In this document: in pieces, positions 1-40,810 of the stretch
How the letters are laid out: the number at the start of each line of letters is the position of its first letter
How positions within the stretch are numbered: the first letter of the stretch is position 1
DNA from: Gammaproteobacteria bacterium
GTDB lineage: Bacteria; Pseudomonadota; Gammaproteobacteria; Steroidobacterales; Steroidobacteraceae
DNA: 40,810 nucleotides
Assembly: GCA_025358615.1 (NCBI GenBank)
Contig: JANYIY010000411.1
Span: 1 to 40,810, forward strand
Direction of reading: 5' to 3'
Made by a program: the position numbers and the translations under genes
The notes under the pieces: generated by a model
Database searches by the model: none
What the model was told of the DNA's origin: nothing
The model's input: the letters and a program-made list of their open reading frames with translations, nothing else

Positions 1-50
1 AATGCAGCAGCACGCGGACCCATCAGCGAGTGTAGGTAGCGCGGCCTCAT
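1..50 (-). CDS. Start of a further gene, cut by the window edge
   Basis: An ATG on the minus strand at 50 overlaps the TGA of the preceding flavoprotein gene in the common ATGA arrangement. The frame stays open to the edge and reads MRPRYLHSLMGPRAAA. Tight coupling implies the same operon. The visible residues are too few to identify it. In p-cresol dehydrogenase operons a cytochrome c subunit gene is often adjacent, so that is one guess, but nothing here shows it. Confidence 0.45.
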   Translation of the reverse strand, partial: MRPRYLHSLMGPRAAA

Positions 51-1694
51 GACTGCGTGCCTCGTAAGTGCTTCGGCCAAATATCGTAGCGACCGGGCGA
101 CAGTACGCCGTTGGGATCGATCGCGTCCTTGAGTGTTTCATGGAATCGACGTAACGCATGCTCATTGAAGGAATACACATCCATCACCGCCTTCTGAAAG
201 ACCGGTGCGGTGCGATACTCGCCCCATCCATGCTGGCCTCCGATCTCGATCAATTTCTTGAAGCCTTCTCGATAACGCTTGTTGGTGGCGGGATCCTCGG
301 TTACGGGGGTCGCCAGAATAAAAATGAAGGAACGTTCCCAGAAGCAAGCCGGCAGCGTGAATGTTCTAAACAACGGCATCCCTAGATCGCGCGCCGCCTC
401 GCTGAACACCCGGTTCGCCTCGATAATGGCCTCGCCGGTGCGCGGAATGATGGGCGAGAACCACATATGGCCCTTCGATGGCGTCGGGTTCCAGGGCGTG
501 CGCGCGCCGATCGAGAATACCCGCAGCGACGGAACGCCGAACTCCGGCTCATGGTACTGCTCTACCTTCGCAGGATCGAGCGGCAGCGATAGGCGGTCGA
601 CGATGCGAAATTTTGCCCCATCGATCTTGGCGAAATGCCGTTGCGCCGCCTGCCACTGCGCCTCGATCACTTCCATGGGCCCGTAGAAACTCAACCACAG
701 TTCCCAGTAGGCAATCCCCGCCTTGAGGCCATACGCCTCAAGTTCACTGGAATAGCCAAGTTTGACCTCACCCAGCAACTTCTTATGTTTCTCCGTCATC
801 GTCGGCGGCCCATTTTCAATTAACAGCTGAATCTGGCCGATCGGCGGATAACCGTTGAGCGGTGAGGCGATGTCCGGGAACCCCGAGGTGATTCGCGCGT
901 TCTCGAGATAGTTCAGCGTCTCGACCAGAGGTCTCCCGATAGTGAAACAGCGAGATGGTGCACCGCAGATATGCCTCAGGCTGCGGCATCAGCCAAAACC
1001 CCATCTTGGTGACGATGCCGAAATTCGATTGCGAGAAAATGCCGTCGATCCACGGCCCGCAGCCCGATTTGTACTGTTGCCAGGTCTTGGCATTCGGGAT
1101 CGCGCCCATGCCGGTGCGCAGCAGGTCGCCGTTCGGCAGGACCATCTCCATTCCGCAATGCGAATCAAAGTGATTGCGATAGTTCGCCGATGTATAGCCG
1201 CCGCCGCGATCGATGGCGTTGCCCAGGACGCTCCCCCAGCCGGGGTCGGGACAATCAATCCACACCTTGAGATTACGTTCCCGGATGTGGTGGTACAGAT
1301 CGAAATAGCTCACTCCGGGCTCGACCAAAGCGAACGCGTTCGCTTCGTTCACCTCCAAGATACGGTTCATGCGCTTCAGGTCGACCACGACGCAACCCGA
1401 ATAGGCGGGGGCTGAACCGCCGTATCCTAGGTTCTTGCCGGTCGAAATCGCATACAGCGGGATGCGATAGCGGTTCGCGGTACGCACAATCTGTTGCACC
1501 TCCTCCGTCGAGGATGGCGCCACCGCGGCAGAAGCGACCCGCTCCTCGGCCTCATGCAGGAAAGGCGAATACGCGTCGCGGTACAGGTCCACGTCCTCGT
1601 CGCTGGTGAACACCCACTCCTTACCCACGGCTTGCTCGAATTCGGCGAGCGCGCTCGAAAACTGCTTCTGAGTTACACCTGGCGGCAACTTCAT
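47..1694 (-). pseudogene. FAD-linked oxidase (4-cresol dehydrogenase / vanillyl-alcohol oxidase type), frameshifted
   Basis: Two minus-strand ORFs form one protein of about 550 residues, the usual size of the VAO/4-cresol dehydrogenase family, which oxidises para-alkyl phenols. The N-terminal part begins at ATG 1694 (MKLPPGV) behind a GGGAGAG ribosome site and carries the PCMH-type FAD-binding domain (ISTGKNLGYGG; DPGWGSVLGNAIDRGGGY). It runs through LFHYRE and then changes to unrelated residues. The other frame continues with PLVETLNYLENARITSG and YPPIGQIQLLIENG, and becomes the track ORF at 47-799, whose MTEKHK is an internal Met. The frame break is near 925-945. Four bases lie between the codons for YR and PLV, where I recall about nine in relatives, so a short deletion is likely. 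The enzyme should be inactive unless this is a sequencing error. Confidence 0.8.
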
Positions 1695-1719
1695 CGAGTT
1701 CTCTCCCTCATCCTTTTCA

Positions 1720-2328
1720 TCAGGCAATGACCCATGACACCAGGTCCGACTGCGTGGAGGTGCATGGATCTGTGTCAGCACCCGATACCAGGCAGGTGGA
1801 GCGCGGTCGGCCCCTGGCACGCTCGTAGGTGCTAAGTAGATCCATCACGCGCTCAGTCCATTCCTGATGATGGTTGAGCGCGGCGAAAGTCCGGCTCAGC
1901 ATGGGTTCGCTCGCCGTAACGCGATGGCTTGGCAGTCCAGCAACGGAGCGTCGATGGTCGATGCGAATCACCACGCGCCTCCAGTGGTCCTTCGCCAACT
2001 GCTCCAGACAGAATAGGCTGGAGGGTGTGGTCATGCCGGCGATCGCGCCGCCACCCGCCGCCCATCGGGGATGCAGCATGTCACGCCACAGCCGCGTGAC
2101 ATCTCCTTGAAATGCCACGATCTCGTTCCCGGACCGGTGCGCGGCCGCTGCAAAGGATCGGCACTCGGCATAGCGAGAATCGAACAGGACCTGGCCCAAG
2201 CGGATCGCTGCCCCGGGGTTTCCTACACCGGGGCCGGCCGCACCTTTGCAGGCCGCGGCGAAAACGCCGTCGGTGTGACCGCATACTGCGGCGGCAGCGC
2301 TGCCGAGACAGAATGTGCGGCGATCCAT
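1720..2328 (-). CDS. Tat-exported protein of unknown function
   Basis: 202 residues from ATG 2328. I prefer this start to 2346 because it puts a twin-arginine signal (MDRRTFCLG) directly at the N-terminus, followed by an Ala-rich hydrophobic stretch. No enzymatic motif is recognised in the mature part; it contains LFDSRYAECRSFA, FQGDVTRLW and a Cys in SSLFCLEQLA. It ends 25 bases before the start of the flavoprotein gene on the same strand, so the two are probably co-transcribed, and it may act with that enzyme in the periplasm. The assignment as a real gene is good; its function is unknown. Confidence 0.7.
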   Translation of the reverse strand: MDRRTFCLGSAAAAVCGHTDGVFAAACKGAAGPGVGNPGAAIRLGQVLFDSRYAECRSFAAAAHRSGNEIVAFQGDVTRLWRDMLHPRWAAGGGAIAGMTTPSSLFCLEQLAKDHWRRVVIRIDHRRSVAGLPSHRVTASEPMLSRTFAALNHHQEWTERVMDLLSTYERARGRPRSTCLVSGADTDPCTSTQSDLVSWVIA

Positions 2329-2447
2329 GACGCTCCGTTCGGACAATGAGTCCGCCGAATATAGGTATTTTTCACCGACAGAACTCGCACGACAGTGAAG
2401 TTAATTCATCGAGTCCTTGCTTGGGTCGCAAGAGCACAGCGCTCGAA

Positions 2448-2843
2448 TCATGCTGGCTGTCGCGCCGCGGCCCGACTCCAGGGAGTGAGAGCCGCAAGCA
2501 CCGCCGCGACGATGAACAGAGCGGGCACGTCTCCCAGCAGGTGACCATGATTTTCAGGTGCCTGCAGTGACTGAAAGGTCATGATGGCACCATGTACCAC
2601 GCTCGACCAGACCGTGAACCAGATCAGGCTGAGATTCTCGAGCGGGTTGCGCGCTGCAAGGATGAGGAATACACCGAGTGTCGCGTAGACGCCGACTATC
2701 ATCAACGGATAATGAGAATGCCCCGTGTGCCATGTCCATCCCGATGGCCAGACGACCATCAATAGATAGATTCCACCGATGAAGATTGCCCCTACCGCGA
2801 CTAGCGCGAGCCGTAGATACCGAAGCTGTTGTATATCGCCCAT
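2448..2843 (-). CDS. Small four-helix membrane protein (DUF6632-like)
   Basis: 131 residues with four hydrophobic segments at roughly 10-30, 45-62, 72-95 and 106-122, and a short polar tail. Segments are linked by VWPSGWTWHTGHSHYPLMIVG and carry the phrase GVYATLGVFLILAARNP, which I associate with the small inner-membrane family DUF6632; that assignment is from memory. A GGAAGGA ribosome site precedes the ATG at 2843. It starts 45 bases downstream of the methyltransferase gene on the same strand. Function unknown. Confidence 0.7.
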   Translation of the reverse strand: MGDIQQLRYLRLALVAVGAIFIGGIYLLMVVWPSGWTWHTGHSHYPLMIVGVYATLGVFLILAARNPLENLSLIWFTVWSSVVHGAIMTFQSLQAPENHGHLLGDVPALFIVAAVLAALTPWSRAAARQPA

Positions 2844-2888
2844 GTGACCATCCTTCCTGTGTTGCTGTTGTTTGGGTATCGGGCCGAA

Positions 2889-3719
2889 TCAGCGCCGGGT
2901 GATTACGATCTCAAGATATTCACTTGGAACGATCATGGTGCCGTCCGTCGCGCGATTGCACTTCGCGATCAGCGCCAGAAGATCCTGTTGCAGGGCGGCT
3001 TGCGCCGGTATGTCGAGTGCAGCGAATGCCTTGAGCACCGGGCCGTAGAACCCACCGAAGACCTCGATCCAATGCTGCGGCGAGCGATAGCGGAATACGA
3101 AGTGACGCTGCGCTGCTTCCACGGCGGCGGCGTGCGGTTGGAACAATTCGGTGATTCGCGCGCGGACACCCCATAGCGCAGGAGACTTGGCGCCGGGCGG
3201 AGGAGGCAAGTACTTGCCAATGGTTTTGAAGAGTTGGCCGATAAAGCTCTCGGGGGTCCAATTCGCAAGTCCGATCTTCCCGCCGCGCTTGCATACGCGC
3301 AGCATTTCGGCCGCCGCTCGCTCGTGATCCGGCGCAAATATGACGCCGAAGGTCGACACAACCACATCAAAGCACTCATCTTCGAACGGGAGCGCCTCAG
3401 CATCCGCCTCGCGGAATTCGATGTCCAGCCGCTCGGCCGCGGCCCGCTCGCGAGCCCGCTCGAGTAACGACGGCACATAGTCAGTAGCAATGACGCTGCA
3501 CCAGCGGCGGGCGGCCGCCAGTGAGACATTGCCATTGCCCGCGGCCACGTCGAGTACCCGCTCGTTGGAATGCAGATCGAGAGCCTCGCACAGTGATTCA
3601 CCCACGATCTGCAACGTCGTTCCGACGACGGAGTAATCGCCCGACGACCAGGCCGCTTGTTGCTTGCGTTTTAGGCCTGACAGGTCGACGGTATCGGTGG
3701 GTTTGACTACAGCGGACAT
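2889..3719 (-). CDS. Class I SAM-dependent methyltransferase
   Basis: 276 residues. Motif I of the Rossmann-fold methyltransferases is VLDVAAGNGN at 55-64; the acidic residue ending strand 2 is in VIATDY, motif II is in EADAEALPF, and the post-motif FDVVVSTFGVIFAP is present. This is the UbiE/COQ5-like Methyltransf_11 pattern. The C-terminal half is a substrate-specific cap (PPPPGAKSPALWGV) that does not reveal the substrate. An AGGAGA ribosome site lies just upstream of ATG 3719. The gene diverges from the XRE-STAND regulator across a 153-base spacer, so that regulator is a candidate controller. Confidence 0.88.
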   Translation of the reverse strand: MSAVVKPTDTVDLSGLKRKQQAAWSSGDYSVVGTTLQIVGESLCEALDLHSNERVLDVAAGNGNVSLAAARRWCSVIATDYVPSLLERARERAAAERLDIEFREADAEALPFEDECFDVVVSTFGVIFAPDHERAAAEMLRVCKRGGKIGLANWTPESFIGQLFKTIGKYLPPPPGAKSPALWGVRARITELFQPHAAAVEAAQRHFVFRYRSPQHWIEVFGGFYGPVLKAFAALDIPAQAALQQDLLALIAKCNRATDGTMIVPSEYLEIVITRR

Positions 3720-3872
3720 ATATCTTCTCCTGGAACGGGTTGGCTAGCTGATTCCTGAGCGCCATTTGGGTACAGGCGGTGGCCCAAGGGGTAGCGCAAA
3801 GCGGGACAAATGGCGGGACAATGGTCAGCGTATTCCCGGTAAACTTGCCGGTCTCGGCACGGGTGGGGCGGT
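3720..3872. promoter_or_regulatory. Divergent spacer with a tandem 12-bp repeat
   Basis: Intergenic region between the methyltransferase and the XRE-STAND regulator. It holds two adjacent near-identical 12-mers, GCGGGACAAATG (3801-3812) and GCGGGACAATGG (3813-3824), about one helical turn apart. An inverted partner of CAAATG, CATTTG, occurs some 40 bases upstream. The tandem spacing would suit an operator bound on one DNA face, possibly by the neighbouring regulator. No convincing -35/-10 pair was found. Confidence 0.35.
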
Positions 3873-6800
3873 ATGCGGGAATTGACGCAATCCTTTGGCT
3901 ATTGGTTGCGGCGCCGCCGAAAAGCGCTCGACCTTACGCAAGAGGGGCTTGCGGAACGCGTTAGTTGCTCCGGTTTCGCGATTAGAAAAATCGAAGCGGA
4001 TGAACGCAGACCGTCGTTACCGCTTGCCCATCGGCTGGCCGATGCGCTCGCCGTGCCGGCGCAGGAGCGGCGCGCATTTCTCGACGCCGCGCGCGCCGTT
4101 CGATCAGCGGCCCGGTTGCCGCTGGGCGAATCTCCGGCGGATGCCCCGCGCGAAGCGGCGATCTACGCCGATGGTGAAATGGCTGCCTTTGTCGGCCGCA
4201 GCAAGGAGTACGACGTGTTAGTCGAGCTCGTCGCCGGCCTCCGCGGCGGCAGCGGCAACACGGTGCTGATCGAGGGTGAGGCAGGGATCGGCAAGAGCCG
4301 CCTGATACGGGAGGTCGTGCGCTATGCCGAGTCCCTGGGATTGCACGCCATCGCGACCAATTGCTACGAGATCGAGCGCGCAATTCCCTATCAGCCCATC
4401 ATCAATCTGGTGATGCGTGCGCTTGAACGCACGTTGCCCTCCGCACTGAGCAAGCTGGCGCCCGTATCGCTTGCCGAACTGGCGGCGCTGGTTCCCGCGG
4501 TGGCGCAGCGGTTTCCACAATTGCCGGAACTGTCGCGGGATTTCCCGGAAGCGCGCCAGGCGCGATTGTCGCACGCCGTCGGGCAGCTGTTCGAAGTGGC
4601 GAGACACGGCCGCCACTCGATTCTGGTTGTCGATGATATCCAGTGGGCGGACGAGGCAAGCGCGCGCGTGCTTCATTACCTCGCTCAACACGTCGCCGAA
4701 CAACCCACGCTGATGATCTATGCTTATAGGGACGACGACCTTGCGAGCGACGATCGCCTCGCTTTACTGATCGAAAGCCTGCACCGCGAACTAGCTGCAC
4801 GGCGCCTGCCGCTGTCTCGATTACGCTTTGTCGATGCGAGCTCGCTGATCGGAGCATTCTACGGCTCCAAGCGGGAGACACCGTGGCTTGCGGCCCGTCT
4901 CTTTCAGGAGACGCAAGGAAATCCGTTCTTTCTTGTCTCGATATTGCAATCGCTGAGCGAGGGCGAGACGCAGATCGACGAGCGCGGCGCAAAAGGACCT
5001 GGCTTGTTGCCGGATGCCCTGCGTGCGGCAGTTCGTGTGCGCCTCTCCCACGTGCCAAAGAAGATCCGGCCAACCCTCGAAATTGCCGCGGTTCTTGGCC
5101 GGCGATTTGACTTCGATACCCTGCGTGAAGCGAGCAATGAACCCGAAGCGGACGCGCTCGATTCGATCGAGGCATTGGTGAAGCGCGGCTTCCTCAGGGA
5201 GGAAGCCGAAGACGGCATATACGACTTCAGTCACGACAAGGTGCGCGAGGTGGTTTACCGCGACATCGGCGGCGCCCGGCGTCGACGATTGCACCGCTGT
5301 GTGGCGGAAGCCCTCGAGCGTCGTGACGAAGGCGAGCCGCACGAACGCGATGCCCGCCTGTCGGAGCATTTTGAGCGTGCTCAAGAATGGTCCAAGGCGC
5401 TCAGGTATCTCGTTCTTACGGGCGAACGCTCGCTGGCATTGTTCGCAATGCGCGATGCGCTGCACTGGCTGGATCGTGCGATCGCACTATCCAAGGCTCA
5501 TCCCGAGGCCCTTGATTCGCGCCAACGGCTCGCGCTTTATGAGCGTCGTGGCGCAGCTCGCGCCCAGGCAGGACAGACCGAAGGGGCGGTGGCCGATATA
5601 CGCTATGTCATCGACAGTGCACGGGTGGCCGGTGAAAGCGAGAAGGCACGTGACGCGCTGATTCAGCTCGGCATGGCCTATCGACGCGCCGATCTGTACG
5701 AGGCGGCGACGACCTGTCTCAGCGAGGCATTGGCGGAAACCCGCAAATTACAAGATGAACGTCAGGCTGCCGGCATCCTGTATCACTTGGGGACCGTGGC
5801 TTGGAGCACCGGCGCGAACCAACAGGCAATCCCGGCTCATGAGGAAGCGGTATCCATTTGCGAAAGGCTTGGCCTCACGGACATCAACGCCGTACAGGCG
5901 TACCACGGACGTGGCGAAGCGTATTTTGCGAACGCGCAGCCCAAGGAGGCCATCGCATGCTTCGTTCGATCGCTGGAGCTCGCTCGCCAAATTGGCGACA
6001 AGGCCTATGAATCCGAGAATCTGATGATGATCGGGCACTCATGGGTGGGCGGCAAAGGACTTGGCGATTACGCCCGGGCGGTGAGTAATTTCGATGCCGC
6101 GTTGGAGATTGCCTATACCGCCGACCTGCAGTGGCACATGGGGCCAACGCTACTTGGGCTCGATCACGTACGCGCCTGTATGGGAAGTTACGGCGAAGCT
6201 TGGACAGGCATGCAGAAGACCATTCGCTGGCTCGAAGGTCTCAAGCAAGTTCGCTATCAACTCATCGCCTACGACTACGTCGGCGAATTATTGCTCGATC
6301 TGCACCTGAATGAACAAGCTGTCGAGCATATGGAACGCGGCCTCGCGCTGTCACGCGCCTCGGGCATCAATTTCTGGCGCACGGCATTGGAGGCGCATCT
6401 CACGGTCGCGCGAATGCGTCTTGGCAGAAATCCCGGCACTGCCGCGCTCGAGACGGTTCTCGCGCGCACGCGCGGCGCCGCCGAGCGCTATCTCATGATC
6501 CCATGCCTCGACGCTCTGGCGGAAGTTGCGCTGGCAGCGGGCGACTCACAGCGATGCCGGGAATTTGCCGGCGAACTGCTGATGCTGGCCGAATTGAGCG
6601 GCCTGCGCGAAGTGGCGGCTCGTGCTCGGCGCTGGCTCGGTGAGGTGTTTCTCGCAGAGGCCGCCCACAATGAGGCGCATGCCGAGTTGTCGCGCGCGGC
6701 GGCGTTGGCGCAAGGCGTCGGGCGGGTGCGGTTGCAGATGGACTTGGAACTTGCGCTTGCCAGAGCATCTGTGGTGTGCGAGCGGCAACAAGAGGCCCTT

Positions 6801-6887
6801 CTGCACGAGCGCAATGCCCGCGCGATTCGCGAGAGGATCGAGAGTAGTCTCGATTCGTCGGGGCTGGAGGCACGATTATCGCGCTAG
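3873..6887 (+). CDS. XRE-HTH / STAND ATPase / TPR transcriptional regulator
   Basis: 1004 residues. Residues 5-70 are an XRE-type helix-turn-helix (LRRRRKALDLTQEGLAERV, then IRKIEADERRPS). A STAND/AAA ATPase follows, with FVGRSKE at its start, Walker A GEAGIGKS at 135-142 and Walker B ILVVDDIQWADE at 249-260, then a winged-helix-like region. From about residue 490 to the end there are Ala/Leu-rich TPR-like helical pairs. Such proteins act as ATP-dependent switches: the TPR part senses a ligand or partner and the N-terminus binds DNA. The fusion of an XRE head to a MalT/AfsR-like body is well known, but its target here is unknown. The divergent methyltransferase operon and the downstream sugar locus are the nearest candidates. 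Confidence 0.88.
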   Translation: MRELTQSFGYWLRRRRKALDLTQEGLAERVSCSGFAIRKIEADERRPSLPLAHRLADALAVPAQERRAFLDAARAVRSAARLPLGESPADAPREAAIYADGEMAAFVGRSKEYDVLVELVAGLRGGSGNTVLIEGEAGIGKSRLIREVVRYAESLGLHAIATNCYEIERAIPYQPIINLVMRALERTLPSALSKLAPVSLAELAALVPAVAQRFPQLPELSRDFPEARQARLSHAVGQLFEVARHGRHSILVVDDIQWADEASARVLHYLAQHVAEQPTLMIYAYRDDDLASDDRLALLIESLHRELAARRLPLSRLRFVDASSLIGAFYGSKRETPWLAARLFQETQGNPFFLVSILQSLSEGETQIDERGAKGPGLLPDALRAAVRVRLSHVPKKIRPTLEIAAVLGRRFDFDTLREASNEPEADALDSIEALVKRGFLREEAEDGIYDFSHDKVREVVYRDIGGARRRRLHRCVAEALERRDEGEPHERDARLSEHFERAQEWSKALRYLVLTGERSLALFAMRDALHWLDRAIALSKAHPEALDSRQRLALYERRGAARAQAGQTEGAVADIRYVIDSARVAGESEKARDALIQLGMAYRRADLYEAATTCLSEALAETRKLQDERQAAGILYHLGTVAWSTGANQQAIPAHEEAVSICERLGLTDINAVQAYHGRGEAYFANAQPKEAIACFVRSLELARQIGDKAYESENLMMIGHSWVGGKGLGDYARAVSNFDAALEIAYTADLQWHMGPTLLGLDHVRACMGSYGEAWTGMQKTIRWLEGLKQVRYQLIAYDYVGELLLDLHLNEQAVEHMERGLALSRASGINFWRTALEAHLTVARMRLGRNPGTAALETVLARTRGAAERYLMIPCLDALAEVALAAGDSQRCREFAGELLMLAELSGLREVAARARRWLGEVFLAEAAHNEAHAELSRAAALAQGVGRVRLQMDLELALARASVVCERQQEALLHERNARAIRERIESSLDSSGLEARLSR

Positions 6888-6906
6888 TCTGGGTGTCGAA
6901 TCGTCC

Positions 6907-6941
6907 GGATCACATCGCCTTCCATGATCTGCATGTGATCC
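6907..6941. terminator. Inverted repeat between convergent genes
   Basis: GGATCACAT (6907-6915) and ATGTGATCC (6933-6941) form a perfect 9-bp stem around a 17-base loop, in the 56-base space between the ends of the regulator and the isomerase gene. There is no T-tract, so it is a weak terminator candidate; it may instead stabilise mRNA ends. Confidence 0.35.
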
Positions 6942-6943
6942 TG

Positions 6944-7849
6944 TCAGTTCATGGCGTGCAAGTAGGCGTACGCATGCCGAGCCGCCTCCACTTGGCTCAT
7001 ACGCGCGAACGGCCCTTCCTGTTCCACGAAGTAGTGCTGTAAGCCTGCCTTCGATGCGGCTGCGAATATCGGCTTGTAGTCGATGATGCCGTGGCCCAAT
7101 TCGGCTCCGGCAGGTTCGGTTTCCTTGCCGTCATTCGCACCTTTGCTGGGCGGCAAGAAGTCCTTGACGTGAATCATCGGAAAACGATTTGGATATTTCT
7201 TGAAATAGTCTACGGGGTTGCCGCCACCCAACACCATCCACCCGCAGTCGATCTCGAACTTCACCAGTTCCGGGTCGGTTTCGCGCAGCATGAGGTCGTA
7301 GCCGGTAGCGCCACCGCCTTGGTCGACCAGTTCACCATGGTGATTGTGATAGGCGTATTGAAGCCCGGCTTGCTTGGCCTGCTCGCCTATTTTATTGGCG
7401 AGTTCGGCTGATCGCTTTGCTTCCTCCAGAGTCATCGCCTGTGGTGCATTGACGAGCGGTGGACGCAAACTGGGGCGCAGATTGCCGCTGGTGGCGTAAT
7501 GTGCGCCCAGTGCGTGCGCATTCTCGAAGGTTGCGCCCAGATTGGCCATATCGAACTGCAGATGTGCGCTGGGACAGGCCAAGCCATTGTCATCGAGCAG
7601 CTTGCGAAATTCCTTCGCTGACAAATTACCGAAACCGGCCGTTTCTACTTCGGCAAAGCCGATGTCCTTGATGGCCTTGAGCGTGCCCGCCGGATTCTCC
7701 TTGATGCCGGCGTTGACCGCATAGAGCTGAATTCCCATGGGTTTGCCCAACGGATTGGAAAATGCGCGCGGCAACCAATTGGCTGCACAAATCACCGCAC
7801 TCAAGCCACCCGACCGGATGAGGAATCTTCTTCGGGACAATGATTTCAT
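6944..7849 (-). CDS. Tat-exported sugar phosphate isomerase/epimerase family protein
   Basis: 301 residues from ATG 7849; the longer track start lacks support, while this one begins with a clear Tat signal (SRRRFLIRSGG). The mature part is a xylose-isomerase-like TIM barrel. Candidate metal ligands are visible in order: Glu in AEVETAGFG, His in CPSAHLQF, His in YAYHNHHGE, Asp in FEIDCGWM, His in MIHVKDF and Glu in FVEQEGP. Members of this family act on keto-sugars, inositols and, in known pathways, on 3-keto-glycosides. Export suggests work in the periplasm next to the GMC dehydrogenase. It diverges from the operon beginning at 7939, consistent with shared control. Confidence 0.88.
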   Translation of the reverse strand: MKSLSRRRFLIRSGGLSAVICAANWLPRAFSNPLGKPMGIQLYAVNAGIKENPAGTLKAIKDIGFAEVETAGFGNLSAKEFRKLLDDNGLACPSAHLQFDMANLGATFENAHALGAHYATSGNLRPSLRPPLVNAPQAMTLEEAKRSAELANKIGEQAKQAGLQYAYHNHHGELVDQGGGATGYDLMLRETDPELVKFEIDCGWMVLGGGNPVDYFKKYPNRFPMIHVKDFLPPSKGANDGKETEPAGAELGHGIIDYKPIFAAASKAGLQHYFVEQEGPFARMSQVEAARHAYAYLHAMN

Positions 7850-7938
7850 GTTTGCTGCCTCCACCGTAGATGATAGCGATATTACATTTACGGAACCGAT
7901 ATAGACTAGCTGGATAACTATGTGGGGTCCTGCCGGAA
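7850..7938. promoter_or_regulatory. Divergent promoter region of the sugar locus
   Basis: The 89-base AT-richer spacer must hold promoters for both the exported isomerase and the keto-glycoside operon. Two copies of CGATAT (7877-7882 and 7897-7902) are 20 bp apart, two helical turns, which suits a regulator site. A TATAGA (7900-7905) could serve as a plus-strand -10, but no good -35 is seen. Weak evidence. Confidence 0.3.
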
Positions 7939-8163
7939 ATGGTGCAGTCTGCAAGCTATGACGCGATTGTGGTCGGCTCCGGGCATACGCTCGATACGTT
8001 GCCGGCCCACTATTTCCACATGATGAAGCCACTCGCGTTGCTCGGCTACTTCACGTCTGAGATCGGTTGTACGAAGGCGTTGCGCTACGTCGAGTCGCCG
8101 GGCCGCTTCGATCCCTGCACTACATGGACCCCGGGTGACCCGGCTTGGGCGTCGCATGCCTGA
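7939..8163 (+). pseudogene. Fusion remnant: GMC oxidoreductase N-terminus joined to small-subunit C-terminus
   Basis: 74 residues in one open frame. The first 15 (MVQSASYDAIVVGSG) match the start of a GMC dehydrogenase, including the beginning of the FAD-binding GxGxxG motif; compare NYDVIVVGSGAAGG in the intact GMC gene at 11807. The rest (MKPLALLGYFTSEIGC, ALRYVESPGRFDPC, PGDPAWA) matches the C-terminal end of the gluconate 2-dehydrogenase subunit 3 family as I know it. The order GMC then small subunit is the order of the intact pair downstream. The simplest reading is one deletion that removed most of both genes and kept the frame. Its TGA overlaps the ATG of the next gene, so translation of the scar may still couple to it. 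It cannot be an active enzyme. Confidence 0.75.
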
Positions 8164-9322
8164 GCGCGCCGCTAACAGTGGACTCGTTCGACCACTGCCT
8201 CGACTGCGTGCCGGCATCGTCGGCGGCGGCCGCGGCGCATTCATCGGGTCGGTGCATCGCATGGCCGCTGAGCTCGACGGTCAGGCACTGGTAGTGGCAG
8301 GCGCCATGTCCTCGGATCCAGCTACCGCCCGCCAAAGTGCGGCGGCATGGTGTCTCGAACGCAGCTACGACTCCTATGCGCAAATGGCCCTTGACGAAGC
8401 GGCCGACGAGGGCGGCATTGATTTCGTCATCATTGCAACCCCCAATCACCTGCACTACCCGGTAGCGAAGGCATTCCTGACGGCCGGGATCCACGTCATC
8501 TGCGACAAACCTCTCGCCTTCACGGTTGCGGAGGGAGAAGAACTGGTCCGCCTTGTCGAAGGAGGCACGACACTGTTTGCGCTCACGCACAATTACACGG
8601 GCTACCCGGCGGTGCGCCAGGCGCGCGAGATGGTGAGAACCGGACAGTTGGGCGGCATTCGCAAGGTCATGGTGGAATACACCCAGGACTGGCTGATGCA
8701 ACCGCTGGAGGACCGTGGCAACAAGCAGGCTGAATGGCGAACGGATCCGGCGCGGGCCGGTCTCGGCGGCTGTGTCGGCGATATCGGTTCGCACGCCGAG
8801 AATCTGCTGGAGTTCATCACGGGCCTCAAGATCGAGGCGTTGTGCGCTGATTTGAGCTGTGTCGTTACCGGCCGCCGCTTGGATGACGATGGCAATATAC
8901 TGTTGAGACTGAGTGGCGGAGCCAAGGGGACGTTGCTGTGCTCACAGATTGCCTGCGGGGAGGAGAACCGGCTGTCCATCCGTGTGTATGGATCGGAAGC
9001 GGGGTTGGAGTGGCACCAGCAGGAACCGAACACGCTCATCTACAAAGCCGCCGGCAAACCGTGGATGCACTTACGTACGGGACAGAACTATATGAGCGAG
9101 CCGGCTAAAGCAGCGGCGCGAATGCCGGCCGGACATCCCGAGGGCTACATCGAGGCCTTTGCGAATATCTACCGTGGTTTCATCGAGGATGTGCGCTGCG
9201 TCGGTTCCGGCCAAGCACCGCTTCGAAGCTACCCTGGGGTTCAAGATGGCTTGCGCGGCTTGCGCTTCATTGAACGAGCGGTGGCAAGTTCGAAGTCCGG
9301 ATCGGTCTGGCTCAGGATGTAG
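8156..9322 (+). CDS. Gfo/Idh/MocA family oxidoreductase
   Basis: 388 residues from ATG 8156, which overlaps the stop of the remnant by eight bases (ATGCCTGA). The N-terminus holds a Rossmann motif (AGIVGGGRGAFIG) and FVIIATPNHLH, followed by the family's catalytic-lysine motif as CDKPLAF. The C-terminal alpha/beta domain carries GGCVGDIGSHAENL, including the conserved Asp and His. These NAD(P)-dependent enzymes oxidise or reduce sugar hydroxyl/keto groups. In 3-keto-glycoside pathways a member interconverts 3-keto-glucose and glucose in the cytoplasm. No signal peptide is present, in line with that role. It is followed six bases later by the permease gene. Confidence 0.92.
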   Translation: MPERAANSGLVRPLPRLRAGIVGGGRGAFIGSVHRMAAELDGQALVVAGAMSSDPATARQSAAAWCLERSYDSYAQMALDEAADEGGIDFVIIATPNHLHYPVAKAFLTAGIHVICDKPLAFTVAEGEELVRLVEGGTTLFALTHNYTGYPAVRQAREMVRTGQLGGIRKVMVEYTQDWLMQPLEDRGNKQAEWRTDPARAGLGGCVGDIGSHAENLLEFITGLKIEALCADLSCVVTGRRLDDDGNILLRLSGGAKGTLLCSQIACGEENRLSIRVYGSEAGLEWHQQEPNTLIYKAAGKPWMHLRTGQNYMSEPAKAAARMPAGHPEGYIEAFANIYRGFIEDVRCVGSGQAPLRSYPGVQDGLRGLRFIERAVASSKSGSVWLRM

Positions 9323-9328
9323 GCGGCC

Positions 9329-10558
9329 GTGACTCCCCTCATTAGAATTCGGCTCTGCGCCATGATGTTCCTGGAGTTCTTCATCTGGGGTGGCTGGTTC
9401 GTTACCATGGGCAGCTACCTGGCGTCGAACCTCCACGCCACCGGAGCTCAGACCGGACTCGCCTATTCCACGCAATCCTGGGGCGCCATCATTGCCCCAT
9501 TCATCGTGGGGCTGGTGGCTGATCGCTATTTCAATGCCGAGCGGCTTTTGGGGGTCATTCACATCGGCGGCGGCATACTGATGTACGTCCTGTTCTCGAG
9601 CCGGGAGTTCGCGGGTTTCTATCCCTACTTGCTGGCGTACATGATTCTTTACATGCCGACTTTGGCCTTGGTCAACTCCATTGCGTTTCGCCAGATGAGT
9701 GATCCGTCCAGACATTTTTCCAGTATCCGAGTCTGGGGCACCATTGGTTGGATTGTCGCGGGCCTCGTCATCAGCTACCTTTTTGGCTGGGACTCGAGCG
9801 GGGCAATGGCTCAGGGCTTCCTCAAGAGTACCTTTCTGATGTGTTCAATCGCCTCATTCGTGCTGGGGCTTTACAGCTTTACCCTGCCCCGAACGCCGCC
9901 CGTGCGCGGCCCTCGCCAAGGGAATGGGCTTGGCAGTCTCCTCGGACTCGATGCGTTGGTGTTGTTGAAGCACAAGAACTTCGCAGTGTTCTTCGTGGCG
10001 TCGATATTGATCTGCATCCCGCTGGCGTTCTACTACCAGAACGCCAATCAGTTTCTTACTGAAATTCACGTCGCCAATGCCACCGGCAAACAAACCATCG
10101 GCCAGATGTCCGAAGTGCTGTTCATGTTGCTGATCCCGTTGTTCCTGAGCCGCTTCGGCATGAAGACCACGCTGCTGCTCGGCATGTTGGCTTGGGCTTT
10201 TCGGTATCTGTTGTTCGCGTTCGGCAATGCTCACGAGCTTGGATACATGTTGCTGCTCGGGATCGCGTTGCATGGCGTGTGCTATGACTTTTTCTTCGTC
10301 TCAGGGCAGATTTACACCGACTCCAAGGCGGGTGCGCAGCACAAGAGCGCCGCGCAGGGCTTGATCACATTGGCGACCTACGGCGTCGGCATGTTGATCG
10401 GGTTTTGGGCCGCCGGCCGCATCGACGATCTGTACTTCAGCGGCGGCGTGCACGACTGGAGGGCAATTTGGCTCTATCCGGCGGGATTTGCGGGCCTGGT
10501 CTTTGTGCTGTTCGCGTTGACATTCCGCAACGAGACCGTCGAGTACGCCAAGCCATGA
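9329..10558 (+). CDS. MFS permease, NupG/XapB-like nucleoside or sugar symporter
   Basis: 409 residues from a GTG at 9329, six bases after the previous stop. About twelve hydrophobic segments. [18 protein letters not shown] near the N-terminus, the [14 protein letters not shown] loop between helices 2 and 3, and [13 protein letters not shown] are typical of the nucleoside:H+ symporter family. Relatives with this look are common in gene clusters for unusual sugars rather than nucleosides, so import of the keto-sugar or glycoside is inferred from context. The stop overlaps the next start (ATGA at 10555-10558). Confidence 0.88.
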
Positions 10559-11790
10559 CGGAGTTCAAGCCCCGGCCTATGAAGCTCAGCGTGCTCACGG
10601 CAGCGCTGCAGGAACTCACCCCGCGCGAGCAGCGCGAGGCGGATCCGGATCTGGCCGTCGAGGAGTGGCTGGAGTTTGCCCGGCAGATGGATTGTCCGCA
10701 TATCGAACTCTCCACAGCCTTGCACCCGAGCGAGAGCGATGTGCCGGCCGCGGCGCTGCTCGACCCCGTGGCGAATACCCTGGACCTGCGCCAACCCTTC
10801 GGCCCCAAGCGCGCGGCACGGCTGCGGCACGCAATGCAGGCGACCGGTGTCGGCCTTTCGGATCTTGCATACTTCGACAACATGCTGGCGTCTGACGATT
10901 CCGTGCGACGCAAGAAGCACGAACTGATGCTGCGGGTGTTCGACGCAGCGGTTCTGCTCGGCACGGACGCCGTGACCGGCTTCGTAGGCCGCAATCCGCT
11001 GTTGGAAATGGACGCCAATTTGGCCATGTTCGAACAGGTGTTCGTGCCTCTGCTCAAGGAAGCCAAGGCCCGCGGGCTGACCTTCCGAGTCGAGCAATGT
11101 CCGATGCCGGGATGGAATATCACCGATAAGTGGCACAACAACATCGCCTATGCACCGGGTCCGTGGATTGCATTGCACCGGATCTGCGAGCGGCATGGCG
11201 TCGGCGATCAGTTCCGCATCCACTACGATCCCTCGCATGCGATCCTGATGGGGCAGGATTCACGTTCGGTGTTTCAATACTTGAAGGACGCGGGCTATAA
11301 CTTTTTAATCAACGGCTTTCACGTTAAGGGGCAGGTCATCGACTCGCGCGGGATTTCCGGCTGGGGCTATGGTGGTCAGACGATGCAGCGCGGGGATTGG
11401 CACGGCGCGAGGCCTTCGACCGATCCGGTCGAGCAACAAAACGCGTGGAAGAAACAAACCGTGTTTTGCGAACATGAATTGCCGGGCACGGCGCGGCACG
11501 ATCCGCTCGCGTACCTGCAGAATCGAACCGTGGACTGGCTGGACCATCAATTGGCGGCGCGCGAATTGCTGGACATCGCGCCCGATGACACCTTCCTGGT
11601 CGTCGAGCACGAGTATCCCAAGGCCCGCATCCAGGACAAGGCACGGCTCAAGCCGATTCTGGCGGGCTCCATTGCCTTCACCCGCGCGATCGACGCCGCC
11701 GCCGCCGCGATGTATTCCTTGCAGCACGAAGTGCTCGCCTCGCAGGGCATCGCGGTGCAGGGCGTGGGACGCGAGGCCTACCGGTCCTGA
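10555..11790 (+). CDS. Sugar phosphate isomerase/epimerase (TIM barrel), cytoplasmic
   Basis: 411 residues from ATG 10555, overlapping the permease stop by four bases; the longer track start at 10405 lies inside the permease gene. Metal-site residues of the xylose-isomerase-like barrel are visible: Glu in [10 protein letters not shown], Asp and His in HYDPSHAIL, His in [11 protein letters not shown], and Glu in VVEHEYPKA. It lacks a signal peptide, unlike the paralogue at 6944-7849, so the locus has one such enzyme on each side of the membrane. Members with this domain open or isomerise keto-sugars; the exact reaction is unknown. The GMC gene follows after 16 bases. Confidence 0.88.
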
Positions 11791-11806
11791 GCAAGATCGC
11801 AACGTC

Positions 11807-13606
11807 ATGCCCTTCGTAACCGCGGAAACCTTACAGAGCAACTACGACGTCATCGTGGTGGGTTCTGGGGCCGCCGGCGGGCAGTCGGCGTATACGCTGA
11901 CCATGGATGGCGCCAAGGTCCTCATGCTCGAGGCCGGGCGCAATTACTCCGCAAGCGAGTCGTCCATGTTCCGCACCCCGGATCTAGCGCCTCTGCGTGG
12001 TGCCGACACGCCGGACAAACCCTTCGGGTTCTACGACGCCACCGTCGATGGTGGCTGGAACGTTCCCGGTGAGCCCTATGTGCGCGCGAGTGAAGATCAT
12101 GCAGGCCGCTTCGAATGGTGGCGGGCGCGCATGCTGGGCGGCCGTACCAATCATTGGGGACGCATTTCGCTGCGCAACGGGCCCTATGACTTCAAGCCGA
12201 AAGCCCGGGATGGACTGGGTTTCGATTGGCCCATTGGTTACGATGATGTCGCCCCATACTACGACAAGGTCGAATTGCTGATCGGCGTGTACGGCAGTAA
12301 CGAGGGTCTCGAAAACACACCGAATTCGCCACCCGGCTGCCTGCTGCCGCCGCCCATGCCCTTGGTCAGCGACCACTTGATACGGCAGCGCGCGAAGAAA
12401 TTGGGGATTCCCGTGATACCCGGTCACCGCGCAGTGCTGACTCGGCCTCTCGATTACAAGCATGCGCCGGCGCGGCTGCATCCAGGCAACGCGACGGCGC
12501 AGAAAATTCTGATGGAGGACATGCGCAGCCGCAGCCCCTGTCTATGGGCGACCCCTTGCGGGTCCGGCTGCGCCGTCCGCGCCAATTATCAATCGACCAC
12601 CGTGCATTTGCCGCCCGCCCTCAAGACTGGAAACCTCGACATCATCACCGATGCGATGGTCTATGAAGTAACCCTGGGGCGCGACGGCCGGGCCAACGGC
12701 GTCAACTTCGTCGACCGGATCAGCGGCAAGCATCGGCACGCCGCCGCGAGGGTGGTCGTACTGGCCGCGAGCGCCTGCGAGACAGTACGAATTTTGCTCA
12801 ACTCCAAGAGTGCGCAGTTCCCGCAAGGCCTCGGGAATTCGAGCGGCAAAGTCGGGCGATACCTGATGGATACCGTGGGCTCCGCGGTGGGCGGCCAAAT
12901 TCCGCTGCTCGAAAATCTGCCGCCGCTCAATGAAGACGCTGCCGGCGGCGATCAGATGTACGTCCCTTGGTGGTTGTACCGTGAGCAGCACGCAGGAAAA
13001 CTCGGCTTTGCCCGCGGCTACCACATCGAATTCGGCGGCGGCAAACGCATGCCCGGCCACAACACGGGCGCCGGTCTCGAATGGCTCACCGGCGGCAGCT
13101 ACGGGGCGAAATTCAAGCAGGACGTGCGACGCTATTACGGTTCCTTCGTCTGGTTCAGCGGCCGCGGCGAGATGATCCCCAACGATCAATCGTTCTGCGA
13201 GATCGATCCGCGCGTCAAGGACCGGTGGGGAATCCCGGTGCTGCGTTTTCATTGGCAATGGTCGGAACACGAGCGGCGGCAGGCCGCCCACATGCAAAGC
13301 ACCTTTGCGGACATCATAGACGCCATGGGCGGGCGAACGCAGCACGCCGTGCAGAGCGACGGCGCCAAGGCCATCGCTTCCGGCGGCTCCATCATTCACG
13401 AGGTCGGCGGCGCCATCATGGGATCCGATCCCCAGACTTCGGTGACGAACTCCTGGGGCCAGACCTGGGACGTGAGCAATCTGTTCATCAACGACGGCGC
13501 CGTGTTCGCATCGAATGCGGACAAGAATCCGACGCTCACCATCATGGCTTTGGCATGGCGCGCGTCGGATCATATTCTCGGGCGCATGCGACGCAAGGAG
13601 CTGTAA
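11807..13606 (+). CDS. GMC-family FAD dehydrogenase, probable glycoside 3-dehydrogenase catalytic subunit
   Basis: 599 residues from ATG 11807; the track's earlier start runs back through the previous gene. FAD-binding GSGAAGG lies at 19-25 with LMLEAGRNY following, and GGRTNHWGR is the second GMC motif. The C-terminal active-site pair is His531 (IIHEVGG) and Asn574 (ADKNPTLT). Cys245, Cys251 and Cys255 (CLWATPCGSGC) fit the Fe-S cluster region of the FAD-glucose dehydrogenase subfamily. These enzymes oxidise a sugar hydroxyl and pass electrons to a cytochrome. There is no signal peptide, as in relatives that cross the membrane folded, carried by the Tat-tagged small subunit. That subunit is encoded next, with a TAATG overlap. 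Confidence 0.92.
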   Translation: MPFVTAETLQSNYDVIVVGSGAAGGQSAYTLTMDGAKVLMLEAGRNYSASESSMFRTPDLAPLRGADTPDKPFGFYDATVDGGWNVPGEPYVRASEDHAGRFEWWRARMLGGRTNHWGRISLRNGPYDFKPKARDGLGFDWPIGYDDVAPYYDKVELLIGVYGSNEGLENTPNSPPGCLLPPPMPLVSDHLIRQRAKKLGIPVIPGHRAVLTRPLDYKHAPARLHPGNATAQKILMEDMRSRSPCLWATPCGSGCAVRANYQSTTVHLPPALKTGNLDIITDAMVYEVTLGRDGRANGVNFVDRISGKHRHAAARVVVLAASACETVRILLNSKSAQFPQGLGNSSGKVGRYLMDTVGSAVGGQIPLLENLPPLNEDAAGGDQMYVPWWLYREQHAGKLGFARGYHIEFGGGKRMPGHNTGAGLEWLTGGSYGAKFKQDVRRYYGSFVWFSGRGEMIPNDQSFCEIDPRVKDRWGIPVLRFHWQWSEHERRQAAHMQSTFADIIDAMGGRTQHAVQSDGAKAIASGGSIIHEVGGAIMGSDPQTSVTNSWGQTWDVSNLFINDGAVFASNADKNPTLTIMALAWRASDHILGRMRRKEL

Positions 13607-14223
13607 TGGATCGGCGCACGACACTCAAGTGGGTGCTGGCCGCGAGTGCCGTGGGTCCGCTTCTGCGGCAACGCGACGCACGCGCGTACTCGACCCTGAC
13701 CGCGCGAGGTTACGGCACCGATCCGAATCTTGCGGTGAACTATCATCCGGGTGAACTGTGGCCGCTCACGATGACCAGCGTGCAGCGGCGGCTGGCGGGT
13801 ATTTTGTCGGACATCATCATTCCGGCCGATGATCACTCGCCCAGCGCCTCCACCGCCGGCGTGGTCGATTTCGTCGATGAGTGGGTGAGTGCGCCGTACA
13901 GCGATTTCCAACGAGACCGAGGAATCGTGCTCGGCGGCTTTGCCTGGCTTGACGCCGAAGGCGCCCGCCGCTTCGGTAAGGAATTCGTGGAGCTCGACTC
14001 CGCGGAGCAACTCAGCGTTTGCGATGACATCTGCGATGCGGCGCGTGCGGCGGATGCGCTGCGCGAGGCTGCTCGCTTTTTCGCACTCTACCGCGACTTG
14101 ACCGCCGGCGGATTTTACTCGACTCCCCTCGGCCGCAAAGACCTGGGCTACATGGGCAATGTACCCTTGGCGAGCTTTGATGGACCTGCGCCCGCGCTGC
14201 TCGAGTCGCTGGGCTTGTTGTAA
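13606..14223 (+). CDS. Gluconate 2-dehydrogenase subunit 3 family protein (small, Tat-carrier subunit)
   Basis: 205 residues from ATG 13606, whose A is the last base of the GMC stop. The N-terminus is a Tat signal (DRRTTLKWVLAASA). The body fits the small subunit that partners GMC dehydrogenases: LAGILSDIIIPADDHSPSASTAGVVDFVDEW near the start and GGFYSTPLGRKDLGYMG near the end. Its known role is to chaperone and export the catalytic subunit. The C-terminus (PALLESLGLL) differs from the PGRFDPC-type end preserved in the remnant at 7939-8163, so the two small subunits were of different subtypes. Confidence 0.9.
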   Translation: MDRRTTLKWVLAASAVGPLLRQRDARAYSTLTARGYGTDPNLAVNYHPGELWPLTMTSVQRRLAGILSDIIIPADDHSPSASTAGVVDFVDEWVSAPYSDFQRDRGIVLGGFAWLDAEGARRFGKEFVELDSAEQLSVCDDICDAARAADALREAARFFALYRDLTAGGFYSTPLGRKDLGYMGNVPLASFDGPAPALLESLGLL

Positions 14224-14245
14224 GCACTCGGATGAACGGTGAACT

Positions 14246-14938
14246 ATGAATAAGATGCGCTGCTTGGCCGCGATATTGGGTTTTTTGTGTGCGACAGCAT
14301 TCTCCGGGGCGCGTGAGCCGGTGCCTGCCGGCGCCGACTCGCTTTGGCGGGCTCTGCTGCGGGACCACGGCGCACCTGACTGGCGCGGCTGGAATACAGT
14401 CGGATTTCCGGCCGGCTGGCAGGTTGCCGGCGGGGTGCTTTCCAAGGACGGCGATGTCGACGATCTGGTCACGAATCAGACCTTCGCAAATTTCGAACTC
14501 GAGCTCGAATGGAAGATAGGAAAGGGCGGCAACAGCGGCATCTTCTACCGCGCCACACGCGAGTACGATCATATCTATTGGAGCGGGCCGGAATACCAGC
14601 TGCTCGATGACGACAACGCGGCGGACGGCAAGAATAGCCTCACCTGCGCCGCTTCCGCTTACGCGCTGTACGGCGCGCCGGCCGGAGTGGTGCTGCCGTT
14701 CGATCACTGGAATAAGACTCGAATCGTCGTCCACGGCTCGCATGTCGAGCACTGGTTGAATGGCCGCAAGGTCGTGGACTATGACCTCAAGAGTGCCGAT
14801 TGGAGGGACAAGGTTGCCGCGAGTAAATTCTCTGCATACCCGCACTACGGCCTCGCGGACTCAGGATTGATCGGCATCCAGGGTGACCATCCGGGAGCGC
14901 TGGCCATTCGTCACGTCCGCATACGTGAACTCCCATGA
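14246..14938 (+). CDS. DUF1080 protein, probable 3-keto-glycoside hydrolase
   Basis: 230 residues. A Sec signal (CLAAILGFLCATAFSGA) precedes a concanavalin-like fold domain. Characteristic DUF1080 (3-keto-disaccharide hydrolase) phrases are WRGWNTV near the start, VAGGVLSKDGD, FELELEWKIGKGGNSGIFYR, GPEYQLLDDDNA, and HWNKTRIVVHGSHVEHWLNGRKV. Known members cleave 3-keto-glycosides, the product of a GMC dehydrogenase. The exported form beside a Tat-exported GMC complex supports sequential periplasmic steps. It starts 22 bases after the small subunit and ends in an ATGA overlap with the next gene. Confidence 0.9.
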   Translation: MNKMRCLAAILGFLCATAFSGAREPVPAGADSLWRALLRDHGAPDWRGWNTVGFPAGWQVAGGVLSKDGDVDDLVTNQTFANFELELEWKIGKGGNSGIFYRATREYDHIYWSGPEYQLLDDDNAADGKNSLTCAASAYALYGAPAGVVLPFDHWNKTRIVVHGSHVEHWLNGRKVVDYDLKSADWRDKVAASKFSAYPHYGLADSGLIGIQGDHPGALAIRHVRIRELP

Positions 14939-16641
14939 GTGGCGGGCGCAACATGCAACGCAACTGGGCAGCGCGGCTTCTTGCCGCTTCTTGGTCGTTG
15001 ACGATGCTAGGGGCCTCGGCTTGGGCGGGCCCGTCTCATGCGGGCGAAGATTCACGGCCCTTGCCGGGCGAAGAGTACATCTCGGCGGCGCGTAACGCTC
15101 AGGTTCACCCGCCGCTGCCGGCACCCAACCGTGCTGCGGGCGAGGGATTGGGGCCCTACCATCGGCTGGTGATCCGCGGGGCGACATTGATCGACGGCAC
15201 GGGTGCTCCGGCCATAGGTCCCGTGGACATCGTCATTGAGCAAGACCGTATTGCGCGGATTCAGGGCGTTGGGTACGCCCATCTGCCGATCAAAGAGCAG
15301 GGCCGACCTGCGCAGGGCGATTATGAGATCGATGCCACAGGCATGTACGTGTTGCCAGGTTTCATCAATTCGCACGCGCATATCGCGGATGCCTCGCAGG
15401 GCAAGGTGGGTGAGGTGCCGCCGGCCGAATATGTCTACAAGTTATGGCTGGGCCACGGCATTACCACGGTGCGCGAAGCCGGCTCATTCAACGGCTTGCG
15501 ATGGACGCTGAACGAGCGCCGGCGCAGCGCCGCGCACGAGATCGTCGCGCCGCGTATCGTTCCGTATGTTGGCTTTCCAGTCGAGGTCGATACTCCGGGC
15601 GGTGTCCGCACTCCGGAGGAAGCGCGGCGCTGGGTCGATGCAGTCGCCGCCGCCGGCGCGGAGGGCATCAAATTCCTGGGGTCGCCGCCGGACCTCATGC
15701 AGGCGGCACTCGCCGAGGCAAAACTTAAACACCTGCGCAGCGCCTGCCACCATGCGCAAACCGCGGTGGCGCGCATGAACGCGTTGGATACGTCGGGCTG
15801 GGGACTCACCAGCCTGGAGCACTGGTACGGCCTGCCCGAAGCGCTATTCACCGACCGGCGGGTGCAGGACTTTCCGCTGGACTACAACTACAGCGACGAG
15901 TCGGATCGATTCGGTCAGGCAGGGCGCCTCTGGTCGCAGGCCGCACCTCGCGGCAGCGAGCGCTGGTCGCAAGTCATAGAGACGCTGAAGGGGCGCGATT
16001 TCACGTTGGTGCCCACTTTTACTATTTATGAAGCCAGTCGCGATCTCATGCGCGAGATGCGGGCCGAATGGCATGAGGAGTACACACTGCCTACCTTGAT
16101 GCGTTGGTACGCGCCGAACCGCGAGGCGCATGGGGCTTACTGGTTTAATTGGACGACCGCGGACGAAATAGCGTGGAAGAAGAACTATACCATTTGGATG
16201 TCCTTCATCAATGATTACAAGAATGCAGGCGGGCGAGTGGCGGTCGGCGATGACGCCGGCTATATCTATAAATTGTTCGGCTTTGCCTATATTCGCGAGC
16301 TCGAGCTGCTTCAGGAAGCGGGTTTCCATCCGCTTGAAGTAGTCCGCGCGGCAACACTGTCCGGTGCGGAACTACTGGGAATGTCGGACCGGATCGGATC
16401 GGTGGAGGCGGGCAAGACGGCTGATCTTGTGATCGTGAAGGAGAATCCACTCGCCAATTTCAAGGTGCTGTACGGAACCGGCGCACTGCAACTCGATGAC
16501 GCAACGCATAAGCCCACGCGAGTAGGGGGTGTTCGCTACACCATTCACGACGGCATTATTTACGATGCGCCCGCGCTGCTCGGCGACGTGAAGCGCATGG
16601 TAGCGGCAGCCAAGCAACGGGAAGCAACGGCGGAACAGTAG
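14935..16641 (+). CDS. Exported amidohydrolase-family metal-dependent hydrolase
   Basis: 568 residues, last gene of the apparent operon. A signal peptide (LLAASWSLTMLGASAWA) is followed by the small beta-sandwich (GATLIDGTGAPAIGPVDI) and the amidohydrolase barrel. Metal-binding residues are visible: HxH in INSHAHIAD, probable bridging Lys in GIKFLG, His in ACHHAQT, His in LEHWYG and Asp in VGDDAG. The C-terminal VEAGKTADLVIVKENPLANF is typical of the imidazolonepropionase/prolidase-like branch. Those enzymes cleave peptides, cyclic amides or lactone-like bonds; no substrate can be read from the sequence. Position suggests processing of the aglycone or a linked product, which is only a guess. 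Confidence 0.88.
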   Translation: MSGGRNMQRNWAARLLAASWSLTMLGASAWAGPSHAGEDSRPLPGEEYISAARNAQVHPPLPAPNRAAGEGLGPYHRLVIRGATLIDGTGAPAIGPVDIVIEQDRIARIQGVGYAHLPIKEQGRPAQGDYEIDATGMYVLPGFINSHAHIADASQGKVGEVPPAEYVYKLWLGHGITTVREAGSFNGLRWTLNERRRSAAHEIVAPRIVPYVGFPVEVDTPGGVRTPEEARRWVDAVAAAGAEGIKFLGSPPDLMQAALAEAKLKHLRSACHHAQTAVARMNALDTSGWGLTSLEHWYGLPEALFTDRRVQDFPLDYNYSDESDRFGQAGRLWSQAAPRGSERWSQVIETLKGRDFTLVPTFTIYEASRDLMREMRAEWHEEYTLPTLMRWYAPNREAHGAYWFNWTTADEIAWKKNYTIWMSFINDYKNAGGRVAVGDDAGYIYKLFGFAYIRELELLQEAGFHPLEVVRAATLSGAELLGMSDRIGSVEAGKTADLVIVKENPLANFKVLYGTGALQLDDATHKPTRVGGVRYTIHDGIIYDAPALLGDVKRMVAAAKQREATAEQ

Positions 16642-16705
16642 GCAGCCGACTATTATCCAATCCAGGAACTAACAGCGCGCACCTGACCTACCCGAGGGTT
16701 CCCCC

Positions 16706-17023
16706 ATGACAGAGTCGTCCCCTGCGAATTTGGAGCTCGCCATCATGCTTCCGCTCGGGGTGGTGGTGAGTCAGCTGATGCGCATAGAAGCGGATCTACG
16801 ATTTCTAAACATGAAGGCATTGGTCTACGCCAAGCAGCGTGTCAGCAGCAGCGTGGGTGCCCAGATATCGGGCCGCCTCGAGCAAATCAATGAGGCGCTC
16901 GATCTGATTCGCAGACTCACCTCGGATATCGAAGCGGACATGCTGCCCATGCCCGCGATTGCGGTCGTTACGTCTTCCAAGGACTCGGCGAATCGCAAAC
17001 CGCTCCCCGAACGCGACGACTGA
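16706..17023 (+). CDS. Small hypothetical protein
   Basis: 105 residues with a GAGGG ribosome site eight bases before ATG 16706. I do not recognise a family. The middle (about 20-75) is predicted mostly helical, with leucine/isoleucine spacing in SGRLEQINEALDLIRRLTSDIE that would fit a short coiled coil; the N-terminal part has a modest hydrophobic patch (AIMLPLGVVV) too short for a sure membrane span. The tail is polar. It lies between the operon end and the flavin oxidase gene, 64 and 92 bases away, so it could be its own unit. Confidence 0.55.
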   Translation: MTESSPANLELAIMLPLGVVVSQLMRIEADLRFLNMKALVYAKQRVSSSVGAQISGRLEQINEALDLIRRLTSDIEADMLPMPAIAVVTSSKDSANRKPLPERDD

Positions 17024-17115
17024 CAGCAGTTAGGGTGCGGGACAGCGCCATTTCTGTGGCAGGATGCGATTGGATACGGACGAGGACTCGTTATTTACGC
17101 TGTTCGACGCAAAAC

Positions 17116-18258
17116 ATGCATGACTTCATAATTGTCGGTGCGGGTATGGTTGGCGCATCGGTCGCGTATGAACTCGCCCGTTCAGGTCGTGTATGCCTCA
17201 TCGAGGGCGAAGCTCGGCCCGGCTTGCACGCGACGGGCCGCTCCGCGGCGTTGTTCGCACCGAGTTATGGAGGCAGGGAGATTCGCGCCATCACCCGGGC
17301 GAGCCGTGGCTTTTTCGACCATCCGCCATCGGGCTTCACCGAGCATCCGCTGCTGCGGCCGCGCGGCAACCTGTACATTGCGCGCGCGGATCAGTGCCTG
17401 CGGCTCGAGCACATGGTGGCCGCCATTCGCGCATCAGGCGGAACTGTAAATTTGATCGATGGGCACGAGGCCATTGTCCGCGTGCCGCTGCTGCGCGACG
17501 GCTATGTGGCCGCGGCCGGCTTGGATGTCTCGGCAATGGACATCGACGTCAACGCGCTGCATCAGGGATTCCTGCGCGGCGCACGCGCGTCCGGCGCCGA
17601 GCTCATTGCGACGAGTCCGGTGACGGAGGTGCAGCGGCGCAACGGCGTATGGTCCGTTGAACTTGAGGGCGGCACGGTGAGCGCGCCTATTTTGATCAAT
17701 GCTGCCGGCGCCTGGGCGGATCAGATTGCGAACTTATGCGGCGTCAAGCCGTTGGGTTTACAGCCTTTACGCCGCACGGCAATGTTGGTGGATCCACCGG
17801 CCGGCGTCGACATTCAATCATGGCCGGCAGTCATCGACGCGGACGAGCAGTTCTACTTCAAACCCGATGCCGGCAAGCTGCTGTTGTCGCCGGCCGACGA
17901 AACTCCGAGCCAGCCTGGCGACGCGCAACCGGAGGAGTTGGATATTGCGGTGGGAGTGGATCGGGTGCAGGCGGCCTTGAATATCGAGGTACGGCGGATC
18001 AGCCATCGATGGGCGGGCCTGCGAACATTCGCTCCTGATCGAGTGCCCGTGATAGGGTTCGACGCCGAGCGCGCCGGGTTTTTCTGGTGTGCGGGGCAGG
18101 GCGGATACGGTATCCAAACTGCTCCGGCCATGGCCCGGATCGCGGCGGCGCTGGCGAAGCAAGAGAGTTTACCGGCCGACATCGCCGCACAAGGTTTGAC
18201 TGCGCAGGATCTCTCACCCGGCCGGTTCGCGCCGGCGGCGCTCGTCATCAAGATTTGA
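17116..18258 (+). CDS. FAD-dependent amine/amino acid oxidase (DadA/glycine-oxidase type)
   Basis: 380 residues from ATG 17116, chosen because it puts the Rossmann motif at the N-terminus as in the family (FIIVGAGMVGASVAYEL). The DAO superfamily pattern continues with LHATGRSAALF, ILINAAGAWADQIA, the FYFKPDAGKLLLSPADE strand, and the C-terminal RTFAPDRVPVIGF and GQGGYGIQTAPAMARI that contact the flavin. Members oxidise D-amino acids, sarcosine, glycine or opines. It converges with the ornithine cyclodeaminase gene, and the two 3' ends overlap by 11 bases. No small ferredoxin-like partner gene is present, which argues against a multi-subunit opine dehydrogenase. Confidence 0.87.
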   Translation: MHDFIIVGAGMVGASVAYELARSGRVCLIEGEARPGLHATGRSAALFAPSYGGREIRAITRASRGFFDHPPSGFTEHPLLRPRGNLYIARADQCLRLEHMVAAIRASGGTVNLIDGHEAIVRVPLLRDGYVAAAGLDVSAMDIDVNALHQGFLRGARASGAELIATSPVTEVQRRNGVWSVELEGGTVSAPILINAAGAWADQIANLCGVKPLGLQPLRRTAMLVDPPAGVDIQSWPAVIDADEQFYFKPDAGKLLLSPADETPSQPGDAQPEELDIAVGVDRVQAALNIEVRRISHRWAGLRTFAPDRVPVIGFDAERAGFFWCAGQGGYGIQTAPAMARIAAALAKQESLPADIAAQGLTAQDLSPGRFAPAALVIKI

Positions 18259-19186
18259 ACAGCGCCCACGCGCTTGCCAAATCCTGCACCACATGCCCGA
18301 GCGACTTGTAGACGGTGATGTCGGCTCGAGACCTCCGGCCCGCGATCCTGCCCGCCAACACTTCGCCGATCTCGGCGACGACGTGTGCATCGCCGATGAG
18401 ACCCGCCGCTTTCGCGCGTAAGAACTCGGCGCCTTGGCGCAGTACACCCTCACGACTGTCGGCGATGAAGCGCGATCGGACGACGAGATCGTTATCCACC
18501 TCGACGGGTCCGGCGATACTGGATCCCACGACGTTTAGATGGGTTCCGGCTTGGACCCAGCTCCCCTGCAGAATGGGCTCCCGTGCGCTCGTGACCGTGC
18601 AAATAATGTCGGCGTCGCTGACTGCCTCTTTTACATCCGCAGCGACGCTGAATGGGATTCCAAGTTCAGCGCTCATTCGCCGACAGAACTCCGACGCCCG
18701 CTGCGGCGAGCGTCCCCACACGCGAACCGCCTCAAGGGTGCGCACCTGGAGCAGCGCGCGCGCGTGCGCGGCCGCCTGCTCGCCGTAGCCCAGAATGGCA
18801 AGCCGCGAGGCGTCGGGTCGCGCCAGCGCATGCGTCGCCACCGCGCTGGCGGCGGCGGTGCGTATGGCAGTGATCTCGCCGGCGTGTACGATGCACACGG
18901 GCTCCCCCGTGGCCGGCTCGAACAGCACCACCAGCCCCTGATGGGATTGGCGGCCCATGGAGAAATTTTCCGGGTACACGCTGACGAGTTTGGCGCCGAA
19001 GGCCGCGTGCTCGCCCAATGCGCCTGGCATGATCCCGAACAGATGCCCGTTTCCCAGGGGGATGATGGATCGCAGCAGTTGGCGCGTCGTGCCATCCGAG
19101 AAATCGATCATGGCCTGCCTGACGATGGGAATGCAGACCTCGAAGGTCAGTCGTTTCGCCACCTCATCCCGTTCAATCACTCGCAT
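18248..19186 (-). CDS. Ornithine cyclodeaminase / mu-crystallin family protein
   Basis: 312 residues. Key features are FGAKLVSVYPEN (the Lys that holds the substrate in the family), GEITAIRTAAASAVAT, the NAD-binding LAILGYGEQAAAHA, and DIICTVTSAREPIL. Members catalyse ornithine cyclisation, alanine dehydrogenation or reduction of cyclic ketimines; these cannot be separated by eye. With the convergent amino-acid oxidase the pair would fit imino/amino acid interconversion. It is the last gene of a minus-strand row with epimerase and msrA, 16 bases after msrA. Confidence 0.88.
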   Translation of the reverse strand: MRVIERDEVAKRLTFEVCIPIVRQAMIDFSDGTTRQLLRSIIPLGNGHLFGIMPGALGEHAAFGAKLVSVYPENFSMGRQSHQGLVVLFEPATGEPVCIVHAGEITAIRTAAASAVATHALARPDASRLAILGYGEQAAAHARALLQVRTLEAVRVWGRSPQRASEFCRRMSAELGIPFSVAADVKEAVSDADIICTVTSAREPILQGSWVQAGTHLNVVGSSIAGPVEVDNDLVVRSRFIADSREGVLRQGAEFLRAKAAGLIGDAHVVAEIGEVLAGRIAGRRSRADITVYKSLGHVVQDLASAWALFKS

Positions 19187-19202
19187 GGCGCGGATAATCG
19201 GA

Positions 19203-19730
19203 TCAAGTCACGCCGGTCGGGTGCTTCACTCGTTGCGGGAGTTGCCATTCTGGCCGGATAAAGTGGCAGGTGTAGCCTGCGGGATAGCGCTCCAGATAGT
19301 CCTGGTGATCAGGCTCAGCCTCCCAGAAATCGCCGGCGGGAGCCAACTCGGTGACCACCTTGCCGGGCCATAGCCCTGAGGCCTCGACGTCCGCGATGGT
19401 GTCCTCGGCAACCAGTTTCTGTTCTTCACTAGTATAGAAGATGGCCGAGCGATAGCTCAGCCCTCGATCGTTACCCTGCCTGTTGAGCGTGCTGGGATCG
19501 TGGATCTGGAAAAAGAATTCGAGCAGTTTGCGAAAGGTGATCTTGCGAGGGTCGAATATGATCTCGATCGCTTCGGCGTGCGTGCCGTGATTGCGATAGG
19601 TGGCATTTCGCACATCGCCTCCCGAATAACCCACCCGAGTCGAGATGACGCCCGGGTAGCGGCGCAGCAGATCCTGTACGCCCCAAAAGCAGCCGCCTGC
19701 GAGAACTGCGCGTTCGGTTGATGTACTCAT
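19203..19730 (-). CDS. msrA: Peptide-methionine (S)-S-oxide reductase
   Basis: 175 residues. The catalytic Cys14 is in the invariant GCFWG motif, and [27 protein letters not shown] and [11 protein letters not shown] are all standard. It reduces methionine-S-sulfoxide in damaged proteins. There is no signal peptide, so it is cytoplasmic. A TAAGG ribosome site precedes ATG 19730. The C-terminus lacks an obvious resolving-Cys tail; the other Cys is in GYTCHFIRP, which may serve. It sits between an aldose epimerase and an ornithine cyclodeaminase homologue, with no clear functional tie. Confidence 0.96.
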
Positions 19731-19867
19731 CGCCTTACTCCTATCCCAGACGGGTCGTCGATAGATTGAACACTTGCCCGGTGAATGTCCACGGCGGGTA
19801 GAATTGGGCCGGAGCGGCCGAAATCAAGCGCTGGGAGCCGTTGCCCGGAGGGTATGCCGCCGCTCGG

Positions 19868-20758
19868 TTAGCCGTCGACCCAAGTGATAGCCATCCGCAT
19901 GGGTACGGCGCTGCCGGGCGGCACCATGAATACGCCTGGCTTGGCGCGAAAGTCCTGTGAGAATCCTTGCGGATCCGCAACGCCGTGCCAGGGTTCTATA
20001 CATATGAAATTGGCGCCCGGCTTGGTCCAGATGCCGAGATAGGGCATGCCCGGAAAATGGACGCGAATGCGCGGTCCGTCGGCGGCGCCATAGGTGACGG
20101 CCTGGCTGCGGATTTTATCGAAGATGATGACATCGTCTCGAAACAGGTCATCGCCAAGTGCCAGGCGTCGATTCGAGATCGGTGTGGCATGCGGCTCCGG
20201 CGTCAACAGCCCGTCGACATTGAGGCGCCGCATCGGCGCAGGCTCATCGCTCGTGAACTCGATGAAATGGGATGCGCGTGCGCGGCCATAGGGCAGCGGC
20301 CAACGAAATCCAGGGTGGTAGCCGAAGCTTGCAGGCATGGGTTCATCGCCCGCGTTTCTGACCCAACTCGTGATGGATAGCGTCGTGCCCTCGAGCGCAA
20401 AGTGGACATCCAATTTGAAGCGATAGGGGTAGATCTCAAGGCTGGCGGCGTCTGCCTTTAGCTGAAAAGTCGCGGCGTCTGCAGTCGAATCGATGAGGTC
20501 GAAACGCTTGCCGCGCGCGAAGCCGTGCCTGGAAAGGTGATAGACCTTGGAATCCAGCCGGTAGGCGCCGCCGGCGAGGGCTCCCACAATGGGAAATAGC
20601 AGCGGCGCGCGTCCGGTCCAGACATCCGGATCGCCGTCCCACAGCAAATCGTGCCCTTGGGCGTCGCGCAGAGTGGACAGTTGTGCCCCCTGTGGATTGA
20701 CCTCGGCGGAAAGGTCGCCGGAATGTAGAGACACCCATTGATTACGCTGCTCTGTCAC
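19868..20758 (-). CDS. Aldose 1-epimerase family protein (LacX/YeaD-like)
   Basis: 296 residues from a GTG at 20758 with a strong GGAGG ribosome site. Family landmarks are DLLWDGDPDVWTGRAPLLFPIVG at the N-terminus, LSRHGFAR, the catalytic-His region SFGYHPGFRWPL, and the catalytic-Glu region FICIEPWHGVAD. This is the LacX-type branch of galactose-mutarotase-like proteins, which interconvert anomers of hexoses or hexose phosphates. It could serve the sugar locus upstream, but it lies in a different transcription unit. It diverges from the P450 gene. Confidence 0.9.
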   Translation of the reverse strand: MTEQRNQWVSLHSGDLSAEVNPQGAQLSTLRDAQGHDLLWDGDPDVWTGRAPLLFPIVGALAGGAYRLDSKVYHLSRHGFARGKRFDLIDSTADAATFQLKADAASLEIYPYRFKLDVHFALEGTTLSITSWVRNAGDEPMPASFGYHPGFRWPLPYGRARASHFIEFTSDEPAPMRRLNVDGLLTPEPHATPISNRRLALGDDLFRDDVIIFDKIRSQAVTYGAADGPRIRVHFPGMPYLGIWTKPGANFICIEPWHGVADPQGFSQDFRAKPGVFMVPPGSAVPMRMAITWVDG

Positions 20759-20780
20759 GAGTAAACCTCCGGCCTATAAT
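20752..20780 (+). promoter_or_regulatory. Predicted promoter of the cytochrome P450 gene
   Basis: A perfect TATAAT at 20775-20780 lies 17 bases after CTGTCA (20752-20757), a 4/6 match to the -35 consensus, 47 bases ahead of the P450 start. The -35 element overlaps the first codons of the divergent epimerase gene. Confidence 0.45.
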
Positions 20781-20826
20781 CGCTTGCATATACCATGACA
20801 ACGCCCGCAACCATTACTCCTATACG

Positions 20827-22041
20827 ATGGATGGCGTGATGAATATCGACGACTTCGATCTAAGAGCGCCGCCGCAGTCATTCTACGATGATCCGTATCC
20901 CACCTATGCGGCTCTGCGTTCTGCATCGCCGGTGCATCGGTTACCCGATGGATCGCTGTTTCTCACCCGATACGCGGATCTTGAACATGTCTATCGGGAC
21001 ACAACGACGTTCAGTTCCGATAAGAAAATAGAATTCTGGCCCAAGTTCGGCGATTCGCCGTTGTACGAACATCACACCACCAGTCTGGTGTTCAATGACC
21101 CGCCGTTGCACACCCGTGTGCGCAAGATTATCGCGGGTGCGCTGACTCCGCGGGCCATCGGTGCCATGGAGCCGGGCCTTAACGCCGTGGTCGATCGGCT
21201 GTTGGACCGGATTGAATCGCAGGGCAGCGTCGAATTGATCACTCAGTTCGCGGCCGTCATCCCGGTTGAGATCATCGGCAATCTTCTGGGCGTGCCGCAT
21301 GACGAACGTGAACCGCTGCGCGGCTGGTCCCTTGCCATTCTCGGCGCGCTCGAACCGACGCCGACCGCCGCGATGCTGCAAGCCGGGAACCAGGCGGTTC
21401 GAGACTTTCTCGTGTATCTGCAGAGACTGGTCGCCGATCGTCGCCGCCATCCCGGTGAGTCCGCAAACGACGTGCTGACGCGCCTCTTGGGAGATAAACA
21501 CGAGGCCGCGCAACTCACCGAAATGGAGTTGCTGCAGAATTGCATTTTCATACTCAATGCGGGGCATGAAACCACCACCAACCTCATCAGCAATGGGCTG
21601 CAACTGCTGATCGACTGGCCCGATCAGCGACGCGCTCTGCTCGAGAATCCGCAGCTGATCAAGACCGCCATCGAAGAGTTTTTGCGCTTCGAGAGTTCCA
21701 ATCAGCTCGGCAATCGGCGTACCACCATTGCCACGCAACTAGGAGGGCAGGACTTGCCTGCGGGCACACAATTGAACCTGTGCATCGGTGCAGCGAATCG
21801 AGACCCGGAGCAATTCGAGGGGCCGGACAGATTGGACCTTGCGCGCACGCCAAACCGGCATCTGGCATTTGGATCCGGCGCACACCTCTGCATCGGAGTG
21901 AATCTCGCGCGCTTGGAGGGTAGGGTGGCCATTGGGCGTTTTCTCAACCGCTTTCCCCGATACCGGCCAACCGGCACCCCGGTTCGCGGCGGGCGGGCGC
22001 GCTTTCGCGGCTTTCTGTCCGTTCCGATAGAAGTAGGTTGA
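20827..22041 (+). CDS. Cytochrome P450 (bacterial, soluble)
   Basis: 404 residues, a normal length for a soluble bacterial P450. The I-helix oxygen-activation motif is AGHETT (245-250), the K-helix ExxR is Glu284-Arg287 (EEFLR), and the haem loop is FGSGAHLCIG with Cys355 as the iron ligand. FNDPPLHTRVRKII matches the C-helix region. There is no membrane anchor. No ferredoxin or ferredoxin reductase gene lies in the window, so electrons must come from proteins encoded elsewhere. The start may be ATG 20827 or 20839 (MNIDDF); neither has a strong ribosome site. The substrate is unknown. Confidence 0.95.
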   Translation: MDGVMNIDDFDLRAPPQSFYDDPYPTYAALRSASPVHRLPDGSLFLTRYADLEHVYRDTTTFSSDKKIEFWPKFGDSPLYEHHTTSLVFNDPPLHTRVRKIIAGALTPRAIGAMEPGLNAVVDRLLDRIESQGSVELITQFAAVIPVEIIGNLLGVPHDEREPLRGWSLAILGALEPTPTAAMLQAGNQAVRDFLVYLQRLVADRRRHPGESANDVLTRLLGDKHEAAQLTEMELLQNCIFILNAGHETTTNLISNGLQLLIDWPDQRRALLENPQLIKTAIEEFLRFESSNQLGNRRTTIATQLGGQDLPAGTQLNLCIGAANRDPEQFEGPDRLDLARTPNRHLAFGSGAHLCIGVNLARLEGRVAIGRFLNRFPRYRPTGTPVRGGRARFRGFLSVPIEVG

Positions 22042-22229
22042 GGCAGCGAAACGCAATATGTTAATTGCCGGCCGTTCCACGACGGCGGGTTGCTGCCGAA
22101 GAATCCTCGCCGCAATCTCTGTGCTGCAGTATTCTGAGCCCATAGGCCGTTTACGGGATGTTCTCATCGGTGCTTCGCCCGCGTGCGGCTGCATAGCTTC
22201 GAGAAAAAATTAAATAGGGGTATTCCGTC

Positions 22230-25200
22230 ATGCCAAGGTCCAAAGGATGGGTCGTCGTCAGGTCGACGCTGCGCGAATGGACGCGTTGCCTGCAAATTCT
22301 CGTCATCACGGCGCTAGCCGTAGCGGTCGCGCTAAGTGCCTCTGATGCATCCGCACAGCAGAGCGGGGCCGGCCGTTTCAAACCCTACGCCCGCACCGGC
22401 CCGATCGTGGCCCACCGGCAGCCTCTATCGCTGCGGGAGAAAGAGCGCGTCAAAGTGGTGGTCACGATGAGCGATGAGTCGGTCGCCGAGGCTCGTGCAC
22501 TCGCGCCGGATCATGTTGTGAGCAGGGCAGATCACGACGCGATTCAGTCGCGGGTGGAGCGCCAGCACGCGTCACTCGAGCCGGCGATTGTATCGCGCGG
22601 CGGCAGGGTGCTTGCGCACTACCACGCCGCCATGAACGGTATGAAGATCGAGATCGCGCGCGGCGAAATCGCAGGCCTGTCGAGCTTGCCCGGCGTAGTC
22701 CAAGTCGTTCCGGTACCGACGTACGCTCTTAAGAACTCCGTCAGCGTGCCTTACATCGGTGCGCCGGCAGTCTGGCAGGGAACGCCCGCATTCAAGGGTG
22801 AGCATGTCAAAATTGCCGTTCTCGATACCGGCATCGATTACACGCATGCGGACTTCGGCGGCCCCGGCACCGTAGACGCGTTCATGGCCGCCGCCGCGAC
22901 CAGCACGTCGCCTGCGGATCCGGCGATGTTTGGACCGAACGCGCCCAAGGTCAAGGGTGGCACTGACCTGGTTGGCGATGACTACGATGCAAATACCGCC
23001 GGCAGCGTACCCGCTCCGGATCCGAATCCGCTCGACTGCAATGGCCATGGCAGTCACGTATCGGGCACGGCCGCCGGATTCGGCGTCGCGAAGGACGGCA
23101 CCACTTACCACGGTCCCTACAACGAGGCGGTCTATAGCACTGGGTTTGGCATCGGCCCCGGTGTCGCACCGCTCGCCGACCTCTACATGGTGCGCATATT
23201 CGGCTGCAGCGGCACGACGGACGTGGTTACGGATGCCATCGAATGGGCGGTACAAAACGATATGGACGTGATCAGCATGTCGCTGGGCGCGGCCTATGGT
23301 CCCGCCTCCAGTTCGGATTCGATCGCCGCTGACAATGCGGCGAAGGCCGGCATCATCGTGGTGGCGGCGGCGGGCAACGAGGGGCCCGCGCCCTATGTGA
23401 CCGGCGACCCCGGTTCTGCGACCCGCGCCATCAGTGTCGCGGCCATGAACGCACGTCCATTCCTTGCCAACGGCGTGCGAATCGCGTTCTCTTCGGGCGG
23501 CGGCGCGAACGGCGTCGAGGCGAACAGCCTGCCGCTGCCGAGTGGCAGCGTGCCGGCGGTGGTATTGACCACGTCTGCCGCCGCGCTCGGCCTCGGCTGC
23601 AATGCCACGGACTTTCCAGCGAACGCGGCGGGCGCGCTGGTGATCCTGTCGCGCGGCACGTGCTCGTTTGTGCAAAAGGCCACCAACGCTGCAGCCGCAG
23701 GCGCGGCTGCAGTCGGCGTCGTCAACAACGGAGCCGGCTTCTTCAACCCGGCGATCGACGGTGTCACCATTCCGTTCATCGAGCTGCAGAAAACCGACAC
23801 CGCCACCTTCCTGGCGGTGCCGGCGGCAGCCACGGCCTCGGTGGTCCCGGCAAACGTGCCTGATACGACATTTAAGCTGGCGGCCTCATTCAGCTCCGGC
23901 GGACCTCGCGATGAGGACGGAGCGCTCAAGCCCAATGTCACGGCGCCGGGCGTCAATGTGTTCTCGGTCAATATCGGCAGCGGCAACGGCGGCACTTACG
24001 ATTCCGGTACCTCCATGGCGACTCCGCATGTCGCCGGGGTCGCCGCCCTCGCCGTGCAGGCGCACAAGGATTGGAAGCAGTCGAGTTTGCGTGCGGCGGT
24101 CGTTGAGACTGCATCGCCGACGGCCCTTCCGGACTATGCACCGCGAATCGAAGGTTCGGGTCTGGTGCAGGCGGTGGGAGCCACCACCACGGATGTCACC
24201 GTGCAGGGCGATGAGGACGGAAAGATGGGTCTCTTGTCTTTCGGTGTCGCCGAGCTGACGCGCGACTATCGTGATGAGAAGGACCTCGTCATTCGCAATC
24301 ACGGTCGCTTGCCCGCGGCGTTCACGGCCACCGCGACCTCTCCGGGAGGCGTACCGCATTCAGTCAGGCTGTCGAGCTCGACGGTATACGTCCACGGCCG
24401 CGATGAGACGACCCTGCGCATGTCGCTCGCGGTACCGGCAAAGACCGCCGGCGGCACCCATGACGCGAATGGCGTCGCGTTTACGGACGCTTCCGGCGTG
24501 ATCACCTTGAATCCGGTGTCATCGTCGAACCACGGGGTAAGTTTGAATCTGCCGTACTATCTCGTGACCAGGGCGCGATCCAATGTCGATGCCGATTTGC
24601 GCGACGGCAAGAATCCGAGCATTCGACTGACGAATCGCAACGGGGTGATTGCCGGCAACGGCGACTTCTATGCCTGGGGCCTTAAGAACCCGAAGACCGG
24701 AATCATCGACGCGGCCTACGAGCCTCGGGCCGTCGGTGTGCAGACCAACCCGATCTCGGCCACAGACAGCGTTCTCGTGTTCGCCGTGAACACCTATGGC
24801 CGCTTCTCCAATCCCGCCGTGGGCGAGTACGACATCTTCATCGACGTCAACGGCGATGGAGTCTATGACTTCGTGCTGTTCTCAGGGGATGTCGGAGCGA
24901 TCGAACTCGGCGAGGTGAATGGTCAAATCGGGACGTTCCTCATCGATCTTAAGAGTAACGCGTTGATCCCGGAATTCCCCGCCGACGCGCCGACCGACGG
25001 CTCTACGCTGCTGCTGCCGATGTTGGCTTCGGACTTGGGGATTTCACCGACGAATCCTCGCTTTACTTACGCCGTGCACGCCTTTGACAGTACCGCAGCA
25101 GGCGAGTCCTTGGCGGGAACCGCCTCGTTCAATGCCTTTGCGCCGTCGATTTCCAACGCCATGTTCGTATCGGTGCCGCCCAACACGAGCACAGAGGTGC

Positions 25201-25316
25201 CTGTTGTCATCAATAAGGCCGAGTTCAGGAAGACTCCTGCGCTGGGCTTCATGGTCGTGACGGAAGACAACGTCTCGGGAGGGAGCCAGGCGAATCTCTT
25301 GAAGTTGCACCACTGA
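22230..25316 (+). CDS. Secreted subtilisin-like serine protease (S8) with PA domain
   Basis: 1028 residues with an AGGGG ribosome site. The signal peptide (VITALAVAVALSASDASAQ) ends near residue 43 and is followed by an inhibitor-I9-like propeptide (RVKVVVTMSDE; SSLPGVVQVVPVPTY). The catalytic triad is Asp199 (VLDTGIDYTHADF), His273 (NGHGSHVSG) and Ser595 (SGTSMATPHVAG), with the oxyanion Asn in VAAAGNEGP. A protease-associated domain is inserted at roughly 425-540 (LSRGTCSFVQKATNAAAAGAAAVGVVN). About 380 residues of beta-rich sequence follow, including an Fn3-like part and DIFIDVNGDGVYDF. Substrate and target are unknown; it is probably secreted to degrade protein. No C-terminal sorting motif is seen. 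Confidence 0.94.
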   Translation: MPRSKGWVVVRSTLREWTRCLQILVITALAVAVALSASDASAQQSGAGRFKPYARTGPIVAHRQPLSLREKERVKVVVTMSDESVAEARALAPDHVVSRADHDAIQSRVERQHASLEPAIVSRGGRVLAHYHAAMNGMKIEIARGEIAGLSSLPGVVQVVPVPTYALKNSVSVPYIGAPAVWQGTPAFKGEHVKIAVLDTGIDYTHADFGGPGTVDAFMAAAATSTSPADPAMFGPNAPKVKGGTDLVGDDYDANTAGSVPAPDPNPLDCNGHGSHVSGTAAGFGVAKDGTTYHGPYNEAVYSTGFGIGPGVAPLADLYMVRIFGCSGTTDVVTDAIEWAVQNDMDVISMSLGAAYGPASSSDSIAADNAAKAGIIVVAAAGNEGPAPYVTGDPGSATRAISVAAMNARPFLANGVRIAFSSGGGANGVEANSLPLPSGSVPAVVLTTSAAALGLGCNATDFPANAAGALVILSRGTCSFVQKATNAAAAGAAAVGVVNNGAGFFNPAIDGVTIPFIELQKTDTATFLAVPAAATASVVPANVPDTTFKLAASFSSGGPRDEDGALKPNVTAPGVNVFSVNIGSGNGGTYDSGTSMATPHVAGVAALAVQAHKDWKQSSLRAAVVETASPTALPDYAPRIEGSGLVQAVGATTTDVTVQGDEDGKMGLLSFGVAELTRDYRDEKDLVIRNHGRLPAAFTATATSPGGVPHSVRLSSSTVYVHGRDETTLRMSLAVPAKTAGGTHDANGVAFTDASGVITLNPVSSSNHGVSLNLPYYLVTRARSNVDADLRDGKNPSIRLTNRNGVIAGNGDFYAWGLKNPKTGIIDAAYEPRAVGVQTNPISATDSVLVFAVNTYGRFSNPAVGEYDIFIDVNGDGVYDFVLFSGDVGAIELGEVNGQIGTFLIDLKSNALIPEFPADAPTDGSTLLLPMLASDLGISPTNPRFTYAVHAFDSTAAGESLAGTASFNAFAPSISNAMFVSVPPNTSTEVPVVINKAEFRKTPALGFMVVTEDNVSGGSQANLLKLHH

Positions 25317-25322
25317 CGAGCC

Positions 25323-25369
25323 GCGGCTGCGCCGGAGTCGCCATGACTTCGGCGCGGCCGCATTTTTTT
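25323..25369 (+). terminator. Rho-independent terminator after the subtilase
   Basis: A 17-bp stem (left arm 25323-25339, right arm 25345-25361) with two G-T wobbles and a 5-base loop GCCAT is followed by a run of seven T (25363-25369). It begins seven bases after the subtilase stop. This is the clearest intrinsic terminator in the window. The remaining bases up to 25493 show no gene. Confidence 0.9.
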
Positions 25370-25493
25370 GATTTTGCACCCTCCCCCTCGAAAAGCTGCA
25401 CAAGCTGGAGGGTCAGTTCGGAGTGCCGAAACTCGACATCGACCCGCTCAACGGGGGGCCGGCGAGTGGACCGCCCAAAACGGGATAAGTCCC

Positions 25494-26654
25494 TCAAGCA
25501 TCCTTACGGGAGCGCAATACCCGCAGCTTGCTTTGAAAATCTTCCATATTGATGTAGGCGCCGCACATGTGGCGGTGACCTTGGAACGAGTGCCGCCCAT
25601 GCATGGTGCGCCAATTATCGAAGAACAAGACCGTTCCCGGCAGCAGCCGCATGGAAATCTCGTGCGCGGGATCGTTGATCAAGCGATGCCAGAGCGACAA
25701 TGCGCGATAGAACTCGTTCATGCGGGCCGTGGGCAGCCTGAAGGGCGCTCGATCGTAGTTGTTGTAGGCGATCTGTTTCACGTCGCCGTGGTCATCGAGT
25801 GCGATGATGGGATGTTCGGCTTTCAGATGCACGCCGTCGCCCAGGTAATGTGCCGGCACCTTGATCTCGGTCAACACTTCGAAAGCTCTCGGGTCGCTGT
25901 TGCGAATCGTCTCCGCCACTTTGAAGCCATCCACCAGGGTGCTGTCGCCTCCCGAGCCGTCGAATTGCAGACAACTGAACATCTGAAATCCCGGCGAATC
26001 GTTGCTGTAGGTGCCGTCGGTGTGCGGGCCGATCGCGACCGAGGTGTAGGCCGTGTCTTTGAAAGCCATGTTGGCGGAGAACTCCCACATGCCCCCAAAA
26101 ATGGTCTCGCGCACGTAACCGACACGCTTTACCAGGGCCTCAGTTCCGGCCATGGACGCCTCGGCGCCAGTGGTCAAGGCGAACCCGAATTCCTCGACCA
26201 GGGAGAGCCAACGCAGTAGGCCGGCATCGGAGCCCATGACTTCTTCGTGGCTCACGCTCGGGAAATTCTCGCCCATCGTGTCTCGATCCCACAGGGTTCG
26301 GTGCGGGGCGCGCGACCGGCCTTTGGTCTGGACGATATGCCAAAGAAATTGGGCGGGAAATACGCTGACGCTGTCGTCGTGCCGCCAGGAGATGTGCAGT
26401 GCGTTGCCGCCGTCCTTGATTTCGATCTTTGCCGGCATGATGTCCATGGGTATCGAAAAGGTATCCACTTCGCGCTGCAGCGTGTCGGCGTTCAAACTGT
26501 GTTTGGCATGGCAATGGTCGCGCAGCCAGAACGGCGCGAATCGCGCCGGCGGTGCCGTTGCGCCCCAAGTCACTTCCACCTGGCCATCGATGAGCTTGGC
26601 GGAGTTCAGCAGCGCCGCGGAGTGGACTACTTGCTGCAATACGGGCTGATTCAT
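25494..26654 (-). CDS. Gamma-butyrobetaine hydroxylase-like 2-oxoglutarate/Fe(II) dioxygenase
   Basis: 386 residues. The N-terminal domain carries the family phrase APFWLRDHC, and the catalytic TauD-like domain holds the iron ligands His211 and Asp213 (GPHTDG) and His352 (WRTMHGRHSF), with the 2-oxoglutarate-binding Arg a little further on. Known relatives hydroxylate gamma-butyrobetaine or trimethyllysine for carnitine synthesis. In those enzymes the N-terminal domain binds zinc through CxCxxC plus a His; here only Cys48 of the three remains, with His49 and His52 nearby. The divergent MFS gene may carry its substrate. Zwitterionic amines are a guess; the family is certain, the substrate is not. 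Confidence 0.9.
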   Translation of the reverse strand: MNQPVLQQVVHSAALLNSAKLIDGQVEVTWGATAPPARFAPFWLRDHCHAKHSLNADTLQREVDTFSIPMDIMPAKIEIKDGGNALHISWRHDDSVSVFPAQFLWHIVQTKGRSRAPHRTLWDRDTMGENFPSVSHEEVMGSDAGLLRWLSLVEEFGFALTTGAEASMAGTEALVKRVGYVRETIFGGMWEFSANMAFKDTAYTSVAIGPHTDGTYSNDSPGFQMFSCLQFDGSGGDSTLVDGFKVAETIRNSDPRAFEVLTEIKVPAHYLGDGVHLKAEHPIIALDDHGDVKQIAYNNYDRAPFRLPTARMNEFYRALSLWHRLINDPAHEISMRLLPGTVLFFDNWRTMHGRHSFQGHRHMCGAYINMEDFQSKLRVLRSRKDA

Positions 26655-26674
26655 CGGGATCCCAGTGTCGTTGA

Positions 26675-26702
26675 TTGTGATGCTACTGAACGATCGTATA
26701 AT
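26675..26702 (+). promoter_or_regulatory. Predicted promoter of the MFS gene
   Basis: TATAAT at 26697-26702 follows TTGTGA (26675-26680) by 16 bases, giving a perfect -10 with a 4/6 -35. It would start transcription about 64 bases before the GTG start. It overlaps the minus-strand promoter described separately. Confidence 0.45.
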
Positions 26703-26721
26703 AACGCACGCGGGCCGTCAA
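26693..26721 (-). promoter_or_regulatory. Predicted promoter of the dioxygenase gene
   Basis: On the minus strand TTGACG (26721-26716) and TACGAT (26698-26693) are separated by 17 bases, a 5/6 and 4/6 match to the sigma-70 boxes. The element interlocks with the plus-strand -10, so the two promoters probably compete or share a regulator. Confidence 0.45.
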
Positions 26722-26772
26722 TTCGCCGGGGAACAACATAGCTATTGCACGGCCGTGCCGTAGAATTGTGCG

Positions 26773-27993
26773 GTGACCGACAACAAGACCGCCACCGTCA
26801 CCATTCTGCTGTGCGCCCTGGGCGCGATCTTCGAGGGCGTCGACCTGCAGGTAGCCGGGGTCGCCGCCGCGGGCATCATTGCCGAGTTCAAGCCGGTTCC
26901 GGAGTATCTGGGTATTTTCTTCAGTGCCAGTACCTTGGGGCTGTGCGGCGGCGCGCTGCTGGGCGGGCGTTTATCGGACCGGGTCGGACGCAAGCGAGTG
27001 TTGATCACCTCGGTAGCCGTGTTCGGCCTGTTTTCCTTGCTGGCCGCGTCCGCGACCACCTTTTGGGCGCTCACCTGGGCGCGCTTGTTGACGGGATTCG
27101 GTCTCGGCGGCGCCTTCCCCATCTTTGTCGCATTGACGGCGGAAAGCAGCGCTCCCAACCGGCGCAGCTCCAATGTTGCGCTCGTCTACAGCGCCATGCC
27201 GTTTGGCGGGGCACTGGTAAGCCTGCTCAGCATGCTCACGGCGCCTGCCCATTGGCGGCAGCTGTTCATCGTCGGCGGTATCGCCCCGCTCATTGTGGCA
27301 CCCATCATGGCGGCATATTTGCGCGAGTCGCGGGCGTTTGAGCAAACGCTTGCCGTCGTGGGCCAAGGCAAGTCGCATGAGGCGGGCTTCCTCGCTGTCT
27401 TTGCGGAGGGCCGTGCCTCGAGAACAGTCTTGTTGTGGGCGAGTTTCTTCTTAGGATTGTTGACCCTGTACTTATTGTTGAATTGGCTTCCGACCTTGCT
27501 TCTAGGGTTTGGGCTCGACAAGCGCCATGCGTCCTTCGCGCAGATTGCGTTCAACTTGGGCGGGGCCGTTGCTGCACTCTTCGTCGGGAAATTGCTGGAT
27601 GGTCATCACCGCCGCAGCAGCGCCATTGTGGTGTTCGCGGCGCTGCCCGTGTCGCTGGTATGCTTGGCACTGGCTCCGCAGCAGTCATCGGTCATCGTCT
27701 TTATTGTATTGCTGCTGGGGATCGTCGTGCTCGCCTCGCAGGTCGTCATGTACGCCATGGCGCCGCAGTGCTATCCGACACGCATTCGCGGAGTCGGAGT
27801 CGGCACGGCGGTGGCCGTCGGACGAGTCGGATCGATCGTGGGGCCGGCCATTGCGGGCGTTCTGGTCGCGCGTGGTCTGTCCACGTCGCAGTTATTGCTG
27901 ATTCTCGTACCGGTGACCCTGGTCGGCGGCGTCTGCGCCATTGCCCTCGTCTGGATCATGACGATGAACCGTGGCTACGATGATCCGCGATGA
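26773..27993 (+). CDS. MFS transporter, aromatic-acid:H+ symporter-like
   Basis: 406 residues from a GTG at 26773. Twelve membrane segments are predicted. The first helix has FEGVDLQVAGVAA, in the position of the DGFD-type motif of the AAHS family, and the 2-3 loop is GGRLSDRVGRKRVL. YPTRIRGVGVGTAVAVGRVGSI in the second half is the matching 8-9/10 region. Relatives such as MhpT and PcaK import aromatic acids; others import dicarboxylates or betaines. Divergence from the dioxygenase suggests import of that enzyme's substrate. The gene converges with the next MFS gene, 23 bases apart. Confidence 0.88.
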   Translation: MTDNKTATVTILLCALGAIFEGVDLQVAGVAAAGIIAEFKPVPEYLGIFFSASTLGLCGGALLGGRLSDRVGRKRVLITSVAVFGLFSLLAASATTFWALTWARLLTGFGLGGAFPIFVALTAESSAPNRRSSNVALVYSAMPFGGALVSLLSMLTAPAHWRQLFIVGGIAPLIVAPIMAAYLRESRAFEQTLAVVGQGKSHEAGFLAVFAEGRASRTVLLWASFFLGLLTLYLLLNWLPTLLLGFGLDKRHASFAQIAFNLGGAVAALFVGKLLDGHHRRSSAIVVFAALPVSLVCLALAPQQSSVIVFIVLLLGIVVLASQVVMYAMAPQCYPTRIRGVGVGTAVAVGRVGSIVGPAIAGVLVARGLSTSQLLLILVPVTLVGGVCAIALVWIMTMNRGYDDPR

Positions 27994-28016
27994 TCATTGC
28001 GGCGCCTTTTCCAGCA

Positions 28017-29210
28017 CTAAGCCCGGGGCTGCGCACCGATGAAGGGACCTTTTTGCGAGGGCGGTACCGGTGTGCGTCGAGACTTGCGCCATAGATCATA
28101 GATCGCAAGCGCGCCGGTGAGCGTTCCGAGCAACGCAAAATACGCCGGCGGCCCGAAGCTTGCGATCAGGCCGCCTGACAGCACCGGCCCCAAGGCGGCC
28201 GCGGTTCCGTTGAGCAGCAGCAGGGCGCTGCTCGCAGCCACCATCTGGGTGGGTTCGAGTTTATCGTTGACGTGTGAAACCGACAAAGAATAGAGCGTCA
28301 GCACCAGCCCGCTGAACAGTGCCGCGAGCGCCAGAAATGCCGCATGCGGCATATGCGGAAAGGCAACGATGCTGCCTGCGACCATGGTTGCCAGCGTGCA
28401 TACGATGGCGATGACGGTGCGCCGATCGATGCGATCCGACAGCCGGCCGACGGGATACTGGGTTAACACGGCGGCTAAAATGCTCACCGCCATAAACGTG
28501 GCAACACCGCTGGTTTCCAGGCCGCGAAGGCGTGCGTACACCGGGCCCATGGAAAAAATGATGGCCGATATCAGGCCCGACACGGTAACCCCAACCACTC
28601 CCAGCGGTGAATTTCGGTACAGCTCCGGAAGATGAACCTTGCGCGGTAGGGCGCGCTCCGGCACGGCCTGCGCGGACAATACGATGGGGACCATGGCGAG
28701 GGAGATGAGCACCGACACCAGCATGAACGGGATGGCAGTCAGCGGGTTCGATACGATGAGGAGGAATTGTGCGGCGCCAAGTCCGCCGTACAGCACCAGC
28801 ATGTACACCGCGAACAAGCGGCCGCGATTGGCGCGGCTGGCGCGATCATTGATCCAGCTTTCGGCCACCACGTAAATGCCGGCGAAGCACAGGCCGGAGA
28901 TCAGGCGCATGACCCCCCAGGCCACTGGGTTGACGAAGCAGCCCTGGATCAGAACTGCCACTGAGGCCATCGCGGCAAGAGCGGCGAAGACGCGGATGTG
29001 CCCGACTCGCCGCAGCAAGACGGGCGCAATGACGGTGCCGAGTACATAGCCCACGTAGTAGCAGGACATGACGATGCCGGTGACCGTCGCCGGGAATCCC
29101 TCCAGCGTGGCGCGCAGTCCCAGCAAGGTGCTCTGCAGACCCGCGCCCAGCATGAGCACGCCCATACCGAGAAGCAGCGGCCAGGTCGAGGTAATCGCGC
29201 TAAGCGGCAC
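28017..29210 (-). CDS. MFS transporter, YcaD-like
   Basis: 397 residues with twelve predicted membrane segments. GIVMSCYYVGYVLGT in helix 2, FAGIYVVAESWINDRASRANRGR in the 4-5 region and GRLSDRIDRRTVIA in the 8-9 loop are typical of the YcaD branch, whose transport role is not established. Its start lies 11 bases inside the end of the RND gene, so they are translated from one message. Export of the same compound or sequential transport is possible. Confidence 0.87.
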   Translation of the reverse strand: MPLSAITSTWPLLLGMGVLMLGAGLQSTLLGLRATLEGFPATVTGIVMSCYYVGYVLGTVIAPVLLRRVGHIRVFAALAAMASVAVLIQGCFVNPVAWGVMRLISGLCFAGIYVVAESWINDRASRANRGRLFAVYMLVLYGGLGAAQFLLIVSNPLTAIPFMLVSVLISLAMVPIVLSAQAVPERALPRKVHLPELYRNSPLGVVGVTVSGLISAIIFSMGPVYARLRGLETSGVATFMAVSILAAVLTQYPVGRLSDRIDRRTVIAIVCTLATMVAGSIVAFPHMPHAAFLALAALFSGLVLTLYSLSVSHVNDKLEPTQMVAASSALLLLNGTAAALGPVLSGGLIASFGPPAYFALLGTLTGALAIYDLWRKSRRTPVPPSQKGPFIGAQPRA

Positions 29211-31509
29211 GGGGTTCCGATTCGTAGCGGCTCAAGATCCACAAGGCGGCCGGCAAGGCGGTGAAGTCCGCCAACAGCGCCAGAACGAAGGCCGACGAGG
29301 CGACGATGCCGAACTCGCGCATCGGCGGCAGGTCCGACATCGCGAGCGCGAGGAAGCCGCTGGCGTTGATCAGCGTCGCAAATAGAATGGGGCGACCGGC
29401 GACCAGCAAGGCGTGCTGCATAGCGCCGGCGGTGGTGCCGGCCGATTGGCCTTCTTGATAGTGATAGAAGAAGTGAATCTGATCGTTCTCGGTCGCGCCG
29501 AGCACCGTCGAGCCGATAAGGATGGTGGCGATGTTGAGGGGAATGCCCACCAGGCGCATGACGAGAAACACCGACAGAATTGCGAACAACGACGGAATCA
29601 TGGTCATCAGTCGGGCCGACGGGCTGCGAAACACCAGCAGGAAGGCGAGAAAAATGACACTCGCGGTGAGTGCAAAGCTTTGTGTGAGGGTGGGCAACAG
29701 ACGCTGAGTAATCTCCACGCCGAGCACTCCTTTGCCGACCACACTGCCGCGAATTGCGCGCAGCGCCGGTAGGCCGGCCCCCGATACGCCGGCGTGGGCC
29801 GTGGCCCAGGCCTGCTCGACGAAGGCGCGCATGGCGCCGATCCGGCCGAACAGCCTGGCGCGTCCGCGTATGCTTAGCCGCACATTGGCAAGGTCGGTCA
29901 CGTCGACGTATTCCCGCGCCCCGGGTTCGGTGAGCAAGATTTGCTCCAAATCCGCCGCGAGCTTCGGCCAATCGGCAGCCGCAGTCGGCAGCCGATCGGA
30001 GCCGGTCTGCACATAGCGCGCCCAGCGCAGCACCGACGTGGGGCCATCGACGGCGGTGATGCGTGGATCGCTTTCGAGCCTCAAGGTCAGCTGCTCCACA
30101 GCGCGCAGGAACTCCGGGTCCAACGCGTGACCGGGCGGAGTCTGCAGCCACAGCTCAACCATATCGAGCGCGTTCGATTCCTCGAAATGCCGAGTATCCT
30201 GGGCCACGCGCTCACTGGGATTGACGTAGGTCAACACGTCCATCTCGAGCGCGAGAGGTGCGATCGCACCGGGGACGCCGAATAATGCGGCCGCTCCGCA
30301 CAGCATCATCAGCAGCGCGCCGCCGACCAGCAGCCAGCGGAAGCGGCGGGTCGCCGGAACCAGCGCGTCGACGAAACGCGGAAACCACTTGCCGGCCGGC
30401 CCTTTTTCCATGCGCATGGGCGTGCGCAGCAGCGACTGCAGCGCAGGAAACAGAGTAAAACAGCCTATCCAGGCCACGATCAGTCCGCAGGCAGTCCATA
30501 GCCCCATCTCGCGTACCGGACGTATGTCGGAAATCGCCAGCGCGCCGAAGCCCACCGCGGTCGCGAACATCGAGGCGGTGCAGGGCAGGAATTTATTCGC
30601 AATGGCACGCGCATGGTGCTCGAGAGGAGTCGGCGAATCGTCCGGTTCGATGTACCGTGAATGAATGTAAACGAGCGTGGCGGTAGTGGTGACCATTACG
30701 GTCAACGGCACCAGAGTGGAGATGACGGTGTGCGACCAGCCGAACAGATAGGCCAGTCCCATCGCGATGGCGACGAGGGTGCCCAGCGTCAGTATGATGG
30801 CCGCCAAGGCGCGCCAGGAACGGTAGATGATGAACACCAGCGTCATCAGAAAAACGCCGAACAGCGGCATGAAACGCACCGTGGCCGCGCCGGTTTGCCG
30901 CTCCAGCCAGGCGTCGAGCCAGGGCGAGCCAACGCGCCGCACTTTGGTGATCGGTCCGCCGGAGTCCTCGAGCGGCAGCACCAGGGCATCGATCGCGGAC
31001 AGAGTACGATTGCGCTCGGCCGGCGATTTCACGCGCAGCTCGAGTGCAATACCGAAATACTGCTCACCCAGAAGTCCGGCTCTGCGGAACAGCGGTGTCC
31101 CGGTGGCAAAGGCGCGCACACGCTCGGCCTCGGCGGGAGTGATTTCTCCGGCCGTACCCGTACGGCGATACAGATCCAGCAGGCTATGCGCCTCGACATG
31201 CGGAATCTTGGCGAGTTCGTGCTCCAGCCGATCGGCGGCGCCGAGCGCGGCAGCGCTCAATGGGTCCGGCGCTTCGAGCATGATCAGCGCCTGCTGGCCT
31301 TCGGGAAAGATGCGATCGAACTGGGCGGTGGCGCGCACCACAGGATCGTCGGCAATGATGAGACGCTCGATGGCGGGATCGTCGGGCACGCGCAGAGCGC
31401 CGTAGATACCCGCGGCCGCTAGCACCAGGAATGCGGCGGCGATCCAGCCTCGCGCACTCAGCACGCGGATAAAAATTCGAACCACCTTGGGCGAAGCCGG
31501 GACACTCAT
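29200..31509 (-). CDS. RND-superfamily (MMPL/HpnN-type) exporter
   Basis: 769 residues from ATG 31509 (MSVPASPKV); the longer track start adds a stretch with no support. There is one membrane helix near the N-terminus, a large periplasmic domain, five helices, a second periplasmic domain and a final group of helices, the classic duplicated RND plan. Repeat-specific segments are MVTTTATLVYIHSRY and GATENDQIHFFYHY, with NKFLPCTASMFATAVGFGALA and RPILFATLINASGFLALA as the matching following helices. The second repeat keeps the acidic residue likely used in proton relay; the first has Thr there. Relatives export lipids, hopanoids or polyketides. Divergent from the PhnD-like gene with a 64-base spacer. 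Confidence 0.88.
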   Translation of the reverse strand: MSVPASPKVVRIFIRVLSARGWIAAAFLVLAAAGIYGALRVPDDPAIERLIIADDPVVRATAQFDRIFPEGQQALIMLEAPDPLSAAALGAADRLEHELAKIPHVEAHSLLDLYRRTGTAGEITPAEAERVRAFATGTPLFRRAGLLGEQYFGIALELRVKSPAERNRTLSAIDALVLPLEDSGGPITKVRRVGSPWLDAWLERQTGAATVRFMPLFGVFLMTLVFIIYRSWRALAAIILTLGTLVAIAMGLAYLFGWSHTVISTLVPLTVMVTTTATLVYIHSRYIEPDDSPTPLEHHARAIANKFLPCTASMFATAVGFGALAISDIRPVREMGLWTACGLIVAWIGCFTLFPALQSLLRTPMRMEKGPAGKWFPRFVDALVPATRRFRWLLVGGALLMMLCGAAALFGVPGAIAPLALEMDVLTYVNPSERVAQDTRHFEESNALDMVELWLQTPPGHALDPEFLRAVEQLTLRLESDPRITAVDGPTSVLRWARYVQTGSDRLPTAAADWPKLAADLEQILLTEPGAREYVDVTDLANVRLSIRGRARLFGRIGAMRAFVEQAWATAHAGVSGAGLPALRAIRGSVVGKGVLGVEITQRLLPTLTQSFALTASVIFLAFLLVFRSPSARLMTMIPSLFAILSVFLVMRLVGIPLNIATILIGSTVLGATENDQIHFFYHYQEGQSAGTTAGAMQHALLVAGRPILFATLINASGFLALAMSDLPPMREFGIVASSAFVLALLADFTALPAALWILSRYESEPRAA

Positions 31510-31573
31510 GTTAGAAAGCGCGCTCCTTGCGGCCGGGGAGACCTTCAGCGCGGGAGCATGATAGCCTAATCGA

Positions 31574-32347
31574 ATGAGTGCATTGTTAGCTGCATCACTG
31601 GCCACTTTGGTGTTCTGTGCCCCCGGATATCCCGGCGCGGCCGGCGACGCGCAGCCGCTGGTCGACCAATTCGCAGGCGCCGCCGCGGCGACTTCGGGCT
31701 GGCCTGCGGGAAGTCTGGCGGCCGTCTACGATCCGACCGAAGAGGGTGGCCTGGCGAAGCTCAAGGGTACGGATGCCGTGCTCGCCTTCGTGCCCTATCC
31801 CTTCTTTGTCGAGCATGGCGCGCAATTGCATTTGGCGCCGCTGGTCCAGGCGGACGTGACGGATGTGGGTCCGCAGCAGCGTTGGACTTTGGTGGCAAAG
31901 GCCGGCCGTGTCACAAATCCCAAGTCCATGGCCGGATATACTCTGCTCAGCGCCGCGGGCTATGCCCCGGATTTCGTGCGACACAGCGCGCTTCAAGGCT
32001 GGGACATGCCGTCCGACGTCAAGATCGAGACCACCGGACAAATCTTAAGTGCTTTGCGACGCGCCGCCGCCGGAGAGCCGGTCGCCGTACTGATCGATCA
32101 GACTCAGGCCGCAGCGCTGCCGAGCCTGCCCTTCGCCGCGCAACTCAACACCGTGATTCAGTCTGCGGAACTTCCCGTAGCGTTGATCGTCGTGGTCGAC
32201 TCCCGGGTACCTGCCGCCCGCGCCAAGGCATTGCAGACGGGGCTTCTGAAAATGAACGCGGCGACGGGGGGCGTCGACTCCTTGGGACCGCTGCGCCTGC
32301 ACGGTTTCGTGCTGCCGAAATTGCCGCCCCGCACAGCGGCGCCGTGA
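31574..32347 (+). CDS. PhnD-like periplasmic solute-binding protein
   Basis: 257 residues. The N-terminus is a signal peptide (LLAASLATLVFCAPGYPGAAG). The rest fits the two-lobed PhnD/SsuA/transferrin fold: LKGTDAVLAFVPYPFFVEHG in lobe one, WTLVAKAGRVTNPKSMAGYTLLSA at the hinge, and PVAVLIDQTQAAAL in lobe two. PhnD proteins bind phosphonates or phosphate for an ABC importer, but no permease or ATPase gene is nearby. It may instead bind a lipid or polar ligand for the divergent RND exporter. The stop overlaps the GTG of the lipoprotein gene. Confidence 0.72.
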   Translation: MSALLAASLATLVFCAPGYPGAAGDAQPLVDQFAGAAAATSGWPAGSLAAVYDPTEEGGLAKLKGTDAVLAFVPYPFFVEHGAQLHLAPLVQADVTDVGPQQRWTLVAKAGRVTNPKSMAGYTLLSAAGYAPDFVRHSALQGWDMPSDVKIETTGQILSALRRAAAGEPVAVLIDQTQAAALPSLPFAAQLNTVIQSAELPVALIVVVDSRVPAARAKALQTGLLKMNAATGGVDSLGPLRLHGFVLPKLPPRTAAP

Positions 32348-33015
32348 TCAAGCGATTTTGGATGGGCTGCCTGCTGCTGGCGGTCGCGGCATGCGCCACC
32401 CGGCTGTCGTCCCCGCCGGCGTCCTCGCCGCCGGCGCAGAGTGCCGAGCCGTCTTCGGTGGCCGAGTTGGCTGCCGCCATCGATGCCGACGCGAAGCGCA
32501 GCGATCACGAGTCCGACGCAAAGATACGCGAGTCGCTCGCGACCGACGCCGGCCGCAACGCGGACGCCTGTCTTGCACGGGAGCCGCAGGCCGCCGCCTG
32601 TCTCTATGGGCGCGGCATTGCGCTCGGGCTCATGGCGCGGGCACATCCGACTCACGCCGGCGAATTCCTGAACAGCATGCTCGATGCCTTGGCGAAGGCC
32701 GAGACGGTGGATGCTACCTACCAAGAAGCGGGCCCCGGGCGGGTGCGCTCACTGGTGCTGATTCGCGCGCCCGGCTGGCCACTGGGCCCCGGCGACACCG
32801 ACGCCGGGCTGGTGGCCGCGCGCCGTGCAGTCGTGCTCAGTCCGCTGTATCCGCCCAATCTGTTGGCGCTGGCAGAGGCGCTGGCAAAGTCCGGAGACGC
32901 CGCCGGCGCCAAACTGAACTACTCGCGCGCCCGCGACGCGGCATTGGCGCTGTCAGCCGGTGGGGATCGAGAGGACTGGCTGCGCCAAGCTGAGCAGGGA
33001 TTGCAGCACAGATAG
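32344..33015 (+). CDS. TPR lipoprotein (TatT-like)
   Basis: 223 residues from a GTG at 32344, overlapping the previous TGA by four bases. The N-terminus is a lipoprotein signal (LLLAVAAC) with the lipidated Cys at about residue 17, then a Pro/Ser-rich linker. The body is helical: AACLYGRGIALGLMAR, GPGRVRSLVLIRAPGWPLGPGD and SPLYPPNLLALAEALAKSGDAAGAKLNYSRARDAA. These resemble the TatT component of TRAP-associated systems and other TPR lipoproteins. It probably sits at the outer membrane face with the PhnD-like protein. Specific function unknown. Confidence 0.75.
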   Translation: MIKRFWMGCLLLAVAACATRLSSPPASSPPAQSAEPSSVAELAAAIDADAKRSDHESDAKIRESLATDAGRNADACLAREPQAAACLYGRGIALGLMARAHPTHAGEFLNSMLDALAKAETVDATYQEAGPGRVRSLVLIRAPGWPLGPGDTDAGLVAARRAVVLSPLYPPNLLALAEALAKSGDAAGAKLNYSRARDAALALSAGGDREDWLRQAEQGLQHR

Positions 33016-33136
33016 CGGAATGCGGCGTGCCACAATTGCACGGCGCATTGCCATGATTGATCACGAAGGCGGGCACGTCGACTGGTAGCCTGAGCCGGGA
33101 AATGAAATTCGCGGGCAGGGATACTTAGGAGCGGCA

Positions 33137-36100
33137 GTGACAAATTCGCGTTGGACGGCAATGGTTCGTGTGACCGCGAGTTTGTGGAAGGCTTGGGCTC
33201 GGTGCGCGCAGGCCGTGTTCGGCGCTTGGGCCTGGGAGGCCCCGCGCTGGTTCACTTGGGCTCGAGGCGCCCTGACCGGTATCGGCCGACGCTGGTCGTA
33301 CTCGGCGCGCAGCCATCCTCGCACCACCGGTGCCGTCCTCGTCGGCATCGTGGTCCTGGCGCTCGGCAGCTATGCGTCCTGGCACTGGTACCAATTGCTG
33401 CCGAAGCCGGAGTTCGCCGCCTTCTCGCTCACCGCGCCGGGGCGCACCCGCATAGAAGAAGAGAATGCCAAACCGGATCCGCTGACTGTCCGTTTCGATC
33501 GTTCGGTGGCGGCGCTCGCTTTGGCGGGCAAGCCCCTAGCGAATGGTGTGAGCATGGCGCCCGGTCTCGAGGGCACTTGGCGCTGGCTGGATGACCGGGT
33601 ACTGGAATTTCGCCCGAAACAAGACTGGCCGATCGGGCAAGTCTACAAAGTGGCCTTGGACAAGGCCATCCTGGCCCCGCAGGTGCGTCTCAAGGATTAT
33701 GGCTTGGAATTCGGCACCGCGAGCTTCGCGGCGCATATCTCCGCCAGCCAGTTCTATCAGGACCCGGTCAATCCCGGCGTCAAGATGGGCGTGTTCGATG
33801 TGCAATTCACGCATCCGGTGGATCCCGCCGAATTCGAGCGGCGGGTGGAACTGCGTCTCGCCGGGCAAAAGGAGGGTGTGCTGGGAGTGGGACGCGAAAC
33901 CACGCCCTTCACCGTCGTCTACGACAAACTCAAGCTCATCGCCTCCGTGCATTCGGCCAGCCTGCCGATCCCGAAGGATCCGACTGCCCTGGAAATTCAT
34001 ATCGATGCGGGCGTTCGCGCTGCGCGCGGCGGCAATCCTACCCCGACGCCGCTGACGGCCGGCGCCGCCGTTCCTGGGCTTTACAGTCTAACGGTGACGG
34101 GCGCAGAACCACTGGTGGTCAGCAATCAGCGCAATGAACCCGAGCAAGTGCTGCTGGTCAATCTCTCGGCGGCCACCGGCGAGCGTGATATGGCGCAGGC
34201 GGTCAAGGTCTGGGTTCTGCCGAAGGTGCGGCCCGCGCATGACGTGGTGCCGGCAGCCGGGCGTGAGGACTCGCCCTACGGCTGGTACAACCCGAAGGAA
34301 GTCTCGGACGCGGTGCTGAGCGCAGCGGAGCCGCTGGCGCTGGAGCCGATTGCGGCGGAACGAGAGTTCGTCGAGAGCCATAGTTTGCGCTATCACGCCG
34401 ACGTCGGACGATTCCTGTTCGTGCAGGTGGACAAGAACCTGCGCTCATTCGGCGGCTACCTGTCGCCGCGCACCGAACGTTTCATCGTCGCGGTACCGCC
34501 GTTTCCGCCGGAGCTGAAAATCCTTTCGCAGGGAAGTTTGCTCGCCCTGTCCGGTGAGCACAAAGTCGCTGCGCTGGTGCGCGACCTGCCGGGGGTGCGT
34601 ATCGACATTGCGCGCCTGCTGCCGGCGCAGCTGCAACACCTGGTATCGCAGTCGAATGGCGATTTCTCCAATCCCAGCTTCTATGGCGGTCTGGGTCCCG
34701 ACAATCTGACCGAGCGCTTCGTGCGCAAGGTACCGCTCGGCAACCTGGCACACGGGCAGGCGCACTACGAGAGCATCGATCTCGGCGAATATCTGCACAG
34801 CGGCGCGCAAGAGAAGCGCGGCATTTTTCTGTTGACTGTCCAAGGTTATGATCCGCGCGCCGAAGCGGCGCAGCAACGCGCGGCTGAAGCGCGTCGGCGC
34901 GCCGCGGCGCTGCCGGCTGCGACCGCGGCGGCCGCGAATGACGACGAAACCGAAGCAGTCGGCGCCGACGACGCAGGCAGTAGCGAGGAGGCATCCGCGG
35001 CGGCTGCCGGCATGATCGACAAGCGTCTCATCCTGGTCACGGATTTAGGCATTGTACTCAAGAGATCGACCGACGGCACCCAAGATGTATTCGTGCAGTC
35101 CATCGCGAACGGGCTGCCGGTCGCCGCGGCCGGCGTCGATATCGTCGCCAAGAATGGCACGACCTTGGTCACGCAAACGACCGATGCGCTTGGCCGGGCG
35201 CATTTTCAGAAACTCGACGACCTGACGCGTGAACGCGCGCCGCTGTTGGTGCAGGTCAGAAAAGCCGGCGATCTGTCTTTTCTGCCGCTGATTCACGGCG
35301 ACCGCCGTCTCGATATGTCGCGCTTCGACATCGGCGGCGTTCGCAGCGCCCGCGGCGCGAATCAGTTGACCGCCTATCTGTTTTCCGATCGCGGCATCTA
35401 TCGGCCTGGGGATGCAATCCACATCGGCATGATCACCAAAACGGCGAATTGGTCGAAAGATTTGGCCGGGATCCCGCTGGAGGCCGAGATCCTCGATGCT
35501 CGCGGACTGACGGTGGCACGCCAGCGATTCAAGCTGCCGGCAAGCGGGTTCGCGGAACTTTCGCACACCACCCCCGACACCGCACCGACCGGCACGTACA
35601 CGGTGAATCTGTACATCGTCAAGGATAGTCGAGCGGACGCCGAGATCGGCACAACCACGGTTCGCGTCCAGGAATTCGAGCCGGAGCGGATGAAAGTCAC
35701 GGCGCAATTAAGCGCGGAGAGTGCCGATGGCTGGGTTACACCTAAGGACCTCAAGGCGCTGATCAACGTGCAGAATCTGTTCGGCACGCCGGCAGAGCAT
35801 CGGCGCGTGGAAGGAACATTGACGCTGACGCCGGCATTTCCGGCCTTCCGCAGCCTGCCGGATTATCGCTTCTACGATCCCCAGCGCGCCAAAGAGGGCT
35901 ACAGCGATCGACTGCGCGATGCCGACACCGACAGCCAAGGCAATGCCGTTTTCGACCTCGGGTTGCAGAAGTACGCCAAGGCGACTTATCGCGTTCATGT
36001 GTTGGCGCGAGCCTTCGAACCCGGTAGCGGGCGCTCGGTGACCGCCGATGCAGCCGCACTGGTATCGGAACTGCCGTTCCTGGTCGGCTTCAAGGCCGAC

Positions 36101-39100
36101 GGCGACTTGGAATATCTGTCGCGTGACGCCAAGCGAATCGTTTCTTGGATCGCGATCGACTCGAGCACAAAAAAAACCGCGGCGGACGGTCTGACGCTGA
36201 AGCGCGTCGAGACCAAATTCGTCTCCGTGCTGACCAAGCAGAACAACGGCACCTATCAATATGAGTCGCGAAAAAAGGACGTTACTCTGTCGGAGGCACC
36301 GTTTGCCATTCCGGCAGCCGGCCTCGAACTGGCGCTGGTCACCGATGCGCCGGGCACGTACGCCTACCTGATCCGCGATGCCGCCGGACTCGAGCTCAAC
36401 CGAGTCGAATATACGGTGGTGGGCAGCGCCAATGTGACGCGTTCATTGGAGCGCAATGCGGAGCTGCAAATCACCCTGAATAAGAAGGATTATTCGCCGG
36501 GCGAGGAAATCGAACTCAGCATCAAGGCACCCTACACCGGCGCCGGCTTGATCACCATCGAGCGCGACCGGGTGTATGCGGCGCAGTGGTTTAAGAGCGA
36601 CACCAGCGCATCGGTGCAAAAAATTCGTTTGCCGGCCGACTTCGAAGGTAACGGCTACATCAGCGTACAGTTCATCCGCGACCCGGCGTCGGAGGAGATT
36701 TTTACCAGTCCTTTGAGTTACGGCGCAGTGCCCTTTGTCACCAGTCTCGCAGCGCGCACCAATACCTTGACCTTGCGTGTTCCGGATCTGGTAAAACCCG
36801 GCGAAGTTCTGCATTTCAAGCTCGGCAGCGCTCATCCCACGCGCGCCGTCGTGTTCGCGGTGGACGAGGGCATACTTCAGGTCGCGCACTACCAGACACC
36901 GGACCCGCTGGGAGAGTTCTTCAAGAAGCGGGCGCTGGAAGTCAAAACTTCGCAGATCCTGGATTTGATTCTGCCGGAGTTCAAACGCATTCTCGCTGCC
37001 GCGGCTCCCGGCGGCGACGGCGAGGCCGCCTTGCGCCGCAATCTCAATCCCTTCAAGAGAAAGCATGACAAGCCCGCGGTGTACTGGTCGGGAATCGTTG
37101 ACGTTGAGTCAGAGCGTGACTTCGCGTGGACGGTGCCCGACACCTTCAACGGCTCGCTGAAGGTGTTTGCGTTGGCGGTCGCCGACTCGACCATCGGTGT
37201 TGCGCAGTCCCAGACCCTGGTGCGCGCGGACTTCGTTCTGAGCCCGAACATGCCGGTGGCGGTCGCTCCGGGGGACGAATTTGAGGTCAGCGTGGGTGTG
37301 GCGAACGGGGTTACGGGGTCGGGGACCGGCGCGGCGATTGAAGTCACGGCCGATCCTCAGGCACAGCTCGAAATCATAGGTCCGCCGCAGCAGACTTTGA
37401 ATATCGGCGAGCGGCGCGAGGCGGTGGCGCGATTCCGTTTCCGCGCGCGGGCGCAGCTCGGTGCGGCAGCGGTGAAATTTGCGGCGTCCTGGCGGGGACA
37501 TTTATCCCGCTTGGCCGCCGCCGTCAGTGTGCGTCCGGCATCGCCGTACCTCACGGAAGTCACGGCCGGCTATTTCGCGTCTGCCACCGACGTGCCCGTC
37601 GGCCGCTCGCTGTATCCGAACTATCGCAAGCTCGAGGTGGGCGTCTCAACCCTGCCGCTGGTGCTGGCTGGCGCGCTCGCCACCTACTTGGACGACTATC
37701 CCCATTTATGCACGGAACAACTCGTCAGTCGCGGCTTCGCAGCTCTGGTGGTTGCGCGGCAGCCCGAACTTGCGCCGGCCGCGGGCTCGCCGACGCATGC
37801 GCCCGGTGAGGCGACGACGGCACTGCTCGCGGTTCTGCGCAGCAGACAGAACGCCGAAGGCGGCTTCGGCCTGTGGACGGCCTCGGTCGGTGCCGACGAA
37901 TTCGCTTCGGTGTATGTAGTGCATTGGCTCATAGAGGCACGCGAGCGCGGCGAAGCGATTCCGGCCGATATGCTGCAGAAAGCATCGGTGTGGCTGCTGC
38001 GCTACGCCGCAAGCCCGGTGCCGGACGACGGGTCCGCGGGACTCGCCGGTTTGCGCAATCGAGCTTACGCCACCTATTTGCTGACTCGTCAGGGAACGGT
38101 GACTACGCCGATTGCGGCCGGCCTGCGCGAGACTTTGGACGCTCGATATGCCAAGGCCTGGAAAGGCGACATTACCGCGGCGTACCTGGCGTCCGCCTAC
38201 CGGCTGCAACGCCAGGATCGCGAAGCCGCCTCGTTGATGGGCAGCTTGGCCGAGCAAATCGGCACGCCGAGCGGCCGGCGCTTCGCCTACTACTACGATG
38301 ACGCCATCCGCGATGCAGAAGTCCTGTACCTGCTGTCGCGTCATTTCCCCGAGCAGGCGCGCGTGCTCAAGGCGCAAAATCTTCAGGCGCTGGTAACGCC
38401 GCTCAGCCGCGGTGAATACAGCACTTTGTCCTCCGCAATGCTGGTTCTGGCATTCGACGCCTACGCCGGCAGCGTCGCGGCCAACGGTCTCGACAAATTC
38501 TCAGGCTCGCAACTGGCTGCCAATGACAAGCGAAGCCCGCTGAGTTTTAAGGGAAAGCTATTGTTGCGAGGCTCATACGAGGGAGCTACCAAGCAATTGC
38601 ATCTGGTCAACGATACGGGTTTGGCAGGATTCTTCGCCATAACCAACTCGGGATTCGATCGCAGCCCGCCGCTCGGCGAACTGCGTCAAGGGATCGAGAT
38701 CCTGCGTGAATATTTGGACGCACAGGGACAGCCGGTCACAACGGTGCGCAGCGGCGATGAAATCATCGTGCGACTGCGCATGCGCGCCATCGATGCGCAG
38801 TACATCGCGAATGTGGCCGTGATCGATTTGTTGCCCGGCGGTTTCGAACCGGTGTTGCAGCCGCAAGCAGCCGCAGAATCCCAGGCGTCATCGGGCGGCT
38901 GGCAGCTGGAATTCGCGGACGTGCGCGAGGACCGCGTGCTGCTGTATGGAGGGTTGACGAAGGATCTGGCCGAGTACCGTTATCGCATCCGCGCGACCAA
39001 CGCAGGTGCATTTTTGGTGCCGCCGAGCTACGCCGAATCCATGTACGACCGTACGCTGCGCGCACGTGCATCGTCCGGCCGCGTGACGGTAAAACGTCCC

Positions 39101-39112
39101 GACGAACCCTAG
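33137..39112 (+). CDS. Bacterial alpha-2-macroglobulin family protein (YfhM-like)
   Basis: 1991 residues from a GTG at 33137 with an AGGAG ribosome site. It begins with about 60 Trp/Arg-rich residues and a membrane helix (AVLVGIVVLALGSYASWHW), not the lipobox of E. coli YfhM. MG-domain landmarks include FSDRGIYRPGD and VFAVDEGILQ, and the thioester motif CTEQ is present (Cys1525-Gln1528), so covalent trapping of attacking proteases is possible. An Ala/Asp/Glu-rich low-complexity linker lies near residues 575-625. The family guards the periplasm and works with PBP1C, which is encoded next, 12 bases downstream. At 1991 it is clearly longer than YfhM (about 1650). Confidence 0.94.
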   Translation: MTNSRWTAMVRVTASLWKAWARCAQAVFGAWAWEAPRWFTWARGALTGIGRRWSYSARSHPRTTGAVLVGIVVLALGSYASWHWYQLLPKPEFAAFSLTAPGRTRIEEENAKPDPLTVRFDRSVAALALAGKPLANGVSMAPGLEGTWRWLDDRVLEFRPKQDWPIGQVYKVALDKAILAPQVRLKDYGLEFGTASFAAHISASQFYQDPVNPGVKMGVFDVQFTHPVDPAEFERRVELRLAGQKEGVLGVGRETTPFTVVYDKLKLIASVHSASLPIPKDPTALEIHIDAGVRAARGGNPTPTPLTAGAAVPGLYSLTVTGAEPLVVSNQRNEPEQVLLVNLSAATGERDMAQAVKVWVLPKVRPAHDVVPAAGREDSPYGWYNPKEVSDAVLSAAEPLALEPIAAEREFVESHSLRYHADVGRFLFVQVDKNLRSFGGYLSPRTERFIVAVPPFPPELKILSQGSLLALSGEHKVAALVRDLPGVRIDIARLLPAQLQHLVSQSNGDFSNPSFYGGLGPDNLTERFVRKVPLGNLAHGQAHYESIDLGEYLHSGAQEKRGIFLLTVQGYDPRAEAAQQRAAEARRRAAALPAATAAAANDDETEAVGADDAGSSEEASAAAAGMIDKRLILVTDLGIVLKRSTDGTQDVFVQSIANGLPVAAAGVDIVAKNGTTLVTQTTDALGRAHFQKLDDLTRERAPLLVQVRKAGDLSFLPLIHGDRRLDMSRFDIGGVRSARGANQLTAYLFSDRGIYRPGDAIHIGMITKTANWSKDLAGIPLEAEILDARGLTVARQRFKLPASGFAELSHTTPDTAPTGTYTVNLYIVKDSRADAEIGTTTVRVQEFEPERMKVTAQLSAESADGWVTPKDLKALINVQNLFGTPAEHRRVEGTLTLTPAFPAFRSLPDYRFYDPQRAKEGYSDRLRDADTDSQGNAVFDLGLQKYAKATYRVHVLARAFEPGSGRSVTADAAALVSELPFLVGFKADGDLEYLSRDAKRIVSWIAIDSSTKKTAADGLTLKRVETKFVSVLTKQNNGTYQYESRKKDVTLSEAPFAIPAAGLELALVTDAPGTYAYLIRDAAGLELNRVEYTVVGSANVTRSLERNAELQITLNKKDYSPGEEIELSIKAPYTGAGLITIERDRVYAAQWFKSDTSASVQKIRLPADFEGNGYISVQFIRDPASEEIFTSPLSYGAVPFVTSLAARTNTLTLRVPDLVKPGEVLHFKLGSAHPTRAVVFAVDEGILQVAHYQTPDPLGEFFKKRALEVKTSQILDLILPEFKRILAAAAPGGDGEAALRRNLNPFKRKHDKPAVYWSGIVDVESERDFAWTVPDTFNGSLKVFALAVADSTIGVAQSQTLVRADFVLSPNMPVAVAPGDEFEVSVGVANGVTGSGTGAAIEVTADPQAQLEIIGPPQQTLNIGERREAVARFRFRARAQLGAAAVKFAASWRGHLSRLAAAVSVRPASPYLTEVTAGYFASATDVPVGRSLYPNYRKLEVGVSTLPLVLAGALATYLDDYPHLCTEQLVSRGFAALVVARQPELAPAAGSPTHAPGEATTALLAVLRSRQNAEGGFGLWTASVGADEFASVYVVHWLIEARERGEAIPADMLQKASVWLLRYAASPVPDDGSAGLAGLRNRAYATYLLTRQGTVTTPIAAGLRETLDARYAKAWKGDITAAYLASAYRLQRQDREAASLMGSLAEQIGTPSGRRFAYYYDDAIRDAEVLYLLSRHFPEQARVLKAQNLQALVTPLSRGEYSTLSSAMLVLAFDAYAGSVAANGLDKFSGSQLAANDKRSPLSFKGKLLLRGSYEGATKQLHLVNDTGLAGFFAITNSGFDRSPPLGELRQGIEILREYLDAQGQPVTTVRSGDEIIVRLRMRAIDAQYIANVAVIDLLPGGFEPVLQPQAAAESQASSGGWQLEFADVREDRVLLYGGLTKDLAEYRYRIRATNAGAFLVPPSYAESMYDRTLRARASSGRVTVKRPDEP

Positions 39113-39124
39113 GCTTCCGACGAG

Positions 39125-40762
39125 GTGGATCCGATGCAGCCGCAGCGCATGCAGCGAATCTCTCGAAGGATCGGCTATGCCGCGCTCGCGGTGATGCTCG
39201 CCTGCGTGTGCGCGGTGGCGATCGCCCGTATCTGGCCGAAGGCACCGCTGCGCGCGCTCACACCGGGATCGACGGCGATCAGCACGCAGCGCGGCGAGCT
39301 GCTGCGCCTGACGCTGGCCGCCGATGGTCAGTACCGGCTCTGGGTGGATCTCGAAGGGATGCCACAGCGCCTGCCCGCCGCCGTGGTCTTGTACGAGGAC
39401 CGCTGGTTCTACCAGCACCCCGGCGTCAATCCCATTGCGTTGGCGCGTGCGGTCTCGCGCAACAGCCTGGGCGGCCGGCGCTTCGGCGCGTCGACTATCA
39501 CCATGCAGCTCGCACGGCGGCTGTTTCGATTGGATTCACGCAGTACGCTGGGAAAATTGCGGCAAATCGCGCTGGCCCTGTGGCTCGAAATGCGTTACAG
39601 CAAACACGACATTCTCGAAGCCTACTTGAATCTAGCGCCCTATGGCCGCAACGTCGAAGGAGTCGGCGCGGCCAGCCTCATCTATTTCGGGTCGCCGGTT
39701 GCCCGACTATCGGTGCCGCAGCTCATGACTCTGGCGGTGATTCCGCAGAATCCGCGGGAGCGCCGGCCCACACCGGCCGCGCTGGCCGGCTCGGCGCTCG
39801 ATGTAGCGCGCAGCCGCTTGTGGGTGCGCTGGCTCGCACGTGAGCCGGACGATGTTCGATTCTCGGGCGGCATGGCAGCAGTGGTGCCGTCGCGAAGTCC
39901 CGAGCAGCTGCCGTTTCTCGCGCCGCATTTGACCGACGCGCTGCTGCGCGAGACTAGCGGCGATGTGCGCACGACGCTCGACCTGCGGCAGCAACGCACA
40001 GTCGAACGTATTCTGCGCGCCTATATCAGCAGCCAGAGTGCTCTGGGAATCCGCAACGCCGGCGCCTTGCTGCTGGAGCTGAACGGCGGCCGTGCGCCGG
40101 TGCGCGCCTATGTGGGATCGGCGGACTATCGAGATGTTGCGATCGAGGGTCAGGTGAATGCCGTGACGGCCAGGCGTTCACCCGGGTCGACCTTGAAGCC
40201 ATTCGTCTACGGGCTGGCACTCGATCAGGGATTATTGCATCCGCGTACCATTCTCAAAGATGTACCGACGGCATTCGGGCCTTTCAGTCCCGAGAACTTC
40301 GACGGCCGATTCGTGGGACCGATCGCGGCCGAAGATGCGTTGATTCGCAGCCGCAACGTGCCGGCCGTCGCTGTGGCCAGCCAGCTGTCGCGTCCCAGTC
40401 TGTACGATTTTCTGCAGCGGGCAGGCGTGGCGCGCTTGCAAGGCGAACGCCACTACGGTCTGGCGCTGGCCTTGGGCGGTGGCGAAGTGTCGATGGAAGA
40501 ACTCGCGCGCATGTATGCAATGTTACTGAACGGCGGCCAACTGCCGGAACTGCAAGCTATAGCAGATACATCCACGGTCGCCGCCGCTGGCTCGGCGACC
40601 TCCATGGCTCCGTCGCACGGTGAGCGGCTGCTGTCGGAGGAGGCGAGTTTCATCGTACTCGACATGTTGAAGAAAAATCCGCGCCCCGTGGCATCCGGCT
40701 CGTGGCAGAGTTCGATTCGACCGGCAATGTGGCCAACGACTTCGCGAGCGCTACGCTGGTGA
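39125..40762 (+). CDS. pbpC: Penicillin-binding protein 1C, C-terminally truncated
   Basis: 545 residues from a GTG at 39125. A membrane anchor (AALAVMLACVCAVAIA) leads to the glycosyltransferase domain with catalytic Glu in LYEDRWFYQHPG, GASTITMQLARRLF and LEAYLNLAPYG. The transpeptidase domain has SxxK at Ser355-Lys358 (SPGSTLKP) and SxN in RSRNVPAV. PBP1C is usually about 770 residues, and the KTG motif and C-terminal domain are missing. The family sequence runs to about LDMLKKNPRP; the remaining 20 or so residues look unrelated and end at a TGA at 40760. The transpeptidase should be inactive. Either a real rearrangement or an assembly joint explains this. Confidence 0.85.
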   Translation: MDPMQPQRMQRISRRIGYAALAVMLACVCAVAIARIWPKAPLRALTPGSTAISTQRGELLRLTLAADGQYRLWVDLEGMPQRLPAAVVLYEDRWFYQHPGVNPIALARAVSRNSLGGRRFGASTITMQLARRLFRLDSRSTLGKLRQIALALWLEMRYSKHDILEAYLNLAPYGRNVEGVGAASLIYFGSPVARLSVPQLMTLAVIPQNPRERRPTPAALAGSALDVARSRLWVRWLAREPDDVRFSGGMAAVVPSRSPEQLPFLAPHLTDALLRETSGDVRTTLDLRQQRTVERILRAYISSQSALGIRNAGALLLELNGGRAPVRAYVGSADYRDVAIEGQVNAVTARRSPGSTLKPFVYGLALDQGLLHPRTILKDVPTAFGPFSPENFDGRFVGPIAAEDALIRSRNVPAVAVASQLSRPSLYDFLQRAGVARLQGERHYGLALALGGGEVSMEELARMYAMLLNGGQLPELQAIADTSTVAAAGSATSMAPSHGERLLSEEASFIVLDMLKKNPRPVASGSWQSSIRPAMWPTTSRALRW

Positions 40763-40810
40763 GTGGTGCGACGCAAGTCTACAACAACAGCTCCGGTAAC
40801 TGGCGCTTTG
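40687..40810 (+). other. Open frame of foreign character after the pbpC break
   Basis: In the frame one base off pbpC the sequence reads RGIRLVAEFDSTGNV, then SGATQVYNNSSGNWRF, and is open to the window edge. It is Asn/Ser/Thr-rich and does not resemble the C-terminus of PBP1C. LVAEFDSTGNV recalls YD/Rhs-type repeats, but that is weak. It may be the inner part of another gene joined to pbpC here. Confidence 0.35.

Follow-up and report, generated by a model that had tools for sequence, protein, structure and literature searches.

How did a short open reading frame come to begin like one protein and end like another? The window analysed here, a whole stretch of 40,810 nucleotides from a gammaproteobacterium, carries such a frame at positions 7939-8163 of the forward strand: 74 codons, opened by an ATG and encoding 74 amino acids. 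The preliminary description had taken it for a fusion of the first codons of a GMC dehydrogenase to the last codons of its small subunit, and both the Pfam search and the alignments to the congener G017 agree with this. The first 15 or so codons (7939-7982, +) match the beginning of the GMC dehydrogenase gene gmcA of G017 and contain the start of the FAD-binding motif. Residues 1-15, MVQSASYDAIVVGSG, share 93% amino acid identity with the start of the G017 protein, and the underlying DNA is near-identical in G017 and in another congener, G014. A family search needs a longer sequence than 15 residues, and the proof of their gmcA origin is therefore drawn from these relatives. The start codon is the native gmcA start, and the DNA upstream of gmcA is also kept. 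The last 54 or so codons, with their native stop (8001-8163, +), match the end of the small-subunit gene dh3A. Residues 18-55 match the Gluconate_2-dh3 family (PF13618) with an E value of 7e-7, above the curated cut-off, and residues 6-74 are 71% identical in amino acids to the C-terminus of G017 dh3A. The match is confined to model positions 95-135 of a domain of about 135 positions, and the full domain is thus not present in the frame. The GMC oxidoreductase domains (PF00732/PF05199, FAD-binding and C-terminal catalytic) are also absent from the frame in the Pfam search. Because nearly all of the dehydrogenase, the N-terminus of the small subunit and two thirds of its domain are missing, the product would have neither enzymatic nor partner function.

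The origin of the two parts becomes clear from the relatives. When 60 relatives were searched with mocA, the GFO/IDH/MocA oxidoreductase gene that follows the frame (8156-9322, +), G017 was found to carry a mocA of 88% identity. On contig C363 of this genome (locus L035), the order of genes is tim1 (minus strand), gmcA, dh3A, mocA, mfs, tim2 and gmcB, the last being cut by the contig end. The gene order in the window is the same except that gmcA and dh3A are missing. In G017, tim1 lies at 3625-4557 (-), gmcA at 4652-6334 and mocA at 7027-8178, and dh3A ends at 7034; the gmcA/dh3A pair spans 4652-7034, between the same neighbours that flank the scar in the window. Therefore an intact GMC and small-subunit pair does precede mocA in a close relative, as the preliminary description had expected. 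Since gmcA and dh3A are in different reading frames in G017, their join in a single frame would have been made by the deletion itself. The same tim1/gmcA/dh3A block is found in G014, where a contig break falls inside dh3A, and G020 also carries gmcA and dh3A; gmcA identity is 86-88% in both of these genomes. In two more distant metagenome-assembled genomes, mocA and mfs are separated by a related tim1-gmcA-dh3A block that is encoded on the opposite strand (L055 2987-6198 and L056 4296-7504). From this arrangement, the accessory module would seem to have moved or been inverted relative to the core operon.

The window still contains a complete pair of the other subtype. The dehydrogenase gene gmcB (11807-13606, +) encodes both Pfam domains, GMC_oxred_C and GMC_oxred_N, and is 88% identical to G017 gmcB; it is followed by the small-subunit gene dh3B (13606-14223, +; PF13618, E value 7e-22). 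The identity between gmcA and gmcB is 32-37%. Together with the gene order in G017, this value bears out the earlier proposal that the operon once had two dehydrogenase pairs of different subtypes.

The DNA match between the window and G017 falls into two blocks, one breaking off near position 7982 (4695 in G017) and the other resuming at 8001 (6872 in G017), with 2176 bp of G017 replaced by 18 bases in the window. The absence of these 2176 bp is in accord with the deletion of roughly 2 kb that had been postulated. The idea that the head of gmcA runs directly into the tail of dh3A has to be modified: both parts are present, but they do not abut, being separated by the 18 bases GCATACGCTCGATACGTT (7983-8000, +), which encode HTLDTL and are assignable to neither side. 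These bases match neither flank in G017, and no match of at least 11 bases to them was found elsewhere in the window or on the same strand of C363. They probably represent the window lineage's own variable dh3A linker, because the linker just upstream of the conserved PAHYF motif varies strongly among relatives; they could instead be filler DNA. In G017, a 10-bp direct repeat, TACGACGCGA, is present at 4670 and 6831, near both ends of the stretch that is missing in the window, and a repeat of this length was attained in 2 of 200 shuffles. Slippage at this repeat was considered as the cause and rejected: the window keeps gmcA sequence beyond the left copy, and its junction is not at the repeat. 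Therefore simple slippage at TACGACGCGA does not give the observed product.

The lost pair does not seem to have been relocated. When the window's assembly was searched with the G017 DNA of the whole pair, the window's own fragments alone were matched. Protein queries with gmcA and dh3A retrieved nothing from this genome beyond the remnant itself and distant paralogues, while the same queries found the orthologues in G014, G017 and G020, which served as positive controls. The assembly is a fragmented draft of 492 contigs, and a missing pair could sit in its unassembled part; since it is 82% complete, the evidence for absence of gmcA and dh3A elsewhere in the genome is strong but not final.

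If the 74-codon frame were a conserved gene in its own right, stand-alone copies would be expected in relatives. Such copies, which would have spoken against a deletion, were looked for and not seen. The 74-residue protein has matches in 43 of 396 genomes of the order, the window's own included, and in none of the 396 is there a stand-alone frame for the tail: all other matches lie in open frames of at least 178 amino acids, as expected for ordinary small subunits. Nor is the same scar shown in other species or on plasmids. Two plasmid matches, in Xanthomonas sacchari and Ketogulonicigenium robustum, cover at least 80% of the frame at 43-48% identity, and both lie inside annotated gluconate 2-dehydrogenase subunit 3 genes. 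Of the matches in the ten listed plasmid records, three are in genes with this annotation and the rest have no annotated gene beneath them. Literature searches on fused remnants, on the pathway and on this pair of enzymes yielded nothing useful.

The dh3A tail also appears to evolve differently from its surroundings. Relative to G017, its dN/dS is 0.25-0.29, on small numbers of substitutions, compared with 0.05-0.17 for five neighbouring genes. At five tail positions the window departs from a residue shared by three intact relatives, including the changes from KEL to KPL and from CIPY to CTTW. A broader comparison with subunits of the PAHYF type in other genomes (L162-L167) likewise shows the E of KEL and the P of CIPY unchanged. 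Third codon positions are not favoured among the substitutions that occur in the window alone. With so few substitutions, the excess of amino acid changes gives a Fisher p value of 0.046 against the neighbouring genes and of 0.11 against the G017-G014 tail comparison, and relaxed constraint on the remnant is suggestive only.

A second scar, which the preliminary description had not included, is present at the left edge of the syntenic region, on the far side of tim1. The gene tim1 (6944-7849, -), which encodes an intact xylose-isomerase-like TIM barrel (Pfam AP_endonuc_2), is divergent from the remnant and is 81% identical to the G017 tim1 in the same place. After tim1, both G017 and G014 have a full second TIM-barrel gene (also AP_endonuc_2); the nearest NCBIfam model to this gene is hydroxypyruvate isomerase, with a score far below the model cut-off. 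What is left of it in the window is an internal piece of about 14 codons and 41 nt, HMQIMEGDVIRTIR (6897-6937, -), recognised by its DNA match to G017. Just past the tim1 stop, window positions 6903-6937 match G017 2927-2961 over 35 nt with an E value of 6.6e-10; 33 of the 35 bases are identical, whereas the highest count among 30 shuffled contigs was 22 of 35. The tim1 stop and the HMQIMEGDVIRTIR motif are 6 nt apart in the window and 663 nt apart in G017. A query with the full second gene matches nothing in the window's genome but retrieves the gene from G014 and G017. Beyond this remnant, a gene for a 1004-aa HTH/AAA/TPR regulator (3873-6887, +) occupies the place that the TIM-barrel gene and a DUF1080-like (3-keto-disaccharide hydrolase) gene have in G017. 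None of the 22 other genomes in the genus has a relative of the regulator at an E value of 1e-40 or better. Since the second remnant is cut on both sides, the region around tim1 would have undergone, besides the gmcA/dh3A deletion, at least one and probably two further events.

Taken together, the 74-codon frame is very probably the residue of a deletion across gmcA and dh3A, which would form part of a gradual, piece-by-piece loss of a gene module. The deletion would have removed gmcA beyond its first 15 or so codons and about the first 180 codons of dh3A, or more (the 2176 bp in G017 coordinates), and would have spared the DNA upstream of gmcA, the gmcA start codon and the end of dh3A with its stop overlapping the start of mocA. 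RNA polymerase and ribosomes may still traverse the remnant on their way into mocA. The same locus would also have lost the second TIM-barrel isomerase gene beyond tim1, except for the 41-nt piece. Small subunits of the Gluconate_2-dh3 family are export and assembly partners of the dehydrogenase, and the lost gmcA/dh3A module presumably oxidised sugars, as the family in general does. Thus an accessory module, whose role in sugar oxidation is suggested by its family, was probably lost stepwise beside the retained mocA-mfs-tim2-gmcB-dh3B operon, which would now adjoin the DNA that once preceded gmcA.

Two other readings compete with this one. It is very unlikely that the junction is an assembly artefact, that is, that the start of gmcA was misjoined to the end of dh3A and the living organism has an intact pair. 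The draft state of the genome and the 10-bp repeat near both ends of the missing stretch are compatible with such an error. However, an assembler would not be misled by so short a repeat, which moreover does not coincide with the junction, the missing 2.2 kb are in no other contig, the tail may show relaxed constraint, and another piece of the same module is left as a remnant at a distance of 1 kb. The possibility that the frame is a short gene of its own or a genuine functional fusion, for example a dominant-negative small subunit, can draw on the open frame and its native start codon, but it appears extremely remote: no relative searched has such a gene, only the last third of the domain is present (positions 95-135 of 135), and positions invariant in relatives have been altered.

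A further reading accepts the deletion, and is compatible with the preferred explanation, but adds that the frame is kept by selection, its translation as a leader being coupled to that of mocA. The TGA of the remnant (8161-8163) and the ATG of mocA (8156-8158) overlap in the 8-nt sequence ATGCCTGA, which is the same in G017; the identity extends over about 33 nt surrounding the start of mocA. The preliminary description was right that the frame has been kept and that its stop overlaps the mocA start. Its suggestion of selection for translational coupling is weakly supported: the very identity of the overlap and its surroundings in G017 indicates that the arrangement is ancestral and was inherited rather than newly formed, and a deletion joins two genes in frame by chance in one case out of three. 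Retention of the native start codon with the DNA upstream of it would suit a leader. On the other hand, the coding sequence of the tail appears to evolve faster than its neighbours, the RNA at the start of mocA folds no more strongly than shuffled controls (z -0.28), and related mocA genes manage without a gene of this kind ahead of them, there being no dh3A gene in front of mocA in the farther relatives (L055-L061). By consensus, neither an upstream sigma-70 promoter nor a terminator was found. On balance, selection of the frame as a leader is unlikely. It is quite unlikely, in particular, that the in-frame remnant persists because termination of ribosomes at the start of mocA is still required, so that a defunct enzyme pair would now serve as the translational leader of the operon that it once headed.

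Among known systems, the closest to the lost genes is the working pair of a GMC dehydrogenase and a Gluconate_2-dh3 subunit. The G017 gmcA is related to the catalytic subunits of glucose dehydrogenase (PDB 6a2u) and fructose dehydrogenase (PDB 7w2j), and G017 dh3A belongs to the Gluconate_2-dh3 family; the dh3A sequence itself found no chain in the PDB. Unlike such a pair, the frame in the window consists of the first residues of one protein and the last third of the other and, judged from its sequence, cannot be a working member of the system. The locus presents an accessory gene module lost stepwise beside a retained operon, and offers a concrete place for asking if translational coupling constrains the end points of deletions. 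The remnant is an ordinary kind of event, cleanly documented. It resembles the pseudogenes made by deletion in bacteria, with truncated ends of adjacent genes meeting at one junction, intact counterparts in relatives and a tail in which constraint may be relaxed. Unlike the usual pseudogenes of this kind, it is joined in frame and keeps both a native start and a native stop, features that could lead annotation software to list it as a small hypothetical gene. Deletions that span two genes can thus leave a small open frame fit for annotation, and 'hypothetical proteins' of this sort can be scars.
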